Source: Streptomyces sp. NBC_01268 (lineage in GTDB: Bacteria > Actinomycetota > Actinomycetes > Streptomycetales > Streptomycetaceae). From it: a stretch of 64,000 nucleotides of DNA. The DNA is taken from the NCBI RefSeq assembly GCF_036240795.1, contig NZ_CP108454.1:124001-188000 (forward strand), given 5' to 3'. The translations under genes were made by a program, and so were the position numbers. This document shows, piece after piece, positions 1 to 64,000 of the stretch (positions are counted from its first letter, which is position 1; each line of letters starts with the position of its first letter). Under the pieces are notes generated by a model. It was not told where the DNA came from. It saw only the letters and a list, made by a program, of their open reading frames with translations, and made no database searches.

Positions 1-169
1 CCCGTACCTGCCGCAGGCGGAATGGGGCGGCTTCGGGAAGTCCGGCATCGGCCGGGAACTGGGCCCCAGCGGTCTCGCCGAGTACCGCGAGACCAAGCAC
101 ATCTACCGGAACCTCGCTCCGCGCCCCGTGCGCTGGTTCGCGGGCGAGACGCAGAAGGACCAGGCATGA
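1..169 (+). CDS. Betaine-aldehyde-type aldehyde dehydrogenase, C-terminal end (partial)
   Basis: Only the last ~55 codons are in the window (reading frame beginning at base 2, stop TGA 167-169). The visible stretch contains [15 protein letters not shown] followed by a YRETKHIY block, the typical C-terminal end of NAD(P)-dependent aldehyde dehydrogenases that act on betaine aldehyde and similar substrates. The stop overlaps the ATG of the next gene (ATGA), so the two are translationally coupled. Next to a choline dehydrogenase-like gene and a betaine ABC system, the likely role is the second step of choline to glycine betaine conversion in the cytoplasm. The catalytic Cys and Glu lie outside the window, so the substrate is inferred from context. 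Confidence 0.8.
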
Positions 170-1692
170 ACGACCAGCACCTGTACGACTACGTCGTCGT
201 CGGCGGCGGCACCGCGGGTTCGGTGATCGCCTCCCGGCTGACCGAGGACCCGAACGTCACCGTCGCCGTCATCGAGGGCGGCCCCAGCGACGTCGGCCGC
301 GACGACGTCCTCACCCTGCGCCGCTGGATGGGCCTGCTCGGGGGCGAGCTGGACTACGACTACCCCACCACGGAGCAGCCCCGGGGCAACTCGTACATCC
401 GGCACAGCCGGGCCCGGGTGCTGGGCGGCTGCTCCTCGCACAACACCCTCATCGCGTTCAAGCCCCTTCCCTCCGACTGGGACGAGTGGGCCGAGGCCGG
501 TGCCGAGGGCTGGGACGCCGCCGCCATGGACCCCTACTTCGCCCGGCTGCGCAACAACGTCGTTCCCGTCGACGAGGCCGACCGGAACGCGATCGCGCGG
601 GACTTCGTCGACGCGGCTCAGACCGCGCTCGGGGTGCCCCGCGTCGAGGGCTTCAACCGCGAGCCGTTCCACGAGGGCGTCGGCTTCTTCGACCTCGCCT
701 ACCACCCGGAGAACAACAAGCGGTCGTCCGCCTCCGTCGCCTATCTCCACCCGTTCCTGGACCGGCCGAACCTGCACATCGCCCTGGAGACCTGGGCGTT
801 CCGGCTGGAGTTCGAGGGCACCCGGGCGACCGGCGTGCACATCCGCGCGAAGGACGGCACGGAACACGTCGTGCGCGCTCGGCGCGAGATCCTGGTGTGC
901 GCGGGCGCCGTGGACACCCCGCGCCTGCTGCTGCACTCCGGCGTCGGGCCGCGCGCCGATCTCGAGAAGCTCGGCATACCCGTCGTGCACGACCTGCCGG
1001 GCGTCGGAGAGAACCTGCTCGACCACCCCGAGTCGGTCATCGTGTGGGAGACCCACGGCCCGATCCCGGAGAACTCCGCGATGGACTCCGACGCCGGTCT
1101 CTTCGTCCGCCGGGACCCGGAGTCCGAGGGACCGGACCTGATGTTCCACTTCTACCAGATCCCCTTCACCGACAACCCCGAGCGACTGGGCTACGAACGG
1201 CCCGCGCACGGCGTGTCGATGACACCGAACATCCCCAAGCCGCGCAGCCGCGGCCGGTTGTACCTGACGAGCGACGACCCCGAGGTCAAGCCCGCTCTGG
1301 ACTTCCGGTACTTCACCGACGAGGACGACTACGACGGCCGGACCCTCGTCGACGGGATCCGCATCGCCCGGCAGATCGCGGCGAGCGAACCCCTGGCCGG
1401 CTGGCTGAAGCGCGAGGTGTGCCCGGGGCCGGAGATCACCTCGGACGAGGAGCTCAGCGCCTACGCCCGGCACGTCGCACACACCGTCTACCACCCGGCC
1501 GGCACCTGCCGGATGGGTGCCGTCGACGACGAACTCGCCGTCGTCGCACCCGACCTGAGGATCCGGGGCCTCGACGGCATCCGGATCGCCGACGCGTCCG
1601 TCTTCCCGACCATGACCGCCGTCAACCCCATGATCGGCGTGCTCATGGTCGGCGAGAAATGCGCCGACCTGCTGGGAGGTACGACCCGATGA
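166..1692 (+). CDS. betA: GMC-family choline dehydrogenase-like oxidoreductase
   Basis: A 508-residue FAD enzyme of the glucose-methanol-choline family, which oxidises choline (or a related alcohol) to the aldehyde. An N-terminal dinucleotide-binding motif [10 protein letters not shown] lies near residues 10-19, the GMC signature [10 protein letters not shown] near 84-93, the catalytic-His segment [13 protein letters not shown] near 439-451 and the C-terminal VNPMIG motif near 486. Length is near the family norm of about 520-560. I chose the ATG at 166 because it overlaps the upstream stop and starts directly before the FAD motif; a longer reading from 22 only adds out-of-family sequence. The downstream ATPase start overlaps its stop by four bases. 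Choline specificity rests on the betaine-transporter context; another alcohol is possible. Confidence 0.85.
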
Positions 1693-2786
1693 GCATTCCG
1701 TACGCCCCGACCCGCACCACCACGCCGTCCCCGACCGCCGCGAGGTCCGTCTTCTCCGTACGCGGTCTGTGGAAGGTCTTCGGGCCCAAGGCCGAGCGTG
1801 TGCCCGACGACCAGGCGCTCGCGCGGCTCGGCGCGGCCGAGCTGCGCGAGCGCACCGGCTGCACCGCCGCTGTCCGCGACGTCTCCTTCGACGTCGCGAA
1901 AGGCGAGGTCTTCGTCGTCATGGGCCTGTCGGGCTCGGGCAAGTCGACGCTCGTACGCTGCCTGACCAGGCTGATCGAGCCGACCTCGGGCTCGGTCTCC
2001 ATCGACGGCGAGGACGTCCTGTCCATGGACCCCGGCCGGCTCCGCGAACTGCGCCGGCACCGGGCCGCGATGGTCTTCCAGCACTTCGGTCTGCTGCCGC
2101 ACCGCACCGTGCTCGACAACGTGGCGTACGGCCTGGAGATCCAGGGCGTGGGTCGCGGTGAACGGCGTGAGCGGGCGGCGGAATTCGTCGCCAAGGTCGG
2201 CCTCGCAGGCATGGAGCAGCGCAGACCGGGTCAGTTGTCCGGCGGTCAGCAGCAGCGGGTCGGTCTGGCCCGCGCTCTCGCCGTGGACCCCGAAGTACTG
2301 CTGTTCGACGAGCCGTTCAGCGCGCTGGACCCGCTCATCCGCCGGGACATGCAGGAGGAGGTCGTGCGCCTGCACCGGGAGGAGGGGCGCACGATGGTCT
2401 TCATCACGCACGACCTGAGCGAGGCGCTGAAGCTCGGCGACCGCATCGCGCTGATGCGCGACGGCCGGATCGTGCAGCTCGGTACGCCGGAGGAGATCGT
2501 GGGCTCCCCCGCCGACGACTACGTCCGGGACTTCGTCCGTGACGTGCCGCGCGAGCAGGTGCTGACCGTGCGCTCGGCGATGCGCCCCGCGCTCGCGGAG
2601 GAACACGAGGCCGGCCCGGCGCTCGCCCCCGACGCCACCGTCCAGGAGGCCATCGAAGCCGTCGCCCGGACGGGCGAGAACGCCCGGGTGGTCGAGGGCG
2701 GCCGGTGCCTCGGTGTGGTGGACCACGCGGGACTCCTGGGTGTCGTCGCCGGCGTACCGGCCGCGGCGGGGAAGGCGGTGGCCTGA
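1689..2786 (+). CDS. proV: Glycine betaine/proline ABC transporter ATP-binding protein (ProV/OpuAA-like)
   Basis: A 365-residue ABC ATPase that would power osmoprotectant uptake at the cytoplasmic membrane. It shows Walker [10 protein letters not shown] (about 79-87), the Q-loop in [10 protein letters not shown], signature LSGGQQQR, Walker [12 protein letters not shown] and the H-loop ITHD. The insert before Walker A, a block like [18 protein letters not shown], and the LLPHRTV segment are characteristic of the QAT/ProV subfamily. The C-terminal ~90 residues resemble a shortened CBS-type regulatory region, which in OpuA/ProV proteins senses ionic strength. The start overlaps the dehydrogenase stop by 4 bp, tying uptake to choline oxidation. 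Confidence 0.9.
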
Positions 2787-3004
2787 TGCACTCCCCTACG
2801 ACCTTGTCGCCGCCGGGCGGCACGACCGGTGCCGGTGCCCGGGGAGAGCGCCGCTGCACCGGAAGCCCCCGCCCGTCCTTCGGCGCCCCCGGTTCCGCTC
2901 TTGACGCCGGACGCGCCGGCGTCGCTCCGGCCGGCGGGGACTCCGGCCGCCGCGCCATGCGGCCCGCGGGCCGTACGCGCGGCCCAGGGCGGTGGGTGCG
3001 ATGA
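2786..3004 (+). CDS. Short hypothetical reading frame between proV and proW
   Basis: An ATG that overlaps the proV stop opens a 72-codon frame ending in TGA across the ATG of the permease (ATGA overlap), so spacing alone would fit a small coupled gene. The product is low-complexity, rich in Pro, Gly, Arg and Ser, with no membrane segment or recognisable domain. It may be a real small protein, or this stretch may be a non-coding spacer or a degraded end of proV. The overlaps at both ends are the only support. Confidence 0.25.
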   Translation: MHSPTTLSPPGGTTGAGARGERRCTGSPRPSFGAPGSALDAGRAGVAPAGGDSGRRAMRPAGRTRGPGRWVR

Positions 3005-5013
3005 CCGTGACCGTCACCCCCGCCCCTTCCGGCCGGACGGCCACCGGCACTGCCGGCGTCGACGACGCCGACGGCGCCGCGACCCATGACGCCCGGCCCG
3101 GAGCGCTGCGCGCGCTCGCGCGGCACCGCGGCCGCCTGATCGGCGCCGGCACGGCCCTCGGCCTGCTTCTCGGCGCCGTACTCCTGGGCGGCGGCAGCTG
3201 GCCGGGAGCGCTGGCCGTCGACGTGTCCGCCCCGCTCGGGCGCGGCAGCGACTGGATCATCGACAACCGCGACAGCCACCCGCTGTTCCTCTACTTCCTC
3301 GGTCACGTGAGCAACCTGGTGGTCGTGTCCGTCCGCGCGGTGTACCTGGTGCTGCTGGCCGCCGGCTGGGCCGGCGTCGTCACGGCCGCCGGCCTGGTGG
3401 CCTGGCGTGTCGCCGGTGTCCGGCTCGCGCTGGCCTCCGTCGTCGCCCTCGCCGGGTGTGGACTGCTCGGCATGTGGGTGCCCACCATGCAGACGCTCGC
3501 GCTGATGGTGGTCGCCGTCGCCGCGTCGGTGCTGCTGGGTGGTCTCCTCGGGCTCGCCGCCGGCCTGTCGGACCGGATGCACCGGATGCTGCGACCGGTC
3601 CTCGACACGATGCAGGTGCTGCCGGCCTTCGCGTACCTGCTTCCGGTCGTGCTGGTCTTCGGCATCGGCGTGCCCGCGGCCGTCCTCGCGACCGTCGTCT
3701 ACGCCGCCCCGCCCATGGCCCGGCTCACGGCGCTGGGCCTGCGCGGCGCGGACGCCGGGGTCATGGAGGCGGCCGCGTCCCTGGGCGCCACCGCGAGGCA
3801 GCGGCTGCTGACCGCTCGGCTGCCCCTGGCCCGCAAGGAGCTGCTGCTCGGCGTCAACCAGTCGATCATGATGGCCCTCGGCATGGCCGTGATCGCGTCC
3901 GTCATCGGTGCGGGCGGCCTCGGTGACCGCGTGTACCAGGCGCTGGCCTCGGTCGACGTCGGTGCCGCGCTCGCCGCCGGTGTGCCGGTGGTGCTGCTCG
4001 CCGTCGTCCTGGACCGCGTCACCGCCGCGGCGGGAGCACGGATCGGCGCGCCGCCGGTCCCCCGCGCGCGGCTCGGCTGGGCCGTCGCCGTCGTGGTGAC
4101 CGCCGCCGTCGCGCTCGCGGGGCGCCTGTCCGGCCGGCTCTCCTGGCCCACGGAGTGGACCGTGGACGTCGCCGAGACCGTCAACCGGGTCGTGGACTGG
4201 ATGACCGCCCACCTCTACTCCGGTGTGCCCCTCGTCGGGGGGACCGCCGACTGGGCGGGGCGGTTCACCGTCTGGGTCCTCAACCCGCTGCGCGACGGGC
4301 TGCAGTGGCTGCCCTGGTGGGCGGTCCTCATCGGCGTCGGCGCGCTCGCCCTGCTCATCGGTACCTGGCGCACCGCGGCGACCGCCGTCCTCGCGATGGG
4401 CGTGATCGGTGTGCTCGGGGTCTGGACCCCGGCGCTCGACACGCTGTCCCAGGTCCTGGCCGCCGTCGCCGTGACCCTGGTGCTCGGCGTCGCCCTCGGG
4501 GCCGCCGCGGCCCGCAGCAGCCGGTTGGGGCGCGTGCTCCGTCCGGTGCTGGACGTCTTCCAGACGCTCCCGCAGTTCGTGTACCTGATCCCCGTGGTCG
4601 CCCTGTTCGGGGTGGGCCGCGCCCCGGCGGTCGCGGCGGCGGTGGTCTACGCGCTGCCCGCGGTGGTACGGATCACGGCGCAGGGCGTGCGCGCCGTGGA
4701 CCCGGCGGCGCTGGAGTCCGCCCGGTCGCTCGGAGCGACCGGCCGCCAGCAGCTTCTCCAGGTCCAGCTGCCGCTGGCCCGGCCGGCGCTGCTGCTCGCC
4801 GTGAACCAGGGCGTCGTGCTCGTCCTCGCCGTGGTCGTCATCGGCGGCCTCGTGGGCGGCGGCGCGCTCGGCTACGACGCGGTCTTCGGCCTCGCCCGGG
4901 GCGACCTGGCGACCGGTCTGGTCGCCGGTGCCGCGATCGTCTGCCTCGGCCTGGCGCTGGACCGGGTGACCCAGCCCACGGAACGCCGTGAGCTCGCCGG
5001 AAAGGGGGCCTGA
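3001..5013 (+). CDS. proW: Betaine ABC transporter permease, two ProW-like halves fused
   Basis: About 670 residues, roughly twice a normal ProW/OpuAB permease core. The sequence is an internal duplication: each half has several hydrophobic spans and its own EAA-type coupling loop, EAAASLGATARQRLLTARLP in the first and ESARSLGATGRQQLLQVQLP in the second. Both halves also share a LPxFxYLxPVVxxFGxG block. The fusion would give both membrane domains of one importer as a single chain. I prefer ATG 3001, with GGTGGG just upstream, over GTG 2992. It sits between the ATPase and the binding protein, with the latter only 1 bp downstream. Confidence 0.88.
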   Translation: MTVTVTPAPSGRTATGTAGVDDADGAATHDARPGALRALARHRGRLIGAGTALGLLLGAVLLGGGSWPGALAVDVSAPLGRGSDWIIDNRDSHPLFLYFLGHVSNLVVVSVRAVYLVLLAAGWAGVVTAAGLVAWRVAGVRLALASVVALAGCGLLGMWVPTMQTLALMVVAVAASVLLGGLLGLAAGLSDRMHRMLRPVLDTMQVLPAFAYLLPVVLVFGIGVPAAVLATVVYAAPPMARLTALGLRGADAGVMEAAASLGATARQRLLTARLPLARKELLLGVNQSIMMALGMAVIASVIGAGGLGDRVYQALASVDVGAALAAGVPVVLLAVVLDRVTAAAGARIGAPPVPRARLGWAVAVVVTAAVALAGRLSGRLSWPTEWTVDVAETVNRVVDWMTAHLYSGVPLVGGTADWAGRFTVWVLNPLRDGLQWLPWWAVLIGVGALALLIGTWRTAATAVLAMGVIGVLGVWTPALDTLSQVLAAVAVTLVLGVALGAAAARSSRLGRVLRPVLDVFQTLPQFVYLIPVVALFGVGRAPAVAAAVVYALPAVVRITAQGVRAVDPAALESARSLGATGRQQLLQVQLPLARPALLLAVNQGVVLVLAVVVIGGLVGGGALGYDAVFGLARGDLATGLVAGAAIVCLGLALDRVTQPTERRELAGKGA

Positions 5014-5014
5014 C

Positions 5015-5974
5015 ATGGCTCGCACACGTTACGCCGCTCTCGCGGCCGCCGTCGCCCTGACGGCACTCACCGGTTGCGGTGCCGCCGACATGACCCGCCA
5101 GGCCTCCCCGTACGCCGCTGCCGAAGGCTCCCGGACGGTGACGCTGTCCGTGCAGTCGTGGGTGGGCGCGCAGGCCAACGTCGCCGTCGCCCAGTACCTG
5201 CTGGAGCACGAGCTCGGCTACCGGGTCGACACCGTCCAGATCGACGAAGTGCCGGCCTGGGACGCACTCAGTCAGGGCCGGGTCGACGCCATCCTGGAGG
5301 ACTGGGGCCACCCGGACCAGGAGAAGCGGTACATCGACGACAAGGGGACGATCGAACGGGGCGGCGATCTCGGGGTGACCGGTCACATCGGCTGGTTCGT
5401 GCCCACGTACTTCGCCGAGCAGCACCCGGACGTCACCGACTGGAAGAACCTGAACAAGTACGCCGAGGCGTTCCGCACCGCGGAAAGCGGCGGCAAGGGC
5501 CAGCTGATGGACGGCTCCCCGTCCTACGTCACCAACGACAAGGCGCTCGTGGACAGCCTCGGCCTCGACTACCAGGTCGTGTTCGCGGGCTCGGAAGCGG
5601 CGCAGATCACGCAGATCAAGCAGTTCGCCAAGGAGCAGAAGCCGTTCCTGACCTACTGGTACAAGCCCCAGTGGCTGTTCGAGAAGGTCCCGATGACGGA
5701 GGTGAAGCTGCCGGCCTACAAGGAGGGCTGCGACGCCGACCCGGAGAAGGTGGCCTGCGCGTACCCGCACACGCCGCTCCAGAAGTTCTTCAACGCACGC
5801 TTCGCCGAGGGCGGGGGCGACGCCGCCGCCTTCCTGAAGAGGTTCCGGTGGACGACCGACATGCAGAACGACGTCGCCTTGATGATCGCCGAGCAGAAGC
5901 TGTCGCCGCAGGAGGCGGCCGGCCGATGGGTGAAGGACCACGAGTCCACCTGGCGGGCGTGGCTCCCGTCCTGA
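5015..5974 (+). CDS. proX: Glycine betaine-binding lipoprotein (ProX/OpuAC-like)
   Basis: A 319-residue periplasmic-type binding protein. It has a lipoprotein signal, with a basic start, hydrophobic core and lipobox LTALTGC, so it should be anchored outside the membrane. The mature part has OpuAC-family features: WVGAQANVAVAQYLLE near the start, a RVDAILEDWGHPD stretch, aromatic-rich segments such as YWYKPQWLF that usually build the quaternary-amine cage, and a C-terminal helix region. It follows the fused permease at 1 bp and is the last gene of the operon; a strong hairpin terminator follows at about 6124. Betaine, choline or proline betaine could be the ligand. Confidence 0.9.
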   Translation: MARTRYAALAAAVALTALTGCGAADMTRQASPYAAAEGSRTVTLSVQSWVGAQANVAVAQYLLEHELGYRVDTVQIDEVPAWDALSQGRVDAILEDWGHPDQEKRYIDDKGTIERGGDLGVTGHIGWFVPTYFAEQHPDVTDWKNLNKYAEAFRTAESGGKGQLMDGSPSYVTNDKALVDSLGLDYQVVFAGSEAAQITQIKQFAKEQKPFLTYWYKPQWLFEKVPMTEVKLPAYKEGCDADPEKVACAYPHTPLQKFFNARFAEGGGDAAAFLKRFRWTTDMQNDVALMIAEQKLSPQEAAGRWVKDHESTWRAWLPS

Positions 5975-6123
5975 CGCGCACGGGGAGACCGGCCGCCCAC
6001 GCCGGTGTCCCCCGGACGTGCGACGCGCACGTGTCGTACCGACGGTGATCGAATCGAGGCGGCGGGACCGGATGAGGCCATAGACGGTCGAGCGACCCGG
6101 TCCGACTGCGGCAGCACACAGGG

Positions 6124-6163
6124 GAAGGGCCCCGCCCCGGGGCGAACCGGGGTGGGGCCCTTC
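6124..6163. terminator. Bidirectional hairpin terminator after proX
   Basis: A 17-bp stem GAAGGGCCCCGCCCCGG pairs with 6147-6163 across a 6-nt loop (one G-U pair), and a short T-rich tail follows on the plus strand. It sits between the betaine operon and a minus-strand gene remnant that ends at 6186, so it can serve both directions. Confidence 0.8.
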
Positions 6164-6185
6164 CTGTTCGTGCTGCCCGTTCGGG

Positions 6186-6400
6186 CTACTGGTGGACGGT
6201 GCGGCGACGCCGCATCCACCACACCAGGGCCGCGCCGGTGGCGGCGATCGCCACGGCGATGCCGGAGATCAGGCCGACCGGGGTGTCCGATCCGGTGTCG
6301 GCGAGGCCGCCGTCCGGGTCCGGCCTGTTCGCCGGAGGCGTCGCGCCCCCACTGCCGCCCGTGTCACCGTTGCCGGGCGCCGCTCCCTCTTCCTCCAGGG
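6186..6400 (-). pseudogene. C-terminal remnant of an LAxTG sortase-anchored surface protein
   Basis: The minus strand ends in a textbook cell-wall sorting signal: a Pro/Gly/Thr/Asp-rich spacer, the motif LADTG, a ~20-residue hydrophobic span (GLISGIAVAIAATGAALVWW) and a basic tail MRRRRTVHQ. LAxTG is the pentapeptide used by class E sortases of streptomycetes. Upstream of about 6400 this frame runs into sequence that codes on the opposite strand, so the protein's head, including any signal peptide, is missing. It is the tail of a deleted gene rather than a complete small protein. Confidence 0.65.
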
Positions 6401-6698
6401 TGCCGTGTGGTACATCGGCGAGACCCTGCGCCGACGGCACGAGGGCTGGGCGTGGAAGTTCGAACCGGACGTCACCTTCGGCCTGCTCCCGACGTTCTAT
6501 CCGACGGTCCCGGACCCCGCGTACCTGGACACCCCCTGCGTCGGCGCACCCGATGCCGAGCCCGGCGAACACTGGTACCCCCTGAACACGCTGCGCCGGC
6601 TCCTCGCCACCGAGGACGAGTTCGACAACCCGATCGACGAACGACTCGTCGGCATGGTCGAAGGCTGGTACGACGAGGACGATGAGGACAACGAGTAA
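6390..6698 (+). pseudogene. C-terminal remnant of an unidentified cytosolic protein
   Basis: The plus-strand frame from about 6390 to the stop at 6698 gives a protein-like end of ~100 residues with GAVWYIGETLRRRHEGWAW, many aromatic residues and a very acidic last stretch (GWYDEDDEDNE). It looks like the end of a real gene: composition and codon use change sharply at about 6390, where the sequence abuts the oppositely oriented LADTG remnant. The frame can be read further upstream only through low-complexity antisense sequence. I do not recognise the family. Confidence 0.5.
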
Positions 6699-6823
6699 CT
6701 GACGTGCGCAGTACGGGCGTCAGGTCGTGTCTGATCGACCGATCCCCTGGCAGGTCGTAGTGAGCTGACGGATGCGGCGTGGCTCGGCTCCCCCGCGCCC
6801 TCCCCTCCCGAACCAGCACCTCG

Positions 6824-6903
6824 CGTTCGGCGACGGACATCGCGGCCGTTCTCTACACCCGCGGCACCACGGGCAGGCCCAAGGGCGCCCGGGACGCCCA
6901 CCG
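6824..6903 (+). pseudogene. Fragment of an AMP-dependent acyl-CoA synthetase/ligase
   Basis: A plus-strand frame encodes DIAAVLYTRGTTGRPKGA followed by a His-containing end. This is nearly the A3/P-loop core of ANL-superfamily adenylating enzymes (usual form LLYTSGTTGRPKGA). Only ~26 codons survive: the flanks lose similarity at once, and an Arg replaces the usual Ser of TSGTTG. It is a decayed scrap of a fatty-acyl-CoA ligase or similar enzyme, not a functional gene. Confidence 0.55.
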
Positions 6904-6943
6904 CGCCCAGGAATCGACCGTCGCGGTCCACAGTCGTCACAGA

Positions 6944-6982
6944 GCCCGGCCCGCTCCCTCGGGTCGAGGGAGCGGGCCGGGC
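6944..6982. terminator. Hairpin terminator of the tandem hydrolase operon
   Basis: A perfect 17-bp inverted repeat, GCCCGGCCCGCTCCCTC against 6966-6982, with a 5-nt loop. It lies about 25-60 bp past the stop of the minus-strand hydrolase that ends at 7005. Confidence 0.8.
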
Positions 6983-7004
6983 CGGTGCCGGAACGGGTCG
7001 CCTT

Positions 7005-8606
7005 CTACGGTGCGATCTCGAACGTGGGCGGCTTGAGGCCCGCGAGACAGCTGGTGTCCGGCGCGGTCGGGCTGTCGAAGAACGAGACCGTCATGGTCTG
7101 CGCGCACTTCGAGTCGGCGAAGACCACGTGGGCGACGTAGGGCACCGTGACGACGGTGGACCGGCTCAGCGTGCGGCCGACGTACGCCCCGTTGCTCGCC
7201 GCGGTCTGGGCGTCGAAGCCACCGGACAGGACGAAGGTCGGGATGTCGCTGACCGTTCTGTCCCGGATCGAGGGGTCCGCCGGGGGGACGTCCCAGGCGC
7301 GGCAGTCCTGGTGGAGCCAGGCGAGCTGCGGGGCGTTGGCGAGGAGCGAACGCGGGAACGACGGGAACGCGCGCCGGCCTCCCCGGATCACGTCCTCCTC
7401 GCTCTCGTACGGCGTCCACTGCCTGCAGAAGACGCCGTAGACGAGACCGTGGGACGTCCTCCCCAGGGCCTGCGGGCTGTACTTGCCGCCCGCCAGCTGC
7501 TCGGCGATCCGCTGCGGGTTGCCGTGCGCCAGTTCGTCGATGGAGCGGGGCACGCCCTCCGCCAGGTGGGAGGCGGAGGTCAGCCAGTTCACCAGGGTTC
7601 CACCGTCGACCACGACCTTCACCGGCGCCGACTGGCCGGGCACCGCGACGGTGGTGGAGGCCGGCCGGGCTTCGAGGTCGACGACGAGCCGCTCGAAGGT
7701 GGCCTTCAGGTTCGGATAGCGGGTGTTGCAGGCGGGCTGGTTCGCGCAGGCCTTGAAGATGCCGTCGAATCCCTCTCGTGCGGCCTTCCAGGTCACGGCA
7801 CCGCCGGCCAGGGACGGCGGCAGGATGCCGTCGATGCCGACCGACCGGATGCCCTCCGGGTGCAGGCGCATGTACTGGAGCGCCAGGTCGGTGCCGTAGG
7901 AGATGCCGAACACGTTCCACTGCCGGATGCCGAGCGCCTTGCGCAGGTCCGCGTAGTCGGCGGCGCTCTCCGTGTCGTCGTAGGCGCTGAGGTCGGCCCC
8001 CCGATCCACCAGCCGGTCGCGGCATTCCCGCGTCGCCCGGACGTGGAGGCGGCCGGTGGACGAGGCGTTGGAGACGAGGCCGAGGGCACGCGCGTTGAAC
8101 TGGTCGATGTTGAGGCAGGTGAGCTCCGGGTCGGCCGAGTAGGTGCCCCGCTGGGACATGAAGATCAGGTCCCGGTCGCGGTTCAGGCCGCCGTTGAGCG
8201 CCATCGGGATCTCCGACACCGCGTCGTCGCCGGGTCCGCCGGCGAGCCACACGATCGGGTCGCCCGCCGGCTTTCGCGTGGCCGCCGGGATGATCGCCAC
8301 GGCGAGGGTGATCCTGCGCCCCCAGCCCTTGTCGTGCCGGTCACGCTTCTCGGGGACCGTGAGCGTCCCGCACTGGGCGTCCTTCAGGGCGGGGATCGGG
8401 TCCGCCGTCCTCGGGCAGGGCCCCGGTACGTAGTGGGCGTGCCCCGCCGTCCGGGCGACTGTGCCGAGGTGCGCTCCGCCGCCGGACTCGGCCTGGGCGG
8501 GCATCGCGGCGAGGCCGACCACGAGGACACCGGCTGTGGCTCCGGCCAGCGTGGCCGCGAGCCGGCGCGAGGCAGGCCCGTGGCGCGGTGGGCAGGGGGA
8601 TCTCAT
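7005..8606 (-). CDS. Secreted alpha/beta-hydrolase, tripeptidyl-aminopeptidase-like
   Basis: 533 residues with a cleavable signal peptide: basic start, hydrophobic core, AMPAQAES. It is an alpha/beta-hydrolase of the SlpD/SlpE/tripeptidyl aminopeptidase type (peptidase family S33). Visible features are the oxyanion region WLAGGPGDDAV, the nucleophile elbow GISYGTDLAL with the catalytic Ser, and late blocks LSGGFDAQTA and PYVAHVVF that carry the Asp and His. Substrate is probably peptides or esters outside the cell. The ATG at 8606 overlaps the stop of the upstream paralogue (4 bp), so the two are co-translated. In the second block the family's GxGH is replaced by VAH. Confidence 0.85.
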   Translation of the reverse strand: MRSPCPPRHGPASRRLAATLAGATAGVLVVGLAAMPAQAESGGGAHLGTVARTAGHAHYVPGPCPRTADPIPALKDAQCGTLTVPEKRDRHDKGWGRRITLAVAIIPAATRKPAGDPIVWLAGGPGDDAVSEIPMALNGGLNRDRDLIFMSQRGTYSADPELTCLNIDQFNARALGLVSNASSTGRLHVRATRECRDRLVDRGADLSAYDDTESAADYADLRKALGIRQWNVFGISYGTDLALQYMRLHPEGIRSVGIDGILPPSLAGGAVTWKAAREGFDGIFKACANQPACNTRYPNLKATFERLVVDLEARPASTTVAVPGQSAPVKVVVDGGTLVNWLTSASHLAEGVPRSIDELAHGNPQRIAEQLAGGKYSPQALGRTSHGLVYGVFCRQWTPYESEEDVIRGGRRAFPSFPRSLLANAPQLAWLHQDCRAWDVPPADPSIRDRTVSDIPTFVLSGGFDAQTAASNGAYVGRTLSRSTVVTVPYVAHVVFADSKCAQTMTVSFFDSPTAPDTSCLAGLKPPTFEIAP

Positions 8607-10252
8607 GTTCTCTCCGGGTCAGGGGCGATGGTGAACGGGGCCGGTGCGAGACCTGCCACGCAACGGCTGTCGGGTGCGGTCGGACGCGCGAGGAAGGAGG
8701 CCAGGACGGTCTGCGCGCAGGGCGACTGGGGGACCACGAAGTGGCCGATCCCGGGAATCCGCACGGCGGTCGAGCGGGGCAGCGTGCGGCCGGTGTACGG
8801 CCCCCACTTCGCCCCCGTCTTCGCGTCGAACGTTCCGGAGACGATCAGCGTCGGCACCTTGCTGAAGGTGGCCACCCGCTGGATCGCGGTGCGGTCCGGG
8901 ACGTTCCAGGCGCGGCACAGGTCCTGCTCGAAGGGAAGCTGCGGTGCGTGGGCCAGGACCGTGTCCGGCCACCCCGGGAAGGCCCGGCGCCCCGCCTCCA
9001 AGAGGTCGGACTTCGTATAGCCCGGCACCCACTCGCTGCACGCCACCGAGTGCGTCAGGCCATGGGCGAACTCGGCGGTCGAGGGCGTCGCGCCGGCGGC
9101 TCGTGCCTTCGCCAGTCGCTCGGGGTTTCCGTGGGCGAGTTCGTCGAGAGCCGCCGGGACATCGGCGGCAGGCAGGGCGCCGCCGTCGGCGACCAGCAGG
9201 TTCACCAGCGCGCCCCCGTCGAGGACGACCTTCACGGGGCTTCCGCCCCCGGGCGGCTCGACCGTCAGCGTCAGTGGGTTCGCCTCAAGGCGCCGGACCT
9301 GTTCGGTCAGCGTGCGCGGGAGGTCGGGATAGCGGTTCTCGCAGCGGGGCTGGGCCTCGCACGCCGCGAAGATCGTGTTGATCCCCTCCTGTGCGCTGTC
9401 CCAGGTCCAGGGCAGGCTCACGATCTGTGGAGGGGCGACCGAGTCGATCGCGACCGAGCGGATCCCCTGGGGGTGCAGGCGCAGGTACGTGAGGGCCAGG
9501 TCGGTGCCGTAGGAGTAGCCGTAGACGTTCCATTTCCTGATGCCCAGGGCCTTGCGCAGATCGGCGAAGTCGGCGGCGTTCTCGGTGGTGTTGTAAGCGC
9601 TCAGACGGATTCCGTCGGCCGTCAGACGGTCCCGGCACTCCTTCGCCGCGCGCACCAGGAGCCGGCCGGTCGAGGGCGCGCCGTAGGGCAGCCCGACGGC
9701 CCGCACGTTGAATCGGTCGATCTCCGGGCACGCGAGGTACGGCTCCGAGTAGGGCCCGCCGCGCTGGGTCATGACGATCAGGTCGCGGTCCTGGTTCAGC
9801 TTGGAGGCGATCAGGAAGGGGATGGCGTCGATCGCGTCGCCCCCAGGACCCCCTTCCATGAACACCACCGGGTCCTTGGCCGGCTTCGCCGACGTGGCCG
9901 CGATGATGGCGACGGTGAGTTTGATGGTCCGGCCGCCGCGGTGGGCTCGGCTCTCCGGCACCTCCATGACCCCGCACCGCCCGTGGATGGGCTCGGGCGC
10001 GTCCGGGCAGGGGCCGGGCACGAACCGCGCGGGGGTGCCCCACGGGGGCCCGTCGAGCGCCGGCGAGAGGGCGCTGCTCGGTGTCGGAGCGGCGGCAGCC
10101 AGGAAAGCCAGGCCCGCTGCGGCAAGCGCCGCTCCGGTGCGTGCGTCCCGGGAGCGTAGCCGCCTGTCCCGGTGTTCCCCCCGTTTCCGGAGGAACCTGC
10201 CGTTCCCCCGAACGGACCGCGGCCGGCCCGTTCTGATGCCCTGTTCCGTCAT
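8603..10252 (-). CDS. Secreted alpha/beta-hydrolase paralogue, tripeptidyl-aminopeptidase-like
   Basis: 549 residues when started at the ATG at 10252, which has AGGAG about 12 bp upstream; a longer open frame to 10603 adds only low-complexity sequence from tandem repeats. A long basic N-terminus precedes a hydrophobic export segment. The architecture matches the downstream gene: FMEGGPGGDA oxyanion block, elbow GYSYGTDLAL, Asp block VSGTFDAKTG and His block IPGIGHFV, and many stretches are near-identical between the two. A tandem duplication with divergence is the simplest origin. It is first in the two-gene operon, coupled by a 4-bp overlap. Confidence 0.83.
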   Translation of the reverse strand: MTEQGIRTGRPRSVRGNGRFLRKRGEHRDRRLRSRDARTGAALAAAGLAFLAAAAPTPSSALSPALDGPPWGTPARFVPGPCPDAPEPIHGRCGVMEVPESRAHRGGRTIKLTVAIIAATSAKPAKDPVVFMEGGPGGDAIDAIPFLIASKLNQDRDLIVMTQRGGPYSEPYLACPEIDRFNVRAVGLPYGAPSTGRLLVRAAKECRDRLTADGIRLSAYNTTENAADFADLRKALGIRKWNVYGYSYGTDLALTYLRLHPQGIRSVAIDSVAPPQIVSLPWTWDSAQEGINTIFAACEAQPRCENRYPDLPRTLTEQVRRLEANPLTLTVEPPGGGSPVKVVLDGGALVNLLVADGGALPAADVPAALDELAHGNPERLAKARAAGATPSTAEFAHGLTHSVACSEWVPGYTKSDLLEAGRRAFPGWPDTVLAHAPQLPFEQDLCRAWNVPDRTAIQRVATFSKVPTLIVSGTFDAKTGAKWGPYTGRTLPRSTAVRIPGIGHFVVPQSPCAQTVLASFLARPTAPDSRCVAGLAPAPFTIAPDPERT

Positions 10253-10921
10253 GTGATCCCGTCTCTCCTGCGTGGTCGGGCTTCCCGGCCGTCGCGTCGG
10301 GGCGGTGCCGGCCGACTCCGCCCGCCGCCTCATGGTTCGGGCGGGCTCTGCCCGGCCCAGCCTGCGTTCGAGGCGGGAGGTCCGCCACCAGTGGGCTCCA
10401 CTCGGAGCAGCCCGCCGGCAGGACGGGCGCTCGTCGGCGAACTGGCGTCGGCGGAGGGCTGAGGACCGTGGCTGAGGGAGGGGTGGAGGGAGGGGTGGAG
10501 GGAGGGGTGGAGGGAGGGGTGGAGGGAGGGGCAGCGGGTGAAGAGGCAGCCCCTGGTCGTCCGCCGTCGAGGGGACGGCGGACGGGATCGAGGGCTGCGC
10601 CACGGATCGGCGCGGCCGTTGCGCGAGCGCCTTCCGCGCGAGTCCTTACGGGCCGCCGCCTCCGAGGGCCCTCAGAGGTAGGAGGGCGGGAACCCAACCG
10701 GTCGTCCGGCCTCGACCTCGGCCGACCGGCATCCGTCCGACTCCCGGTACCAGGTCCGGACCTCGCCGGTCACCAGCCGGCTTCGCCACCGAGAAGGTGT
10801 TCCCGTCCTTCGCCCGTCCTCGTCCTTCGCCCGTTCCCGTCCAGTCCCGCACGCCATGGGTGTTGGCCCGCTCCCCCGGGTCCCGTCCGAGGGCGACGGC
10901 GCTCGGCGGTCGGCTGCTCGT
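10253..10921. other. Long intergenic region with a G-rich tandem repeat
   Basis: About 670 bases with no supportable gene. It should contain the promoter for the hydrolase pair on the minus strand. The only clear structure is the 12-bp tandem repeat at 10474-10533; frames through the area on either strand are low-complexity and shadow-like. The sequence near 10800-10850 also has loose cgtccttcgcccgt-type repeats. Confidence 0.5.
10474..10533. repeat. 12-bp G-rich tandem repeat (four perfect copies plus one degenerate)
   Basis: The unit GAGGGAGGGGTG repeats four times exactly (10474-10521) and a fifth copy diverges in its last bases. Runs of three and four G at regular spacing could fold into a G-quadruplex on this strand. 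It lies about 220 bp upstream of the first tandem hydrolase, outside any convincing gene. Confidence 0.85.
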
Positions 10922-12262
10922 TCAGCGCCGCGGGAACGCCGGTGCCGTGGGAGCCGGCCCCAGTGTCGTCGTGCCGGGGAGCGACCGGTGACCCAGCCCC
11001 GTACGGTAGGCGTCCAGGGCTGCTTCGGTACGGCCGCCGCGGCGCAGAAGGTCGCCCAGCAGGCGGCACAGATCGGCGAGGTCGCCGCTCGCGCCGCTGC
11101 GCTCCAGCAGCCCCAGGGCCGTGACGTAGTGCTCCTCGGCAGTCTCGCAGTCCCCCCGCTCCTCGGCGATCAGCCCGAGCAGCCGGTGCGCACCCCCGGC
11201 GTGCACCGCGCCGTGCCGGTCACCCAGCTCGAGAAACGCCGAGAGCAGATCCGACGCCTCGCCGTGCCGGCCGAGTCGCCGGAGGACATCCGCCAGCTCC
11301 ACCTCCACCTGCGCGGTGAACAGCGCCGCACGTCTGACGTTCAGTATGTCCCGGGCAGCGCGCAACTCCGTTTCAGCTGCCGCCAGTTCTCCGCTCTGAG
11401 CCAAAACGTAGCCGCGCATCCAGTGGCAGTGCGCGAGGTCGGTGCGCAGGCTCAGCTGGTGGTAGATCGCCTGCGCCTTGGCCAGTGAGGCGTCCGCGTC
11501 AGCCGTGCGCCCCTCGGCGAGGAAGGTGCGGGCCACCTGCCGGTGCATGCCCGCCACCAGTGCCGGGTCGTCGACCTGTGGAGCCAGTGCCAGGGCGAGC
11601 TCGGCGGCGTGGGCGGCACGGGCGTGGGCGCCCATGTCCATGTACGGACCGATCACGGCGGCGTACAGGACGACCAGTGCCTCGGGGTCGGCCAGGCCGC
11701 TCGCTCCGAGCTCGTCGATGGTGGACTCGAGGAGGTAGCAGGCGTAACGCAGCTCGCCGGCCAGGAGGTGCGCGACGGCACGGCCCCGGATCGCGCGTGC
11801 GCGGCGCGGCAGCGGCTCCTCGGCGAGGAGCCGCTCGACGGCCTGGAAGTGGTGGCCCGCATCGACCAACTGACCGGTCTCCAGGGCACAGTCACCGAGC
11901 CCGAGCAGCGCCTCGGCCTGCTCGGGCACGAGGTCGAGGTGCTCCGCGTCGGTGAGCAGGCGCCGGTAGCGCACGGCGGCCTCCTCCGCCGTCCCGGTGG
12001 CCAGCTGCCGCCGCGCTTCGACGAGGGCGAGCCGCAGCTCCGTGGCGAGGTGCGCGGGCCTGCCGGTGGCCAGCTCCTCGTACGACGTGCCGAGCCGCTC
12101 CGCGAGGAAGCGCAGCGCGGTCTCCGAGGGCCTGACCCGGCCCGACTCCAGCGTCGACACGTACGCGGGGGTGTACGAGGGCTCGGCCAGCTGCCGCTGT
12201 GTCAGACCGCGTTGGGCGCGCAGTCGCTGCACTCGGCGGCCGATCGTGGCCGGATCGTCCAT
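10922..12262 (-). CDS. XRE-family HTH regulator with TPR domain
   Basis: 446 residues from the ATG at 12262, preceded by AGGGGGT; the open frame continues upstream but the helix-turn-helix starts here. Residues ~8-65 form an XRE HTH (IGRRVQRLRAQRGLTQRQLA, then a recognition helix with YVSTLESGRVRP). The rest, ~80-430, is a series of TPR-like helical repeats (for example EQAEALLGLGDCALETGQL and AVHAGGAHRLLGLIAEERGD). HTH plus TPR is the layout of RRNPP-type peptide-responsive regulators and of several Streptomyces developmental regulators. It is divergent from a secreted metallopeptidase 138 bp away, which may be its target. Confidence 0.82.
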   Translation of the reverse strand: MDDPATIGRRVQRLRAQRGLTQRQLAEPSYTPAYVSTLESGRVRPSETALRFLAERLGTSYEELATGRPAHLATELRLALVEARRQLATGTAEEAAVRYRRLLTDAEHLDLVPEQAEALLGLGDCALETGQLVDAGHHFQAVERLLAEEPLPRRARAIRGRAVAHLLAGELRYACYLLESTIDELGASGLADPEALVVLYAAVIGPYMDMGAHARAAHAAELALALAPQVDDPALVAGMHRQVARTFLAEGRTADADASLAKAQAIYHQLSLRTDLAHCHWMRGYVLAQSGELAAAETELRAARDILNVRRAALFTAQVEVELADVLRRLGRHGEASDLLSAFLELGDRHGAVHAGGAHRLLGLIAEERGDCETAEEHYVTALGLLERSGASGDLADLCRLLGDLLRRGGRTEAALDAYRTGLGHRSLPGTTTLGPAPTAPAFPRR

Positions 12263-12329
12263 GAGGACCCCCTGGTTCGTGAACTGCCCAGTATCCAGAA
12301 GCAGTAGGCATTGCGCACGCCCTCGCCTT

Positions 12330-12400
12330 CCCCCTAGGTTAAGCGACTCGTTCAGTGTATTTACTCCTTCAGTTAACTCGCTTGGCAAGGGGCTGATCTC
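12330..12400. promoter_or_regulatory. AT-rich divergent promoter region with inverted repeat
   Basis: The stretch between the XRE-TPR regulator and the M64 peptidase is far more AT-rich than its surroundings. It carries AAGCGA near 12342 and its complement TCGCTT near 12378, with GTTAA-type flanks on both sides. This is the natural place for an operator of the XRE protein. No clean -10/-35 pair is evident. Confidence 0.4.
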
Positions 12401-13750
12401 ATGCGTTCAGTACGACGAGGGGCCATGGCGGTCGGAGTGGCCGTCGCCCTCACGGCCGTGCTCGCCGCCGCACCCGGCAGCGCCGCCGCAGACCCGTCGG
12501 CACCACGCACGGCCGGAGTCGAGGTCGAGGTCCCGGGTCCGGAAGACGGGACGTTCGCCGGCTCCGGCCACACGCACGTGCCGCCGGAGCGCCGGAACCG
12601 GACGGCCTCCCGCCTGACGTCGGCAGAGGTGGCCGCCGACGGCGAGGTGACCAAGACGGTCGACAACGGCCCCACCGCCGACCGGCTCGACATCGTCGTC
12701 GTCGGAGACGGCTACACCCTCGCCGAACTGCCCCGGTTCCACGCCGACGCCCAGAAGAAGTGGGCCGAGCTGACGGCCGTCGAGCCCTACACCACCTACC
12801 GCAACCTCTTCAACGTCTGGACCGTCGACGCCGTCTCGAACCAGTCAGGCGTCTCCGGCGACCCCTCACCCGACACCGTCCGCGACACGGCGCTCGGCTC
12901 GTACTTCTGGTGCGACGAGATCGAACGACTGCTCTGCGTCGACCAGGACAAGGTCGACGGATACGTCGCGAAGGCGCCGGAGGCCGACCTGGTCCTCGTC
13001 CTCGCCAACAGCACCAAGTACGGCGGCGCCGGCTACAACGAGCGCAGCGAGACCCTCGGCTACGAGGGCATATCGACGGCCTCGGCGGGCAACGAGAAGT
13101 CCGGCCAGGTCGCGATCCACGAGACCGGCCACTCCTTGGGCAAGCTCGCCGACGAGTACTTCTACGCCGACTACCCCGGCTACGAGCGGTACCTGGGCCC
13201 CGAGCCCGCCGACTCCAACGTCACCACCCTCACGGCCGACGACATGGCCGACCGGGGCACCAAGTGGCACCGCTGGCTCGGCGAGCAGTCTCCCGACGGC
13301 GGCATCGTCGGCGCGTACGAAGGCGGCGGGTACTACGTCACCGGGCTGCGGCGCCCCACCGAGGATTCCCTGATGCGCTCGCTCGGCAAGCCCTTCAACC
13401 TGCCCGGAGTGGAGGCGATGATCGCCGGCTTCTACCGCGAGGCGCGCATCGCCTCCCCCGTCACGGCCACCGGTCGCACCCTCCGCACGGGTGACACCGC
13501 CAAGGCCCTCGTACCCCGACTGGCGGGGGCGGACGGGCGTCAACTCACGATCCGCTGGTACCTCGACGGGCGGGAGATGAAGGCCCTCGCGGGCCGCAGC
13601 CACGTACGGGTGTCCGACCTGACCCTGCGTCTGCTCGACCTCCGGAAGCACACGTTGTCCCTCACGGCCGAGGACCGCACGCCTTCGGTTCGGGACCGCG
13701 GCATCGCCCGGACGATGAGGTCCACGGTCAGCTGGACGGTCCGGCTCTGA
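12401..13750 (+). CDS. Secreted M64-family (IgA-peptidase-like) zinc metallopeptidase
   Basis: 449 residues with a signal peptide ending near PGSAAADP. The zinc site is clear: H240-E241-T-G-H244-S-L-G-K-L-A-D251-E, the extended HExxHxxGxxxDE signature of peptidase family M64. Upstream, DIVVVGDGYT and a NLFNVWTVDAVSNQSGVS block are also typical. The C-terminal ~100 residues look like a beta-rich appended domain. It should hydrolyse proteins outside the cell. It stands alone downstream of the divergent regulator and is followed by a perfect hairpin terminator. Confidence 0.9.
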   Translation: MRSVRRGAMAVGVAVALTAVLAAAPGSAAADPSAPRTAGVEVEVPGPEDGTFAGSGHTHVPPERRNRTASRLTSAEVAADGEVTKTVDNGPTADRLDIVVVGDGYTLAELPRFHADAQKKWAELTAVEPYTTYRNLFNVWTVDAVSNQSGVSGDPSPDTVRDTALGSYFWCDEIERLLCVDQDKVDGYVAKAPEADLVLVLANSTKYGGAGYNERSETLGYEGISTASAGNEKSGQVAIHETGHSLGKLADEYFYADYPGYERYLGPEPADSNVTTLTADDMADRGTKWHRWLGEQSPDGGIVGAYEGGGYYVTGLRRPTEDSLMRSLGKPFNLPGVEAMIAGFYREARIASPVTATGRTLRTGDTAKALVPRLAGADGRQLTIRWYLDGREMKALAGRSHVRVSDLTLRLLDLRKHTLSLTAEDRTPSVRDRGIARTMRSTVSWTVRL

Positions 13751-13816
13751 CGGTCCGGCGGGCGTACGTCTTGGTTCACGGCCGCCTCGAAGGAAGCAGC
13801 CGAAGAACGCCTCCGG

Positions 13817-13852
13817 GCGCCGGTCGCGACCAGAGAGGCTCGCGACCGGCGC
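13817..13852. terminator. Hairpin terminator after the M64 peptidase
   Basis: Perfect 13-bp stem GCGCCGGTCGCGA with 13840-13852, 10-nt loop, about 70 bp past the stop codon. Confidence 0.75.
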
Positions 13853-13940
13853 AAGCAGTCACGCCACCTGACGCGCACCGGGAGAGCCGGTACGGGCACC
13901 TGGGTGAGGACCTCGGGAACCGGCCCGGTGCCCCCCGCAG

Positions 13941-15471
13941 AACGGCGCCCCCCACGGCTATCTGCGGCTGACCGACTCCGGGAACGACGAGAGCGGCGCC
14001 GTCCTCTTCGACCAGGCCCTCCCGGCGGGCAACGGCCTCGACGTCACCTTCGACCAGTGGCAGTACGGCAGTACAACCCCAACCTCGAGTTCCTCCCCGG
14101 CGTCGACCGCGGCTACCTCGGCGTCGGCCTCGACGTCCTCGGGAACACTTCGGCGACTGGGAGCACCGCGGCAACGGCTGCCCGACCCGCTCCCCGGGCG
14201 GCACCGGCTTCCGCATCCCCGCTCCCGGCCGCAACATGGTCACCGTCCGCGGCCCCGGCGACGGCACCGTCGGATACTGCTTCCTGACCGCTACGGCCAG
14301 TAACTTCACCACCACCCCGCCCTGGCCGTCCACCCTGCCCGGCTCCCTCCAGGGCCCGCTCACCACCCTGCCGGCCGATGCGACTCCGCAACAGGCGGAG
14401 ACCCTGCTCGAACCGTCGCGCCGCCGAGTGAACGTGCACCTCACCCCGGCCCCCTCCCCCGTCCTCACCGTCTCGGTCGACTTCAACGACGGCCAGGGCA
14501 TGCGCCAGGTCCTCCAGACCCTGGCCCGCGAGCCGGTGCCGTCCACCTACAAGTTCGGCTTCGCCGGGTCGACGGGCCTGTTCACCGACGTCCACCTGAT
14601 CCGCAACGTCTCGGTCAGCACCCAACAACCGCTGCCCGAGCTCAACCTGGTCAAGCAGGTCCACGAGCCGAGGCCGGGCGAACTCGTCGTCGGCACCCCT
14701 GTCCAGTACGACTTCGTCGTCACCAATGCCGGCAGCACCCCGATCAACGACATCGCGGTCCACGATCCGACGGTCGGCGACATCGACTGCCCGGTCAGCG
14801 TGCTCGAACCGGGGCGGACGATCACCTGCACCGGCACCTACCTGATCACCGCCGCGGACGTGGCCCGGGGCCACGTCACCAACACCGCGCGCGCCACCGG
14901 CACCTCCGGCAGCGCCCCGGTCACCTCCCCCGACTCCACCGTCAAGGTGCCGATCGAGGCGCCCCCGAGCATGCCCGTCGTCAAGAGCGTCGACGCCGCC
15001 GAGCCCTTCGACATCGGCGACGTCGTGCCGTACAGCTACGTGGTCACCAACGTGGGCGGCACCGAGATCACCGGCCTCTCCATCACCGACGACCGCGTCA
15101 CCGGCATCACCTGCGACTCCGCCACCCTCGCCCCGGCCGGCAGCCCCGGCGACAGCACCACCTGCCGCGGCTCTTACACCGTGACCGCCGCCGACGCCCA
15201 GACTGGACACGTCACCAACACCGCCAAGGCCACCGGCACCGACCCCGACGGCGCCACTGTCGAGAGCCCCTCGGTCCGGCTCCGCATCCCCGCCGTCTGC
15301 CCTCCCGACTACGGCTACGGCGGCTGCAAGGAAGGTGATCACGGCTACGGCAACGGCAACGACGGCTACGGCTACGGCTACGGCTACGGCTACGGCTACG
15401 GCGACAGCCACGGCTACGGCGACAGCCACGACAAGACCGCGAAGCGGCCCGGGAAGGAGACCGGCCGCTGA
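13941..15471 (+). pseudogene. Broken lectin-like / DUF11-repeat surface protein with Gly-Tyr tail
   Basis: Read across three frames, this is one degraded gene. Frame 3 (13941-~14069) gives HGYLRLTDSGNDESGAVLF, frame 2 (~14072-14146) gives LEFLPGVDRGYLGVGLDVLG, and frame 1 from ~14149 gives FGDWEHRGNGCPTRSPGG and runs to the stop. Together they resemble an L-type-lectin-like domain with an internal deletion and two frameshifts. Two DUF11-type beta repeats follow (LNLVKQVHEPRPGELVVG... and MPVVKSVDAAEPFDIGDV...), each ending HVTNTA(R/K)ATGT, then a GYGYG-rich tail and a basic end. No start codon or signal peptide remains. The frame from ATG 14236 alone could still encode a 411-residue protein lacking an export signal. 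Sequencing error could mimic the shifts. Confidence 0.65.
15308..15430 (+). repeat. Gly-Tyr-coding short tandem repeats
   Basis: The 6-bp unit GGCTAC is repeated, most densely around 15362-15402, inside the C-terminal tail of the broken DUF11 protein and encodes (GY)n. A GDSHGYGDSH duplication follows. Such repeats are slippage-prone, and similar Gly/Tyr-rich tails occur in extracellular proteins. Confidence 0.7.
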
Positions 15472-15490
15472 CCTGGAGCAGATGTGACAC

Positions 15491-15528
15491 GGGACCGGAC
15501 CGAGCCGCCGAGCGGCCGGTCCGGTCCC
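15491..15528. terminator. Hairpin terminator between convergent genes
   Basis: 12-bp stem GGGACCGGACCG with 15517-15528 and a further short inverted repeat in the loop. It lies between the DUF11 remnant (plus) and the SGNH esterase (minus, ending at 15613) and can serve both. Confidence 0.75.
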
Positions 15529-15612
15529 TTCGTACGGGCGGGCCGCGCATGTGCGGGCTTTCGCCAGCGCCTTGGTCCCGGCGCCGGCGCCGGTCGGCAG
15601 CTGCGGGCAGCG

Positions 15613-16407
15613 TCAGACCGCCGAACGGAAGGCGGGCAGGTATCCGCCCGACTGCCCGGCGGCCGTGGGGTGGTAGGAGTTGTAGACCGGTACGGACAGG
15701 CTGTGCAGCCAGGAGTCCCCGGAGCAGATCTCGTGGCCGGTGAACTCGTCGACGACGCTGCTGAAGGTGAAGCCGGCGTTCGCCGCCTGCTTCGCCAGAA
15801 CGCCGTTGAGGGTGTCGGAACCCCGGTTGATGGCCGCTCGCTCGGTCTCGCTGAGTCCGGCGATACAGCTTCCGGACAGCTTGTAGAACCGGGGGTACCC
15901 GAGAACCACCACGCGCGCCTGCGGTGCGCGGCTGCGGATGTCCCCGTAGAGCGCGGAGAGGCCGCCGGGCAGCGTGCCGTTCATCTTCACGATTGCGGCG
16001 TTCACGGCCGCGACGCAGGTGGCCTCGCTGTTGAGCACGCAGGTCTGCATGACGTCCGCGAACCCGACGTCGTTGCCGCCCGCCGTGACGCTGACGAGCG
16101 TCGTGGTGGAGTTCAGAGGGCCGAGCTGGCCGCTGCGGACGGACCCGGTGGTCGCACCGGAGCACGCGGTGAAGGAGAACGAGGAGGGAGAGTTGGCCGC
16201 TGCCCACAGGCGAGGGTACGCGTGGGTGCTGCGACGGCAGTCGCCGCTGTCCGAGAGGTAGCTTCCGGCCCCCACACCGGAGGAGTACGAGTCTCCGAGG
16301 GCCACGTAGCGGTGGCCGGCGGCAGTGGCCGGCTGGGCGACTCCGAGGGCCGCGGCGGCCACTGCGAGCGCGGTTGATGCGGACAGCACGAATCTTCGCC
16401 AGAGCAT
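15613..16407 (-). CDS. Secreted SGNH-hydrolase (lipase/esterase)
   Basis: 264 residues from the ATG at 16407, where a signal peptide (basic start, Ala-rich core, ATA-A near residue 30) begins; the frame upstream lacks protein character. SGNH blocks are present: block I ALGDSYSSG with Ser40, block III VTAGGNDVGF with the Gly-Asn, and block V SYHPTAAGQ with the catalytic His. Six Cys fit the three disulfides of the Streptomyces coelicolor extracellular lipase type. It should hydrolyse ester bonds of lipids or acylated polysaccharides outside the cell. Confidence 0.88.
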   Translation of the reverse strand: MLWRRFVLSASTALAVAAAALGVAQPATAAGHRYVALGDSYSSGVGAGSYLSDSGDCRRSTHAYPRLWAAANSPSSFSFTACSGATTGSVRSGQLGPLNSTTTLVSVTAGGNDVGFADVMQTCVLNSEATCVAAVNAAIVKMNGTLPGGLSALYGDIRSRAPQARVVVLGYPRFYKLSGSCIAGLSETERAAINRGSDTLNGVLAKQAANAGFTFSSVVDEFTGHEICSGDSWLHSLSVPVYNSYHPTAAGQSGGYLPAFRSAV

Positions 16408-16757
16408 GGCGATCAGCCTCAAATCCGGAGCGTGGGAGGTGAGTTGGTTGAACGCGACACTTCTAGCAGGGTGCGCGTACCGGCGGGTAGCCCCCGGTAC
16501 GGATGTCTTCCGCTTTGGGGCGCCTCCTTTTTCTCCGCGCGTAGACTCGTCCCGATTGCGCCAGGTACGCGCCGGGCGGCGGCCCAAGGCCGTGACAGCG
16601 ACAAGCGGCATCGCGGTGAAGAGATCGCGCCAAGGCCCGTGACCCCAGGGAAGGTTCCGGACACGCTGCGCCCCGGGCGTTTGGTGCGAGAGGGGAGGGG
16701 GACAGGGTTGTGCGGTGTGGTGACGTCGCATCGGGGATCTGATCGCACGGGGGGACC
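16408..16757. other. Divergent intergenic region
   Basis: About 350 bases between the SGNH esterase (minus) and the patatin gene (plus). Promoters for both must lie here, but I see no convincing -35/-10 pair. A GGGGGGA ribosome-binding site is present just before 16758. Confidence 0.5.
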
Positions 16758-17870
16758 ATGCAGGTCGACGCTGTCAAGAGCATGCACGAGTACTGGGATC
16801 CGGCGCATCCCGTCCTGGAGATCCTGCGCGCCCGCCGGGATTCCGGGAGCTTGCCGGGGCAGCGCACGGACGGTGCGACCGTCGCCCTCGCCGTCGAGGG
16901 CGGCGGCATGCGCGGGGTGATCTCCGCGGCGATGCTTTCCCAGTTGGAGGACTTCGGATTCAAGAACGCCTTCGACGTGGTCTACGGGTGCTCCGCCGGA
17001 GGGATCAACGCTGCCTACTTCCTCGCGGGCGAGACCTGGTACCCGCTGTCGATCTACTACGACGACCTGACGAACAAGCAGTTCGTCGACTTCTCCAGGG
17101 CCCTGCGCGGGCAACCGATCCTGAACCTGGCCTACTCCTTCGACCACATCATGGAGCAGGTCAAACCGCTGGACTACGAGGCCGTCCTGCGCTCGCCGAT
17201 CGCCCTGGCCGTCCCGATCACCGACGTCGACGCCCTGCGGACCGTGGTGCTGCGGGAGTTCGCCTCCCGGCACGACCTCAAAGCCGCGTTACGCGCCTCC
17301 GCTTGGCTTCCCATCGCCGTCCCCGGCACCTTCGCCACGCCCGACGGGAGACGCGCCGTCGACGGCGGCGTCCTCACCGCCCTGCCCTTCCGGCTCGCCG
17401 TCGGGGACGGCTGTACGCACGTCCTGTCGCTCAGCACCCGGCCGATGGGACCGGCCGGCACCGGGCTCAACCTGATGCACCGCTACACCTTTCTGCACCT
17501 GGAGCGGATGCGCCGCGGCCTCGGCGCCGGGTACCTGGCGGCGATCCGTCAGAAGCACCGCGACCAGGACTGGCTCCGCCGGATGAGAACGGCCCCCGCA
17601 GCCGACGCGCCGTACGTCCTCGATCTGGCCCCGCTGCCGTGGATGCCCGAGCTCAAGCGGCACGAGCAGAACCAGGGCCGGCTGCTCCACCACGCGCGGA
17701 TGGCCTACGGCATCGCGTTCTGCGCCACCGAGGGAAGACCGGCCGAGCTGATGCGCCAGGGCGGAATCCGTGCCATGCCGAGACTGAGGGTGGTTGACAG
17801 CGCGAATGGAGCACCGGGGCGCGACGCTGGATCTGCTGCTCGCAGCACTGTCCGATCTGACGGGATATGA
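16758..17870 (+). CDS. Patatin-like phospholipase
   Basis: A 370-residue patatin-family lipid acyl hydrolase, without signal peptide, so cytosolic or membrane-peripheral. The catalytic machinery is complete: oxyanion hole GGGMRG (residues 48-53), nucleophile GCSAG with Ser79, and the Asp of DGG at residue 202. Strong GGGGGGA precedes the ATG. The 3' end overlaps the start of the next gene by about 65-77 bp, so the two are almost certainly one transcript. Patatins of this length act as housekeeping phospholipases or as effectors in bacterial defence; the kinase-like partner makes a signalling or effector role worth considering. Confidence 0.88.
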   Translation: MQVDAVKSMHEYWDPAHPVLEILRARRDSGSLPGQRTDGATVALAVEGGGMRGVISAAMLSQLEDFGFKNAFDVVYGCSAGGINAAYFLAGETWYPLSIYYDDLTNKQFVDFSRALRGQPILNLAYSFDHIMEQVKPLDYEAVLRSPIALAVPITDVDALRTVVLREFASRHDLKAALRASAWLPIAVPGTFATPDGRRAVDGGVLTALPFRLAVGDGCTHVLSLSTRPMGPAGTGLNLMHRYTFLHLERMRRGLGAGYLAAIRQKHRDQDWLRRMRTAPAADAPYVLDLAPLPWMPELKRHEQNQGRLLHHARMAYGIAFCATEGRPAELMRQGGIRAMPRLRVVDSANGAPGRDAGSAARSTVRSDGI

Positions 17871-20178
17871 CGAGGGGCACCTGGCACGGCTACAGGACCT
17901 GCTCGAGCTGCCCGCCGACGGCGGACCGGAAGCCGCCCGGCAGCGGACCCGCCGGCTCGAACTATGGCGGCGCCTGCTGCAGGACATCCCCCTCGACGAG
18001 CGGTCGTTCGACGACCGCTTCGGGCTCGCGGGCAGGCGGACCGCGATAGCGCACCTCGAAGCCTGGTGCCTCGGGCACCGGGACCCGGACGGCGGACGCC
18101 CGGGGGGCCCGGACGAGCTGTTCGGGTTCGTCAGCCTGTTCCTGCTGACCCTGCTCGGCCTCGCCGAATCCGAGGCGCAGCGCTCGCTCCCGCAGCCGGG
18201 GGCCGTCACCGGCCGGAGCGGCCAGGCGCTGACCCACGACTGCGACGGCGTCTGCGGGGTGCTCGTGGCCGAGGTCGCGGTCGCGGAGGTCATCGCCGAC
18301 GTCTACAGCCCGCAGCGGCGGCCCGCCGGGCGCAGCGCGGCCGAGACCGTGGAACCCGCCCGGCGCGAATGGGACGCCATGCAGCGCAAGCTGCGGTTCC
18401 ATCGACACGGCAGCACCTCGATGATCCTGCGCGGTGCCACCGCGGACGCCGTGCACGGCATCCGTCCGGAGTTCGCCCTCAAGCTGATCCTCTACCCCTT
18501 CACGCGGATCGGGACCCTCGCGCAGGCCACCCGCACTTACGCGGAGACGTACGGCACGTCGAGCACCGGGTCACGGCACCTGGTGCGGGTCTGGGCCAGC
18601 TGGGACAGCTGGATCCTCATGGACTTCATCGAGGGCAGGACGCTGGCCGAGCTCGTCCGCGAGGAGTGGGGACCGGAGGCCGGCGGCGCGGGCCAGGTCG
18701 CCTCCCTCCGCCTCGACCGGCTCCGGGAGAAGGGGCTGCTGCTCTTCGAGGCCCTGGAGGACCTCCAGCGCGTCGCGCGCGACGACCCCGTCCACGGCGG
18801 GCTCAAGAGCGTGCATGCGGACCTCGCACCCTCCAACATCATCGTGTCCGCGGCCGACGGCGCCTTCAAGCTCATCGACCTCGGCCGCAACTACTTGTAC
18901 ACCCACACCGTCACCGGGACGGCAGGGGCCGAGGCTGCCTACATCGCTCCGGAGGTGAGGGCCGGCGAGACCGGGATCGCCCGGGCCGACCTCTACTCGC
19001 TCGGGCAGCTACTGATCCTCTTCGGCACCGGACGGGCGAGCGCCGACGGCGTCGTTCCCGACATCTTCTACATGCGCGCCGCGCTGCTCGCGCGGTTCGT
19101 CGAGGACCTGGTCGACGCCGACCCGAGGCGGCGACTGCTCATCTTCTCCGCCGGAGCCGGGCGGGCGCTCTCGTACGCGCGGGTGAAGGACGACTTTCTC
19201 GCGGAGCTCGACATGGTCCAGGCCGCCGAGCAGGGCGAGTCCGACCTGCGGGTCGAGACCGGGTGGCGGGCCCTGCGCGAACTGACGCGGCCGCTGGCCG
19301 GCGACCCGGGCCGCGAGTGGCGGCTGTGGCGGATGCGGAGACGACTCGACGAGCGGCCGGAGTCCGACCGCGGGCAGTTCACGGACTGGCTCCTCGCCTG
19401 GTCCCTCCTCTCGGCACTGATCTGGGCCGTGACGAACACCGTCGTCGTCACCTGGTTCCTGCGAGACCTGGACCTGGACTGGGGGAACAGGCTCGTGGAG
19501 CTGGCTCAGCACGCCAGTCGCAACCCTGAGGGCCTCCCGGTCATCGACGCCTGGCGGCGCGACGGCTACGAGGTGCCGGACTGGCGGGCCAACCTCCCGG
19601 CCCGGATGGTCGGGCTCTCCTACGCGATCGCCGCACCGAAGTACTACCAGATGCTGTTCTCCGGCCTGACGCCCCTCGTCATCGGCTGGCGGGCCGGCTC
19701 GATGACCCGGCTGGCCCTGCTGGCCGAGGCGAGCATGCGGATCATGGCCGTCGTGCCGTGTCTGCTCGTGCTGGCGATCACCCTGGTCGATCCCCGATGG
19801 TGGCCGATCAACTCCGCGATCGGGCAGGTCCTGACTCTGCTCGCGAACGTGCTGACCCTCGCCTACGTCCGCGCGGTCATCGTCCGTTCACGACAGCTCG
19901 GCCTCAGCACGGTACCCGGCGACGACACCAAGATCACGGGCCTGGCCTCCTTCACCCAGTGGGTGCCGACCTCGCTCTTCTACGCCACGGCCGTACTGAC
20001 CATCGGCACCGCGCTCTACCTGGGACTCCTCCACGACACCTACGTGTACGCGCTCGCCGTCACCTCGACCAACATCTTCCTCTTCTACGCGATCAAATGC
20101 GGCATCGGCGGCCCCACGATCCGCGTCACGATCGTCCGGATCTGCCTGGCCGCCGAACGCGTCGGCCGATGCCGGTGA
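17794..20178 (+). CDS. Membrane-anchored Ser/Thr protein-kinase-like protein
   Basis: 794 residues from TTG 17794 (or 790 from ATG 17806). Residues ~1-190 have no recognised domain. A eukaryotic-type kinase fold follows: a Gly/Ser-rich loop, FALKLIL with the putative ATP-binding Lys (~231), VHADLAPSN with catalytic Asp (~343) and Asn (an HRD-to-HAD variant), LIDLG for the DFG Asp, IAPEV for APE, and ADLYSLGQLL. The C-terminal ~230 residues contain about six hydrophobic spans, the first near NTVVVTWFL. This is an internal kinase and a C-terminal membrane domain, opposite to PknB-type kinases with extracellular sensors. All catalytic residues remain, so activity is plausible. The overlap with the patatin gene implies joint function. 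Confidence 0.75.
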   Translation: MTARMEHRGATLDLLLAALSDLTGYDEGHLARLQDLLELPADGGPEAARQRTRRLELWRRLLQDIPLDERSFDDRFGLAGRRTAIAHLEAWCLGHRDPDGGRPGGPDELFGFVSLFLLTLLGLAESEAQRSLPQPGAVTGRSGQALTHDCDGVCGVLVAEVAVAEVIADVYSPQRRPAGRSAAETVEPARREWDAMQRKLRFHRHGSTSMILRGATADAVHGIRPEFALKLILYPFTRIGTLAQATRTYAETYGTSSTGSRHLVRVWASWDSWILMDFIEGRTLAELVREEWGPEAGGAGQVASLRLDRLREKGLLLFEALEDLQRVARDDPVHGGLKSVHADLAPSNIIVSAADGAFKLIDLGRNYLYTHTVTGTAGAEAAYIAPEVRAGETGIARADLYSLGQLLILFGTGRASADGVVPDIFYMRAALLARFVEDLVDADPRRRLLIFSAGAGRALSYARVKDDFLAELDMVQAAEQGESDLRVETGWRALRELTRPLAGDPGREWRLWRMRRRLDERPESDRGQFTDWLLAWSLLSALIWAVTNTVVVTWFLRDLDLDWGNRLVELAQHASRNPEGLPVIDAWRRDGYEVPDWRANLPARMVGLSYAIAAPKYYQMLFSGLTPLVIGWRAGSMTRLALLAEASMRIMAVVPCLLVLAITLVDPRWWPINSAIGQVLTLLANVLTLAYVRAVIVRSRQLGLSTVPGDDTKITGLASFTQWVPTSLFYATAVLTIGTALYLGLLHDTYVYALAVTSTNIFLFYAIKCGIGGPTIRVTIVRICLAAERVGRCR

Positions 20179-20267
20179 CCACTTCCACGGCGAAGCCCTG
20201 GGTCTCCTGGCGAGCACGCCCCCGTGACTCCTTGCGCGGCTCCGTCGCCGATCCGGGACCGCAGGGG

Positions 20268-21776
20268 TCAGAAGCCCTGGGCCAGCCGGTGGTAGGCCTG
20301 GTTCCAGCGCAGTTCCTTGGTGAAGCGGCGCATCGTGGTGTCGGCGTCGATCACCAGGAGTTCGACGCCGAGCATCTCGGCGAGGTCGTCGATCTCATCG
20401 GTGCCGACCGCTCCGGAAAGCACGGTGTGGTGCGGCGCGCCGGCGGTCAGCCAGGCTTCGGCGGAGGTGCGCAGGTCCGGGCGCGGCTTCCAGACGGCAC
20501 GGGCGACGGGCAGCTTGGGCAGCGGCTCCGGTGACGGGACCACGTCGACCTCGTTGGCGACCAGCCGGAAACGGTCACCCAGGTCCGCGAGGCCGACCAC
20601 CACGGCCGGACCGGGTTCGGCGTCGAAGACCAGACGGACCGGGTCCTCGCGGCCGCCGATGCCGAGCGGGTGGATCTGGCACGAGGGGGTGCCGGAGGCG
20701 ATGCTCGGGCAGACCTCCAGCATGTGCGCGCCGAGGATCAGCTGACGGCCGTGCTCCAGGTGGTAGGTGTAGTCCTCCATGAAGGACGTGCCGCCGGGCA
20801 GTCCGCCGGCGGTCACCTTGAGGGTGCGCAGCAGGGTCGCGGTCTTCCAGTCGCCCTCGCCGCCGAAGCCGTACCCGTCGCCCATCAGCCGTTGCACCGC
20901 CAGGCCGGGCAGCTGGCGCAGCCCGCCGAGGTCCTCGAAGTTGGTGGTGAAGGCCTTGAAGCCGCCCTGCTCCAGGAAGCCGCGCAGGCCGAGCTCGATG
21001 CGCGCGGCATAGCGCAGTGACTCGTGGCGTTCCGCGCCGGCCCGCAGTTCGGGCGCGAGGCGGTAGGTGTCCTCGTACTCCTTGGTCAGCTCGGTGACGT
21101 CGGCGTCGTCCGTCGCGTCCACGACGGCGACCAGGTCGTTGACGCCGTAGGTGTTGACGGAGACCCCGAAGCGCAGCTGGGCCTCGACCTTGTCGCCCTC
21201 GGTGACGGCCACGTCACGCATGTTGTCGCCGAAGCGGGCCAGCTTGAGGCCGCTCAGTTCGGCGCGGCCGGCCGCGGCACGGGCCCAGGTGGAGACCCTG
21301 GCGGCCACGTCCGGGTCGCTGACGTGTCCGGCGACGGTCTTGCGGGCGACGCCGAGGCGGGACTGGATGTAGCCGAACTCGCGGTCGCCATGGGCGGCCT
21401 GGTTCAGGTTCATGAAGTCCATGTCGATGCTGTGCCAAGGCAGTTCGACGTTCGCCTGAGTGTGCAGATGGAGCAGCGGCTTGCGTAGGGCGTCCAGGCC
21501 GGCGATCCACATCTTGGCCGGCGAGAAGGTGTGCATCCAGGCGATCAGGCCGACGCAGGCGTCCGCGGAGTTGGCGTCCAGACATACCCGGCGGATCGCG
21601 TCGGCGTCCGTGAGGACGGGCCTCCAGACGATCTCGACCGCAACGGCGGGGTCCCGGTCCAGGGTTTCGGCGATGCGCTGGGACTGCTCGGCGACCTGGC
21701 TCAGCGTGTCCTCGCCGTAGAGCCCTTGGCTGCCGGTCAGGAACCAGACCTGGCGGCCTTCGAGTGGCTTGCTCAT
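20268..21776 (-). CDS. araA: L-arabinose isomerase
   Basis: 502 residues, the normal length for AraA, which converts L-arabinose to L-ribulose in the cytosol with Mn2+. The N-terminus [16 protein letters not shown] is diagnostic. Metal and catalytic positions are present in [13 protein letters not shown] and [11 protein letters not shown] (Glu), and in [12 protein letters not shown] and APHHTVLSG (His). AAGGAG precedes the start by 8 bp. It is third in araB-araD-araA, 12 bp after araD. Confidence 0.96.
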
Positions 21777-21788
21777 GGGGGTGGCTCC

Positions 21789-22457
21789 TTACCGGGCCTG
21801 GGGCTGGCCGTAGACGTTCTGGTAGCGGAAGTTGAGGCTGTCGATGTCCGCCTGGGCGATCGGCAGGGGCTCGCCGAGCTGGCGGGAGAGGTGGACGGTG
21901 CGGGCGACGTCCTCGCACATCACGGCGGCCTTGACCGCTGCCCTGGCGTCCTTGCCGATGGTGAAGACGCCGTGGTTCTGCATCAGGACGGCGGGCGAAC
22001 GGTGGCCCTTGAGGGTGTCCACGATGCCCCGGCCGATAGAGTCGTCGCCGATCAGGGCGAAGGGGCCGACCGGGATCTCGGCTCCGAACTCGTCTGCCAT
22101 CGCGGTGAGGACGCACGGAACGGCCTCCCCGCGGGCCGCCCAGGCGCAGGCGTACGTGGAGTGGGTGTGCACCACTCCACCGACCTCGGGCAGGTGGCGG
22201 TAGACGTGGGCGTGCGCGGCGGTGTCGGAGGAGGGCGCGTGCTCGCCTTCGACGACGTTGCCTTCCAGATCGCAGACGATCATGTTGCCGGGCGTCAGCT
22301 CGTCGTAGGAGACGCCGCTGGGTTTGATGACCAGCAGGTCCTCGCCGGGAACGCGGGCGGAGACGTTCCCCGCCGTCCACACGACGAGGCCGTAGCGGAC
22401 GAGTTCCTGGTGGAGGTCGCTGACCTGGCGGCGGATGACGTCGATGGTCACGTTCAC
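21789..22457 (-). CDS. araD: L-ribulose-5-phosphate 4-epimerase
   Basis: 222 residues of the class II aldolase/AraD fold. VVWTAGNVSARVPGEDLLVIKPSGVSY-type text gives the phosphate-binding region; the zinc ligands lie in HTHSTYACAWAARG and in MQNHGVFTIG. It makes D-xylulose 5-phosphate, which feeds the pentose phosphate pathway. The start is GTG at 22457, overlapping the araB stop (GTGA). Confidence 0.95.
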   Translation of the reverse strand: MNVTIDVIRRQVSDLHQELVRYGLVVWTAGNVSARVPGEDLLVIKPSGVSYDELTPGNMIVCDLEGNVVEGEHAPSSDTAAHAHVYRHLPEVGGVVHTHSTYACAWAARGEAVPCVLTAMADEFGAEIPVGPFALIGDDSIGRGIVDTLKGHRSPAVLMQNHGVFTIGKDARAAVKAAVMCEDVARTVHLSRQLGEPLPIAQADIDSLNFRYQNVYGQPQAR

Positions 22458-24151
22458 AATGCCTCGCTCGGGGTGGTGAGGGCGGCGTTCCGGATGTCAC
22501 GCAGGCGGTGCAGGAGCTTGTCCGGGCCCAGACCGAAGGAGTCGTGCAGGGCGCGGTATTCGGCGAAGAGCAGGTCGTACGTGTCGGCGTCGGCCCGGTG
22601 CGGTCGGTAGGCGCCCCGGTGCACCCGGCCCATGGCGGCGGCCGCGGCACGGACGTCCGGGTGGGCTCCGGCCGCGACGGCGGCGTGGATCGCCGAGCCG
22701 AGGGCCGGGCCCTGCTCGGACGCGGCGACCGAGACGGGGCGGCGCAGCACGTCGGCGTAGATCTGCATCAGCAGGGCGTTCTTCTTCAGCCCGCCGGTGA
22801 CGATGAACTCCGTGACGGGGACGCCGCCCTGCTCCAGGGCCTCGACGATGACGCGGGTGCCGAAGGCGGTGGCCTCCAGCAGCGCGCGGTAGATCTCCTC
22901 GGGCCGGGTGGCGAGGGTCAGGCCGGCGATCACCCCGGAGAGGTGGTGGTCGACCAGGGTGGAACGGTTGCCGTTCATCCAGTCGAGCGCCACCAGGCCG
23001 TGCGCGCCGACGGGTTGGGCGGCGGCCTTGCGGGTGAGCAGCTCGTGCGGGTCTTCGCCGGTCTCCTCGGCCTCGGCCAGGTAGTCGGCCGGCAGGCCCT
23101 GGCGCAGCCACCAGGCGAAGACGTCCCCGACGGCGCTCTGGCCGGCCTCGTAGCCGTAGGAGCCGGCGACGATGCCGTCCTCGACCACGCCGCAGATGCC
23201 GGGGACGTCGGCGAGCGTGGCACCGTTGACGACGTGGCAGGTGGACGTGCCCATGATGGCGAGGAGTTGACCGTTGTCGACGGCTCGGGCGGCCGGTGCG
23301 GCGACGTGCGCGTCGACGTTGCCGGCGGCGACCGCGATGCCCTCGGGCAGGCCGGTCCACTCGGCGGCCTGCGCGGTGAGCGAGCCGACCCGGGAGCCGA
23401 GTGGGGAGAGCGGGTGCTCCAGTCGGGTGCGGGCGAAGTCGGCGAAGTCCGGGTGGAGAGCGGCGAGGTAGTCCTCGCTCGGGTAACTCCCGTCCTGATG
23501 GATGCCCTTGTATCCGGCGGCGCAGGTGTTGCGGCTCTCGGTGCCGGTGATCTGCCAGACGATCCAGTCGGCTGCCTCGATCCAGCGGGCGGTCGCGGCG
23601 TACACGGCCGGGTCCTCTTCCAGGACCTGGAGAGCCTTGGCGTACTGCCACTCGGCGGAGATCCTGCCGCCGTATCGGGAGATCCACTTCTCTCCTCGGG
23701 CATGGGCCAGCGCGTTGATCCGGTCCGCCTGCCCCTGGGCGGCGTGGTGCTTCCAGAGCTTGGGCCAGGCGTGCGGGCGTTCGGCCCACTGCGGCAGTTC
23801 GGCGAGCGGGGTGCCGTCGGCCAGGGTCGGCAGGACGGTGCAGGCGGTGAAGTCGGCGGCGATCCCGATGACGTGGGCGGGGTCGACGCCGGCGGCGGCG
23901 AGCGCGGCCGGGACGGTGGTGCGCAGCACCTCCCGCCAGTCGGCGGGGTGCTGCAGCGCCCAGTCGGGCGGCAGCGCCCGGCCGGTGCCGGGCAGCTCAC
24001 GCTCGATGACGCCGTGCGGGTACGCGTGGACGGCGGTCGCGATGTCCTCGCCGTCACGTACGCGGACCACCACGGCGCGGCCGGAGAGGGTGCCGAAGTC
24101 GATGCCGACGACGTAGCGGTCGGCGTCATGGGCGGCGGGGATCACGGTCAC
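22454..24151 (-). CDS. araB: L-ribulokinase
   Basis: 565 residues from GTG 24151, which has GATGAGGA directly upstream; the open frame extends to 24304 but only with non-homologous sequence. It is an FGGY-family kinase, with phosphate-1 motif GIDFGTLSGRAVVV, a CAAGYKGIHQDG segment, NVDAHVAAPAA, and the C-terminal ATP motif TGGLKKNALLMQIYADV. It phosphorylates L-ribulose. It is first of the araBDA operon, with LacI-type operators about 150-180 bp upstream. Confidence 0.95.
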   Translation of the reverse strand: MTVIPAAHDADRYVVGIDFGTLSGRAVVVRVRDGEDIATAVHAYPHGVIERELPGTGRALPPDWALQHPADWREVLRTTVPAALAAAGVDPAHVIGIAADFTACTVLPTLADGTPLAELPQWAERPHAWPKLWKHHAAQGQADRINALAHARGEKWISRYGGRISAEWQYAKALQVLEEDPAVYAATARWIEAADWIVWQITGTESRNTCAAGYKGIHQDGSYPSEDYLAALHPDFADFARTRLEHPLSPLGSRVGSLTAQAAEWTGLPEGIAVAAGNVDAHVAAPAARAVDNGQLLAIMGTSTCHVVNGATLADVPGICGVVEDGIVAGSYGYEAGQSAVGDVFAWWLRQGLPADYLAEAEETGEDPHELLTRKAAAQPVGAHGLVALDWMNGNRSTLVDHHLSGVIAGLTLATRPEEIYRALLEATAFGTRVIVEALEQGGVPVTEFIVTGGLKKNALLMQIYADVLRRPVSVAASEQGPALGSAIHAAVAAGAHPDVRAAAAAMGRVHRGAYRPHRADADTYDLLFAEYRALHDSFGLGPDKLLHRLRDIRNAALTTPSEAL

Positions 24152-24299
24152 TTCCTCATCCTTCGTACGGGAGGTATGCGTCGTCGCCAGTCGCAGGCGC
24201 CCTCGTCGGCTCCCTCCGGGGGCGGAACGAGGGGCTCGCCGGTAGACGGACGGGAGCGGGGGATGTCGGCCCGGCAGGCGGCTCGGGGAGAGCATTTCC

Positions 24300-24335
24300 G
24301 TCAACGCTCACGGTGATTGTGAGCGCTCACAATCA
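24300..24335. promoter_or_regulatory. Tandem LacI-type operators upstream of araBDA
   Basis: A perfect palindrome centred at 24324/24325 has the core TTGTGAGCGCTCACAA and extends 22 bp (24314-24335). An imperfect half-related site, GTGAGCGTTGAC on the minus strand, occupies 24300-24311. Both fit the LacI-family pattern TGTnAnCGnTnACA. The site lies between araB (minus, 150 bp away) and the 3' end of the LacI-type gene at 24435, the obvious candidate for binding it. Confidence 0.8.
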
Positions 24336-24434
24336 CCTGCGTCAAGGGTGCTTCCGAGCCGAGTGGGCCACCGGACCGCCCTCCGGGGACCCCCCGCGAA
24401 CCGGGTGGACCCGATGTTCCGAACCGCTAGGACG

Positions 24435-25463
24435 TCATCGGCGGGCGGGGGCGACGCTGCGGCGCAGCACCATCTCCGGGGAGATCTGCGCATGGGCCCG
24501 GGAGGCCGCCCCGCCTTCCAGCTCTTCGACCAGCAGTTCCAGAGCACGGCGGCCGAGTTCACCGAAGTCCTGCCGCACGGTGGTCAGCGGCGGACTGAAG
24601 TACGCGGCTTCCGGGATGTCGTCGAAGCCCACCACGCTGATCTCGTCCGGCACGGACCGGCCGGCCTCGTGCAGGGCGCGCAGCAGGCCGAGGGCCATGT
24701 GGTCGTTGGCGCAGAAGACCGCGGTGACGTCCGGCAGTTCGGCGATCCGCAGACCCGCCTGGTAGCCCGAGCGGGCACTCCAGTCCCCGCGTTCCACCTC
24801 CGGTACCGGTGCTCCGGCCGCCTGCAGGGCGAGGCGCCAGCCCTCCTCACGGTCCTGGCTCTCCAGCCAGTTGGCCGGGCCCGCCAGGTGGTGCACGGTA
24901 CGGTGCCCCAGGTCGAGCAGGTGACCGGTGGCCACACCGGCACCGTAGCGGTTGCCCACCGACACCATGGGCACCCGGGCCTGGTCGCCGGAGCCGACCG
25001 CGACGAGCGGCACGGAGCTGGAGAGCCGGGCCACCGCGCTGACCGCGGAGATCTGCGGCGCGATCACGACGACACCCTCCACCCCCTGGTCCCGCAGCCG
25101 GTCGACGGCCTCCTGGACCGACCGGCCGTCCAGGGAGCGCAGACTGGTCACGCTCACATAGTATCCGGCGCTGCGCGCCGCCCGCTCGATGCCCTCCAGC
25201 ATCGAGGCCGGGCCGTAGAGCGTCGAGTCGAAGCTCACCACGCCGAGCGTCTGGGAGCGGCGTGTCACCAGGGCGCGGGCCGCGGAGTTGGGCCGGTAGT
25301 CCAGCTCCCGGATGGCCGCCAGCACCCGGTCGCGGGTGTGCGGCCGCACGTGCGGGGCGCCGTTGAGCACACGGGACACCGTCTGGTGGGACACTCCCGC
25401 CAGCTTCGCCACGTCCGCCATCACGGGCTGGCGCTGTTCCGTCCCGGCGCTCTCGGTTCCCAC
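24435..25463 (-). CDS. LacI-family transcriptional regulator of the arabinose locus
   Basis: 342 residues from GTG 25463, preceded by GGAGGGA at 6-7 bp. The HTH reads MADVAKLAGVSHQTVSRVLN with the hinge helix DYRPNSAARALVTRRS; the remainder is a periplasmic-binding-like sugar sensor ending PPLTTVRQDFGELGRRA. It sits between araBDA and the sugar importer. Similar operators occur in front of araB, chvE and the GH62 gene, so it probably represses all three until arabinose or an arabino-oligosaccharide binds. Confidence 0.9.
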   Translation of the reverse strand: MGTESAGTEQRQPVMADVAKLAGVSHQTVSRVLNGAPHVRPHTRDRVLAAIRELDYRPNSAARALVTRRSQTLGVVSFDSTLYGPASMLEGIERAARSAGYYVSVTSLRSLDGRSVQEAVDRLRDQGVEGVVVIAPQISAVSAVARLSSSVPLVAVGSGDQARVPMVSVGNRYGAGVATGHLLDLGHRTVHHLAGPANWLESQDREEGWRLALQAAGAPVPEVERGDWSARSGYQAGLRIAELPDVTAVFCANDHMALGLLRALHEAGRSVPDEISVVGFDDIPEAAYFSPPLTTVRQDFGELGRRALELLVEELEGGAASRAHAQISPEMVLRRSVAPARR

Positions 25464-25592
25464 GCGTAGTCCCTCCTCGACCGTGGACCACAGTACGCGA
25501 CCAGGTCCAGGCCAATCCGTCACTCTCGGCTTCGACGATGCCTCTCTCTTCTTACCAGCCGTGAAGGCCTGCCGTTAGTGCTCCCCGAACCC

Positions 25593-25620
25593 TTGACGGT
25601 CGTTCTTGTGAGCGTTAACA
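25593..25620 (+). promoter_or_regulatory. Promoter with overlapping LacI-type operator before chvE
   Basis: TTGACG at 25593-25598 suits a -35 box. About 17 bp on, the -10 region coincides with TGTGAGCGTTAACA (25607-25620), which matches TGTnAnCGnTnACA. An operator on the -10 would block polymerase directly. The gene starts 144 bp downstream. Confidence 0.65.
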
Positions 25621-25763
25621 CTTCATCCACGCCAGGCCGGAGCCACCGCAGCCCCCGATGCCCCACAGCCCGAGGGAGCACTCCCGGCCGGCCCCGCCCG
25701 ACCGCTCCCAGTCGCCCAGTCAGGGTCGCTCTGCGCCGGTCGCGGAACACCACTGGAGGAACT

Positions 25764-26858
25764 GTGCGAAAGATTTCGGCGGGCCTCGTCGCCGCGGGCC
25801 TGGTGCTCTCGTTGGCGGCCTGCGGCCAGAGCGCCAACGGCGTCGGCGACGGCGCGCCCAAAGGGGCCGCCAAGGGCGGCCTGGTCGGCATCGCGATGCC
25901 GACCAAGTCCTCGGAACGCTGGATCAACGACGGCGCCAACATGGTCAAGGAGTTCCAGGCCAAGGGCTACAAGACCGACCTGCAGTACGGCGACAACGTG
26001 GTCGAGAACCAGGTCTCCCAGGTGGAGAACATGATCACCAAGGGCGCCAAGCTGCTGGTGATCGCCGCCGTCGACGGCTCCTCCCTCACCAACGTGCTAC
26101 AGAAGGCTGCCGACGCCCACATCCCGGTGATCTCCTACGACCGGCTGATCCGCGGCACGGCGAACGTCGACTACTACGCGACCTTCGACAACTACAAGGT
26201 CGGTGTCCTCCAGGGCGGATACATCGTCGACAAGCTCGGGCTCAAGGAGGGCAAGGGCCCGTTCAACATCGAGTTGTTCGCCGGCTCCCCGGACGACAAC
26301 AACGCCGGATTCTTCTTCAACGGCGCGATGAGCGTACTCAAGCCGTACATCGACAAGAAGAAGCTGGTCGTGCGGAGCGGCCAGACCGACTTCAACCAGG
26401 TCGCCACACTGCGCTGGGACGGCGGCCTCGCCCAGTCCCGGATGGACAACCTCCTGAGCAAGTCGTACACCAGCGCCCACGTCGACGCCGTGCTCTCGCC
26501 CTACGACGGCATCTCGATCGGCATCCTCTCCTCCCTGAAGGGCATCGGCTACGGCACCGCCAAGCCGCTGCCGATCGTCACCGGCCAGGACGCCGAGCTG
26601 GCCTCGGTGAAGTCGATCATCGCGGGCGAGCAGACCCAGACCGTCTACAAGGACACCCGTCAACTCGCCAAGGTCGCCGTCCAGATGGGCGACGCGGTGC
26701 TGACCGGCGGCAAGCCCGAGGTGAACGACACCCGCCAGTACGACAACGGCGTCAAGACCGTCCCGGCCCATCTGCTGCAACCGGTCAGTGTCGACAAGGA
26801 CAACTACCGGAAGGTCCTGGTCGACAGCGGTCAGTACACCGCCGGCCAGCTCAAGTAG
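25764..26858 (+). CDS. chvE: Multiple-monosaccharide ABC transporter substrate-binding lipoprotein
   Basis: 364 residues from GTG 25764 with TGGAGGAACT just upstream. Lipoprotein signal with lipobox LSLAACG. The mature protein is a ChvE-type sugar-binding protein: [54 protein letters not shown], and a [24 protein letters not shown] end. ChvE proteins bind arabinose, glucose, galactose and xylose. With araBDA and the arabinofuranosidase close by, arabinose is the likely main ligand. It is first gene of an importer operon. Confidence 0.92.
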
Positions 26859-26970
26859 CCCGCGGGGCCCGGTTCCCCGATCCTCACGCCGACCCCGCGG
26901 TGCGGAATCCGGGCTCCCTCGCGCCCCGAGGGCTCCCCCACCGCACCGCCCCGAACGATACGGACGCAAC

Positions 26971-28518
26971 ATGGACGGACCCGTTCTCGAAATGCGGTCG
27001 ATCAGTAAGTCGTTCCCCGGTGTCAAGGCGCTCGCCGAGGTCAACCTGAGCGTCGCCGCCGGTGAGGTGCACGCCATCTGCGGCGAGAACGGCGCCGGCA
27101 AGTCCACCCTGATGAAGGTGCTCAGCGGCGTGTACCCGCACGGCGGCTACGAGGGCGAGATCCTCTTCGAGGGCGAGCCCTGCCGGTTCAAGGACATCCG
27201 GGCGAGCGAGCAACGCGGCATCGTCATCATCCACCAGGAACTGGCGCTGGTGCCGTACCTGTCCATCGCCGAGAACGTGTTCCTCGGCAACGAGCACGCC
27301 TCCCGGGGCGTCATCAGCTGGCACCGCACGCTCACGCACGCTGCCGAACTGCTCCGCCAGGTCGGCCTCGACGAGAGCCCGCACACCAGGATCGCCGACC
27401 TCGGCGTGGGCAAGCAGCAACTGGTCGAGATCGCCAAGGCGCTCGCCAAGAAGGTCAGGCTGCTCATCCTGGACGAGCCGACGGCCGCGCTCAACGACGA
27501 GGACAGCGGCAAGCTGCTCGACCTCATCCTGGAACTCAAGGCGCAGGGCATCTCCTGCATCATCATCTCGCACAAGCTGAACGAGATCGCCCGGATCGCC
27601 GACGCCGTGACCATCCTGCGCGACGGGCAGACCATCGAGACCATCGAGATCGGCCCCGGGGGCATCTCCGAGGAGCGGATCATCCGCGGCATGGTCGGCC
27701 GCGACCTGGAGCACCGCTATCCCGAACGCGCCCCCGACATCGGCGAGATCGCCTTCGAGGTCGAGGACTGGAGCGTCCGGCATCCGATCGACCAGCAGCG
27801 CACGGTGGTGGACGGCGCCTCGCTGAACGTGCGGCGCGGCGAGATCGTCGGCATCGCCGGACTGATGGGCGCCGGCCGCACCGAGCTCGCCATGAGCGTC
27901 TTCGGCCGCTCGTACGGGCGGTGGGCCGCCGGTCGGGTGCGGCTGCACGGCCGGGAGATCCGTACCCGGACGGTTCCCGAGGCGATCGGGCACGGCATCG
28001 CGTACGTCACCGAGGACCGCAAGCAGCTCGGTCTCAACCTCATCGACGACATCAGCCGGAACATCTCGCTGAGCGCGCTCGGCAAGGTCGCCCGGTACGG
28101 CCGGGTCGACCGGCACGAGGAGGCCCGGGTCGCCGAGTCCTTCCGGCGCACCATGAACATCAAGGCCCCCTCCGTGTTCGCGGAGACCGGCAAGCTCAGC
28201 GGTGGCAACCAGCAGAAGGTCGTCCTCAGCAAGTGGATCTTCGCCGAACCCGAGGTGCTGATCCTCGACGAGCCCACCCGCGGGATCGACATCGGCGCCA
28301 AGGCGGAGATCTACACCGTCGTCGCCGATCTCGCCGCCCAGGGCAAGGCGGTGCTCGTCATCTCGTCCGAACTCCCCGAACTCCTGGGCCTGTGCGACCG
28401 GATCTACACCATGGCCGAAGGCCGGATCACCGGTGAGGTGGCCCGTGCCGACGCCACCCAGGAATCTCTCATGCGGCTCATGACCATGAGCGCCGCATCC
28501 AGCAACGAGCAGGTGTGA
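26971..28518 (+). CDS. mmsA: Multiple-monosaccharide ABC transporter ATPase (two cassettes)
   Basis: 515 residues with two ABC cassettes, as in RbsA/AraG/GguA. Cassette 1 has Walker [10 protein letters not shown] (37-45), [15 protein letters not shown] and [10 protein letters not shown]. Cassette 2 has a degenerate P-loop [10 protein letters not shown], then [14 protein letters not shown] and [13 protein letters not shown]. It would supply ATP hydrolysis for the ChvE-dependent importer. It starts 112 bp after chvE and ends 3 bp before the permease. Confidence 0.94.
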
Positions 28519-28521
28519 GGC

Positions 28522-29757
28522 ATGGCCCAGACCGAGATCATCCCGGATTCGTCCCCGAAGGCACGGCAGGACGGCCCGAGCGCCTCCGCCGGCTCCGCCC
28601 TGGCCCGCGCGCTGCGCGGCAACGTGCGCCAGTACGGCATGCTGGTCGCCCTCGCGCTGATCGTGCTGCTGTTCCAGATCTGGACGGACGGCATCCTGCT
28701 CCAGCCGCTGAACATCACCAACCTGATCCAGCAGAACGGCTACATCCTCATCCTGGCGATCGGGATGATGATCGTCATCATCGCCGGGCACATCGACCTC
28801 TCGGTCGGCTCCCTGGCCGCCTTCGTCGGGGCGGCCGCCGCGGTGATGATGGTCGAGCACCACGTGTCGTGGCCCGTGGCGATGCTGGCCGCGCTGCTGA
28901 TCGGCGCGCTGGCCGGCGCCTGGCAGGGCTTCTGGATCGCCTACCTGGGGATCCCTTCGTTCATCGTCACCCTGGCGGGCATGCTGCTGTTCCGCGGCGG
29001 CACCCAGATCCTGCTCCAGGGACAGTCGGTGGCGCCGTTTCCCAAGGGCTTCCAGAACATCAGCAGCGGGTTCCTCCCCGAGGTCGGCCCGCAGACCAAC
29101 TACCACAACCTCACCCTGCTCCTTGGTCTCGCGGTGCTGGCCGTCGCGATCCTCCAGGAGCTGCGCGGACGGCGCCAGACCGCTTCGTACGGGCTGGAGG
29201 TGCTCCCGCTCGGGCTGTTCCTCGCCAAGCTGGCCGTGATCACCGCGGCCGTGGCCGTCTTCACCCTGCTGCTGGCCAGCTACCACGGCGTGCCGATCGT
29301 GCTGCTGATCCTCGGCGCGCTGCTGGTCGGCTTCGGCTACCTGATGCGCAACTCCGTCATCGGACGGCACACCTACGCCATCGGCGGCAACGAGGCGGCG
29401 GCGAAGCTTTCCGGGGTGAAGAGCAAGCGGGTCGTCTTCCTCGCCTTCACCACGATGGGCGTCCTCGCGGCCCTCGCCGGACTGGTCTTCGCCGCGCGCC
29501 TGAACGCCGGCACCCCGCAGGCCGGCATCAACTTCGAACTGGAGGCCATCGCCGCCGCGTTCATCGGCGGCGCCTCCGCCAGCGGTGGCGTGGGCACCGT
29601 CCTGGGCGCGATCATCGGCGGCCTGGTGCTCGGCGTGCTCAACAACGGCATGTCCCTGGTCGGCGTCGGCACCGACTACCAGCAGGTGATCAAGGGCCTG
29701 GTCCTGCTCGCGGCCGTCGGCTTCGACGTCTACAACAAGCGACGGGCCGGTTCCTGA
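28522..29757 (+). CDS. mmsB: Multiple-monosaccharide ABC transporter permease
   Basis: 411 residues, about ten hydrophobic spans, BPD_transp_2 (RbsC/GguB) type. Conserved blocks include AIGMMIVIIAGHIDLSVGS, LGIPSFIVTLAGMLLFRGG, HTYAIGGNEAAAKLSGV and an AAAFIGGASASGGVGTV end motif. It forms the channel for the ChvE/MmsA system and is the last gene of the operon, followed by a hairpin terminator. Confidence 0.94.
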   Translation: MAQTEIIPDSSPKARQDGPSASAGSALARALRGNVRQYGMLVALALIVLLFQIWTDGILLQPLNITNLIQQNGYILILAIGMMIVIIAGHIDLSVGSLAAFVGAAAAVMMVEHHVSWPVAMLAALLIGALAGAWQGFWIAYLGIPSFIVTLAGMLLFRGGTQILLQGQSVAPFPKGFQNISSGFLPEVGPQTNYHNLTLLLGLAVLAVAILQELRGRRQTASYGLEVLPLGLFLAKLAVITAAVAVFTLLLASYHGVPIVLLILGALLVGFGYLMRNSVIGRHTYAIGGNEAAAKLSGVKSKRVVFLAFTTMGVLAALAGLVFAARLNAGTPQAGINFELEAIAAAFIGGASASGGVGTVLGAIIGGLVLGVLNNGMSLVGVGTDYQQVIKGLVLLAAVGFDVYNKRRAGS

Positions 29758-30119
29758 CCGTCGCCTCCGAGCCTCCAGCGATTCCGGTGCCGCCCCGCCT
29801 CCGGGCAGAGAGGCGGGGCAGGCGGCTCCGGTGGCCCCCGGGAACCGCATCCTGCGGCGGGTGCCTGACTCAGTGACCGTCGACCTGCCGGATCCAGTCG
29901 GGCGTGGGGGCAGGCGGAGATCCTCACGGGCCGCCGTACGCGCACGGAAGTCGTCGCCCACCGCCTTGCGGTCCCACGCCCGCCCGACCTGGGCTGATCC
30001 CCGACCGTCACCCGACCGGGTGGCCCGGGCCGGCGAGGAGCCGGCCCGTCCGCACGGGCCGGTCCGACGACCCGTGCGGGGAAGTGCTGGGGTCAGCCTG
30101 GTCTCTTGACCCTCCCGTG
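29758..30119. other. Intergenic region between mmsB and the mutarotase gene
   Basis: About 360 bases, no intact gene. It contains the mmsB terminator and, at 30026-30048 and 30050-30079, two more short inverted repeats that may end the minus-strand epimerase gene. A minus-strand stretch ending near 29878 reads PDWIRQVDGH before a stop and could be the tail of a lost gene, but the support is weak. Confidence 0.45.
29793..29818. terminator. Hairpin terminator after mmsB
   Basis: 9-bp stem CCCCGCCTC with 29810-29818, 8-nt loop, about 40 bp past the stop. Confidence 0.65.
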
Positions 30120-31286
30120 TCAGAGGGTGGCGAAGGAGTGGACCGTCGTCGAGCGGTAGGTCCGTCCGGGACGGAGCACGGTCGACGGGAAGGACGGCTG
30201 GTGGGGCGAGTCGGGGAAGTGCTGGGTCTCCAGGCAGAAGCCGTCACCCTGGCGGTAGACCTTGCCGGAGGAACCCGCGAGCGTGGCGTCGAGGAAGTTC
30301 CCGCTGTACAACTGCACGCCCGGCTCGGTGGTCGCGATCTCCATCACGCGGCCGTGGACGGGTTCAGTGATGGTCACGGCATGCTGCGGAGCATCGGTGA
30401 GCCCCTTGTCGAGCACGAAGTTGTGGTCGTATCCGCGGCCGAAGACGACTTGTGGGTGCGCCTCGCGGATGTCCCGGCCGATGGGCTTGCCGTGGCGGAA
30501 GTCGAAGGGGGTGTGCGCGACCGCGGCGAGTTCACCGGTCGGGATGAGGGTGGAGTCGACGGGGGTGTAGCGGGACGCGGCGATCCTCAGCGTGTGGTCG
30601 AGGATGCTGCCGCCGCCTTCGCCCGCGAGGTTGAAGTACGTGTGGTTGGTGAGGTTCACGATGGTGGGCCGGTCCGTGACGGCCTCGTAGTCGATACGGA
30701 AGTCACCGCGGGGCGTGAGGACGTAGTCGACCCGGACGCGCAGGGTGCCGGGGTACCCCATCTCGCCGTCAGCGCTGACATAGCGCAGGGTGAGGCCGGT
30801 GTCCCGCCCTCGCGCGTACGGCTCGACGTCCCACACCCGCTTGTCGAAACCCTTGTCCCCGCCGTGCAGGCTGTTCGGGTCGTCGTTGAGGGGGAGGCGG
30901 TACGTCCTGCCGTCGAGCGTGAAGGCGCCGCGCGCGATGCGGTTGCCGTAGCGGCCGATGATCGCGCCGAAATACGGGCTGCCCGCCACGTAGTCCTCGA
31001 GGTGGTCGAAGCCCAGCGACACGTTCGCGTACCGCCCACGCCGATCAGGTGTTTCGAGGGCCTGGACGATCCCGCCGTACGACAGCACGCGCAGCCGGGT
31101 GCCTCCCGCGGCCACGGTCCAACGGTGGACGCGTGTGCCGTCGGGCAGGGTCCCGAAGGGCTCTTTCATCGGCCTTTCACCCCGCGGCTCCGCGCCGTCC
31201 GAGGCGAACGCCGGGGCCGTCCCCACGGCCGCTGCCGCCACTCCGGCGGCGCCCGCCGCCATCACCGTACGTCTGTTGATGGTCAT
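30120..31286 (-). CDS. Secreted aldose 1-epimerase (mutarotase)
   Basis: 388 residues with an export signal that has a twin-Arg motif (NRRTVMAAG) and an Ala-rich core ending AFASDG, so probably Tat-exported. The fold and motifs are GalM-type: LSYGGIVQALETPDRRG, GRYGNRIARGAF, PNSLHGG, the acid His in VNLTNHTYFNLAG and the base Glu in CLETQHFPDSPHQP. It interconverts anomers of sugars released outside the cell, which would speed uptake of arabinose and xylose by the neighbouring importers. Confidence 0.9.
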   Translation of the reverse strand: MTINRRTVMAAGAAGVAAAAVGTAPAFASDGAEPRGERPMKEPFGTLPDGTRVHRWTVAAGGTRLRVLSYGGIVQALETPDRRGRYANVSLGFDHLEDYVAGSPYFGAIIGRYGNRIARGAFTLDGRTYRLPLNDDPNSLHGGDKGFDKRVWDVEPYARGRDTGLTLRYVSADGEMGYPGTLRVRVDYVLTPRGDFRIDYEAVTDRPTIVNLTNHTYFNLAGEGGGSILDHTLRIAASRYTPVDSTLIPTGELAAVAHTPFDFRHGKPIGRDIREAHPQVVFGRGYDHNFVLDKGLTDAPQHAVTITEPVHGRVMEIATTEPGVQLYSGNFLDATLAGSSGKVYRQGDGFCLETQHFPDSPHQPSFPSTVLRPGRTYRSTTVHSFATL

Positions 31287-31395
31287 GTCGTCGTGGCTCC
31301 TTGACAGAGAGGGTTCCGTGCTTCGTCACATGTTCGAGATCGTGGCGTGGCGGATCGGCCGTCGGCGAGCGAGCCGCCACGCCGGTGTCGGGTCG

Positions 31396-32862
31396 TCACC
31401 GCTGCAGCGTCAGCAGGCCCGGCCGGTAGGGCAGGAGGCCGTAGTCGACGCCGTCGGAGCTGGGGCTGCGTCCCTGGTAGAGCAATTGCAGACGGCAGGG
31501 ATCGACGGTCATGGTCTGATCGGCGCCGGTGCGGATCAGTTCGCCGTGGCTGATGTCGTCGGTCCAGGTGGCGCCGCTGTTGGCCTTGCCGGCGAAGGGG
31601 GTGCTCTCCGTCGCGGCCTGGGGTGTCCATGAGCCGTTGAGGCTGGTGGCCGTGAACGAGCGGAAGTACCGGCCCCGCGAACCGATCGCCTCGACGAGCA
31701 TGAGGTAGCGGTCCTGGCCCTGGAGCTTGTAGACCTGCGGGGCTTCGAACAGGTTGTTCGTCGTGTCACTCATGACCACGGTCGAGGTCGTGCCGAAGCT
31801 GCCCGGAAAGTTCCCGATCGGCATACCGGCCCGGTAGATCCTGCCGTTGTCACCGGCGAAGAACAGGTACATGGTGGTCCCGTCAGCGATGAGCGTCTGG
31901 TCGATGGGGCCTGTTCCGGAGTCGGCGATGGTTCCGGAGAAGAGCTCCTTCGGGGACGACCACCCCTTCGGGTCGGTGGGGTCGTTCGACGTCCGGTAGG
32001 AGAAGGAGGTCCCACCCCACTGGTAGGCGAGCACCCAGATGTTCTTCGGCGCGAAGTAGAAGAGCGTGGGCGCCACGGTGGAACTCGACATGGCGTTCTG
32101 GCCGGCCGAGGCCATCTCCGACCAGTTCGTGAACGGGCTGAAGCTCATCGAGCCCCAATTCGTCCCGGTGTCGTGCGTCGTCGCGTAGACGAGCTGCTTG
32201 CCGTTGTGCGGGACGACGGTGAAGTCCTTGAGCGAGGCCCACCCCGGCTTGGGCTGTGCCAGCGCGCCCGTCGAGGTCCAGCGATAGGTCGACGGAAGAT
32301 CGCACACGCCTGGGTTGCCGGCGCCCACCTGGACGAGTTGCCACTGCTGGTTGGCGCCGCCCCAGTCCTCGTACTGGACGATGTTCGCGCCGTCGGCGGT
32401 GGAACCGCCCTGCACTTCGAGGGCCTTGTCGCTCTGGCGCGCGATCAACCGCACGTAGCCGCCCGAGCTGTCGGCGAGCCGCCACTGCTGGTTCGCGGCG
32501 TTCAGGTCGGTCCACTGGACGATCGGAGCGCCGTTGGCGGTCGATCCGCCCTGGACGTCCAGCACCTTGCCGGAGTGGCGGGACTTGATGCGGTAGTAGC
32601 CGCCGCCGGCGTCGACGAACTGCCACTGCTGCTGGTTCTGGTCGTTCCTGGTCCACTGGGTGAGGCGCGCGCCGTCCCCGGTCGCCAGGTTGTAGACGTC
32701 CAGGGCCTTACCGCTGTTGCGGTTGACCAGCACGTACCAGGCGTTGGGTTCGACGCTCGCCGCGGCGGCGGGCGGGGCATTGAGGAGAGCGGCCCCGAGT
32801 AACAAGGACGACAGGACCGCGAGCACGAGACCCAGGATCAGGGGTGGATGGCGAAAACGCAT
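31396..32862 (-). CDS. Secreted GH62 alpha-L-arabinofuranosidase with ricin-type (CBM13) domain
   Basis: 488 residues from the ATG at 32862 (AAGGAG 10 bp upstream). A signal peptide ends near PPAAAAS. Residues ~40-170 form a ricin-B/CBM13 lectin domain with three similar repeats ([39 protein letters not shown], each followed by a QQW). The C-terminal ~310 residues are a five-bladed GH62 domain, with candidate catalytic positions in [21 protein letters not shown] and [12 protein letters not shown]. It removes arabinose side chains from arabinoxylan. A LacI-type operator upstream links it to the arabinose genes. Confidence 0.92.
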
Positions 32863-32930
32863 CAGAACAGCTCCTTCGGGGGACGGAGGTGGGTGGACTC
32901 GACGAACCGGGGGCGGCCGCGGCGCAGAAA

Positions 32931-32944
32931 TGTTAGCGCTCACA
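32931..32944. promoter_or_regulatory. LacI-type operator upstream of the GH62 gene
   Basis: TGTTAGCGCTCACA, a near-perfect palindrome with the same AGCGCT centre as the araB operator. It lies 70 bp upstream of the GH62 start on the minus strand. Confidence 0.75.
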
Positions 32945-33014
32945 ATCTGGCGAACATCCGTGCGCTCGGACCATTCACGAGGATTCCTCGGGATGGAGGG
33001 GGCGCGGGGGCGCG

Positions 33015-33845
33015 TCAGCCCTTGGTGGCGCCCGCGGTGAGGCCGCCGATCAGCTGACGCTCGGCGACGGCGTAGAAGGCGAGGGCGGGGACCATGGCGA
33101 GCACGATGTAGGCGAGGACGAGCGCGTAGTCGGTCGAGTACTGACCCTGGAACTGCTGGACACCGACGGGGATCGTCTGCCATTGCGGGTCGTTGAACAC
33201 CAAGAGCGGCAGAAGGAAGTTGTTCCAGCTCGCGACGATCGCAAGCACCGAGACCGTGCCGAGCGCCGGCCGCGCCATCGGCAGCAGGATCTTCCAGAAG
33301 AAGCGGAGCTTGCCGCAGCCGTCCATGATGGCCGCCTCCTCGACCTCGGCCGGGATGGTCCGGAAGAAGCCGCGCAGAATGATGATCGTCATGGGGAGCC
33401 CGAAGGCGGCCTGCGGGAGGATCACTCCGAGCGGGTTGTCGAGCAGGTCGAGCGTGCGCAGCAGCAGGAACAACGGCAGGACGGCCACCGCGAACGGGAA
33501 CATCAGCCCGATCGTCAACAGCGTGGAGAAGAGCTCCCTGCCCCGGAAGGCGTAGCGGGCGAGCACGTACGCCGCCATGGCGGAGGCCGCGACCGTGCAG
33601 AAGGTCGTGCCGATCGCGATGCCCGCGCTGTTGGCGATCTGCCGCCAGAACATCCCGTCGCCGAGGATGCCGGTGTAGTTGCCGGTCTTCCAGTGCGCCG
33701 GCAACCCGAACGGATTGCTCGTCAGCTCGCCGGTGCTCTTGAACCCGGAGATCACCGCGTAGACCAGCGGTCCGGCGACGAAGGCGGCGATCAGCCAGAC
33801 CACGGTGTGTGTCGACAGGCCGCGTACTGCCCTGCGCGCGTTCAT
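33015..33845 (-). CDS. bxlG: Xylo-oligosaccharide ABC transporter permease (MalG type)
   Basis: 276 residues, six hydrophobic spans. The coupling loop [21 protein letters not shown] is the EAA motif of MalG-type sugar permeases. Third gene of a minus-strand operon after the binding protein and first permease; its start overlaps the upstream permease stop by 4 bp. The synteny (binding protein, two permeases, divergent LacI regulator, GH3 enzyme) matches the bxlEFG-bxlR-bxlA arrangement known in Streptomyces, so xylobiose or xylo-oligomers are the likely cargo. Confidence 0.88.
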
Positions 33846-34843
33846 CGGCCGCCTCCCGTCGTGACGGCCCCGCTCAGGTCACGGCGGAGTACGTAACGCT
33901 GGTAGAAGAGGGAGAAGACCAGGCTGATCATGAACAGCACCACGCTGATCGCGCTGGCGTAGCCGACCTGGTAGCGCTTGAACCCGAACTGGAACATCGA
34001 GAGGGCCATCGTCTCGGAGGAGTGGTTGGGGCCGCCGGTGGTCATGACCCAGACGAGGTCGAAGAGCTGGATGGCCCCGATGACCGAGAGGAAGGCGCTG
34101 ATCCGGATCGTCGGGCCGAGCAGCGGCAGCGTCACGTACCGGAATCGCTGCCAGGCTCCGGCGCCGTCGATGGAGGCGGCATCGAGGATCTCGCGCGGGA
34201 TGCCCTGCAGCCCGGCGAGGAAGAGCATCATGTGGAAGCCGAAGTACTTCCAGGTCATGACCAGGAACAGGGTCGGCATGACCGTCGAGGGATCGGCGAG
34301 CCACCTGCCCCGCAGCCCCTCCAGGCCGAGAGCGCCGACAAGGTGGTCGGCCACGCCGTCCCCGGGGAGGAAGACCATCGTGAAGAGGACCGCCGTGACC
34401 ACCTCGGACAGGACGTACGGCGCGAAGAACAGCATCCGGTAGACCGCCCGGCCGCGCAGCTTCTGGTTGAGGAGTACGGCGGTGAACAGCGCGAAGGGCA
34501 ACTGCACCGCGACCGAGAGGACGATCAGGTACAGCCCGCGCCCCATGTCGCCGAGGAAGACCTGATCGGCGAACAGCTTCGTGTAGTTCTCGAGGCCGAT
34601 GAAGTCGTCCAGGGGGCCGATCCCGCCCCACTTGAAGAAGCTGGTGCGAACGGCGACGACGATCGGGGCGAGGACGAAGACCAGGAAGAGGACCAGAGCC
34701 GGGAGGAGGAACCAGGCGACCGACACCCAGCTTCGCAGCCCGCGCGGGAGCGACCGGGCCGTGGCGGGCGGGCGGACCGGTACGGCGTTCTCCGTCCGCT
34801 CCTCGGCCGGGCCCTTGACCGGGCCCTTCGTCGGGGTGGCCAC
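33842..34843 (-). CDS. bxlF: Xylo-oligosaccharide ABC transporter permease (MalF type)
   Basis: 333 residues from GTG 34843 (a GTG at 34855 overlapping the upstream stop is an alternative; neither has a strong ribosome-binding site). A basic cytosolic N-terminus is followed by six hydrophobic spans; the EAA loop reads [20 protein letters not shown]. Pairs with the MalG-type gene to make the membrane channel. Confidence 0.87.
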
Positions 34844-34847
34844 GGAG

Positions 34848-36140
34848 CTAGGCACTCTTCGCAGCCTCGGTGATCGACCGGGTGACCTGCTCGGGCGTCT
34901 TCTTGCCCGCGATGAGGTCGGCGACGCTGTCGTTGACCTCCTGGCCGACCGCAGGCGGATAGGCCTGGTCGAGGAAGAGCTGGAAACCCGTCGCCTTGAC
35001 CAGGTGGTCGGCGACCACCTTCTTGTTGGCGTCGGTGAGCTGTCGCTCCGCACCCTTGACCACCGGCAGGTAGCCGTTGGAGGCCAGCAGCTTGGACTCG
35101 TTCTCCAGAACGAAGAACTTCAGGAAGTCCAGCGCTTCCTTCGGAGCGCCCTTGCGCACCGCGAAGCCACCACCGCCGCCGAACACCTCGGTGGCCCGGC
35201 CGACACCGCCGTCGACCGTCGGGAAGGGAAAGAAGCCCAGGTCCGCTCCGAGGTCGGCGCCCGCGTCCTTCTGCACCGACGGTCCCCACTGCCCCATCAG
35301 CTCCATGGCGGCCTTGCCGTTGCCCATGGTCGCGGCCTGGCCGCCCGGCGTGGCGTAGCCGGCGCCGAGGAAGCCCGCCTGGAACGGCCGGAGGTCGACC
35401 AGCTCCTTGAGATGGGTACCGGCCTGGACGAAGCCGGCGCCGTCGAAGTTCTTGCCGGTCGCGGCCTGTTGCAGTGCGGGGAGGCCCGCGACGCGCATCG
35501 CGAGGTAGGCCCAGTAGTAGTGGCCCGGCCACTTCTCCTTGCCCGCGAGGGCGATCGGAGTGACGCCCGCCGTCTTGAGCCTCCTGACCACGTCGAGGAA
35601 CTCGCCCCAGGTGGCCGGCGGCGCGGTGATCCCGGCCCTGGCGAAGAGCTTCTTGTTGTACCAGAATCCGACCATGCCGATGTCGTAGGGCACCCCGTAG
35701 GTACGCCCCTCGATCTGATAGGCCTGCAGCGACACCGGAGTGAGGTCGGACGACCAGCCGAACGCGTCGGTGAGGTCCTCGACAAGGCCCGCGTCGACCT
35801 GCTGCTGCAGCACGCCCCCGCCCCAGGTCTGGAAGACGTCGGGGAGCTTGCCTGACGAGCTGGTGGCGGTCAGCTTGGACTTGAACGCCTCGTTCTCCAA
35901 CGAGGTCGTGCGGATCCCGATGTCCGGGTGAGCGGCCGTGAACGCCGAGGCTATCTGCGGGAAGAGGGACTTGCCCGGTTCCGTCGTGGCGATGTTCCAC
36001 CACTCGAAGGACACCTTGCCGTCGGCCGCCGGCTCGCCGCCGGAGCCGCCACCGCCGCAGGCCGCGGCCAGCGGGACGGACAGAGCGGTCAGGGCCGAGA
36101 AGGCCAGGAACTTTCGTCGGCTCGGGGGAACGCCGGCCAT
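34848..36140 (-). CDS. bxlE: Xylo-oligosaccharide-binding lipoprotein (BxlE-like)
   Basis: 430 residues, extracellular family-1 solute-binding protein. The N-terminus combines RRKFLAFSAL (Tat-like twin Arg) with lipobox LAAAC at about residue 28. Typical blocks follow: VSFEWWNIATTE, LPDVFQTWGGGVLQ, YGVPYDIGMVGFWYNK and an AAMELMGQWGPS segment. It captures the sugar outside the membrane and is first of the operon. A good promoter and a CGAA-N5-TTCG box lie upstream. Confidence 0.9.
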   Translation of the reverse strand: MAGVPPSRRKFLAFSALTALSVPLAAACGGGGSGGEPAADGKVSFEWWNIATTEPGKSLFPQIASAFTAAHPDIGIRTTSLENEAFKSKLTATSSSGKLPDVFQTWGGGVLQQQVDAGLVEDLTDAFGWSSDLTPVSLQAYQIEGRTYGVPYDIGMVGFWYNKKLFARAGITAPPATWGEFLDVVRRLKTAGVTPIALAGKEKWPGHYYWAYLAMRVAGLPALQQAATGKNFDGAGFVQAGTHLKELVDLRPFQAGFLGAGYATPGGQAATMGNGKAAMELMGQWGPSVQKDAGADLGADLGFFPFPTVDGGVGRATEVFGGGGGFAVRKGAPKEALDFLKFFVLENESKLLASNGYLPVVKGAERQLTDANKKVVADHLVKATGFQLFLDQAYPPAVGQEVNDSVADLIAGKKTPEQVTRSITEAAKSA

Positions 36141-36174
36141 GAGACCTCCGGGGTGAGGGATGCCATTGCGAGCT

Positions 36175-36187
36175 CGAAAACCTTTCG
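36175..36187. promoter_or_regulatory. BxlR-type operator (CGAA-N5-TTCG) before bxlE
   Basis: CGAAAACCTTTCG is an inverted CGAA/TTCG pair with 5-bp spacing, the repeat type reported for BxlR-like regulators of xylan genes. It lies between the bxlE promoter and start codon. A related TCTCGAATTC follows at 36194-36203, and a weaker GCGAAAAGTTTGC lies at 36320-36332 near the regulator start. Confidence 0.65.
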
Positions 36188-36214
36188 TAACTTTCTCGAA
36201 TTCCGCGCTGCCAC

Positions 36215-36243
36215 AAACTAGGAAGGCAGGGCTCCTCGGTCAA
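36215..36243 (-). promoter_or_regulatory. Promoter of the bxlEFG operon
   Basis: On the minus strand TTGACC (36243-36238) and TAGTTT (36220-36215) are separated by exactly 17 bp, a good sigma-70-type pair. The transcript would begin near 36208, just before the CGAA-N5-TTCG box, so a bound repressor would block elongation or initiation. Confidence 0.7.
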
Positions 36244-36286
36244 GACCTGCCACCGAACTTCCCCCAGAGGTCTGCCAGTTACGGGG

Positions 36287-36292
36287 TTGACA
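36287..36292 (+). promoter_or_regulatory. Candidate -35 box for the bxlR-bxlA-GH43 transcript
   Basis: A consensus TTGACA on the plus strand, 83 bp before the regulator's TTG start. The -10 region, about 17 bp on, is not well conserved and overlaps the GAAACTCTTGCGAAAAG stretch. Confidence 0.4.
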
Positions 36293-36374
36293 AGCAGGTC
36301 ACACGGCCGGAAACTCTTGCGAAAAGTTTGCGGTACTTGTCGCCGGACGAAGACGTCCGCGCAGAGGAGATGAG

Positions 36375-37388
36375 TTGAGCGAGCCGCGTCCGACCCTGGC
36401 CGTCATCGCCGAGGCGGCAGGGGTCTCCCTGGCCACCGTGTCCAAGGTGGTCAACGGTCGCCCCGACGTCGCACCCGCGACGCGCGAACGGATCGAGACC
36501 CTGCTGCGATCCCATCGCTACCTCCAACCCGGCCGGGAACGCAGGGCCCGCAGGTCGGGCCTGGTCGACCTGATCATCGGCGGTCTGGACAGCGCGTGGG
36601 CGGTGGAGATACTGCGTGGCGTCGAGGCCGAGTGCGCCCAGCGGAGCGTCGGCACCGTCGTGTCGCTCGTCCCTCCGGGCGAAGCCACGCCGTCGAGCTG
36701 GGCCGCACTGCCGGTCCTGCACCACAGTGACGGCGTCATCCTCGTCACCGCCTCGGTCACCCAGGCCCAGCGCGCCCAGGTCGAACAGGCCGGGGTGGCG
36801 CTGGTCGTCATCGACCCGATCGACCTGCCGGACCAGGGCGTGCCGAGCATCGGAGCGACCAACTGGGCGGGCGGCCTCGCCGCCACCGAGCACCTGTTGG
36901 AGCTGGGGCACCGCCGGATCGCCACGATCGGCGGGCGCAAGGAGATGCTCTGCAGCCAGGCCCGCATCGACGGGTACCGGGCAGCCCTGGAGCGGGCCGG
37001 GATCGAGGTCGACCGCGATCTGATCCGGTTCGGCGATTTCCAGCACGAGAGCGGCTTCCGGTGCGCGCAGGAACTGCTCGCCCTCCCCGAGCCGCCGACG
37101 GCCGTCTTCGCCGGTAGCGATCAGCAGGCGATGGGCGTCTACGAAGCCGCCCGGCAGCGCGGACTGAGCATCCCGAATGACCTCAGCGTGGTCGGCTTCG
37201 ACGACCTGCCGATGGGCGAATGGCTGTCACCTCCCCTGACGACGGTACGTCAGCCGCTGGAGGAGATGGGCCGCCTCGCCGCCCGCGCACTGTTCCAGCT
37301 TCTGGAAGACCAACCCCTGGTCAGCCCCCGGATGGAGCTCTCGACCGAACTCAAGGTCCGGCTCTCCACAGCCCCGCCTCGCCTCTAG
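36375..37388 (+). CDS. bxlR: LacI-family regulator of the xylan locus (BxlR-like)
   Basis: 337 residues from TTG 36375, preceded by AGAGGAGA. The HTH is IAEAAGVSLATVSKVVNGR, followed by a LacI-type sensor domain (GVILVTASVTQAQ, VSIGATNWAGG-like region, FDDLPMGEWLSPPLTTVRQP). Divergent from bxlEFG and only 9 bp before the GH3 gene, it should repress both directions until xylobiose or a xylo-oligomer is present. Confidence 0.9.
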   Translation: MSEPRPTLAVIAEAAGVSLATVSKVVNGRPDVAPATRERIETLLRSHRYLQPGRERRARRSGLVDLIIGGLDSAWAVEILRGVEAECAQRSVGTVVSLVPPGEATPSSWAALPVLHHSDGVILVTASVTQAQRAQVEQAGVALVVIDPIDLPDQGVPSIGATNWAGGLAATEHLLELGHRRIATIGGRKEMLCSQARIDGYRAALERAGIEVDRDLIRFGDFQHESGFRCAQELLALPEPPTAVFAGSDQQAMGVYEAARQRGLSIPNDLSVVGFDDLPMGEWLSPPLTTVRQPLEEMGRLAARALFQLLEDQPLVSPRMELSTELKVRLSTAPPRL

Positions 37389-37397
37389 GAGAACCCC

Positions 37398-39617
37398 TTG
37401 ACCGAGCCCTGGCGTGACCCCCACCTACCCGCGTCCGAGCGCGTCACCGATCTGCTCGGACGCATGACGCTGGAGGAGAAGGCGGGACAACTCGCGGGCT
37501 TCTGGGCGTTGCCCTCGGATCCGGGCGCACCCGTCGCGCCGATGGAGGACGATTCCGGCGAGCCCGCGCCCGGCCTCGACGACATCGTCGCCCACGGGCT
37601 CGGCCAGCTCACGCGGGTGTACGGCACCGCCCCGATCAGCGCGGAAGCCGGGATGGCGCGGCTCGGTTCGCTCCAGCGGCAGGTGACCGCATCCGGCCGC
37701 TTCGGGATCCCCGCGGTCGCTCACGAGGAGTGCCTGACCGGGTTCATGACGTTCGGCGCGACGGTCTTCCCCGGGCCGCTCGCCTGGGGTGCGTCCTTCG
37801 ACCCCGGGCTCGTGCGCCGGATGGCCGCCGCCATCGGCACGGCGATGCGGCGGGTCGGCGTCCACCAGGGGCTGGCTCCGGTCCTCGACGTGGTCCGCGA
37901 CTACCGGTGGGGCAGGACCGAGGAGTGCATCGGCGAGGATCCCTACCTCGTCGGAGCGATCGGCACAGCGTACGTGCAGGGCTTGGAAGGCGCCGGGATC
38001 GTCGCGACGCTCAAACACTTCGCCGGGTACTCGGCCTCGCGCGGCGGCCGCAACATGGCCCCCGTCGCCTCGGGGCCGCGCGAGTTCGCCGACGTGCTGG
38101 TCGAGCCCTTCGTACGGGCCTTGCGCGAGGGGGGAGCCCGATCGGTGATGAACAGCTACACCGACGTGGACGGCGTCCCGGTCGCCGCCGACAGAAGACT
38201 GCTGACCGAACTCCTCAGGGGCGAACTCGGTTTCAGCGGCGTGGTCGTCGCCGACTACTACGCCGTCTCCTTCCTGGAGACCCGTCACGGCGTCACCGGA
38301 TCGCGGGGCGCGGCCGGCGCGCTGGCGCTGACCGCCGGGATCGACGTCGAGCTGCCCACGGCCCGCTGCTACGGCAAGCCGCTGACCGAACTCGTGCGGG
38401 CGGGAACCGTACGCGAGGAGCTCGTCGACCGGGCCGCGGAGCGGGTCCTGCTGCAGAAGGCCGAACTCGGCCTCCTCGACCCCGCCTGGGAACCCGTCAA
38501 GCCCGAGCCGGTCGATCTCGACCCGCCGGAGAACCGCGCCTTGGCCAGGCTCCTGGCCGAACGGTCCACCGTGCTCCTCTCGAACGACGGCATCCTGCCG
38601 CTGCGGCCGTGCCGGGTCGCGATCAGCGGCCCGTACGCCGACGACCCGCAGTCCTTCCTCGGCTGCTACTCCTTCCCCAACCACGTCGCGCTGCCCGGTG
38701 ACCTCGGGCTTGAGATCCCGACGCTCGGCGAGGCGCTCACCGCTGCCGGGTTCACTGTCACCACGGACGATCCCGACGTGCACGTGCTGATGCTCGGAGA
38801 CCGGGCCGGCATGTTCGGCCGGGGCACCTCCGGAGAGGGCTGCGACGCCGAGACCCTCGACCTGCCCGGCGACCAGGCCGCACTCGCCTCCGCAGTTCTG
38901 GACTCCGGAGTGCCGACCGTCCTGGTCCTCGTCTCCGGACGCCCGTACGCGCTCGGCTCACTGGCCGAACGCGCGGCGGCCGTGGTGCAGGCGTTCTTCC
39001 CCGGCGAGGAGGGAGGGACGGCGCTCGCCAGGATCATCAGCGGGGCCGCCGAACCGTCCGGGCGGCTGCCCGTCTCCATCCCTCGGCAGGCCGGCGGCCA
39101 GCCCGGCACCTACCTGCACTCCAGGCTGGGCGGGCACACCGACTGGAGCTCGGTGGACCCGACCCCGCTGTTCCCCTTCGGACACGGGCTGAGTTGGACC
39201 AGCTTCACCTACTCGGGGCTCTCGGTGGATCCCGTCGCCGCGACGGACGGAGCCGTCTCCGTGGCGGTCACCGTGCGCAACGTCGGCGAGGTGCCCGGGA
39301 CCGAGGTGGTCCAGCTGTACCTGTCGGACCCCGAGGCGTCCGTCGTCCGGCCGCACCGGTGGCTCGCCGGCTTCGGAAGGGTCGAGCTGCGACCGGGCGC
39401 GGCCGCCAGGATCACCTTCTCCGTCCATGCCGACCGGACCTCCTTCACCGGGATCGACCTGCGGAGAAGAGTGGAGCCCGGGGAGATCGGCGTGGCCGTC
39501 GGACGGTCCAGCGGCGACCTTCCGCTCCAGGGCTCCTTCACTCTGCACGGCCCCGTGCGTCACCCGGCGGCCGAGCGTGTGCTGTCCGTGCCGGTCGAGA
39601 TCGTGGAGGTTCCATGA
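37398..39617 (+). CDS. bxlA: GH3 beta-xylosidase (intracellular)
   Basis: 739 residues from TTG 37398 with TAGGAGAA upstream. GH3 layout: N-terminal TIM barrel with catalytic nucleophile Asp286 in VVVADYYAV and a KHFAGYSASRGGRN substrate loop, an alpha/beta sandwich around VLMLGDRAGMFGRG, then a C-terminal fibronectin-III-like domain ending near residue 720. No signal peptide, so it hydrolyses imported xylobiose or xylo-oligomers in the cytosol. Its stop overlaps the GH43 start (ATGA). Confidence 0.9.
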   Translation: MTEPWRDPHLPASERVTDLLGRMTLEEKAGQLAGFWALPSDPGAPVAPMEDDSGEPAPGLDDIVAHGLGQLTRVYGTAPISAEAGMARLGSLQRQVTASGRFGIPAVAHEECLTGFMTFGATVFPGPLAWGASFDPGLVRRMAAAIGTAMRRVGVHQGLAPVLDVVRDYRWGRTEECIGEDPYLVGAIGTAYVQGLEGAGIVATLKHFAGYSASRGGRNMAPVASGPREFADVLVEPFVRALREGGARSVMNSYTDVDGVPVAADRRLLTELLRGELGFSGVVVADYYAVSFLETRHGVTGSRGAAGALALTAGIDVELPTARCYGKPLTELVRAGTVREELVDRAAERVLLQKAELGLLDPAWEPVKPEPVDLDPPENRALARLLAERSTVLLSNDGILPLRPCRVAISGPYADDPQSFLGCYSFPNHVALPGDLGLEIPTLGEALTAAGFTVTTDDPDVHVLMLGDRAGMFGRGTSGEGCDAETLDLPGDQAALASAVLDSGVPTVLVLVSGRPYALGSLAERAAAVVQAFFPGEEGGTALARIISGAAEPSGRLPVSIPRQAGGQPGTYLHSRLGGHTDWSSVDPTPLFPFGHGLSWTSFTYSGLSVDPVAATDGAVSVAVTVRNVGEVPGTEVVQLYLSDPEASVVRPHRWLAGFGRVELRPGAAARITFSVHADRTSFTGIDLRRRVEPGEIGVAVGRSSGDLPLQGSFTLHGPVRHPAAERVLSVPVEIVEVP

Positions 39618-41083
39618 CGACGCCGTTCGGTGATCCCGTGCTGCCCGGGTTCCGGCCCGACCCGTCCGTCTGCCGAGTGGGAGCGGACTACTACCTGGTG
39701 ACGTCCAGCTTCGAATGGTTCCCGGGCCTTCCCGTGTTCCACAGCCGCGATCTGGTGAACTGGCGCCGCATGGGCTCCGCGCTCGACCGGGCGTCCCAGC
39801 TCGACCTCGACGGGTGCGAACCCTCACGGGGCCTGTTCGCACCGACGATCCGGCACCACGACGGGGTCTTCCATCTCGTATGCACGCTGATGGACGGCCC
39901 CGGCCATTTCGTCGTCACGGCGACCGACCCGGCGGGGCCGTGGTCGGACCCTCACTGGTTGGAGGGCGAGGGCTTCGACCCGTCGCTCTTCTTCGATGAC
40001 GGGCCGGACGACGGCGTCGACGGCGACGGCGACGGCGACGGCCGCGCCTGGTTCACCGCTGCCCGCGTGGTGGACCAGGCCGCCGGTCGCACAGAGATAT
40101 GGATGCGCGCATACCTCCCCCGTGAGCGTCGGCTCACGGGACCCGAGTACGTCCTGTGGCAGGGAAGCCACGAAGGCGCCCGCTGGTCGGAAGCCCCACA
40201 CCTCTACAAGGTCGGCGGCCGCTATCTTCTCCTCACCGCCGAGGGCGGCACCGATGTGGACCACAGCGTGGTGGCCGCCCGCGCGGACCGCGTGACCGGC
40301 CCCTACGAGGGCGCCCCCGGCAACCCGGTGCTACCACCTGCCGAGGGCCCGGTCACCTGCATCGGACACGCCGACCTCGTCCAAACCCCGCACGGCGACT
40401 GGCGGGCCGTCCTGCTGGGCGTGCGCCCGGGCTCCGCCCTCGGCCGCGAGACGTTCCTCAGCCGGATCACCTGGGACGCCGGCTGGCCGGTCTTCTCCCC
40501 CGTGGTCCACACCGGCCTTCGCCGCCCCCTCCACGACGACTTCGCCACCCTGTCCGCCGACTGGGGCACCCTGCGCACCCCACGCGAGCGGTTCTGGACG
40601 ACCGGCGACGGGCTCCGTCTCCGGCTGTCCCCCGAACGCCTCGGCGATCACACCACCGCATCCCTCCTGGCCCGTCCCCAGGAACAGCCCGACTGCGACG
40701 TCTCCACCGAACTGCACTTCGCGCCCTCCTCACCGGACGAAGAGGCAGGCCTCGCCGTAGTCGTCGATGACGACGCCCACCTCCTCCTCCTTCGCACCGC
40801 GGAAGGGCTCAGCCTCCGCCGCGGGACCGAGGTCCTGGCCGGCGCTCCCCTTCCCCCGGGTCCCGTTCGCCTGGGGGTCCGCATCCGCGGCTTCAGCCAC
40901 ACCTTCGCTCACGCGGCACCCGACGGCGCCTGGAAGGACCTCGCCACCGTCGAAGCCACCTTCCTCGCGCCGCTGTTCACCAGCGTCCAGCTCGGCCTGT
41001 ACGCCACCTCCAACGGCCGCCCCTCCACCCATCAGGCCCACTTCACGTGGTTCGACATCACGTACCCGGCCGCCACGGGCTGA
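39614..41083 (+). CDS. GH43 beta-xylosidase / alpha-L-arabinofuranosidase (intracellular)
   Basis: 489 residues. The five-bladed GH43 domain shows the base Asp16 (GFRPDPSV), pKa-modulating Asp near 121 (GFDPSLFF) and acid Glu near 193 (WSEAPHLYK). A C-terminal beta-sandwich (~310-485) is typical of GH43 xylosidases. The ATG at 39614 overlaps the GH3 stop, so the enzymes are coupled; no export signal. A Gly-Asp-rich insert (DGVDGDGDGDG) after residue ~132 comes from a short GACGGC repeat. It releases xylose or arabinose from imported oligomers. Confidence 0.88.
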   Translation: MTTPFGDPVLPGFRPDPSVCRVGADYYLVTSSFEWFPGLPVFHSRDLVNWRRMGSALDRASQLDLDGCEPSRGLFAPTIRHHDGVFHLVCTLMDGPGHFVVTATDPAGPWSDPHWLEGEGFDPSLFFDDGPDDGVDGDGDGDGRAWFTAARVVDQAAGRTEIWMRAYLPRERRLTGPEYVLWQGSHEGARWSEAPHLYKVGGRYLLLTAEGGTDVDHSVVAARADRVTGPYEGAPGNPVLPPAEGPVTCIGHADLVQTPHGDWRAVLLGVRPGSALGRETFLSRITWDAGWPVFSPVVHTGLRRPLHDDFATLSADWGTLRTPRERFWTTGDGLRLRLSPERLGDHTTASLLARPQEQPDCDVSTELHFAPSSPDEEAGLAVVVDDDAHLLLLRTAEGLSLRRGTEVLAGAPLPPGPVRLGVRIRGFSHTFAHAAPDGAWKDLATVEATFLAPLFTSVQLGLYATSNGRPSTHQAHFTWFDITYPAATG

Positions 41084-42784
<1,701 letters not shown>

Positions 42785-42797
42785 CACCCTGCGGAGC

Positions 42798-43328
42798 TCA
42801 ATGAGCACCGCCGGTGTGACGCGGAGGAGGGGACGGCATGGTGGGGAGCCCCGGCGGCGGCTCGGGCCACACGAGCAGCACCGGACAAGGGGCGTGGTCG
42901 ACGACGAAGCGTGCGGCGGGGCCGAGGCTGTGCGGTCCGAGGTGGGTGCGGTCGCCGTCCCGGGCCAGGATCAGCAGGTCACTCCCTTCGGCCGCGGCGA
43001 CGACCTCGCGCTCGACGCGGCCGGTGCGTTCCGTACGGACGCAGGGGCGGTCCAGGCGGTCGGCGGCGTCCTGGAGCAACTGCCGCGCGGAGGTGGCGGC
43101 GAGGTGTTCCAGGCGCGTGCCGGGGTCCCTCCCCCAGCCTTCGGCAGGGCGATCCTCCGCAGGGTGGCCGCGGCCGAGGAGTCCGGCGAAGGCGCCGTGC
43201 GCGGCGCCCGGGACGTCGGCGGGGGTGACGTGCAGGAGGACGACGTCGGCGTCCGCCGGGGTGTGCGCGCGGGCGGCGTCCACGCAGGCGCGCCACGTGC
43301 CTTCGACGATCCAGACGACCACGGCCAT
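42798..43328 (-). CDS. Universal stress protein domain protein
   Basis: 176 residues of the UspA fold: an N-terminal strand [18 protein letters not shown], a central [11 protein letters not shown] and the C-terminal [20 protein letters not shown], the usual end of USP domains. The G-2x-G-9x-G(S/T) ATP motif is only partly recognisable. It lies 4 bp downstream of the ArsB-like membrane protein and is probably co-transcribed. Role unknown; Usp proteins sometimes regulate neighbouring transporters. Confidence 0.75.
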
Positions 43329-43332
43329 GGGT

Positions 43333-44700
43333 TCAGCCTCCTCCGATGACGGTCAGCGAGAGCCACAGTGCCAGTACGGCGGCGACCAGGCTCGCGGGTA
43401 CCGCGTACACGCCGAGCCGGGTGAACTCCTTCAGTTCCACCTCGCCGTCGTGGGCGTGGACGATACGCCGCCACAGCAAGGTGGCCAGCGAGCCGGCGTA
43501 GGTGAGGTTGGGGCCGATGTTCACCCCGAGCAGGACGGCGAGGACGGCGCCGGGCCCCGACGGCGCGGTCAGCGGCAGGAGTACCAGGACCGCGGGCAGG
43601 TTGTTGATGACGTTCGCGAGGACGGCCGCCAGTCCGGCCAGGGCGAGGAGCTCCGGCAGGCCGGTGCCGTCGGGGATCAGGTGCCCCAGGGCGTCGTCGA
43701 GACCGTTGTCCACCACGGCCAGGACCACGATCCCGAGGGCCAGGACGAAGGCGAGGAACGGCACGGAGGCGGCGCGGACCAGCGCACGGGGACTGGTGCG
43801 GCGGCGGACGAGGGCCCGTACGGCGAGGGCGAGCGCCCCTGCCAGGGCGGCCCACGCCGGATCGACGCCGACCACCGAGGTCAGCACGAACCCTGCGAGC
43901 GTGCACCCCACCGTCACCATGGCGAACAGCGGCAGCGGCGGCGGTTCGACGGCCGTGGGGGCCTGCGCTCCCGCGTCCAGGTCGGTGGCGAAGAAGCGCC
44001 GGAAGACCAGGTACTCGACAGCGATCGCGGCTGCCCAGGGCAAGGCCATCAGGGCGGCGAACCGGGTGAAGCTGAGCCCGCTGGCGGCGAAGGCCAGGAG
44101 GTTGGTGAGGTTGGAGACGGGCAGCAGCAGGGAGGCCGTGTTCGACAGGTGCGTGCAGGCGTACACATGGGGCTTCGGACGGGCGCCGATACGGGCCGCG
44201 GTGGCGAAGACCACGGGGGTCAGGAGCACGACCGTGGCGTCCAGGCTGAGCACGGCGGTGATCACCGAGGCCGCCAGGAACACCTGGGCGAGCAGCCGAC
44301 GCGGCCGGCCCGCCGCCGTACGCGCCATCCACGCCCCGCAGGCCTGGAACAGCCCCTCGTCGTCGCAGAGCTGAGCCAGCACCAGTACGGCCGCCAGGAA
44401 GCCGATCACCGGCCCGAGCCGTTCCGCCTCGGCCAGGGCGTCGTCGAGGGAGACGGCCCCGGTGACGATCACCAGGACCGCCGCCGGGACGGCCACGACC
44501 GCCTCCGGCCATCCGAAGGGGCGGATCACCGCACAGGCCAGCACGAGGACAAGCAGGGCCGCGGACAGGGCCTCCGCGAGCTGGGGGTTCAGAATCGGGT
44601 CCTTCCGTCGCGGCGGGCGACCGCCTGCACCTTCGCGCCGAACGCTACCCGTACGAGCGTCGCGTCCTGGGGACCGGCCAGGCGGTCGACTTCGCGCCAC
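43333..44700 (-). CDS. ArsB/NhaD-type integral membrane transporter
   Basis: Up to 455 residues (GTG 44700), with about ten to eleven hydrophobic spans. [37 protein letters not shown] and the late [15 protein letters not shown] / [21 protein letters not shown] are hallmarks of the ion transporter superfamily (ArsB, NhaD, CitMHS). The first ~38 residues are Arg/Gly-rich and unconvincing. The first conserved residues follow ATT-CTG at about 44595-44590, with AAGGA suitably placed, so a non-ATG start there is possible. The substrate could be arsenite, Na+/H+ or a carboxylate. It pairs with the Usp gene. Confidence 0.75.
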
Positions 44701-44789
44701 CGGTCGATCCCGTTGACGGTGGGGGCGCGCCTCACTAACCTGCGCTCAGATCTCCGCCTCCCTCGACCGGTGTTCGATCCTTCACCGTT

Positions 44790-44803
44790 TGGGAGCGCTC
44801 CCA
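44790..44803. promoter_or_regulatory. CebR box before the GH9 cellulase
   Basis: TGGGAGCGCTCCCA is the exact 14-bp palindrome recognised by CebR, the cellobiose-responsive repressor of Streptomyces cellulase and cellobiose-uptake genes. It lies about 167 bp before the GH9 start. Confidence 0.9.
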
Positions 44804-44970
44804 CCCCAGGGAGGCCAAGAGACAACCCTGGACAGCCCCCTCGTGCAGATGAGCCCTCCGCCAGGGTCCTGGTCCGCCGGAGGCGCCCGTCTCCGCCACC
44901 CCGGCGGAGGGGCCTGCTCACGCAGACCCGCACACCTGCTGTTCTCCCCGACGACACACAGGAGCCGCAC

Positions 44971-47118
44971 ATGCCACCCTCTCGCTCGTTACGTCTCTCC
45001 ACCGCCCTGCTGACGGGCGCCCTGCTCCTGGGCGGTCTCGCGTCCGCACCCGCCGCCGCGGACGTCCCCGCCGCCACGGCGGCGACCACGGCCGTGCGCG
45101 TCAACCAGGTCGGCTACCTGCCCGACGGGCCCAAGCGCGCCACGGTGGTCACCACGGCGACGCAGGCGCTCTCCTGGCAGCTGCGGAACGCGTCCGACAC
45201 GTTGGTCGCCTCCGGTTCGACCGTCCCGCGCGGCGCGGACACCCCCTCCGGGCAGACCGTCCAGGTGGCCGACTTCTCCTCGTACCGGAGCACGGGCTCG
45301 GGATACGTCCTGTCCGTGGACGGCAACAGCAGCGCCCCCTTCGACATCCGCGCGGACCTCTACGACACCTTGCGCTCCGACTCGATGGCGTTCTTCCACC
45401 ACCAGCGCAGCGGCATCGCGATCGACGCCTCCCTGGTGGGGTCCGCCTACGCACGCCCGGCCGGACACCTCGGCGTCACGCCCAACCAGGGCGACACGTC
45501 CGTACCGTGCCAGGCCACCGTGTGCGACTACACGCAGGACGTCAGGGGCGGCTGGTACGACGCGGGCGACCACGGCAAGTACGTCGTCAACGGAGGCATA
45601 TCCACCTGGCTGGTCGTCAACTCCTTCGAGCGGGCCAAGCGGGCCGGCAGGGATGCCGCGCTGGGCGACTCGACCCTGCGCGTCCCCGAACGTGGCAACG
45701 CCGTACCCGACGTCCTCGACGAGGCACGGTGGGAGCTCGACTTCCTGATGCGCATGCAGGTGCCCGAAGGAAGGCCGTACGCGGGCATGGCCTTCCACAA
45801 GGTCCACGACGCGGCCTGGACCGGCATGCCGCTGCGTCCCGACCAGGACGCACAGCCCCGCGAGCTGCACCGGCCGTCCACGGCGGCGACCCTCAACCTC
45901 GCGGCGGCCGCCGCACAATGCGCCCGGGTCTTCCGCCCGTACGACTCCACGTACGCCGACCGGTGCCTGTCGGCCGCCCGCCGGGCCTGGACCGCGGCGC
46001 AGGCCAACCCCGCCCTGTACGCGTCGGCTTCGGACAGCACCGGCGGCGGAGCCTACGAGGACTCGCGGGTCACCGACGAGTTCTACTGGGCAGCCGCCGA
46101 GCTGTACGCGACGACCGGCGAGAGCGCCTACCGGGACGCGGTGACCTCCTCGTCCTGGCACACCTCCGCCGACGCGTTCAGCCCGTACGGCTTCGGCTGG
46201 GCGGACACGGCGGCGCTCGGCCGGCTCGTCCTGGCCACCGTCCCCAACGGCCTGCCCGCGTCCGACCTGGCCCGGATCAGGTCGTCGGTGGCCGCGGCCG
46301 CCGACGGCTATCTGTCCAGGATGGCCGCGCAGGGCTACGCCGTGCCCGTCCCGGCGGACGGATACTTCTGGGGCTCGAACGGCGAGGTCGCCAACGACGC
46401 GATCGTCATGGCCGTCGCCGGTGAGCTGACGGGCGACGGGCGCTACCGCGCCGGCGCACTGGAGACCATGGACTACCTGCTCGGCCGCAACGCCCTCGGC
46501 ATGTCGTACGTGACCGGCCACGGCGAGAGGTCCTCGCAGAACCAGCACCACCGCTTCTGGGCCCACCAGTTGGACGCGTCCCTGCCCCACCCGCCGGCCG
46601 GGTCGCTCGCGGGCGGTCCCGACAGCGCGCTCCAGGACCCGGTCGCGCAGGAGAAACTGACCGGCTGCGCGCCCGCCGCCTGCTACGTCGACGACATCGG
46701 TTCGTACTCGACCAACGAGGTGGCGGTCAACTGGAACGCGCCGCTGGCCTGGCTCGCCGCCTACGCCGCCGAGCGGACCTCCACCGGCGGCGAACCGCCC
46801 ACCGCCGCCTGCGTGGTGACGTACACGGTGAACAACGTCTGGAACACCGGCTTCACCGCGACCGTCACCGTCAAGAACTCCGGCCCGACGGCCGTGGACG
46901 GCTGGGTGTTGGCCTGGGTCTACCCCGGCGGCCAGCGCGTCACGAGCGCCTGGAACGCCACCGTCACCCAGCTCGGCACCACCGTCAGCGCCCGCGACGC
47001 CGGCTGGAATCGGACGATCGCCCCCGGTGGGACCGCGAACTTCGGAGTACAGGGCACCCACACAGGATCGAATCCCTCCCCCACGGCCTTCACGCTCAAC
47101 GGGAGCGCCTGCGCCTGA
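44971..47118 (+). CDS. Secreted GH9 cellulase with Ig-like and CBM2 domains
   Basis: 715 residues from the ATG at 44971 (CAGGAG upstream); the open frame reaches far upstream but only antisense to the transporter. Signal peptide ends near PAAADVP. A CelD_N Ig-like domain covers ~42-128, then the (alpha/alpha)6 GH9 domain with Asp197/Asp200 in [10 protein letters not shown] and acid Glu583 in [14 protein letters not shown], then a CBM2 (~612-715) with Cys at both ends and a [13 protein letters not shown] segment. It degrades cellulose or mixed-linkage glucan outside the cell. Confidence 0.94.
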
Positions 47119-47124
47119 ACCACG

Positions 47125-47168
47125 GCCGGCCGGGACCGTGCGGAAGCGTCCGCCCGGTCCTGGCCGGC
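47125..47168. terminator. Hairpin terminator after the GH9 gene
   Basis: 14-nt arms GCCGGCCGGGACCG and 47155-47168 (one mismatch) plus an inner stem GCGGA/TCCGC. It starts 6 bp after the stop. Confidence 0.75.
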
Positions 47169-47356
47169 GCCGCACCCGGCCGGAGCCGCCCCCGTCATCG
47201 CGGTCGACCCGCTGGCCGAGGCCACGGACGCCGTCTCTCGACTGGAGAGATGATCGGAGACCCGATCCGCCTCGTGCTCTCCCCCTGAGCAGGAGGGGCG
47301 GTGGCCGGCTGACCACGCACGGCGCGGACGATGCGGCCCCTGCCCCCACCGTCGTT

Positions 47357-48531
47357 TCAGGTGTCCGTGGAGGTCCAGCCGTAGACGAAGCGCAGCATGC
47401 CGGTTGCGGTGCGGGCGTGGTGGAGTGCTTCCCGAGGTGAGTCGCCGACGGCGAGGACCCGGCCGGAGCGGTCGAAGTTGTGCCGGACGGTGGGCTGGGG
47501 ACTGCCCGGTTCCCTCAGGAGCGTGACGGCGCGGACATGCGGGAGGTCGCGGACCTCGTCGATGCCCTGGACTTCCAACAGGGTGCGCGTCGGGGGGCCG
47601 GAGGGTGCCGCGTACCAGGCGGCTGCGCTGCGTTCGTGGACGATCTCCTCGGGCAGCAGCGGGCCGATGTCCTCGCCGATGCTCTGCCGTGCGACCAGGT
47701 CGTACATGTCCACCCCGGTGGAGAGGTGGACGAGGTCCATGATCGCGTCGCCGCCGATCCGGTTGTGCATCTCGATGATCCGCGGGCCGTGCTCGGTGAG
47801 CATGACCTCGGTGTGCGAGGGGCAGTCGTGGAAGCCGAACGCGTCGAGGACACGGGTGACGTACGCCGTCACGGCGGCGTGCTCGTCGGTGGTGAGGGGG
47901 GCGGGGATCACGTGGCCCCGCGAGACGAAGGTCATCGGGTCGGTGAACTTGCGGGTGACCGCGATGATGCGATGGCGGCCGCCCGTGGACAGCGCCTCGA
48001 CGCTGAACTCGTCGCCGTCGAGGAACTCCTCGACCACCACACCCCTTTCGACGTGGTGGGGGCCGACCCGGCGCAGTGCCGCCTCGATGTCCTGCGCGGT
48101 GTCGATGCGGGACACCCCGAGGCTCCCTTCGGGACGGCCCGGCGGCCCCGTGCGAAGACGAAGCTGCAGCTGGGGATGGCGTGTTCGTCGAGGATCCGCC
48201 GCATCCGTGCCTTGTCCAGGACCCGGTGGAACAGTTCGGCGTCGACCGTGGTGGGGATGCCCAGCCGCTCGCTGACGGCCCGCACGAGGGGATAGGTGTG
48301 CTCGTTGTAGGCGGCCACGACGTCGAAGGGGTACCGGCGGTGCAGGACCTCGGCCGTCTCGGCCCACAGGTCCGTGTCGGCCTCGTCGTCGAGGATCACC
48401 ACATGGGAGTACGGGCCGACGGCGTCCTCGCGCCGGGCCCGGCCCCGGGGAACGAAGAGCACCATCTCGTGCCCCTGGTCGCGAAGTCGGTCGTGGCACA
48501 CCCGGTTGGTGCCGGTGACGAGAACGCGCAT
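47357..48531 (-). pseudogene. ATP-grasp carboxylate-amine ligase with internal deletion and frameshift
   Basis: The N-terminal half is open from the ATG at 48531 to about 48140 (LVTGTNRVCHDRLRDQGHEM ... DKARMRRILDEHAIPSCSFV). The C-terminal half continues in another frame from about 48135 (GSLGVSRIDTAQDIEAALRR ... VVVEEFLDGDEFSVEAL ... IIEMHNRIGGDAIMD). A conserved ATP-grasp block, the usual xxPVVVKP lysine strand, is missing between FVFARG and GSLGVS, so bases were lost and the frame shifted. The last third resembles the C2 domain of L-amino acid ligases. Intact relatives join two amino or carboxylic acids with ATP. A sequencing error alone would not explain the missing strand. Confidence 0.72.
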
Positions 48532-48633
48532 GGTCCCTCCAGGACGTGGTGCGGGGGCGGCGCCGTGCCCGGTGCACGGCGCCCGGAGGGATCCGGATCC
48601 CTCCGGGCGCCGGTCCGGATTCCTCCGGGGTGC

Positions 48634-49405
48634 TCAGGTCCCTCGTGTCGTGCCGGGACCTTCGGTGAGCGGCACGGAGTCGACCCGGACGAGGTCCCGC
48701 GCCGCCTCGGCCTTGGCCATGGCGTCCTTCGTGCTGTCACCGGCGCAGAGCACGTATCCCTGCCGGGAGTCGGAGGACAGGAGCGGGCCGAGGTCCTGGC
48801 CGGGGCGCAGCGTGCACACCACCCGGATCACGCCCGGTGCGGTCCCGGCTTCGGTGACACCGTCCACGTGCCGGACGCGGACGTTCGCCTGGGAGAGGAA
48901 GCGGATGGCGGCCGCGGGGGCGCGGGGGACGCGCGGCGGGTCGGGAAGGCCGAGCAGGGCGCACATGGTCTCGGTGATCTGGTCGGCTCCGCTGACGGTT
49001 TCGCACATCTCCCAGATCTGGTCGCCGCCGACGCGAGTCTGGGCCTCGATCAGGCGGGGGCCGTGCGCGGTGAGGCGCAGTTCGCTGTGGACCGGACCGG
49101 TCTTCTGGCCGATGAGTTCGAGGAACTCCAGGATGAGCTTCTCGATCGCCTCCAGATCTCCGGTGTCGAGGCGGGCGGGGACCTGGTGGCCGAGTTCCAC
49201 GAAGCCCGGGAAGCCGGTGGTCAGCTTCTCGGTGACCATGACGACTTCGTGGGCTCCGTGCCGGGAGGCGGACTCGACGCTGTACTCGGGCCCGGACAGG
49301 AACTCCTCGGCGAGCACCGGTTCCGGGCCGGCCACGGCCGAGGTCCAGGCCCATCGCTCCGCGAGCTGGCGGACGGTGACCGAGGAACCGGCCCGCCACG
49401 GCTAC
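48634..49405 (-). pseudogene. ATP-grasp ligase, 5'-truncated second copy
   Basis: From about 49405 to the stop at 48634 the frame encodes the C-terminal ~255 residues of an ATP-grasp ligase: VLAEEFLSGPEYSVESAS, HSELRLTAHGPRLIEAQTRV with the Mg-binding Glu and Asn-equivalent region, and an L-amino acid ligase-like end. A stop codon closes the frame at about 49408 and the whole N-terminal half, with the preATP-grasp domain and the Lys strand, is absent. A frame from GTG 49335 (233 residues) would be called as a gene but could not bind ATP normally. It lies in tandem with the other broken ligase and is clearly related to it. Confidence 0.7.
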
Positions 49406-49435
49406 CTGACCAGCCCCGGTTCGTCGCGAATGCGG

Positions 49436-49930
49436 TCAGGACACGGAATAGAAGCGGATGGCGACTTCGGAGTCGTCGCCGCGGGCGAGACCGATGAAGA
49501 CGGTCCGGGCGAGCCAGAGATGGGCGGGGGCGTCAGTGCGGAAGACGGGGGAGGTCCGGTAGTACACGCCCGCCTCGGACACCCGCAGGACGCCGTCGTA
49601 CTGGGCAGGCACAGTGGGATCGTCCTCGTGGTAGTAGCCGCGGTTGGTGATGTCGATGACCGCTCCGTCATCGGCTTGCAGGAGGTATCGGGCATCGAGC
49701 TGATAGACCCCGCCGCGTCTGTCGCACCAGTCGCCGCCGCCGGCCAGGACAGTGCCGCGCAGACGGGGTCCGTCAACAGTGCCCCCGGTGATGGGGACGT
49801 ACTCGGTGATCTCGCCGGCGCCATGCCCGATGTGCAGGGAGGGAGCGAGGAAGACACGGACCTCGAATGCGAAGTCGAGAGCGGGCGTGAAACCCGACCC
49901 GGCGACGGTCTGCGACTCTGAGTCGATCAC
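49436..49930 (-). CDS. DUF3237-family protein
   Basis: 164 residues from GTG 49930, with ACGGAG close upstream; the longer open frame to 50200 is not protein-like. The sequence fits the DUF3237 beta-barrel family: VRVFLAPSLHIGHGAGEITEYVPITGG, a GGGDW block, VYQLDARYLLQADDGAVIDI and the ending LARTVFIGLARGD...FYSV. These ~150-residue proteins have no firmly assigned activity. No signal peptide. It stands alone upstream of the ligase remnants. Confidence 0.82.
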   Translation of the reverse strand: MIDSESQTVAGSGFTPALDFAFEVRVFLAPSLHIGHGAGEITEYVPITGGTVDGPRLRGTVLAGGGDWCDRRGGVYQLDARYLLQADDGAVIDITNRGYYHEDDPTVPAQYDGVLRVSEAGVYYRTSPVFRTDAPAHLWLARTVFIGLARGDDSEVAIRFYSVS

Positions 49931-50739
49931 GGCACTCCGTAAGGCTGCAGGGGGGCGCGGCGGTACGGCAGATACTAGGCAAGCCACACCCAAGCCGGTC
50001 AACAGCGTTGACATAACGCAGCCGGCCCGCCCAAGGCCGTTGACGGGAGTCCGTGCGGCGAGTACTCCCCTGTGCACGGTGATCGAGGAAGCGCCGCCAC
50101 GCCTCGTGGTCGTCGCCCTCAGGACGGGGGCCGGGCTCGCTGCTTGCGGAGCCGCAGCGCTGCACGGGCCGGGCTCGCCGAGGAGCCCGGGCGGGGCCAC
50201 GAGCCCCCGGGTACGGCAAGTGCTGCGGGGCCTCTGGCAGTTTCCGCTCTACCGGTGCTTGCGGACCCGCCGGTCGAAGGCCGGGGCGGCGATCCTCTGC
50301 CGCTGACGGCCGGTCCGAGACGTGCGTGCATGCCGAGGGGCGCGGGGTCGTCGGTGTAGGGGCGAGCATGCCGCAGGATCCGAGAACCGCGGTCGCCGAT
50401 CCGGATGAACTCCGAGGTCATCGCCAGGTTTCGGGGCAGATCTCGAAGGCGCGGCGGCATGCTGCTCCACCCGACGACACGGACCAGGTCTCGCATGTGG
50501 CGATGCTCTGGTGGCGAGAGGGCGACGACCTGGAGCGGGGCCAGGCTTGCCGACCTGGGCGGCGACGGGACGACGCCGGCGAGCATCGCCTCCGCGTTGG
50601 AGACGGAACGGGACATCGACGGCCTGGGCGGCTGGGCGAGGAAGTACCTGAGCCTCACCGTAAAGACGGTCAACCGCCCCAAGGACGCAAAGGCGATCGC
50701 GCTCCTGCCCCGGCTCGGGACGGCCGAGCGCTCCGCCAG
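49931..50739. other. Long intergenic region with possible gene debris
   Basis: About 810 bases without a supportable gene. Two stretches look coding-like: on the plus strand ~50545-50740, with PASIASALETERDIDGLGGW; and on the minus strand ~50330-50500, with DLVRVVGWSSMPPRLRDLP. Neither has a proper start, and I recognise neither family. The area may be the remains of deleted genes, in keeping with the broken ligases nearby. Confidence 0.4.
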
Positions 50740-51309
50740 TCAGGTCTTGTACGCCTGGAAGAGGGCGGCGAACTGCCGTAGGGCGAGGTCGACGCGCTCG
50801 CGTTCGTTGGTGGTGGCGAGGTCGAAGAGAAGGCCTCGCATGACGGCCATGACGAGGGTGGGGGTGGCCGTGTCGTCGTTCCCGGTGGCGACGTCGGCGA
50901 AGACGGTACGGAGGGGTGCGAACCAGTCGGTGATGGCCCCCGCCTGGTCCGGGTAGTTCTCGGGGTGGGCCTGCAGGTCTGCGTGGACTTCGAAGAACAG
51001 CCTGACGAGCGGTACGCGTTCGGGGGCGCTGAGCCACCTCCAGACTCCGTGCAGCCGCTCCTCGATGTCGGCGCCGCCCGGCGGCAGGTCGTTCACCAGG
51101 CGCTCGGCGTCACGACGGCGCGCCTCGGCGAGAACCGCGGACACCAACTCCTGCTTGCTGCCGAAGTCGTAGAGCAGCATCCGCGGGCTCGTACCCAGGG
51201 CCGCGGCCAGCGGACGAAGGCTCATCCCGGCCAGCCCCTCCGCGAGGACGTGGTCGGTGGCCTGCGCGAGAACGCGTTCGCGCCGGTCCGGATCGGGAGG
51301 TCGTCCCAC
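50740..51309 (-). CDS. TetR-family transcriptional regulator
   Basis: 189 residues from GTG 51309 (AAGGA 10 bp upstream; an upstream TTG at 51342 is possible). The HTH spans ~8-55: RERVLAQATDHVLAEGLAG ... LAAALGTSPRMLLYDFGSKQELV. The C-terminal ligand domain is not assignable to a substrate. It is divergent from a patatin-like gene, with a candidate operator between them. Confidence 0.87.
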   Translation of the reverse strand: MGRPPDPDRRERVLAQATDHVLAEGLAGMSLRPLAAALGTSPRMLLYDFGSKQELVSAVLAEARRRDAERLVNDLPPGGADIEERLHGVWRWLSAPERVPLVRLFFEVHADLQAHPENYPDQAGAITDWFAPLRTVFADVATGNDDTATPTLVMAVMRGLLFDLATTNERERVDLALRQFAALFQAYKT

Positions 51310-51347
51310 AGTGCGTCGTCCTTTCTCACGAGGGCTGTGCAAGTATA

Positions 51348-51363
51348 TGACACGGGCGTTTCA
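51348..51363. promoter_or_regulatory. Candidate TetR operator
   Basis: TGACACG-GG-CGTTTCA, an inverted repeat with one mismatch, sits in the short divergent gap between the TetR-type gene and the patatin gene within an AT-richer stretch (TATATGACAC). Confidence 0.55.
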
Positions 51364-51381
51364 ATAATGAATGGAGAGCCA

Positions 51382-52233
51382 ATGGACACCGACGGCACGC
51401 ACGAGCTCGACCGGGCGCTGGTTCTGGGTCCCGGCGGACGCCTTGGCACCGCGTGGACGGCCGGACTGGCCGCCGGCCTTCGCGGCTTCGGGGTCGACCT
51501 GGGTGAGGCCGACCTCATCGTGGGCACCTCGGCCGGGGCCATCGTCGGCGCGGTCATCGCCACCGGACAGGACCCCGCCCGCCTCGCCGCCGTCTCCCTC
51601 CCGCGCACTGCCGACGCTTCGTCCGCGCCGCGTCACCCCGACCCGGCGGTGATGGGCGCGGTGCTCGCCACCCTCGCCGACCCGGGCCTGGACCCCGCCG
51701 AGAAGCGTCGCCGCGTGGGCCGGATCGCCCTGGAAACGGTCGACGCGGAGGCGGACCGCCGGTTGATCGCCCAGCGTGGCGCACTGATCGGCACCGACAC
51801 ATGGCCGCGACGCCCCCTGCTGATCCCGGCCGTGGACGCCGAAAGCGGCGATCCGGTCGTGTGGGACACCGGCGCCGGAGTCCCCCTGGCGCATGCGGTC
51901 GCCGCGTCCAGCGCCTTCCCCGGGGTCGAGTCCCCCGTCGCCATCGGCGATCGCCGTTACCTGGACGGCGCCTTGCGGGCCGGTACCAACACCGACCTGG
52001 CGGGCGAGGCCCGCACCATGGTGATCGTCGCCCCACTCGCCCACCGCCGCCCTCAGCCCACACCCGATGGTGCCCACCTCCTCGCGCCCGACGCGGCCGC
52101 TGTACGCATCCTGGACGCCGAAGGAACCGGCCCGGAGGCGTGGACGGCGGCCTTCCAGGCGGGCGAGGCCCAGGCCGGAGCGGCGGCCGAGAAGTTGCGC
52201 CCGCACTGGTCCTCCGGCTCTGCACGGGACTGA
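51382..52233 (+). CDS. Patatin-like phospholipase family protein
   Basis: 283 residues from ATG 51382 (GGAG 6 bp upstream; an ATG at 51367 is in frame). Patatin core: LVLGPGGRLGTAW oxyanion region (Gly-Gly-Arg), nucleophile Ser50 in VGTSAG, and the catalytic Asp195 in LDGALRAG. No signal peptide. Shorter than and not closely similar to the patatin at 16758. Likely regulated by the divergent TetR protein. Confidence 0.87.
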   Translation: MDTDGTHELDRALVLGPGGRLGTAWTAGLAAGLRGFGVDLGEADLIVGTSAGAIVGAVIATGQDPARLAAVSLPRTADASSAPRHPDPAVMGAVLATLADPGLDPAEKRRRVGRIALETVDAEADRRLIAQRGALIGTDTWPRRPLLIPAVDAESGDPVVWDTGAGVPLAHAVAASSAFPGVESPVAIGDRRYLDGALRAGTNTDLAGEARTMVIVAPLAHRRPQPTPDGAHLLAPDAAAVRILDAEGTGPEAWTAAFQAGEAQAGAAAEKLRPHWSSGSARD

Positions 52234-52316
52234 GGGAGGTTCAGCGGCTTCGGCCGTCTCGGGGTCCATGGCGCCGAGCAGGCCGGGTGGCCGTTGAGGC
52301 GCCGCACCTTTGCCGC

Positions 52317-52781
52317 TCAGGCGCCCGTCCGCCGCACGCGTTCCCGGACAGCGGCGCGGTCGACGCCGCATCGTTCCATGAGCTCTGCCGCGGGGTCCGG
52401 CTGCTCACAGTCGAGGAGGGCCATCAGGAGGTGCTCCGGCGCGATGCGCCGGCTGCCGGCCCTCCTCGTCTCAGCCAGGGCGCGCGGGAGAACGGCACGG
52501 GCACCGGAAGTGAACGGGGTGCGCTTGCGCGAGGGCGGAATCGGAGGCCGCTCGATCCCCTGGACGTCAATGCCGACCGCGGCCAGCGCGGACCGGTCGA
52601 GGGCGTCGAGAGCGGCGCGTGCGCTCTCCAGGTCGGTTCCGAAGGCCCGGACCGATTCGGGGTCGTGGAGCACTCCCAGGAGGAGGTGCTCGGTACCGAT
52701 GCGGCGGTCGCCACGCAGCGCGGCTTCGCCCAGCGCCGAATTGACGGCCGCACGGGCGGCCGCTGCGAACTGTTCGAACAT
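52317..52781 (-). CDS. Clp N-terminal-domain protein
   Basis: 154 residues from the ATG at 52781. It contains two Clp_N repeats, RIGTEHLLLGVLHDPES and RIAPEHLLMALLDCEQPD, as in ClpA/ClpC N-domains, but no AAA+ module, so it could be a stand-alone substrate- or adaptor-binding domain. It lies 7 bp after the small HTH gene and is certainly in the same operon. Confidence 0.88.
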   Translation of the reverse strand: MFEQFAAAARAAVNSALGEAALRGDRRIGTEHLLLGVLHDPESVRAFGTDLESARAALDALDRSALAAVGIDVQGIERPPIPPSRKRTPFTSGARAVLPRALAETRRAGSRRIAPEHLLMALLDCEQPDPAAELMERCGVDRAAVRERVRRTGA

Positions 52782-52788
52782 GGTCGTC

Positions 52789-52992
52789 TCACTTCCCGTA
52801 CTTGGCGTGCACGGACTGCCGGGAGACGCCGAGGGCGTCACCGATCTGTTCCCAGGACCACCCCTGCCCCCTGGCGCGTGCGACTGCCGCCGCTTCGACC
52901 TGCTCGGCCAGCCGGTGCAGGGCGCCCACGGCCCGCAGCCCCACCGCGGGGTCATGCGACCTGAGTCGTTCCGAGAGATCTCCCGCTTCCAT
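52789..52992 (-). CDS. Small HTH DNA-binding protein
   Basis: 67 residues, with an HTH at the C-terminus (GWSWEQIGDALGVSRQSVHAKY), the type often found in front of Clp_N genes in streptomycetes. The ATG lies only a few bases downstream of a -10-like element, with no ribosome-binding site, which suggests a leaderless transcript. A perfect 16-bp inverted repeat overlaps its promoter and is its probable own operator. Confidence 0.8.
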   Translation of the reverse strand: MEAGDLSERLRSHDPAVGLRAVGALHRLAEQVEAAAVARARGQGWSWEQIGDALGVSRQSVHAKYGK

Positions 52993-52996
52993 GCTT

Positions 52997-53040
52997 GTCA
53001 GTCTGGGTTGACGTGACGCTGCTTGTCAACCCAGACTGAC
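52997..53040. promoter_or_regulatory. Perfect 16-bp inverted repeat and leaderless promoter of the HTH-ClpN operon
   Basis: GTCAGTCTGGGTTGAC (52997-53012) and its exact complement (53025-53040) flank 12 bp. On the minus strand TTGACA (53029-53024) and CAGACT (just before GACAAGC-ATG) are about 18 bp apart and are the halves of the repeat. Transcription would start at or next to the ATG. The same symmetry places TTGACG and CAGACT on the plus strand. Confidence 0.65.
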
Positions 53041-53190
53041 GCCGCGATCTCCGCGAGCGGAATGCGGTTGCCGTCCGGGTCCACCGCCTCGACAGGGACC
53101 CGAACGGACAGTCCACGGGCTCGGACCCCTCGCAGGCGACGCCACGACGGCGCACGATCTCGAAGGCCTGTTCGCACGTCCTCGGATGCG
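52998..53190 (-). pseudogene. C-terminal remnant of a VOC (glyoxalase-fold) protein
   Basis: The minus strand encodes FEIVRRRGVACEGSEPVDCP in one frame and VPVEAVDPDGNRIPLAEIAA in the next, ending in a stop at 52998-53000. DPDGNRIPLAE is the common C-terminal motif of VOC/bleomycin-resistance-type domains. A frameshift lies near 53110 and the N-terminal part is gone. It was probably the first gene of the HTH-ClpN operon; its 3' end overlaps the inverted repeat. Confidence 0.6.
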
Positions 53191-53363
53191 GGAATCAGCG
53201 GACCGGGCGACCGGCAGCGCCTCGTGGGCGTGCCGTGCTTGACCTGTCAGGCCCCCACCTGCACAGTCGGGATGCGGCGCCGTGGCAGCGCCGCATCCCT
53301 CTGTCGACCGGCTCCTCGTCCGCGGGTGGCGGACGGCCCTGACGCCCAGGAGCCACTGGTCCA
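53041..53363. other. Intergenic region with VOC remnant and hairpin
   Basis: Between the HTH operon's promoter and the GAP-family gene lie only the VOC remnant (to about 53190) and the 53269-53299 hairpin. I see no other gene in it. Confidence 0.5.
53269..53299. terminator. Perfect hairpin between the VOC remnant and the GAP-family gene
   Basis: 12-bp stem GGGATGCGGCGC with 53288-53299 and a 7-nt loop. No intact gene now ends here on either strand, so it may be the terminator of a lost plus-strand gene. Confidence 0.6.
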
Positions 53364-54008
53364 ATGGTCCTCGACCTCGTGGTGATCGGTACGGCCATCA
53401 CCCTGGGGCCTTTGCACAACAGCGCCTTCATCCTGCTGCTCTCGTCGCGGCGCGGCGTCCGTCAGGGCTTGGCGTTCCTGTTGTCCTGGCTGGCCAACCT
53501 GATCGCCGTGATCGCCGTCGTGGTGCTGTTGACCGGCGGTCAGCCACCGGCCCGCCACAGCGCGCCCTCGACCGCCGCGATCGCCGCGAAACTCGCCATC
53601 GGTCTGGCGCTGGTGCTCTACGGCGCGCACCGGCGACGCCGGCCCCCTCGCCCGCACGGCCCACCCCGCTGGGCGGCCCGGATCGACAACGCTTCCTGGG
53701 TTGCGGCAGCCGGTCTGGCGTGGCTGCTGCAGCCATGGGGACTGGTCGGCGCCGGTGCTGCGACGGCCCTTGAGGCGGACCTCTCCACCGCCGACGACTG
53801 GTTGGCGCTGGCCGGCTACTGCCTGCTGGCCAGCCTGAGCCTCATCGTCATGGAGATGTACGCGGTGTGGGCACCTGCGGCCGCGGAAGCCCGGCTGAAC
53901 GCCCTGTGGAGCTGGCTGGGCCGGCACCAAGAGCAGCTGATCATCACGCTGTCCGTCCTTGCCGGCCTGTGGCTGACGGCCGCGAGCATCTACGAGCTGG
54001 TCTCCTGA
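53364..54008 (+). CDS. GAP-family (SfLAP-like) membrane protein
   Basis: 214 residues with about six hydrophobic spans (for example FLLSWLANLIAVIAVVVLL and LALAGYCLLASLSLIVMEMY). The pattern, with an early GPLHNSAFILLL and WLL..G, resembles the GAP/Sap family, related in topology to LysE exporters and known in mycobacteria for lipid-transport roles. No partner gene is obvious. Family assignment is tentative. Confidence 0.6.
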   Translation: MVLDLVVIGTAITLGPLHNSAFILLLSSRRGVRQGLAFLLSWLANLIAVIAVVVLLTGGQPPARHSAPSTAAIAAKLAIGLALVLYGAHRRRRPPRPHGPPRWAARIDNASWVAAAGLAWLLQPWGLVGAGAATALEADLSTADDWLALAGYCLLASLSLIVMEMYAVWAPAAAEARLNALWSWLGRHQEQLIITLSVLAGLWLTAASIYELVS

Positions 54009-54098
54009 CGCAGGCGCCGGCAGCTGCGATCAGCACCCTCGACCGGCTCGGTGGTGATCCACGCGGAGCCCTGGGCGGGGAGCCACGGCGAGAAGGAC

Positions 54099-54790
54099 TC
54101 AGCTGGTGCGCCGCAGCGTCGGTGGGATCCAGTCGCCGGTGAGGGCGGGCTGCTGGGGCCAGTACAAGCGCAGGAAGACATTGAACTTCGCCGCGGGGGC
54201 GGGTAGCCGGTGGCTCTCGCGGCCGGCGCCGGGGCTGTCGTGCTGGACGTGGATGTCCAGCGAGCCGTCGGGGTTGGTCCGCATGCCGCTGAGGTCGCCG
54301 ATCGCGCAGCGGTTCAGCGCGTTGTCGGCGAAGAGCTGCCGCTCGTCATCATCGTGAGGGACCAGAATCCGTCGACGGGCGGGGTCTGAGCGGCGTCGAC
54401 GTGGAGGACGTAGGCGTGGGCGGCGCCGTCGAGAGGCCGGCCGTCGGAGTCGGTGGTGGCGTGCGGGTACAGGGCGTCGGCGTCGAGGTCGGCTCCGTAC
54501 CCGAACCGGGTGATGAGCGCGCGCTTGGCGTAGTCGGTGCCGTAGTCCCCCAGGCCTCGGTGGACGGTCCACCCGCCGGCGTCCGCGGATTCCGCCTGGG
54601 TGAGCAGATCGCGCAGGGTCTCCGGATCCGCGCCGCGCGCCCGCGTCCAGGGCGCGGAGCTCCTGGTCGGACAGGTCGTCCAGGCTCGCACCGGGTGCGA
54701 TGCCGAGTTTGGCGAGGCGGCCCAGGACGGGGGCGTCGGCGGCGGCGGGAGGGTTGTCCACCATCATCCGGTTGAGCAGGCCCCCGGCAC
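54099..54790 (-). pseudogene. Broken DUF1254/DUF1214 protein
   Basis: The C-terminal ~230 residues of a DUF1254-DUF1214 protein can be read by changing frame twice. First GRLAKLGIAPGASLDDLSDQ (to ~54635), then DYGTDYAKRALITRFGYGAD ... DGFWSLTM (to ~54345), then DDERQLFADNALNRCAIGDL to the stop at 54099. The N-terminal half is missing at about 54790. DUF1254 proteins are usually secreted and of unknown function. Confidence 0.68.
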
Positions 54791-54971
54791 CGCGAGCCCG
54801 CCGAACGGGTGACGGCGGGAGACGGCCTGCGGGCGATCCCCAAGTGGCTGCGAATGCCCAGGCCCCCGCGTGGGTCCGGTGGCGTCGTCGCGGTGCGAAG
54901 GCCGGTCGGATACGGCAGCATCGACGTGACCCTGGAATCCACGGGGAGCGGGAGAGACGGAGGTGGGCAAC

Positions 54972-55766
54972 ATGGCAGCAGGTTGGGAGCCCCGGCCCTC
55001 GGCCGACGCCGAAGGAGCCGAATGGCGGCCGGCTCTGGACGTGCCCCCGCCGGGGCGGCAGCGTCGCTGGACGGTACTGCTGCGCTGGTTGTTGCTCCTG
55101 CCGCAGTTCATCGTGGTCGCCGTGCTGTCGTTCGCCGCGTTCTTCGTCACGATGGTGGCCTGGTTCAGCGCCCTCATCCTGGGCCGTCTGCCCGAGTCGA
55201 TCGCGTCCTTCCTCCGCTCGGTCCTCGCCTACCAGACCCGGGTCTCGGCCAGTGCGTCCCTCCTCGTCGACCGATATCCGCCGTTCGCCTTCGACGCCTT
55301 CGACTACCCGGTGCGCATCGAGCTGCGCGCCACCCCGCTCAACCGGCTCGCCGTACTGTTCCGGCTGATCCTGATGATTCCAGCAGCGATCGTCAGCAGC
55401 CTCGCGCAGACCGGCTGGTTCGCGATCAGCTGGGTGTTCTGGCTGATCGGCATCGTCCTGGGCCGTCTGCCCGAGCCGGTCTTCGGTGCGACGGCGGCCG
55501 TCGTCCGGTACCGGATGCGGCTGGCGGCGTACGCCATGATGCTGACCCCGGTGTATCCCAAGGGACTCCTGGGCGACACCCCCGACCCAGCCGGGCAGCC
55601 CTCGTACTCCGCGACGCGTCCGCTCCGCCTGAGTACCGGCGCGCAGGTACTGGTCTGGCTGTTCCTGTTCCTCGGGCTCGCGGGCCATGTGACCTCGGGC
55701 TCGATCGACTACGACGACTCACGGGACGACCACACGGAGGTGTCCGCCGAAAGGGGCGCGGGGTGA
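54972..55766 (+). CDS. DUF4389-family membrane protein
   Basis: 264 residues from ATG 54972, with GGAGGTGG 6 bp upstream (GTG 54963 is the alternative). Three hydrophobic regions; two DUF4389 units can be seen, with RWLLLLPQFIVV...FSALILGRLPESI and LFRLILMIPAAIV...FWLIGIVLGRLPEPV nearly repeating each other. Function unknown. Stands alone. Confidence 0.85.
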   Translation: MAAGWEPRPSADAEGAEWRPALDVPPPGRQRRWTVLLRWLLLLPQFIVVAVLSFAAFFVTMVAWFSALILGRLPESIASFLRSVLAYQTRVSASASLLVDRYPPFAFDAFDYPVRIELRATPLNRLAVLFRLILMIPAAIVSSLAQTGWFAISWVFWLIGIVLGRLPEPVFGATAAVVRYRMRLAAYAMMLTPVYPKGLLGDTPDPAGQPSYSATRPLRLSTGAQVLVWLFLFLGLAGHVTSGSIDYDDSRDDHTEVSAERGAG

Positions 55767-55782
55767 TCGCGCCGAAGGGCCC

Positions 55783-55890
55783 CTAGGGCCTGTCGTCACA
55801 CTCCCGTCGTCGCCCGAAGGGCGGCCCCGCGGCGTCTGGAGCGCGTGCCAGGCGTCGCGGGGCCAGCGGGAGTTTGACGACAGGCCCTAG
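55783..55890. mobile_element. MITE-like 108-bp inverted-repeat element
   Basis: Terminal arms of 23 bp (55783-55805 and 55868-55890, both starting CTAGGGCCTGTCGTCA from the outside) match at 22 positions. A second, internal, inverted repeat (GGCCCCGCGGCG... against CGTCGCGGGGCC) fills most of the interior, so the whole element can extrude as a cruciform. It encodes nothing. It lies 16 bp after a stop codon and could be a mobilised or a terminator-like element. Confidence 0.65.
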
Positions 55891-55997
55891 TGCTCTGACC
55901 GGGAAGGTGCGCCGGGTTGGTGGTCGCGACGGTCGGATGTGCGGTGACGTCCGGAGGCGCGGTGGCTGAGCCTGTCCGTGTAGGCGGGCTGACCGAC

Positions 55998-56375
55998 TCA
56001 GGGGGCGGACGGCTCGATCTCCCCCGCGAAGACGATGACCTGGTCGATGAGGCTCCGTCGCAGATGGACGACGTCCGTTCCCGCCAGGCGGGGGCCTCCG
56101 TCAGGCGTGGTGAAGACCCACTGGTACCGGGCCCATTCGCCAGGCATGTCCACCGCTGAGCAGCGCACCATCGTGCCGGTCCCGGCCGGGTGGCGCCGGA
56201 TGTCCAGCACGAACCGCTCGACCGCCGCGATTCCTTCGCTGCGACCCAAAGGTCCCCAGAAGACCACGTCCGAGGTCAGGGCCTGGGAGAGCAGGGCAGT
56301 CACATAGCTGTCGTCCGAGGCGTTGAACGCGGAGATGAACGTGTCGATCGCGGAGCGTGCGGTCTCTTCCTGCAT
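55998..56375 (-). CDS. SnoaL-like (NTF2-fold) protein
   Basis: 125 residues. RSAIDTFISAFNASD, VVFWGPLGRSEGIAAVERFV and TDVVHLRRSLIDQVIVF match SnoaL-like/NTF2-like polyketide cyclase-type small proteins. No signal peptide. Members include isomerases, cyclases and many proteins of unknown role; nothing nearby shows which. Confidence 0.8.
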   Translation of the reverse strand: MQEETARSAIDTFISAFNASDDSYVTALLSQALTSDVVFWGPLGRSEGIAAVERFVLDIRRHPAGTGTMVRCSAVDMPGEWARYQWVFTTPDGGPRLAGTDVVHLRRSLIDQVIVFAGEIEPSAP

Positions 56376-56516
56376 GCCCCAGTAATACCAGCCGTTTCGC
56401 GTGCGCTCGTCCCACGAGCCGCTTTCCGGTCACGGTGAACCACCCTGGTCGCATCGTCGGCCGGGGCGGCCCGGCGACCCGCTGAAGTCCCCCCCCGGCA
56501 CGTGTGCTGATACGGG

Positions 56517-59500
56517 CTATCGACCGGCTGCCCCGGCTCGCAGCGTGTCCGCCTCCTCGCGTGCGCGGGCCGCAGCCGCATGGTCGCCGTTCAGGGCGTG
56601 TGCCGCGCCCAGGGTGTCGAGGCCGACGGCCAGCCACCTGCTCGCGCCGATCTGCCGCCAGAGTCTGACGGCGGCCTCGCCGCGTCTGCGGGCGGAGGCC
56701 GGGCGGCCCACCGCGAGGTGGGCCTCGGCGAGGGCGTACAGCGTCGCGGCCTCGCCCCAGAGGTTGCCGTACTCCCGGTAGGTCCACAGGCTGCGGGCCA
56801 ACAGGCGCCGCCCTTCCCGGTGTTCGCCCTGCCGGACCAGGACGTCGCCGAGCCAGCAGGTGGCGTGTGTCGCGGTGAGCCGGTCGCCGAGGTCCTCGCT
56901 GATCGCGGCGGCCCGCCGGTAGGCGTCGGCGGCGGCCTGGTGGGCGCCGAGTGCCCGGTGGCTCTGGCCCAGGCACCGCAGGGCCTGGGCCTCCCCCGGC
57001 CGGTAGCCCGCGGCACGGCTGACCCGCAGGCACTTCGTGAACCGCTCGACGGCGGCCTCCACCCGACCCTGCTCCAGGTCGATGACGCCGAGGCCGTTCG
57101 TCGCGTAGACGAGGCAGTTGACGTTGCCGGCCGACTCGGCGAGCCGGGCGGCCTCCTCGAAGTGGTGTACGGCGGAGGCGTACTGGCCGAGGAGCCGGTG
57201 GACGTAGGCGAGCCCGGCCGTGGCACTCGCCCGGTACGTGGGTGCCTGGCCCTCGGCGCGCTGCAGGGCCTGTTCGAAGTGGTCCAGGGCTTCCGGGTAG
57301 CGGTCGAGGATGGTGGTGAGTTCGCCGAGGCAGCGGTGGACCTTGGCGGCGCTGTGGCGGTCGCCGCTGCTGAGGGCCGCTTCGAGGGCCCTGTTCTGAA
57401 GCCTCTCCCAGTCGTCGAAATGGCTGCCGACCTGGAAGAGGGTGGTGAGGGCGGTGGCCAGTCCGGCGGCGGGTGCGACGTTCCTCGCTCCCTCAAGCGC
57501 CCGCTCCGCCACGTCGATGAGGAACCGGCGTTCGTCGGTGAACCAGGCCAGCGGATCACCGAGCAACTGGGCGGACTCGGCGGCGGGCGGCCGCCAGGTG
57601 ACCAGGTCCAGCTGCGGGATGCCCTGGAAGTCGACGCTGAGGGTGTCCGCGGCCAGGTCGGCGAGGTGCAGGCTCGCACTGAGGAGTCGGGTGAGCGCGG
57701 CCTCGCGATGCCGTGCCGGGACGTCCTGCTCGGCCCGCTCCTTGCTGAACAGCCGTACCAGATCGTGCAACTGATAGCGGATACCGGAGGTGCCCGCCGC
57801 CTCGACCTGTACGAGGTGCACCTCGACCAGGTCGTCGAGGACGGCTTCGGCCTCGGCCAGCCCCGTGTCCAGGAGCGCGGCCAGCGCCCAGGCGGCGAAA
57901 CTCGGTTCGGGCAGCAGGGCGATCATCCGCAGAGCGTGCTGCGTCGCCGCGGTCATCTGCTGATAGGTGAGTTCGAGACTGGCCCGTACGGCGATGTGGC
58001 CGACGGCCAGCTCGTCCAGCTTGCGCTGCTCGTCGGCGAGGGCACGCGCCACCTTGGCCAGGGGCCAGCCCGGCCGGGCGGCCAGCCGCGCACCGGCCAC
58101 CCATACCGCGAGCGGAAGGCCCCCACAGGTGTCCACGATGGCGCGGGCCGGACCGGGCTCCGCGTCGGTCCGGTCCCGGCCGACCATCTCCCGCAGCAGG
58201 TCGAGCCCCGTCCCGGTGTCCAGTACGCCCAGCGGGAGCCTGCGGCAGGACAGCTCGGCCATGGTCGTCCGGCTCGTGACGATGGCCGCACAGCGCACCC
58301 CGCTGGGCAGGAGGTCGCTCACCTGCTGGACTGCGGCGGCGTTGTCCAGGACGACGAGGGTCCGCTGTCCTGCCAGCAGGGTGCGGTAGAGATGGACGCG
58401 GTCCGTCAGCTCCGCGGGCACGGCTCCTCCAGGGATGCCCAGCGCGCGGAGGAAGGCGCCGAGCACCGTGAACGGCTCGGCCGGCTCGTCGCCGAAGCCA
58501 CGCAGATCCGCGTGGAGCTGGCCGTCCGGGAAGAGGGCGGCGAGCAGATGCCCCGTCCGTACGGCGAAGGCGGTCTTGCCCACTCCGGCGGCGCCCGTGA
58601 CCAGCAGCGTAGGTGGCCCGGGCTGCTCCGCACCGAGCAGCCGCCGGGCCTCGTCCACCTCGCCCTCCCTGCCGACGAAGAGCGAGGGGCCCGCCGGCAG
58701 GAGCCGGGGTACCAGGCGCACCGAGGGCGGGCTGACCGCCGGGCTGCTCGGGCCGGCCGCTCGTGCGGTGGCGGTGGCGGTCGGCGCGGTGGAGCGGGGC
58801 TCGGCCGGTTCGGGATCGCCGGCGAGGATCCGTGCGTACAGTCCCCGCAACGCCGCGCCGGGGTCGACGCCCAGTTCGTGGGCGAGCCGCTGCCGAGCCC
58901 GCTCGTACACCTCCAGCGCCTCGGCTTGGCGTCCGCACCGGTGGAGGGCCAGGATCAGCTGACCGGTCACCCTTTCGTCGAGCGGATGCGACCGCGCCCG
59001 GTCGGCCAGTTCGCTCACCATCCGGTCGTGCTGCCCCAGCCGCAGCCGCACATCGACCGACTCCAGCTGCGCGGTGAGTCGCTCGTCGTCGAGGAGACGG
59101 CGCTGGGCGTTGAACCACGGCGTGTCCGCCCCCGCGAAGGCGCTGCCCCGCCACAGCGCCAGCGACTCCTGCCACAGCGCCTCGGACTGCGCGTCCCCGC
59201 CCGCCTTCCGGGCCCGGTCCGTCAGTTCGCGGAATCGGTAGGCGTCCACCGCCGAGGGCTCGACCGTCAGCCGGTAGCCGTCGCGCTCCCGGGTGATGGA
59301 CGTGCCGTCGGCCGCCAGCACGTGCCGCAGTCGGGAGAGGTACCCGTACAGCTTCTGGCGGCTGTAGCCCGCCCCGGCGTCCCCCCACACCCGCTCCACC
59401 AGCGCATCGGCGGACACCCCTTGATCCGCGTCGACCAGCAGCGCTCCCAGTACCCGCCGCTGCATGGCGTGCCCCACGTCGATGGGGACGCCGTTCCGCC

Positions 59501-59540
59501 GTACCTCGATGGTCCCGAGGATCCCGAACCGCGTGGCCAT
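56517..59540 (-). CDS. SARP-type regulator with BTAD, NB-ARC and TPR domains (AfsR-like)
   Basis: About 1007 residues (ATG 59540; GTG 59543 is adjacent). N-terminal OmpR-like winged helix ~5-95 (FGILGTIEVRRNGVPIDVG ... GYLSRLRHVLA), BTAD ~100-245, then an NB-ARC NTPase with Walker A GAAGVGKT at ~317, LVVLDNAA (Walker B) and GGLPLAV, and a TPR array ~650-1000. This is the AfsR layout, typical of pathway activators of natural-product clusters. It is divergent, by about 150 bp, from the peptide cluster and is the obvious activator for it. Confidence 0.9.
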   Translation of the reverse strand: MATRFGILGTIEVRRNGVPIDVGHAMQRRVLGALLVDADQGVSADALVERVWGDAGAGYSRQKLYGYLSRLRHVLAADGTSITRERDGYRLTVEPSAVDAYRFRELTDRARKAGGDAQSEALWQESLALWRGSAFAGADTPWFNAQRRLLDDERLTAQLESVDVRLRLGQHDRMVSELADRARSHPLDERVTGQLILALHRCGRQAEALEVYERARQRLAHELGVDPGAALRGLYARILAGDPEPAEPRSTAPTATATARAAGPSSPAVSPPSVRLVPRLLPAGPSLFVGREGEVDEARRLLGAEQPGPPTLLVTGAAGVGKTAFAVRTGHLLAALFPDGQLHADLRGFGDEPAEPFTVLGAFLRALGIPGGAVPAELTDRVHLYRTLLAGQRTLVVLDNAAAVQQVSDLLPSGVRCAAIVTSRTTMAELSCRRLPLGVLDTGTGLDLLREMVGRDRTDAEPGPARAIVDTCGGLPLAVWVAGARLAARPGWPLAKVARALADEQRKLDELAVGHIAVRASLELTYQQMTAATQHALRMIALLPEPSFAAWALAALLDTGLAEAEAVLDDLVEVHLVQVEAAGTSGIRYQLHDLVRLFSKERAEQDVPARHREAALTRLLSASLHLADLAADTLSVDFQGIPQLDLVTWRPPAAESAQLLGDPLAWFTDERRFLIDVAERALEGARNVAPAAGLATALTTLFQVGSHFDDWERLQNRALEAALSSGDRHSAAKVHRCLGELTTILDRYPEALDHFEQALQRAEGQAPTYRASATAGLAYVHRLLGQYASAVHHFEEAARLAESAGNVNCLVYATNGLGVIDLEQGRVEAAVERFTKCLRVSRAAGYRPGEAQALRCLGQSHRALGAHQAAADAYRRAAAISEDLGDRLTATHATCWLGDVLVRQGEHREGRRLLARSLWTYREYGNLWGEAATLYALAEAHLAVGRPASARRRGEAAVRLWRQIGASRWLAVGLDTLGAAHALNGDHAAAARAREEADTLRAGAAGR

Positions 59541-59597
59541 CACACCCCCTGTGTCACCCGACGGACCCCTCCCTCACACTGTGGGCGCCACCGACCT

Positions 59598-59616
59598 GCG
59601 GATCCAGGCGGATTCA
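59598..59616. promoter_or_regulatory. Direct repeat, candidate SARP-binding site
   Basis: GCGGATCCA and GCGGATTCA lie 10 bp apart in the divergent gap, 75-93 bp before the peptide gene. SARP proteins bind heptameric direct repeats with about 11-bp period near the -35 region. No third copy was seen. Confidence 0.45.
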
Positions 59617-59690
59617 AGCTATTCCGAAGGTTTGCCGACGCCTGCCCGGCCAGCGTGAACAGCACGTATCCGGACCACAGGAGAGTGGAC

Positions 59691-59897
59691 ATGTACCGAA
59701 AACTGGAATCGCTCGGCGCGGCACTGCTCGGGGTCTTCGTTCCCCGGATCGAAGCCGCGGCGGGCTGCGGCTCCTGGCCCAGCTGCTGGCAGTGCGCCTC
59801 CGCGTGCGGCGGCTGCTGGGCTCCCTGCGAGGGGTGCACGCAGGGCATGCCGGACAAGCCCGGCGAGTGGCTGTACTGCCGCTGCGAAGAGTGCTGA
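59691..59897 (+). CDS. Cysteine- and tryptophan-rich peptide with export leader (candidate precursor)
   Basis: 68 residues, AGGAGAG 7 bp upstream of the ATG. The start is basic (MYRK) and followed by a hydrophobic stretch (LGAALLGVFV), then EAAA-GC, a signal-peptidase-like AxA site near residue 24. The presumed mature part (~44 residues) has Cys at 26, 32, 35, 39, 42, 46, 49, 63, 65 and 68, enough for five disulfides, and Trp at 29, 33, 43 and 60. No known family is recognised. The Cys and Trp density, and MauE/MauD-like neighbours, recall the methylamine dehydrogenase small subunit, but this peptide is far smaller. It should be a secreted, disulfide-rich product of the cluster. Confidence 0.75.
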   Translation: MYRKLESLGAALLGVFVPRIEAAAGCGSWPSCWQCASACGGCWAPCEGCTQGMPDKPGEWLYCRCEEC

Positions 59898-60069
59898 CCG
59901 GAGCACCCGGTGCGGCGTCCGCGGTGAGCGCGCCTGACCACCGCGTACGGCGGAGCCGCCCGAGTCCCGGGATCCGGCATCGATTCCTCCGCCGGCTTCC
60001 GGGACTCGACCCCGCGGCGGTCGCCGACGGCTGCCGGACACCGGCCGCAGGACCCTGGAGAGGCTTCTG

Positions 60070-60627
60070 ATGCAGTACTTCGAGATCGGCGTTCGCTACC
60101 TGCTGGGGACGGTGTTCCTGACGTCGTTCCTCGGCAAGGCCACGGGGCGGGTCGCCTACGACGGCTTCGTCGCCTCCTTGCGCGCCACCCGGCTGTTGCC
60201 GGGTCTGGCGGGGGTGATGGCGCCGGCCCTGGTGGCCGCCGAAGCGGTGGTCTGCGCGCTGCTCGTGGTGCCGGTGGCCCCGACGGTCACCGTCGCCGGT
60301 CTCGTCGCCGCCGCATCGCTGCTGGCCGGCCTCACGGCGGGGGTCGCCCTCGTCGTGAGGCGCGGTGTCACGGCCCCCTGTCACTGCTTCGGCGCGTCGG
60401 CCACCGTGCTCGGCCGACGCCACGTCGCCAGGAACGGGGCACTGGCCGCCCTCGCCGTGGCGGGTGCGGTCGCGTCGCCGGACCTGCGCGCGCACCCGGC
60501 GGGAGCCGTCCTGGCCGCGCTCGGCGGGGTGGTGCTGGGGGCGCTGGTCGTGCGCCTGGACGACGTGCTCGAACTGTTCCGTTCCACTCCTCACGCCCCG
60601 CCGAGCACGGTCCGGAGCGGGCGGTAA
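60070..60627 (+). CDS. MauE/DoxX-like redox membrane protein
   Basis: 185 residues with four hydrophobic spans. It matches the MauE family: YLLGTVFLTSFLGKATGRVAYDGFVASL at the N-terminus and a Cys-x-Cys pair (Cys104, Cys106 in APCHCFGAS) between spans 3 and 4. MauE is a membrane partner needed for disulfide formation in methylamine dehydrogenase. GAGAGG lies 5-10 bp before the ATG. It follows the peptide at about 170 bp and precedes a MauD-like protein. Confidence 0.85.
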   Translation: MQYFEIGVRYLLGTVFLTSFLGKATGRVAYDGFVASLRATRLLPGLAGVMAPALVAAEAVVCALLVVPVAPTVTVAGLVAAASLLAGLTAGVALVVRRGVTAPCHCFGASATVLGRRHVARNGALAALAVAGAVASPDLRAHPAGAVLAALGGVVLGALVVRLDDVLELFRSTPHAPPSTVRSGR

Positions 60628-60655
60628 CCGCGTTGGCAGAACTCAGGGAGCAGAA

Positions 60656-61177
60656 ATGCCATTCCTCATCACGGCGGTCGTGTTCGTCGGACTGCTCTGT
60701 GCCCTCGACCTCGTCCTCACGTTCGGAGTCGTGAAGCGGCTGCGGGAGCACAGTGGTCTGCTGTCCGCGATGGAGCCCGGGCCCGGCCTGGGTGTGGGCG
60801 AGAGCGTGGGCGGGTTCCGGACCGCGGACGTCGACGGCGCACCGCTGAGCCCCGACACTCTGGCGGCCGCCACCTTCGTCGCCTTCATCTCGCCGACCTG
60901 CGGGTCCTGCAAGGAGAAGCTGCCCGAGCTGGTGCGTTACGCCCACCGGCTGCGGGAGGTGGGCGAGGAGATGCTCGCCGTCGTCGTCGGGAACGCCGAG
61001 GAGGCCCGTTCCTTCGCCGCCGACCTGCGTCCGGTCGCCCGCGTGGCGGTCGAGGGTTCCGGCGGGCCGCTGGGGACCGCGTTCAGGGCGTCCAGCTACC
61101 CGACGATGCTGTGGGTCGCGCCGGACGCCGACGGCCGCCTCGTGAGGGTGGCGCGCTCGGCCGCACTCGCGTCATGA
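60656..61177 (+). CDS. MauD/TlpA-like membrane-anchored thioredoxin
   Basis: 173 residues: an N-terminal membrane anchor (FLITAVVFVGLLCALDLVL), then a thioredoxin fold with VAFISPTCGSCKEKLPEL, where Cys82 and Cys85 form the CxxC site, and a cis-Pro loop SSYPTMLW. Anchored with the catalytic domain outside, it should oxidise or isomerise disulfides of the Cys-rich peptide, with the MauE-like protein as redox partner. CAGGGAG precedes the ATG. Its stop overlaps the exporter start (ATGA). Confidence 0.87.
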   Translation: MPFLITAVVFVGLLCALDLVLTFGVVKRLREHSGLLSAMEPGPGLGVGESVGGFRTADVDGAPLSPDTLAAATFVAFISPTCGSCKEKLPELVRYAHRLREVGEEMLAVVVGNAEEARSFAADLRPVARVAVEGSGGPLGTAFRASSYPTMLWVAPDADGRLVRVARSAALAS

Positions 61178-63144
61178 GCGGGCGACGAGGCGGGGGGCCG
61201 TCGGGATACGGTGCGAGCCGGCCGTCCGGCCGGGCCTCCGGGAGTGCGGCGGGCGCACCGTCCGGCCGCGATCCGGCCGGGGAGGTGCCCGCCCGGGGCA
61301 GGTCGGTGCGTGCCGTCTGCCGGACGGTCCGCGCGGCCGTCGTGCTGGGGGTGACGGTGGCTCCCGGGCTGACCGCCTCGTATGCCGCTCTGATGCTGGC
61401 GGGCGGTGCGCTGCCGGTCGCGGCCGCCTGGCTGACCAAGGTGCTGCTCGACTCGCTGGCCGACCCGGCCGGTTCCTCCTCGCTGATCGGCGTCGGAGCG
61501 GGACTTGCAGCGGTCGGCACGGTCACCACGGTCATGCCGCACGTCGTGCGGTACCTGCGGCAGGAGGCCGGGCGCCAGGTGGGCCTGCGAGCCCAGGACC
61601 GCCTCTTCAGGGCGCTGAACGGCCAGGCAGGGATCGGCCGCTTCGAGAACCCCCGCTTCCTCGACCGGCTGCGACTGGCCCTCCAGGCCGGCGGGAGCAA
61701 GCCCACCGAGATGCTGGACAGCCTGCTGGCCACCGCTCGGGCACTCATCACGATCACCGGCTTCCTGGGCGTACTGACGCTCCTCGGCCCGCTCATGCCG
61801 GCCCTGGTGCTGGCCGCTGGAATCCCCGTACTCCTCGCGGAGATGGCGCTGTCGCGCCGCCGCGCACGCATGCACTGGTCGGTCACTCCCACCGAGCGCC
61901 GCGAGTTCACGTACATGCAGCTGTTGTCGACCGTCGCGGCGGCGAAGGAGGTGCGCCTGTTCGGAGTCGGTGATCTGCTCCGACACCGGATGCTGCACGA
62001 CCGGCGCGGGATCAACGCCGAGCGGCGCGCGCTGGACGTCCGCGAGACGCGGGTGCAGGGCGCGCTCGCGCTGATGGCGGCCGTCGTCCCCGGCCTGGGG
62101 TTGTTGTGGGTCGTCTCCGCGGCTCGGGCGGGCCGGTTCTCGATCGGCGAGGTCACGGTGTTCCTCGCGGCGGTCGCCGGGGTGCAGACCGCCATCTCCA
62201 TGCTGGCCGCCGAGATCGCCCGCGTCTACCAGGCACTCCTGCTGTTCGAGCACTACGTGGCGGTGACGACGGCCGGTCCGGACCTGCCGGTGACGGTCCC
62301 GCCCGTCTCCCTGCCCCCGCTCCAACGCGGCATCGAACTGCGCGGCGTATGGTTCCGCTACTCCGACGACCACCCGTGGATCCTGCGCGACGTCGACCTG
62401 ACCATCCCGGCGGGCGGTTCGCTCGCCCTGGTCGGACTCAACGGCGCCGGCAAGTCCACCCTCATCAAGCTGTTGTGCCGGTTCTACGACCCGACCCGCG
62501 GCACCGTCCTCTGGGACGGCGTGGACATCCGCGACGCGGACGTGACCCGTCTGCGCGAGCGGATCAGCGCCACCTTCCAGGACTTCGTGCAGTACGAGAT
62601 GACCGCGGCGGAGAACATCTCCCTCGGGGACGCGTCGGCACAGGGAGACATGCCCCGCGTTCGGGCCGCCGCGGACCGCGCCGGTGTACACAAGAGCCTG
62701 GCGCAACTGCCGCACGGGTACGAGACGTTGCTGACCCGCGTGTTCTCCCATGAGTCCGACGACGACCACCCCGCGCCCGGGGTGGTGCTCTCCGGGGGGC
62801 AGTGGCAGCGACTCGCCGTGGCGCGCGCGTTCCTGCGCGAGCGGCGGGATCTGGTGATCCTCGACGAACCCTCCGCCGGACTCGATGCCGAAGCGGAGCA
62901 CGAGGTCCACACGTCCTTGCGCCGCTACCGCGCGGGGCAGACCAGTCTGCTCATCTCCCACCGCCTCAACACGGTCCGCGACGCCGACCGCATCGTCGTG
63001 CTGTCCGACGGACGGGTCGTGGAGCAGGGCGATCACGAGGAACTCATGGCCGCCGACGGCCGGTACGCCCGGCTGTTCATGCTCCAGGCAGCCGGCTACC
63101 GAATCCCGTCGTCGACGCTCCTCAAGCCGATCGGAGAGCGATGA
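61174..63144 (+). CDS. ABC exporter, fused membrane and ATPase domains
   Basis: 656 residues. An N-terminal ~45-residue low-complexity stretch, then six predicted spans, then an ATPase with Walker A GLNGAGKST (~430), signature LSGGQWQRLAVAR, Walker B LVILDEPSAGLD and LLISHRLNTVRDADR. No C39 peptidase is present, so leader removal must be done by another enzyme, fitting the S26 gene next door. It is related to exporters of lanthipeptides and other RiPPs. Both its ends overlap neighbours by 4 bp. Confidence 0.9.
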   Translation: MSGRRGGGPSGYGASRPSGRASGSAAGAPSGRDPAGEVPARGRSVRAVCRTVRAAVVLGVTVAPGLTASYAALMLAGGALPVAAAWLTKVLLDSLADPAGSSSLIGVGAGLAAVGTVTTVMPHVVRYLRQEAGRQVGLRAQDRLFRALNGQAGIGRFENPRFLDRLRLALQAGGSKPTEMLDSLLATARALITITGFLGVLTLLGPLMPALVLAAGIPVLLAEMALSRRRARMHWSVTPTERREFTYMQLLSTVAAAKEVRLFGVGDLLRHRMLHDRRGINAERRALDVRETRVQGALALMAAVVPGLGLLWVVSAARAGRFSIGEVTVFLAAVAGVQTAISMLAAEIARVYQALLLFEHYVAVTTAGPDLPVTVPPVSLPPLQRGIELRGVWFRYSDDHPWILRDVDLTIPAGGSLALVGLNGAGKSTLIKLLCRFYDPTRGTVLWDGVDIRDADVTRLRERISATFQDFVQYEMTAAENISLGDASAQGDMPRVRAAADRAGVHKSLAQLPHGYETLLTRVFSHESDDDHPAPGVVLSGGQWQRLAVARAFLRERRDLVILDEPSAGLDAEAEHEVHTSLRRYRAGQTSLLISHRLNTVRDADRIVVLSDGRVVEQGDHEELMAADGRYARLFMLQAAGYRIPSSTLLKPIGER

Positions 63145-63950
63145 CCGCCGAACCCGGTACGGAGCGGGGTGTGGTCCGGGTACGTCACGACTGGTCCGGA
63201 CAGCCTCCCCACCCGACCGTGCCGCGGCCGCCGGACCCGCACCGCCGCCGAGCCGGCTCAGCCGCCGCCGTCACCGGCGCGCCCGCCCTGGCGGCGGCCG
63301 CGTCGATCACCGCGGGCGCCTGCCTCCCCGTGGATCGTGGACTGCTGTACGCGCTACCGCCGCTGCTGGTCTGCATCGTCGTGACCGCCCGTCGGCTCCT
63401 CGCCCGTCGTCTCGCCGCGGTCACCGTGCGCGGCCGGAGCATGGAACCCTCCTACCACGACGGCGACCGCGTCCTGGTACGGCGTACCGGCACCCCCGCG
63501 GCGGGAGAGGTCGTCGTGGTGGAGCAGCCGGGAGCGGACGGCCGGTGGCTCGGCCCCCCGCCGGCCTCCGGAGCGGACGACGCGAGGTTGTCCGGACGCC
63601 GTTGGCTCATCAAACGCGTCGCCGCCGTACCCGGTGAGCCGGTGCCGCGTGCGGACTTTCCCGCGCTGGCCCATGCCGAGGAGGACGCCGTCCCCCCGGG
63701 CAAGGTCGTGCTGGTCGGGGACAACCGGCGGCTGAGCCTCGACTCGCGGCGGATCGGCTACTTCCCCGCGGAACGCGTGCTCGGCGTCGTCGTACGCGGA
63801 GCTCATCCGGCGCCGGGCCACCGGACCGCGCCGGAACGGAACGCGCCTCGGGCCGCCGCGCAGGCGTCTCGACCGGGACGCGCCCCCCACACCACCACCT
63901 CGCTCCACTCCCGATCCCGACACACCCCAAGAGGAAAGGAATCCCCATGA
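63141..63950 (+). CDS. S26-family signal peptidase
   Basis: 269 residues. Two hydrophobic stretches lie near 35-55 and 60-80, then the S26 core: catalytic Ser100 in VRGRSMEPSYHDGDRVLV, the Lys158 general base in LIKRVAAVPGEPV, and a box E-like VGDNRRLSLDSRRIGYFP. The C-terminal ~40 residues are low-complexity. A dedicated signal peptidase in a peptide cluster suggests it removes the leader of the precursor at 59691. Coupled at both ends (4-bp overlaps). Confidence 0.88.
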   Translation: MTAEPGTERGVVRVRHDWSGQPPHPTVPRPPDPHRRRAGSAAAVTGAPALAAAASITAGACLPVDRGLLYALPPLLVCIVVTARRLLARRLAAVTVRGRSMEPSYHDGDRVLVRRTGTPAAGEVVVVEQPGADGRWLGPPPASGADDARLSGRRWLIKRVAAVPGEPVPRADFPALAHAEEDAVPPGKVVLVGDNRRLSLDSRRIGYFPAERVLGVVVRGAHPAPGHRTAPERNAPRAAAQASRPGRAPHTTTSLHSRSRHTPRGKESP

Positions 63951-64000
63951 TCACCCGTATCGCGCGGCGTACCCGCCGCGCCCTCTCCGCCGCAGGTGCC
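63947..64000 (+). CDS. Unknown coupled gene, N-terminal 18 codons only
   Basis: The ATG overlaps the S26 stop (ATGA) and follows a strong GGAAAGGAA. Only ITRIARRTRRALSAAGA is visible: a basic, amphipathic start that could be a leader or signal sequence. The gene continues past the window end and belongs to the same operon. Confidence 0.6.
   Translation, partial: MITRIARRTRRALSAAGA

Follow-up and report, generated by a model that had tools for sequence, protein, structure and literature searches.

The window, a stretch of 64,000 nucleotides from Streptomyces sp. NBC_01268 (NZ_CP108454.1, positions 124,001 to 188,000), ends with a gene for a 68-residue Cys-rich peptide, followed in the same direction by genes for a MauE-family membrane protein, a thioredoxin, an ABC exporter and an S26 peptidase, and preceded by a divergent regulatory gene (Table 1). 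All six genes lie where an earlier note on this DNA had placed them, and the peptide can be read from the sequence as it was described there, with a leader, 10 Cys and 4 Trp. The close spacing claimed for the last four genes is also found: the thioredoxin/ABC and ABC/S26 junctions are ATGA overlaps, and 28 nt separate the MauE gene from the thioredoxin gene (the peptide–MauE gap is 172 nt). Two other open reading frames touch the locus: one, for a secreted protein, overlaps the S26 stop codon at 63947 and continues beyond the window end; the other, of 1105 residues on the plus strand, has the peptide at its end and is mostly antisense to the regulator. A promoter and terminator scan of 59500-60100 gave no match.

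Table 1. Features of the locus, in window coordinates, with the profile matches that identify them
Feature	Position	Strand	Evidence or remark
SARP (BTAD)-NB-ARC-TPR transcriptional regulator	56517..59543	-	Divergent from peptide gene; Pfam BTAD 1.4e-35, NB-ARC, TPR
Precursor peptide gene	59691-59897	+	68 aa, 10 Cys, 4 Trp; stop codon 59895-59897
Precursor leader, 24 residues, end AxA (VPRIEAAA)	59691..59762	+	
Precursor core, 44 residues, 10 Cys, 4 Trp, C-terminal Cys	59763..59894	+	Sequence
MauE-family membrane protein, CxCFG motif	60070..60627	+	PF07291 78.2 bits, Pfam gathering cut-off 27
MauD/ResA-like thioredoxin, one N-terminal TM helix, CGSC	60656..61177	+	Profile and structure matches
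ABC exporter, TMD and NBD fused	61174..63144	+	MsbA-type matches; PF00005
Dedicated S26 peptidase (putative), Ser100/Lys158 dyad	63141..63950	+	TIGR02227 72.2 bits, cut-off 47

The distribution of the unit was followed in two samples of loci. The first, found by a search with the peptide alone, comprises 43 loci. In one set of matches, of 45 genomes, 22 were confirmed as the system, two (G126 and G306), which have no MauE or ABC gene beside the match, were dropped, and 21, with E values of 0.002-0.0097, were left aside. All 43 loci encode MauE and the thioredoxin, and 41 of them encode the ABC exporter and 41 the S26 peptidase; gene order is rearranged in several, mostly outside Streptomyces. 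The second search was blind to the peptide and anchored on the thioredoxin; it covered 84,980 species genomes, and 80 loci were kept of 96 relatives (17 of the 80 had already been found in the first sample). In these, the peptide was detected by HMM in 77 loci and by eye in one more, MauE in 76, the exporter in 77 and the S26 peptidase in 74. The exceptions in the two samples are L173, L174 and L175, without MauE and without one or both of the exporter and the peptidase; L137, without MauE alone; L087, without the exporter; L044, without the peptidase; and L182, which shows no peptide. The peptide-only and peptide-blind searches therefore recovered the same set of genes. The gene order in the absence of a Cys-rich reading frame had been named beforehand as the case that would speak against the system; the peptide is present in 78 of the 79 thioredoxin-anchored loci where it could be checked. 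Up to seven peptide copies occur per locus, some on plasmids, and a homologue of the regulator is found in 36 of the 123 loci of both samples (17 of the 123 being repeats). The five-gene unit is widespread and conserved in soil actinobacteria, with members in Streptomyces and in no fewer than twelve further genera of actinobacteria. The constancy of the gene set, MauE and the thioredoxin being encoded in every one of the 43 loci of the first sample, is well beyond chance.

The peptide is under purifying selection. Indeed, comparison with its nearest relative, in G160, gave a dN of 0.15 and a dS of 0.50 (0.08 and 0.45 for the leader), and dN was lower than dS in all eight close pairs compared. 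Among relatives, the leader motif VPxxxAxA is conserved, M1, G9, V17, P18, A22 and A24 being the same in each of the 21 aligned sequences, and the core is hypervariable: at an ABC identity of 60-70%, median identities are 53% for the thioredoxin, 54% for the leader and 35% for the core (shuffled baseline 27%), the core diverging faster than the rest of the unit. Judged from the genes alone, the locus has what characterizes a RiPP, i.e. an encoded precursor, a conserved leader, a variable core and adjoining dedicated maturation genes. We found no match to the window's peptide among Pfam and NCBIfam profiles; 60 of its relatives searched against NCBIfam and a PDB profile search with the peptide gave best E values of 0.067 and 0.15, respectively, which are at chance level. 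The AF2 model of the peptide had a pLDDT of 69.6 and a pTM of 0.47 and, since its best Foldseek match has an E value of 6.7, no fold is claimed.

The number of cysteines is even in 166 of the 169 distinct cores and in 46 of the 48 core clusters (binomial p 4e-12), as would fit complete pairing into disulfides. It ranges from 6 to 12 in nearly all relatives (L171 has 4), and four cores have an odd number, three among the 169 and that of L107. The density of the cysteines, with CxxC and CC motifs, could also bring to mind a metallothionein- or metallophore-like peptide, whose thiols the redox pair would keep reduced or guard against wrong disulfides, the more so as the end of the leader resembles the nickel-SOD propeptide (see below). 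We regard a metal-binding peptide as improbable: the even parity and the scarcity of His (1.4% of the residues in the 169 cores) fit pairing better than metal sites, and the recurring neighbour groups that were identified are regulators, not metal transport genes.

The identities proposed for the other proteins fared unequally. MauE is a true member of its family, as its score indicates (Table 1), and both cysteines of its CxC are invariant in 43 of 43 sequences. The thioredoxin assignment is borne out by PDB profile matches (2l5o, 2e-11; ResA, 3.9e-9) and by an AF2 model with a pLDDT of 90.8 (best Foldseek match 4.1e-7), the CxxC and Pro149, taken as the cis-Pro, being invariant in 43 of 43. 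Its likeness to MauD holds in part: MauD (TIGR02661) is the best NCBIfam match (E 1.7e-5), but with 24.4 bits the score stays far below the cut-off of 188.6; 14 of the 43 thioredoxin relatives match this model at E<=0.1. As claimed, the window's exporter appears to be devoid of a C39 peptidase domain, no Pfam match to it being obtained at E<=1. The S26 protein exceeds the cut-off of the type I signal peptidase model, and its catalytic Ser and Lys are kept in each of the 38 aligned sequences. Co-occurrence of the genes, Cys parity and the invariant CxxC and CxC together support the earlier proposal that these genes serve the secretion and disulfide maturation of a small product.

MauE and MauD also act in the maturation of methylamine dehydrogenase, where the substrate is likewise small and Cys-rich. 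A Trp- or Cys-derived modification such as the TTQ of that enzyme, raised for Trp in the earlier note, would agree with the MauE/MauD-like pair, with the CWQC motif of 92 of the 169 cores and with a P450 group in the flanks of 6 of the 123 loci. However, a widely recurring extra enzyme was sought among the neighbours of the 123 loci and, cluster genes and regulators aside, none was identified in more than 8 (MauG and radical SAM enzymes were not sought by name); a Trp modification is therefore unsupported. Moreover, 10 of the 169 cores have no Trp, and cores without CWQC keep the same genes. We consider such a modification very improbable. The substrate here is unrelated to that of methylamine dehydrogenase, and the small subunit of the latter (PF02975) has no match in the genome of the window, but control genomes gave none either.

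The distribution of positive charges bears on the side of the membrane at which these proteins would act. Lys and Arg after the TM helix outnumber those before it in 42 of 43 thioredoxins, and the MauE loop that carries the CxC is strongly positive (5.4 K/R, five loops that the pattern did not read being left out). For the S26 peptidase, K/R after the helix are in excess in 26 of the 39 proteins read, equal to those before it in 10 and fewer in 3 (two proteins without a start codon before the hydrophobic stretch are left out); the window's own has one before and four after. By contrast, K/R precede the helix in the four tandem signal peptidases of this genome, as judged by eye. From these charges we infer that the thioredoxin and the CxC loop of MauE are on the cytoplasmic side and, less firmly, that the S26 domain is there too, so that oxidation and leader cleavage may take place at the cytoplasmic face, with export last. 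As a separate matter, the cytoplasm is reducing, which counts against oxidation there.

The conventional order of events has a standing close to even, though short of it: the ABC protein would export the reduced precursor, the thioredoxin and MauE would oxidise it outside, and the S26 peptidase would remove the leader there, like a signal peptidase. Indeed, AxA is the cleavage motif of signal peptidase I, proteins of the ResA/TlpA type are extracytoplasmic, and the S26 protein, besides its TIGR02227 score, has a second hydrophobic segment upstream in some Streptomyces, including that of the window. The charges described above do not fit this order, nor does an S26 clade without any TM helix (11 loci, 7 distinct). 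In addition, the leader is unlike a Sec signal: it is amphipathic, its moment exceeding that of shuffles by more than 1 sd in 92 of 106 cases, and its hydrophobicity is only mild (median of the 12-residue maximum, 1.05). The designation of the S26 protein as a dedicated signal peptidase stands as to its profile score and Ser/Lys dyad, but its charge layout is unlike that of the genome's tandem signal peptidases, and it belongs to a clade of its own: in an unrooted tree, 30 cluster S26 proteins group together in a clade that excludes 18 SodX and 5 other S26 proteins.

SodX is the S26-family peptidase that removes the NiSOD propeptide, a short leader ending in ..F-x-P-K-V-x-x-S-A (PMC3919588). 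A short leader and a cognate peptidase of the S26 family are features in common with the present precursor. In this genome, the NiSOD propeptide has a score comparable to that of a family leader, which is reached by 0 of 1459 control N-termini (only genes holding a family leader being left out) and by 1 of 457,311 overlapping 13-mers; NiSOD propeptides from other actinobacterial genera score lower or not at all. NiSOD differs in being a nickel enzyme, and the window's S26 protein falls below the cut-off of the SodX model (TIGR02754, 32.0 against 63.25 bits). An origin of the cluster S26 from SodX was considered and set aside, as the unrooted tree, with its separate clades, gives it no support; only the leader resemblance is retained.

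The best explanation of these gene-level data, and probably the right one, is a RiPP-like system in which disulfide formation would be the sole modification. The thioredoxin would oxidise the Cys pairs of the core and hand the electrons on to the membrane by way of the MauE CxC; cleavage of the precursor after AxA would be the task of the S26 peptidase, and the ABC exporter would release the folded peptide. The fuller scheme is tentative and, taken as a whole, rather doubtful: a new RiPP-like class in which the thioredoxin–MauE pair would fold 3-6 disulfides and an inward-facing S26 peptidase, acting on a NiSOD-like leader, would remove the latter, both at the cytoplasmic face, the finished knot being exported last.

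In sublancin and the glycocins, disulfides are made by a dedicated redox pair. The likeness would lie in an exported peptide with such a pair (the thiol oxidoreductases are named in PMC9266682); here, by contrast, the cluster has no glycosyltransferase, the leader no GG, and the window's exporter is not, by its Pfam matches, of the double-glycine/C39 bacteriocin type. Class I lasso clusters (sviceucin, humidimycin), in the passages of PMC9266682 and PMC7168211 that deal with them, likewise combine, in Streptomyces, a DoxX-type membrane protein and a CxxC thioredoxin with a Cys-containing RiPP and an ABC transporter. They differ in their B/C enzymes and two disulfides, whereas the present unit has no cyclase, mostly 3-6 Cys pairs and an S26 peptidase; no lasso B/C enzyme is found among the window's cluster genes, which are all otherwise assigned, or among the recurring groups identified in relatives, where lasso families were not sought by name. 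According to PMC9266682, disulfide formation was judged not to require the comparable DoxX/thioredoxin pair, and when one thioredoxin gene was deleted the peptide stayed in the mycelium, so that the MauE/thioredoxin pair here could serve export.

None of the named RiPP classes compared fits the gene set, in line with the earlier note, but decRiPPter (2020, PMC7794033) had already listed, in one paragraph, candidate families that combine MauE with precursors containing 8 or more Cys. As in the present case, these families are from Streptomyces and encode MauE (one also MauD), and one of the three strains given there, S. viridosporus, is of the species of locus L134; they are likely the same family. 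The paragraph itself describes no leader, Cys parity, S26 peptidase, topology or spread beyond Streptomyces, and our literature search found no characterisation of the unit beyond it (supplementary tables aside).

What was a genome-mining remark of one paragraph is now delimited as a system whose members can be recognised by the leader motif, the five genes, the invariant active sites and the parity of the cysteines. An antagonistic (bacteriocin-like) or a signalling function is probable for the product. Because the leader is conserved, the core changes fast and copies are multiple and in part plasmid-borne, the peptides resemble a naturally occurring library of disulfide scaffolds that is of use in the search for antibiotics and in peptide engineering. 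Finally, the charge distribution makes the role and the membrane side of MauE/MauD-type pairs testable. We know of no bacterial precedent for thiol oxidation from inside by such pairs; if they do act in this way, they would constitute a new bacterial route to disulfides.

All the genes of the cluster described in the earlier note were found at the positions it gave, in a host genome of 8.5 Mb assembled as a single contig, of which the window covers 124001-188000, and the peptide ATG at 59691 is preceded by AGGAG (bases -12 to -8). The MauE protein scores over the Pfam cut-off and is the only such MauE in the genome. The thioredoxin model shows its expected fold with confidence (pLDDT 90.8), and its closest structural neighbours include ResA-type proteins; the best NCBIfam match of the thioredoxin, MauD, falls under the cut-off. 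The exporter is a fused half-transporter in which the domain search gave no match to C39. Two open reading frames for secreted proteins follow the S26 gene (see table). The 124-aa product is 83% identical to its counterpart in the nearest relative, where only a 27-aa piece of the 152-aa product was detected. Since neither is among the neighbour groups present in at least 4 loci, we left both outside the core system.

Open reading frames downstream of the S26 peptidase gene (L009, a stretch that runs past the window end)
Feature	Window coordinates	L009 coordinates	Remark
152-aa secreted Cys-containing protein	63947-64405	6948-7406	ATG overlaps S26 stop; extends past window
124-aa secreted protein		7429-7803	next after 152-aa ORF

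With the peptide alone as query against 392 genomes of the genus (E<=0.01), 45 gave a match. In addition to the window, flanks were taken at 24 places, chosen mostly from the highest-scoring matches, and 22 of them encode MauE and the thioredoxin; with the window included and 21 weak-match genomes outside the count, the confirmed set comes to 23 loci in 22 genomes, two of the loci lying in the same genome. A profile of 21 peptides then matched 15 of 394 genomes of the class (7 of 137 genera), and 20 further stretches were fetched. In this survey of actinomycete genomes, a check proposed in the earlier note, MauE and the thioredoxin accompany the peptide in all 43 loci, and the ABC exporter and the S26 peptidase in 41 each, the gaps being L054 (truncated by a contig end), L087 (no ABC) and L044 (no S26). 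In Streptomyces cinnamoneus (L044 and L127), the peptide, MauE, thioredoxin and ABC genes are present and no S26 gene was found beside the cluster. Several loci outside the genus, and L102 inside it, have an altered gene order or a divergent S26 gene with the set intact; conservation of the set despite rearrangement indicates more than inherited synteny.

The converse search was blind to the peptide: the thioredoxin alignment was scanned over one genome per species (84,980 species), which yielded 96 relatives. Among the best 80 of these 96, 17 of which repeat the first sample (106 distinct loci among 123), the peptide was recognized by HMM in 77, MauE in 76, ABC in 77, S26 in 74 and all five genes together in 69; weak peptide matches (15–24 bits) were checked by eye. 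As regards the three loci lacking an HMM match, L110 starts at a contig end just upstream of MauE, L181 has its peptide after S26, and no peptide was seen on inspection of L182. A gene set without a Cys-rich reading frame was thus looked for, and the peptide is present in 78 of the 79 checkable thioredoxin-found loci. The hosts include Streptomyces, Embleya, Micromonospora, Rugosimonospora, Catellatospora, Asanoa, Longispora, Virgisporangium, Nonomuraea, Rhizohabitans, Nocardia, Longimycelium, Kibdelosporangium and Lentzea. The Longispora albida locus (L173), a reduced or borrowed version, has the peptide, the thioredoxin, a SARP-like regulator and a nearby AMP-binding enzyme (PF00501); MauE, ABC and S26 were not found there. 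The thioredoxin also occurs on eleven plasmid records, and on an S. atratus plasmid the cluster is annotated in the order BTAD regulator, hypothetical, MauE/DoxX, hypothetical, ABC, S26, then integrase. In a large protein database, the 21-peptide profile retrieved 76 proteins (E<=0.01), none bearing a precomputed Pfam domain; every legible source name reads hypothetical or uncharacterized protein.

The peptides combine a conserved leader with a hypervariable core. M1, G9, V17, P18, A22 and A24 are invariant in 21 aligned peptides, the wider set follows the pattern L..lgdRLL..fVPk..AsA, and the leaders are amphipathic and only mildly hydrophobic. The cores are 19.6% Cys and also rich in Gly, Ser, Ala and Tyr. 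Pooling locus reading frames, database proteins and the L181 peptide gave 215 peptides, 206 of which match a leader pattern and reduce to 169 distinct cores. These contain 4 (one core), 6 (41), 7 (one), 8 (67), 9 (one), 10 (54), 11 (one) or 12 (three) Cys, i.e. an even number in 166 and an odd one in 3. When the cores are grouped at about 50% identity, 46 of the 48 clusters have an even count (p 4e-12, assuming independent clusters), as do 75 of the 76 database proteins taken alone and eight of the nine off-pattern peptides set aside; the ninth, L107, has 7 Cys. The simplest reading is that the core cysteines would be completely paired. Streptomyces sp. ADI95-17 (L171) has a CWQC-type peptide with 4 Cys only and the remaining four genes. 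In Streptomyces sp. ML-6, a database protein (P0036) 82% identical to the window peptide has one Cys replaced by Phe, leaving 9, a natural case bearing on which Cys pair goes missing.

Where the ABC proteins of two loci share 60-70% identity, the median identities of thioredoxin, leader and core are 53, 54 and 35, respectively (27 for shuffled cores). For leader and core alike, dN stays below dS in the eight close pairs compared, the weakest contrasts being the cores of L048/L058 (0.35/0.61) and L052/L056 (0.17/0.26), and L045/L053 (eight base differences). Together these patterns argue that the peptide is very probably translated, with constraint acting over short evolutionary times and diversification over long ones. 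Loci carry one to seven peptide copies; Rhizohabitans arisaemae (L164) has seven precursors with differing cores, of which six are encoded upstream of the thioredoxin.

The partner proteins keep their catalytic residues: the MauE CxC in 43/43, the CxxC and Pro149 throughout the alignment of thioredoxin relatives, and S26 Ser100 and Lys158 in 38/38 rows. In an unrooted tree of chosen representatives, 30 cluster S26 proteins form one clade (support 98/95), separate from 18 SodX and five other S26 proteins of the genome. Membrane topology was read from K/R placement around transmembrane segments (positive-inside rule). The thioredoxins average 0.12 K/R before the segment and 3.26 after it (after exceeding before in 42/43), and the MauE CxC loop holds 5.4 K/R and 0.6 D/E (38 of 43 loops read). 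For S26 (39 of 41 read), K/R are more numerous after the segment in 26, equal in 10 and more numerous before it in 3. By eye, they precede the segment in the genome's four tandem signal peptidases and in two thioredoxin-fold proteins of the same genome whose N-terminus is lipoprotein-like or transmembrane (L197, L202). In one clade with leader KISASA (11 loci, 7 distinct), S26 apparently begins about 20 residues upstream of the catalytic Ser motif (at TTG in three loci), and no segment is hydrophobic enough to cross the membrane (19-residue maxima 1.17-1.56), which argues for cytoplasmic catalysis. An inward-facing order of events would be a bold yet supported option, which we advance tentatively.

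NiSOD processing is intracellular. The NiSOD of the same genome (sodN, L233) carries, ahead of HCDLPCG, the propeptide MLSRLFAPKVKVSA, which resembles the end of the peptide leader (59691-59762). It scores 16.8 bits on a 106-leader matrix, equalled by 0 of 1459 other N-termini and 1 of 457,311 overlapping 13-mers; NiSOD propeptides from other actinobacterial genera reach lower values (4.6-9.3) or fall below zero. The likeness may come from common descent or from convergent cleavage sites. The NiSOD and SodX genes adjoin here, and SodX, encoded adjacently, is described in the available text of PMC3919588 as the cognate peptidase processing NiSOD; these cells thus already offer a precedent for an S26 peptidase that takes off a short leader.

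Among the neighbours of the set in the 123 loci, a SARP-NB-ARC-TPR regulator occurs at 36, AraC-type regulators at 19 and 8, and a LysR-type at 14; the remaining groups, delimited with a simple gene caller that misses some short genes and annotated in part, occupy at most 13 loci each, the 13-locus group resembling an antisense frame. Ten neighbour proteins were scanned, including a P450 and an APH-type kinase (groups in 6 loci each). Modification of a Trp of the peptide, which the earlier note had considered, appears unlikely.

Class I lasso peptide clusters also encode a DoxX protein and a thioredoxin and, in the available text of PMC9266682, knock-outs still produced peptide, at lower yield or kept in the mycelium, with no thiol intermediates reported; these results are the chief reason for caution when MauE and the thioredoxin are credited with disulfide formation by analogy. 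Unlike in those clusters, the pair is here near-absolutely linked to many-Cys cores, with no other widely recurring enzyme identified, and we keep disulfide maturation, as first proposed, as the best reading and a probable one. The accessible part of the decRiPPter report (PMC7794033) lists three mauE candidate families, one with mauD too, each with precursors of at least 8 Cys, from Streptomyces sp. 2112.3, S. viridosporus T7A and sp. CS081A, and its authors suggest a role in modifying the precursor. As L134 comes from S. viridosporus NRRL 2414, these families are very likely the same system. No later characterisation was found in the literature searched, which left out most subscription journals. 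We conclude that the cluster represents a real, widespread and uncharacterised disulfide-rich peptide system.
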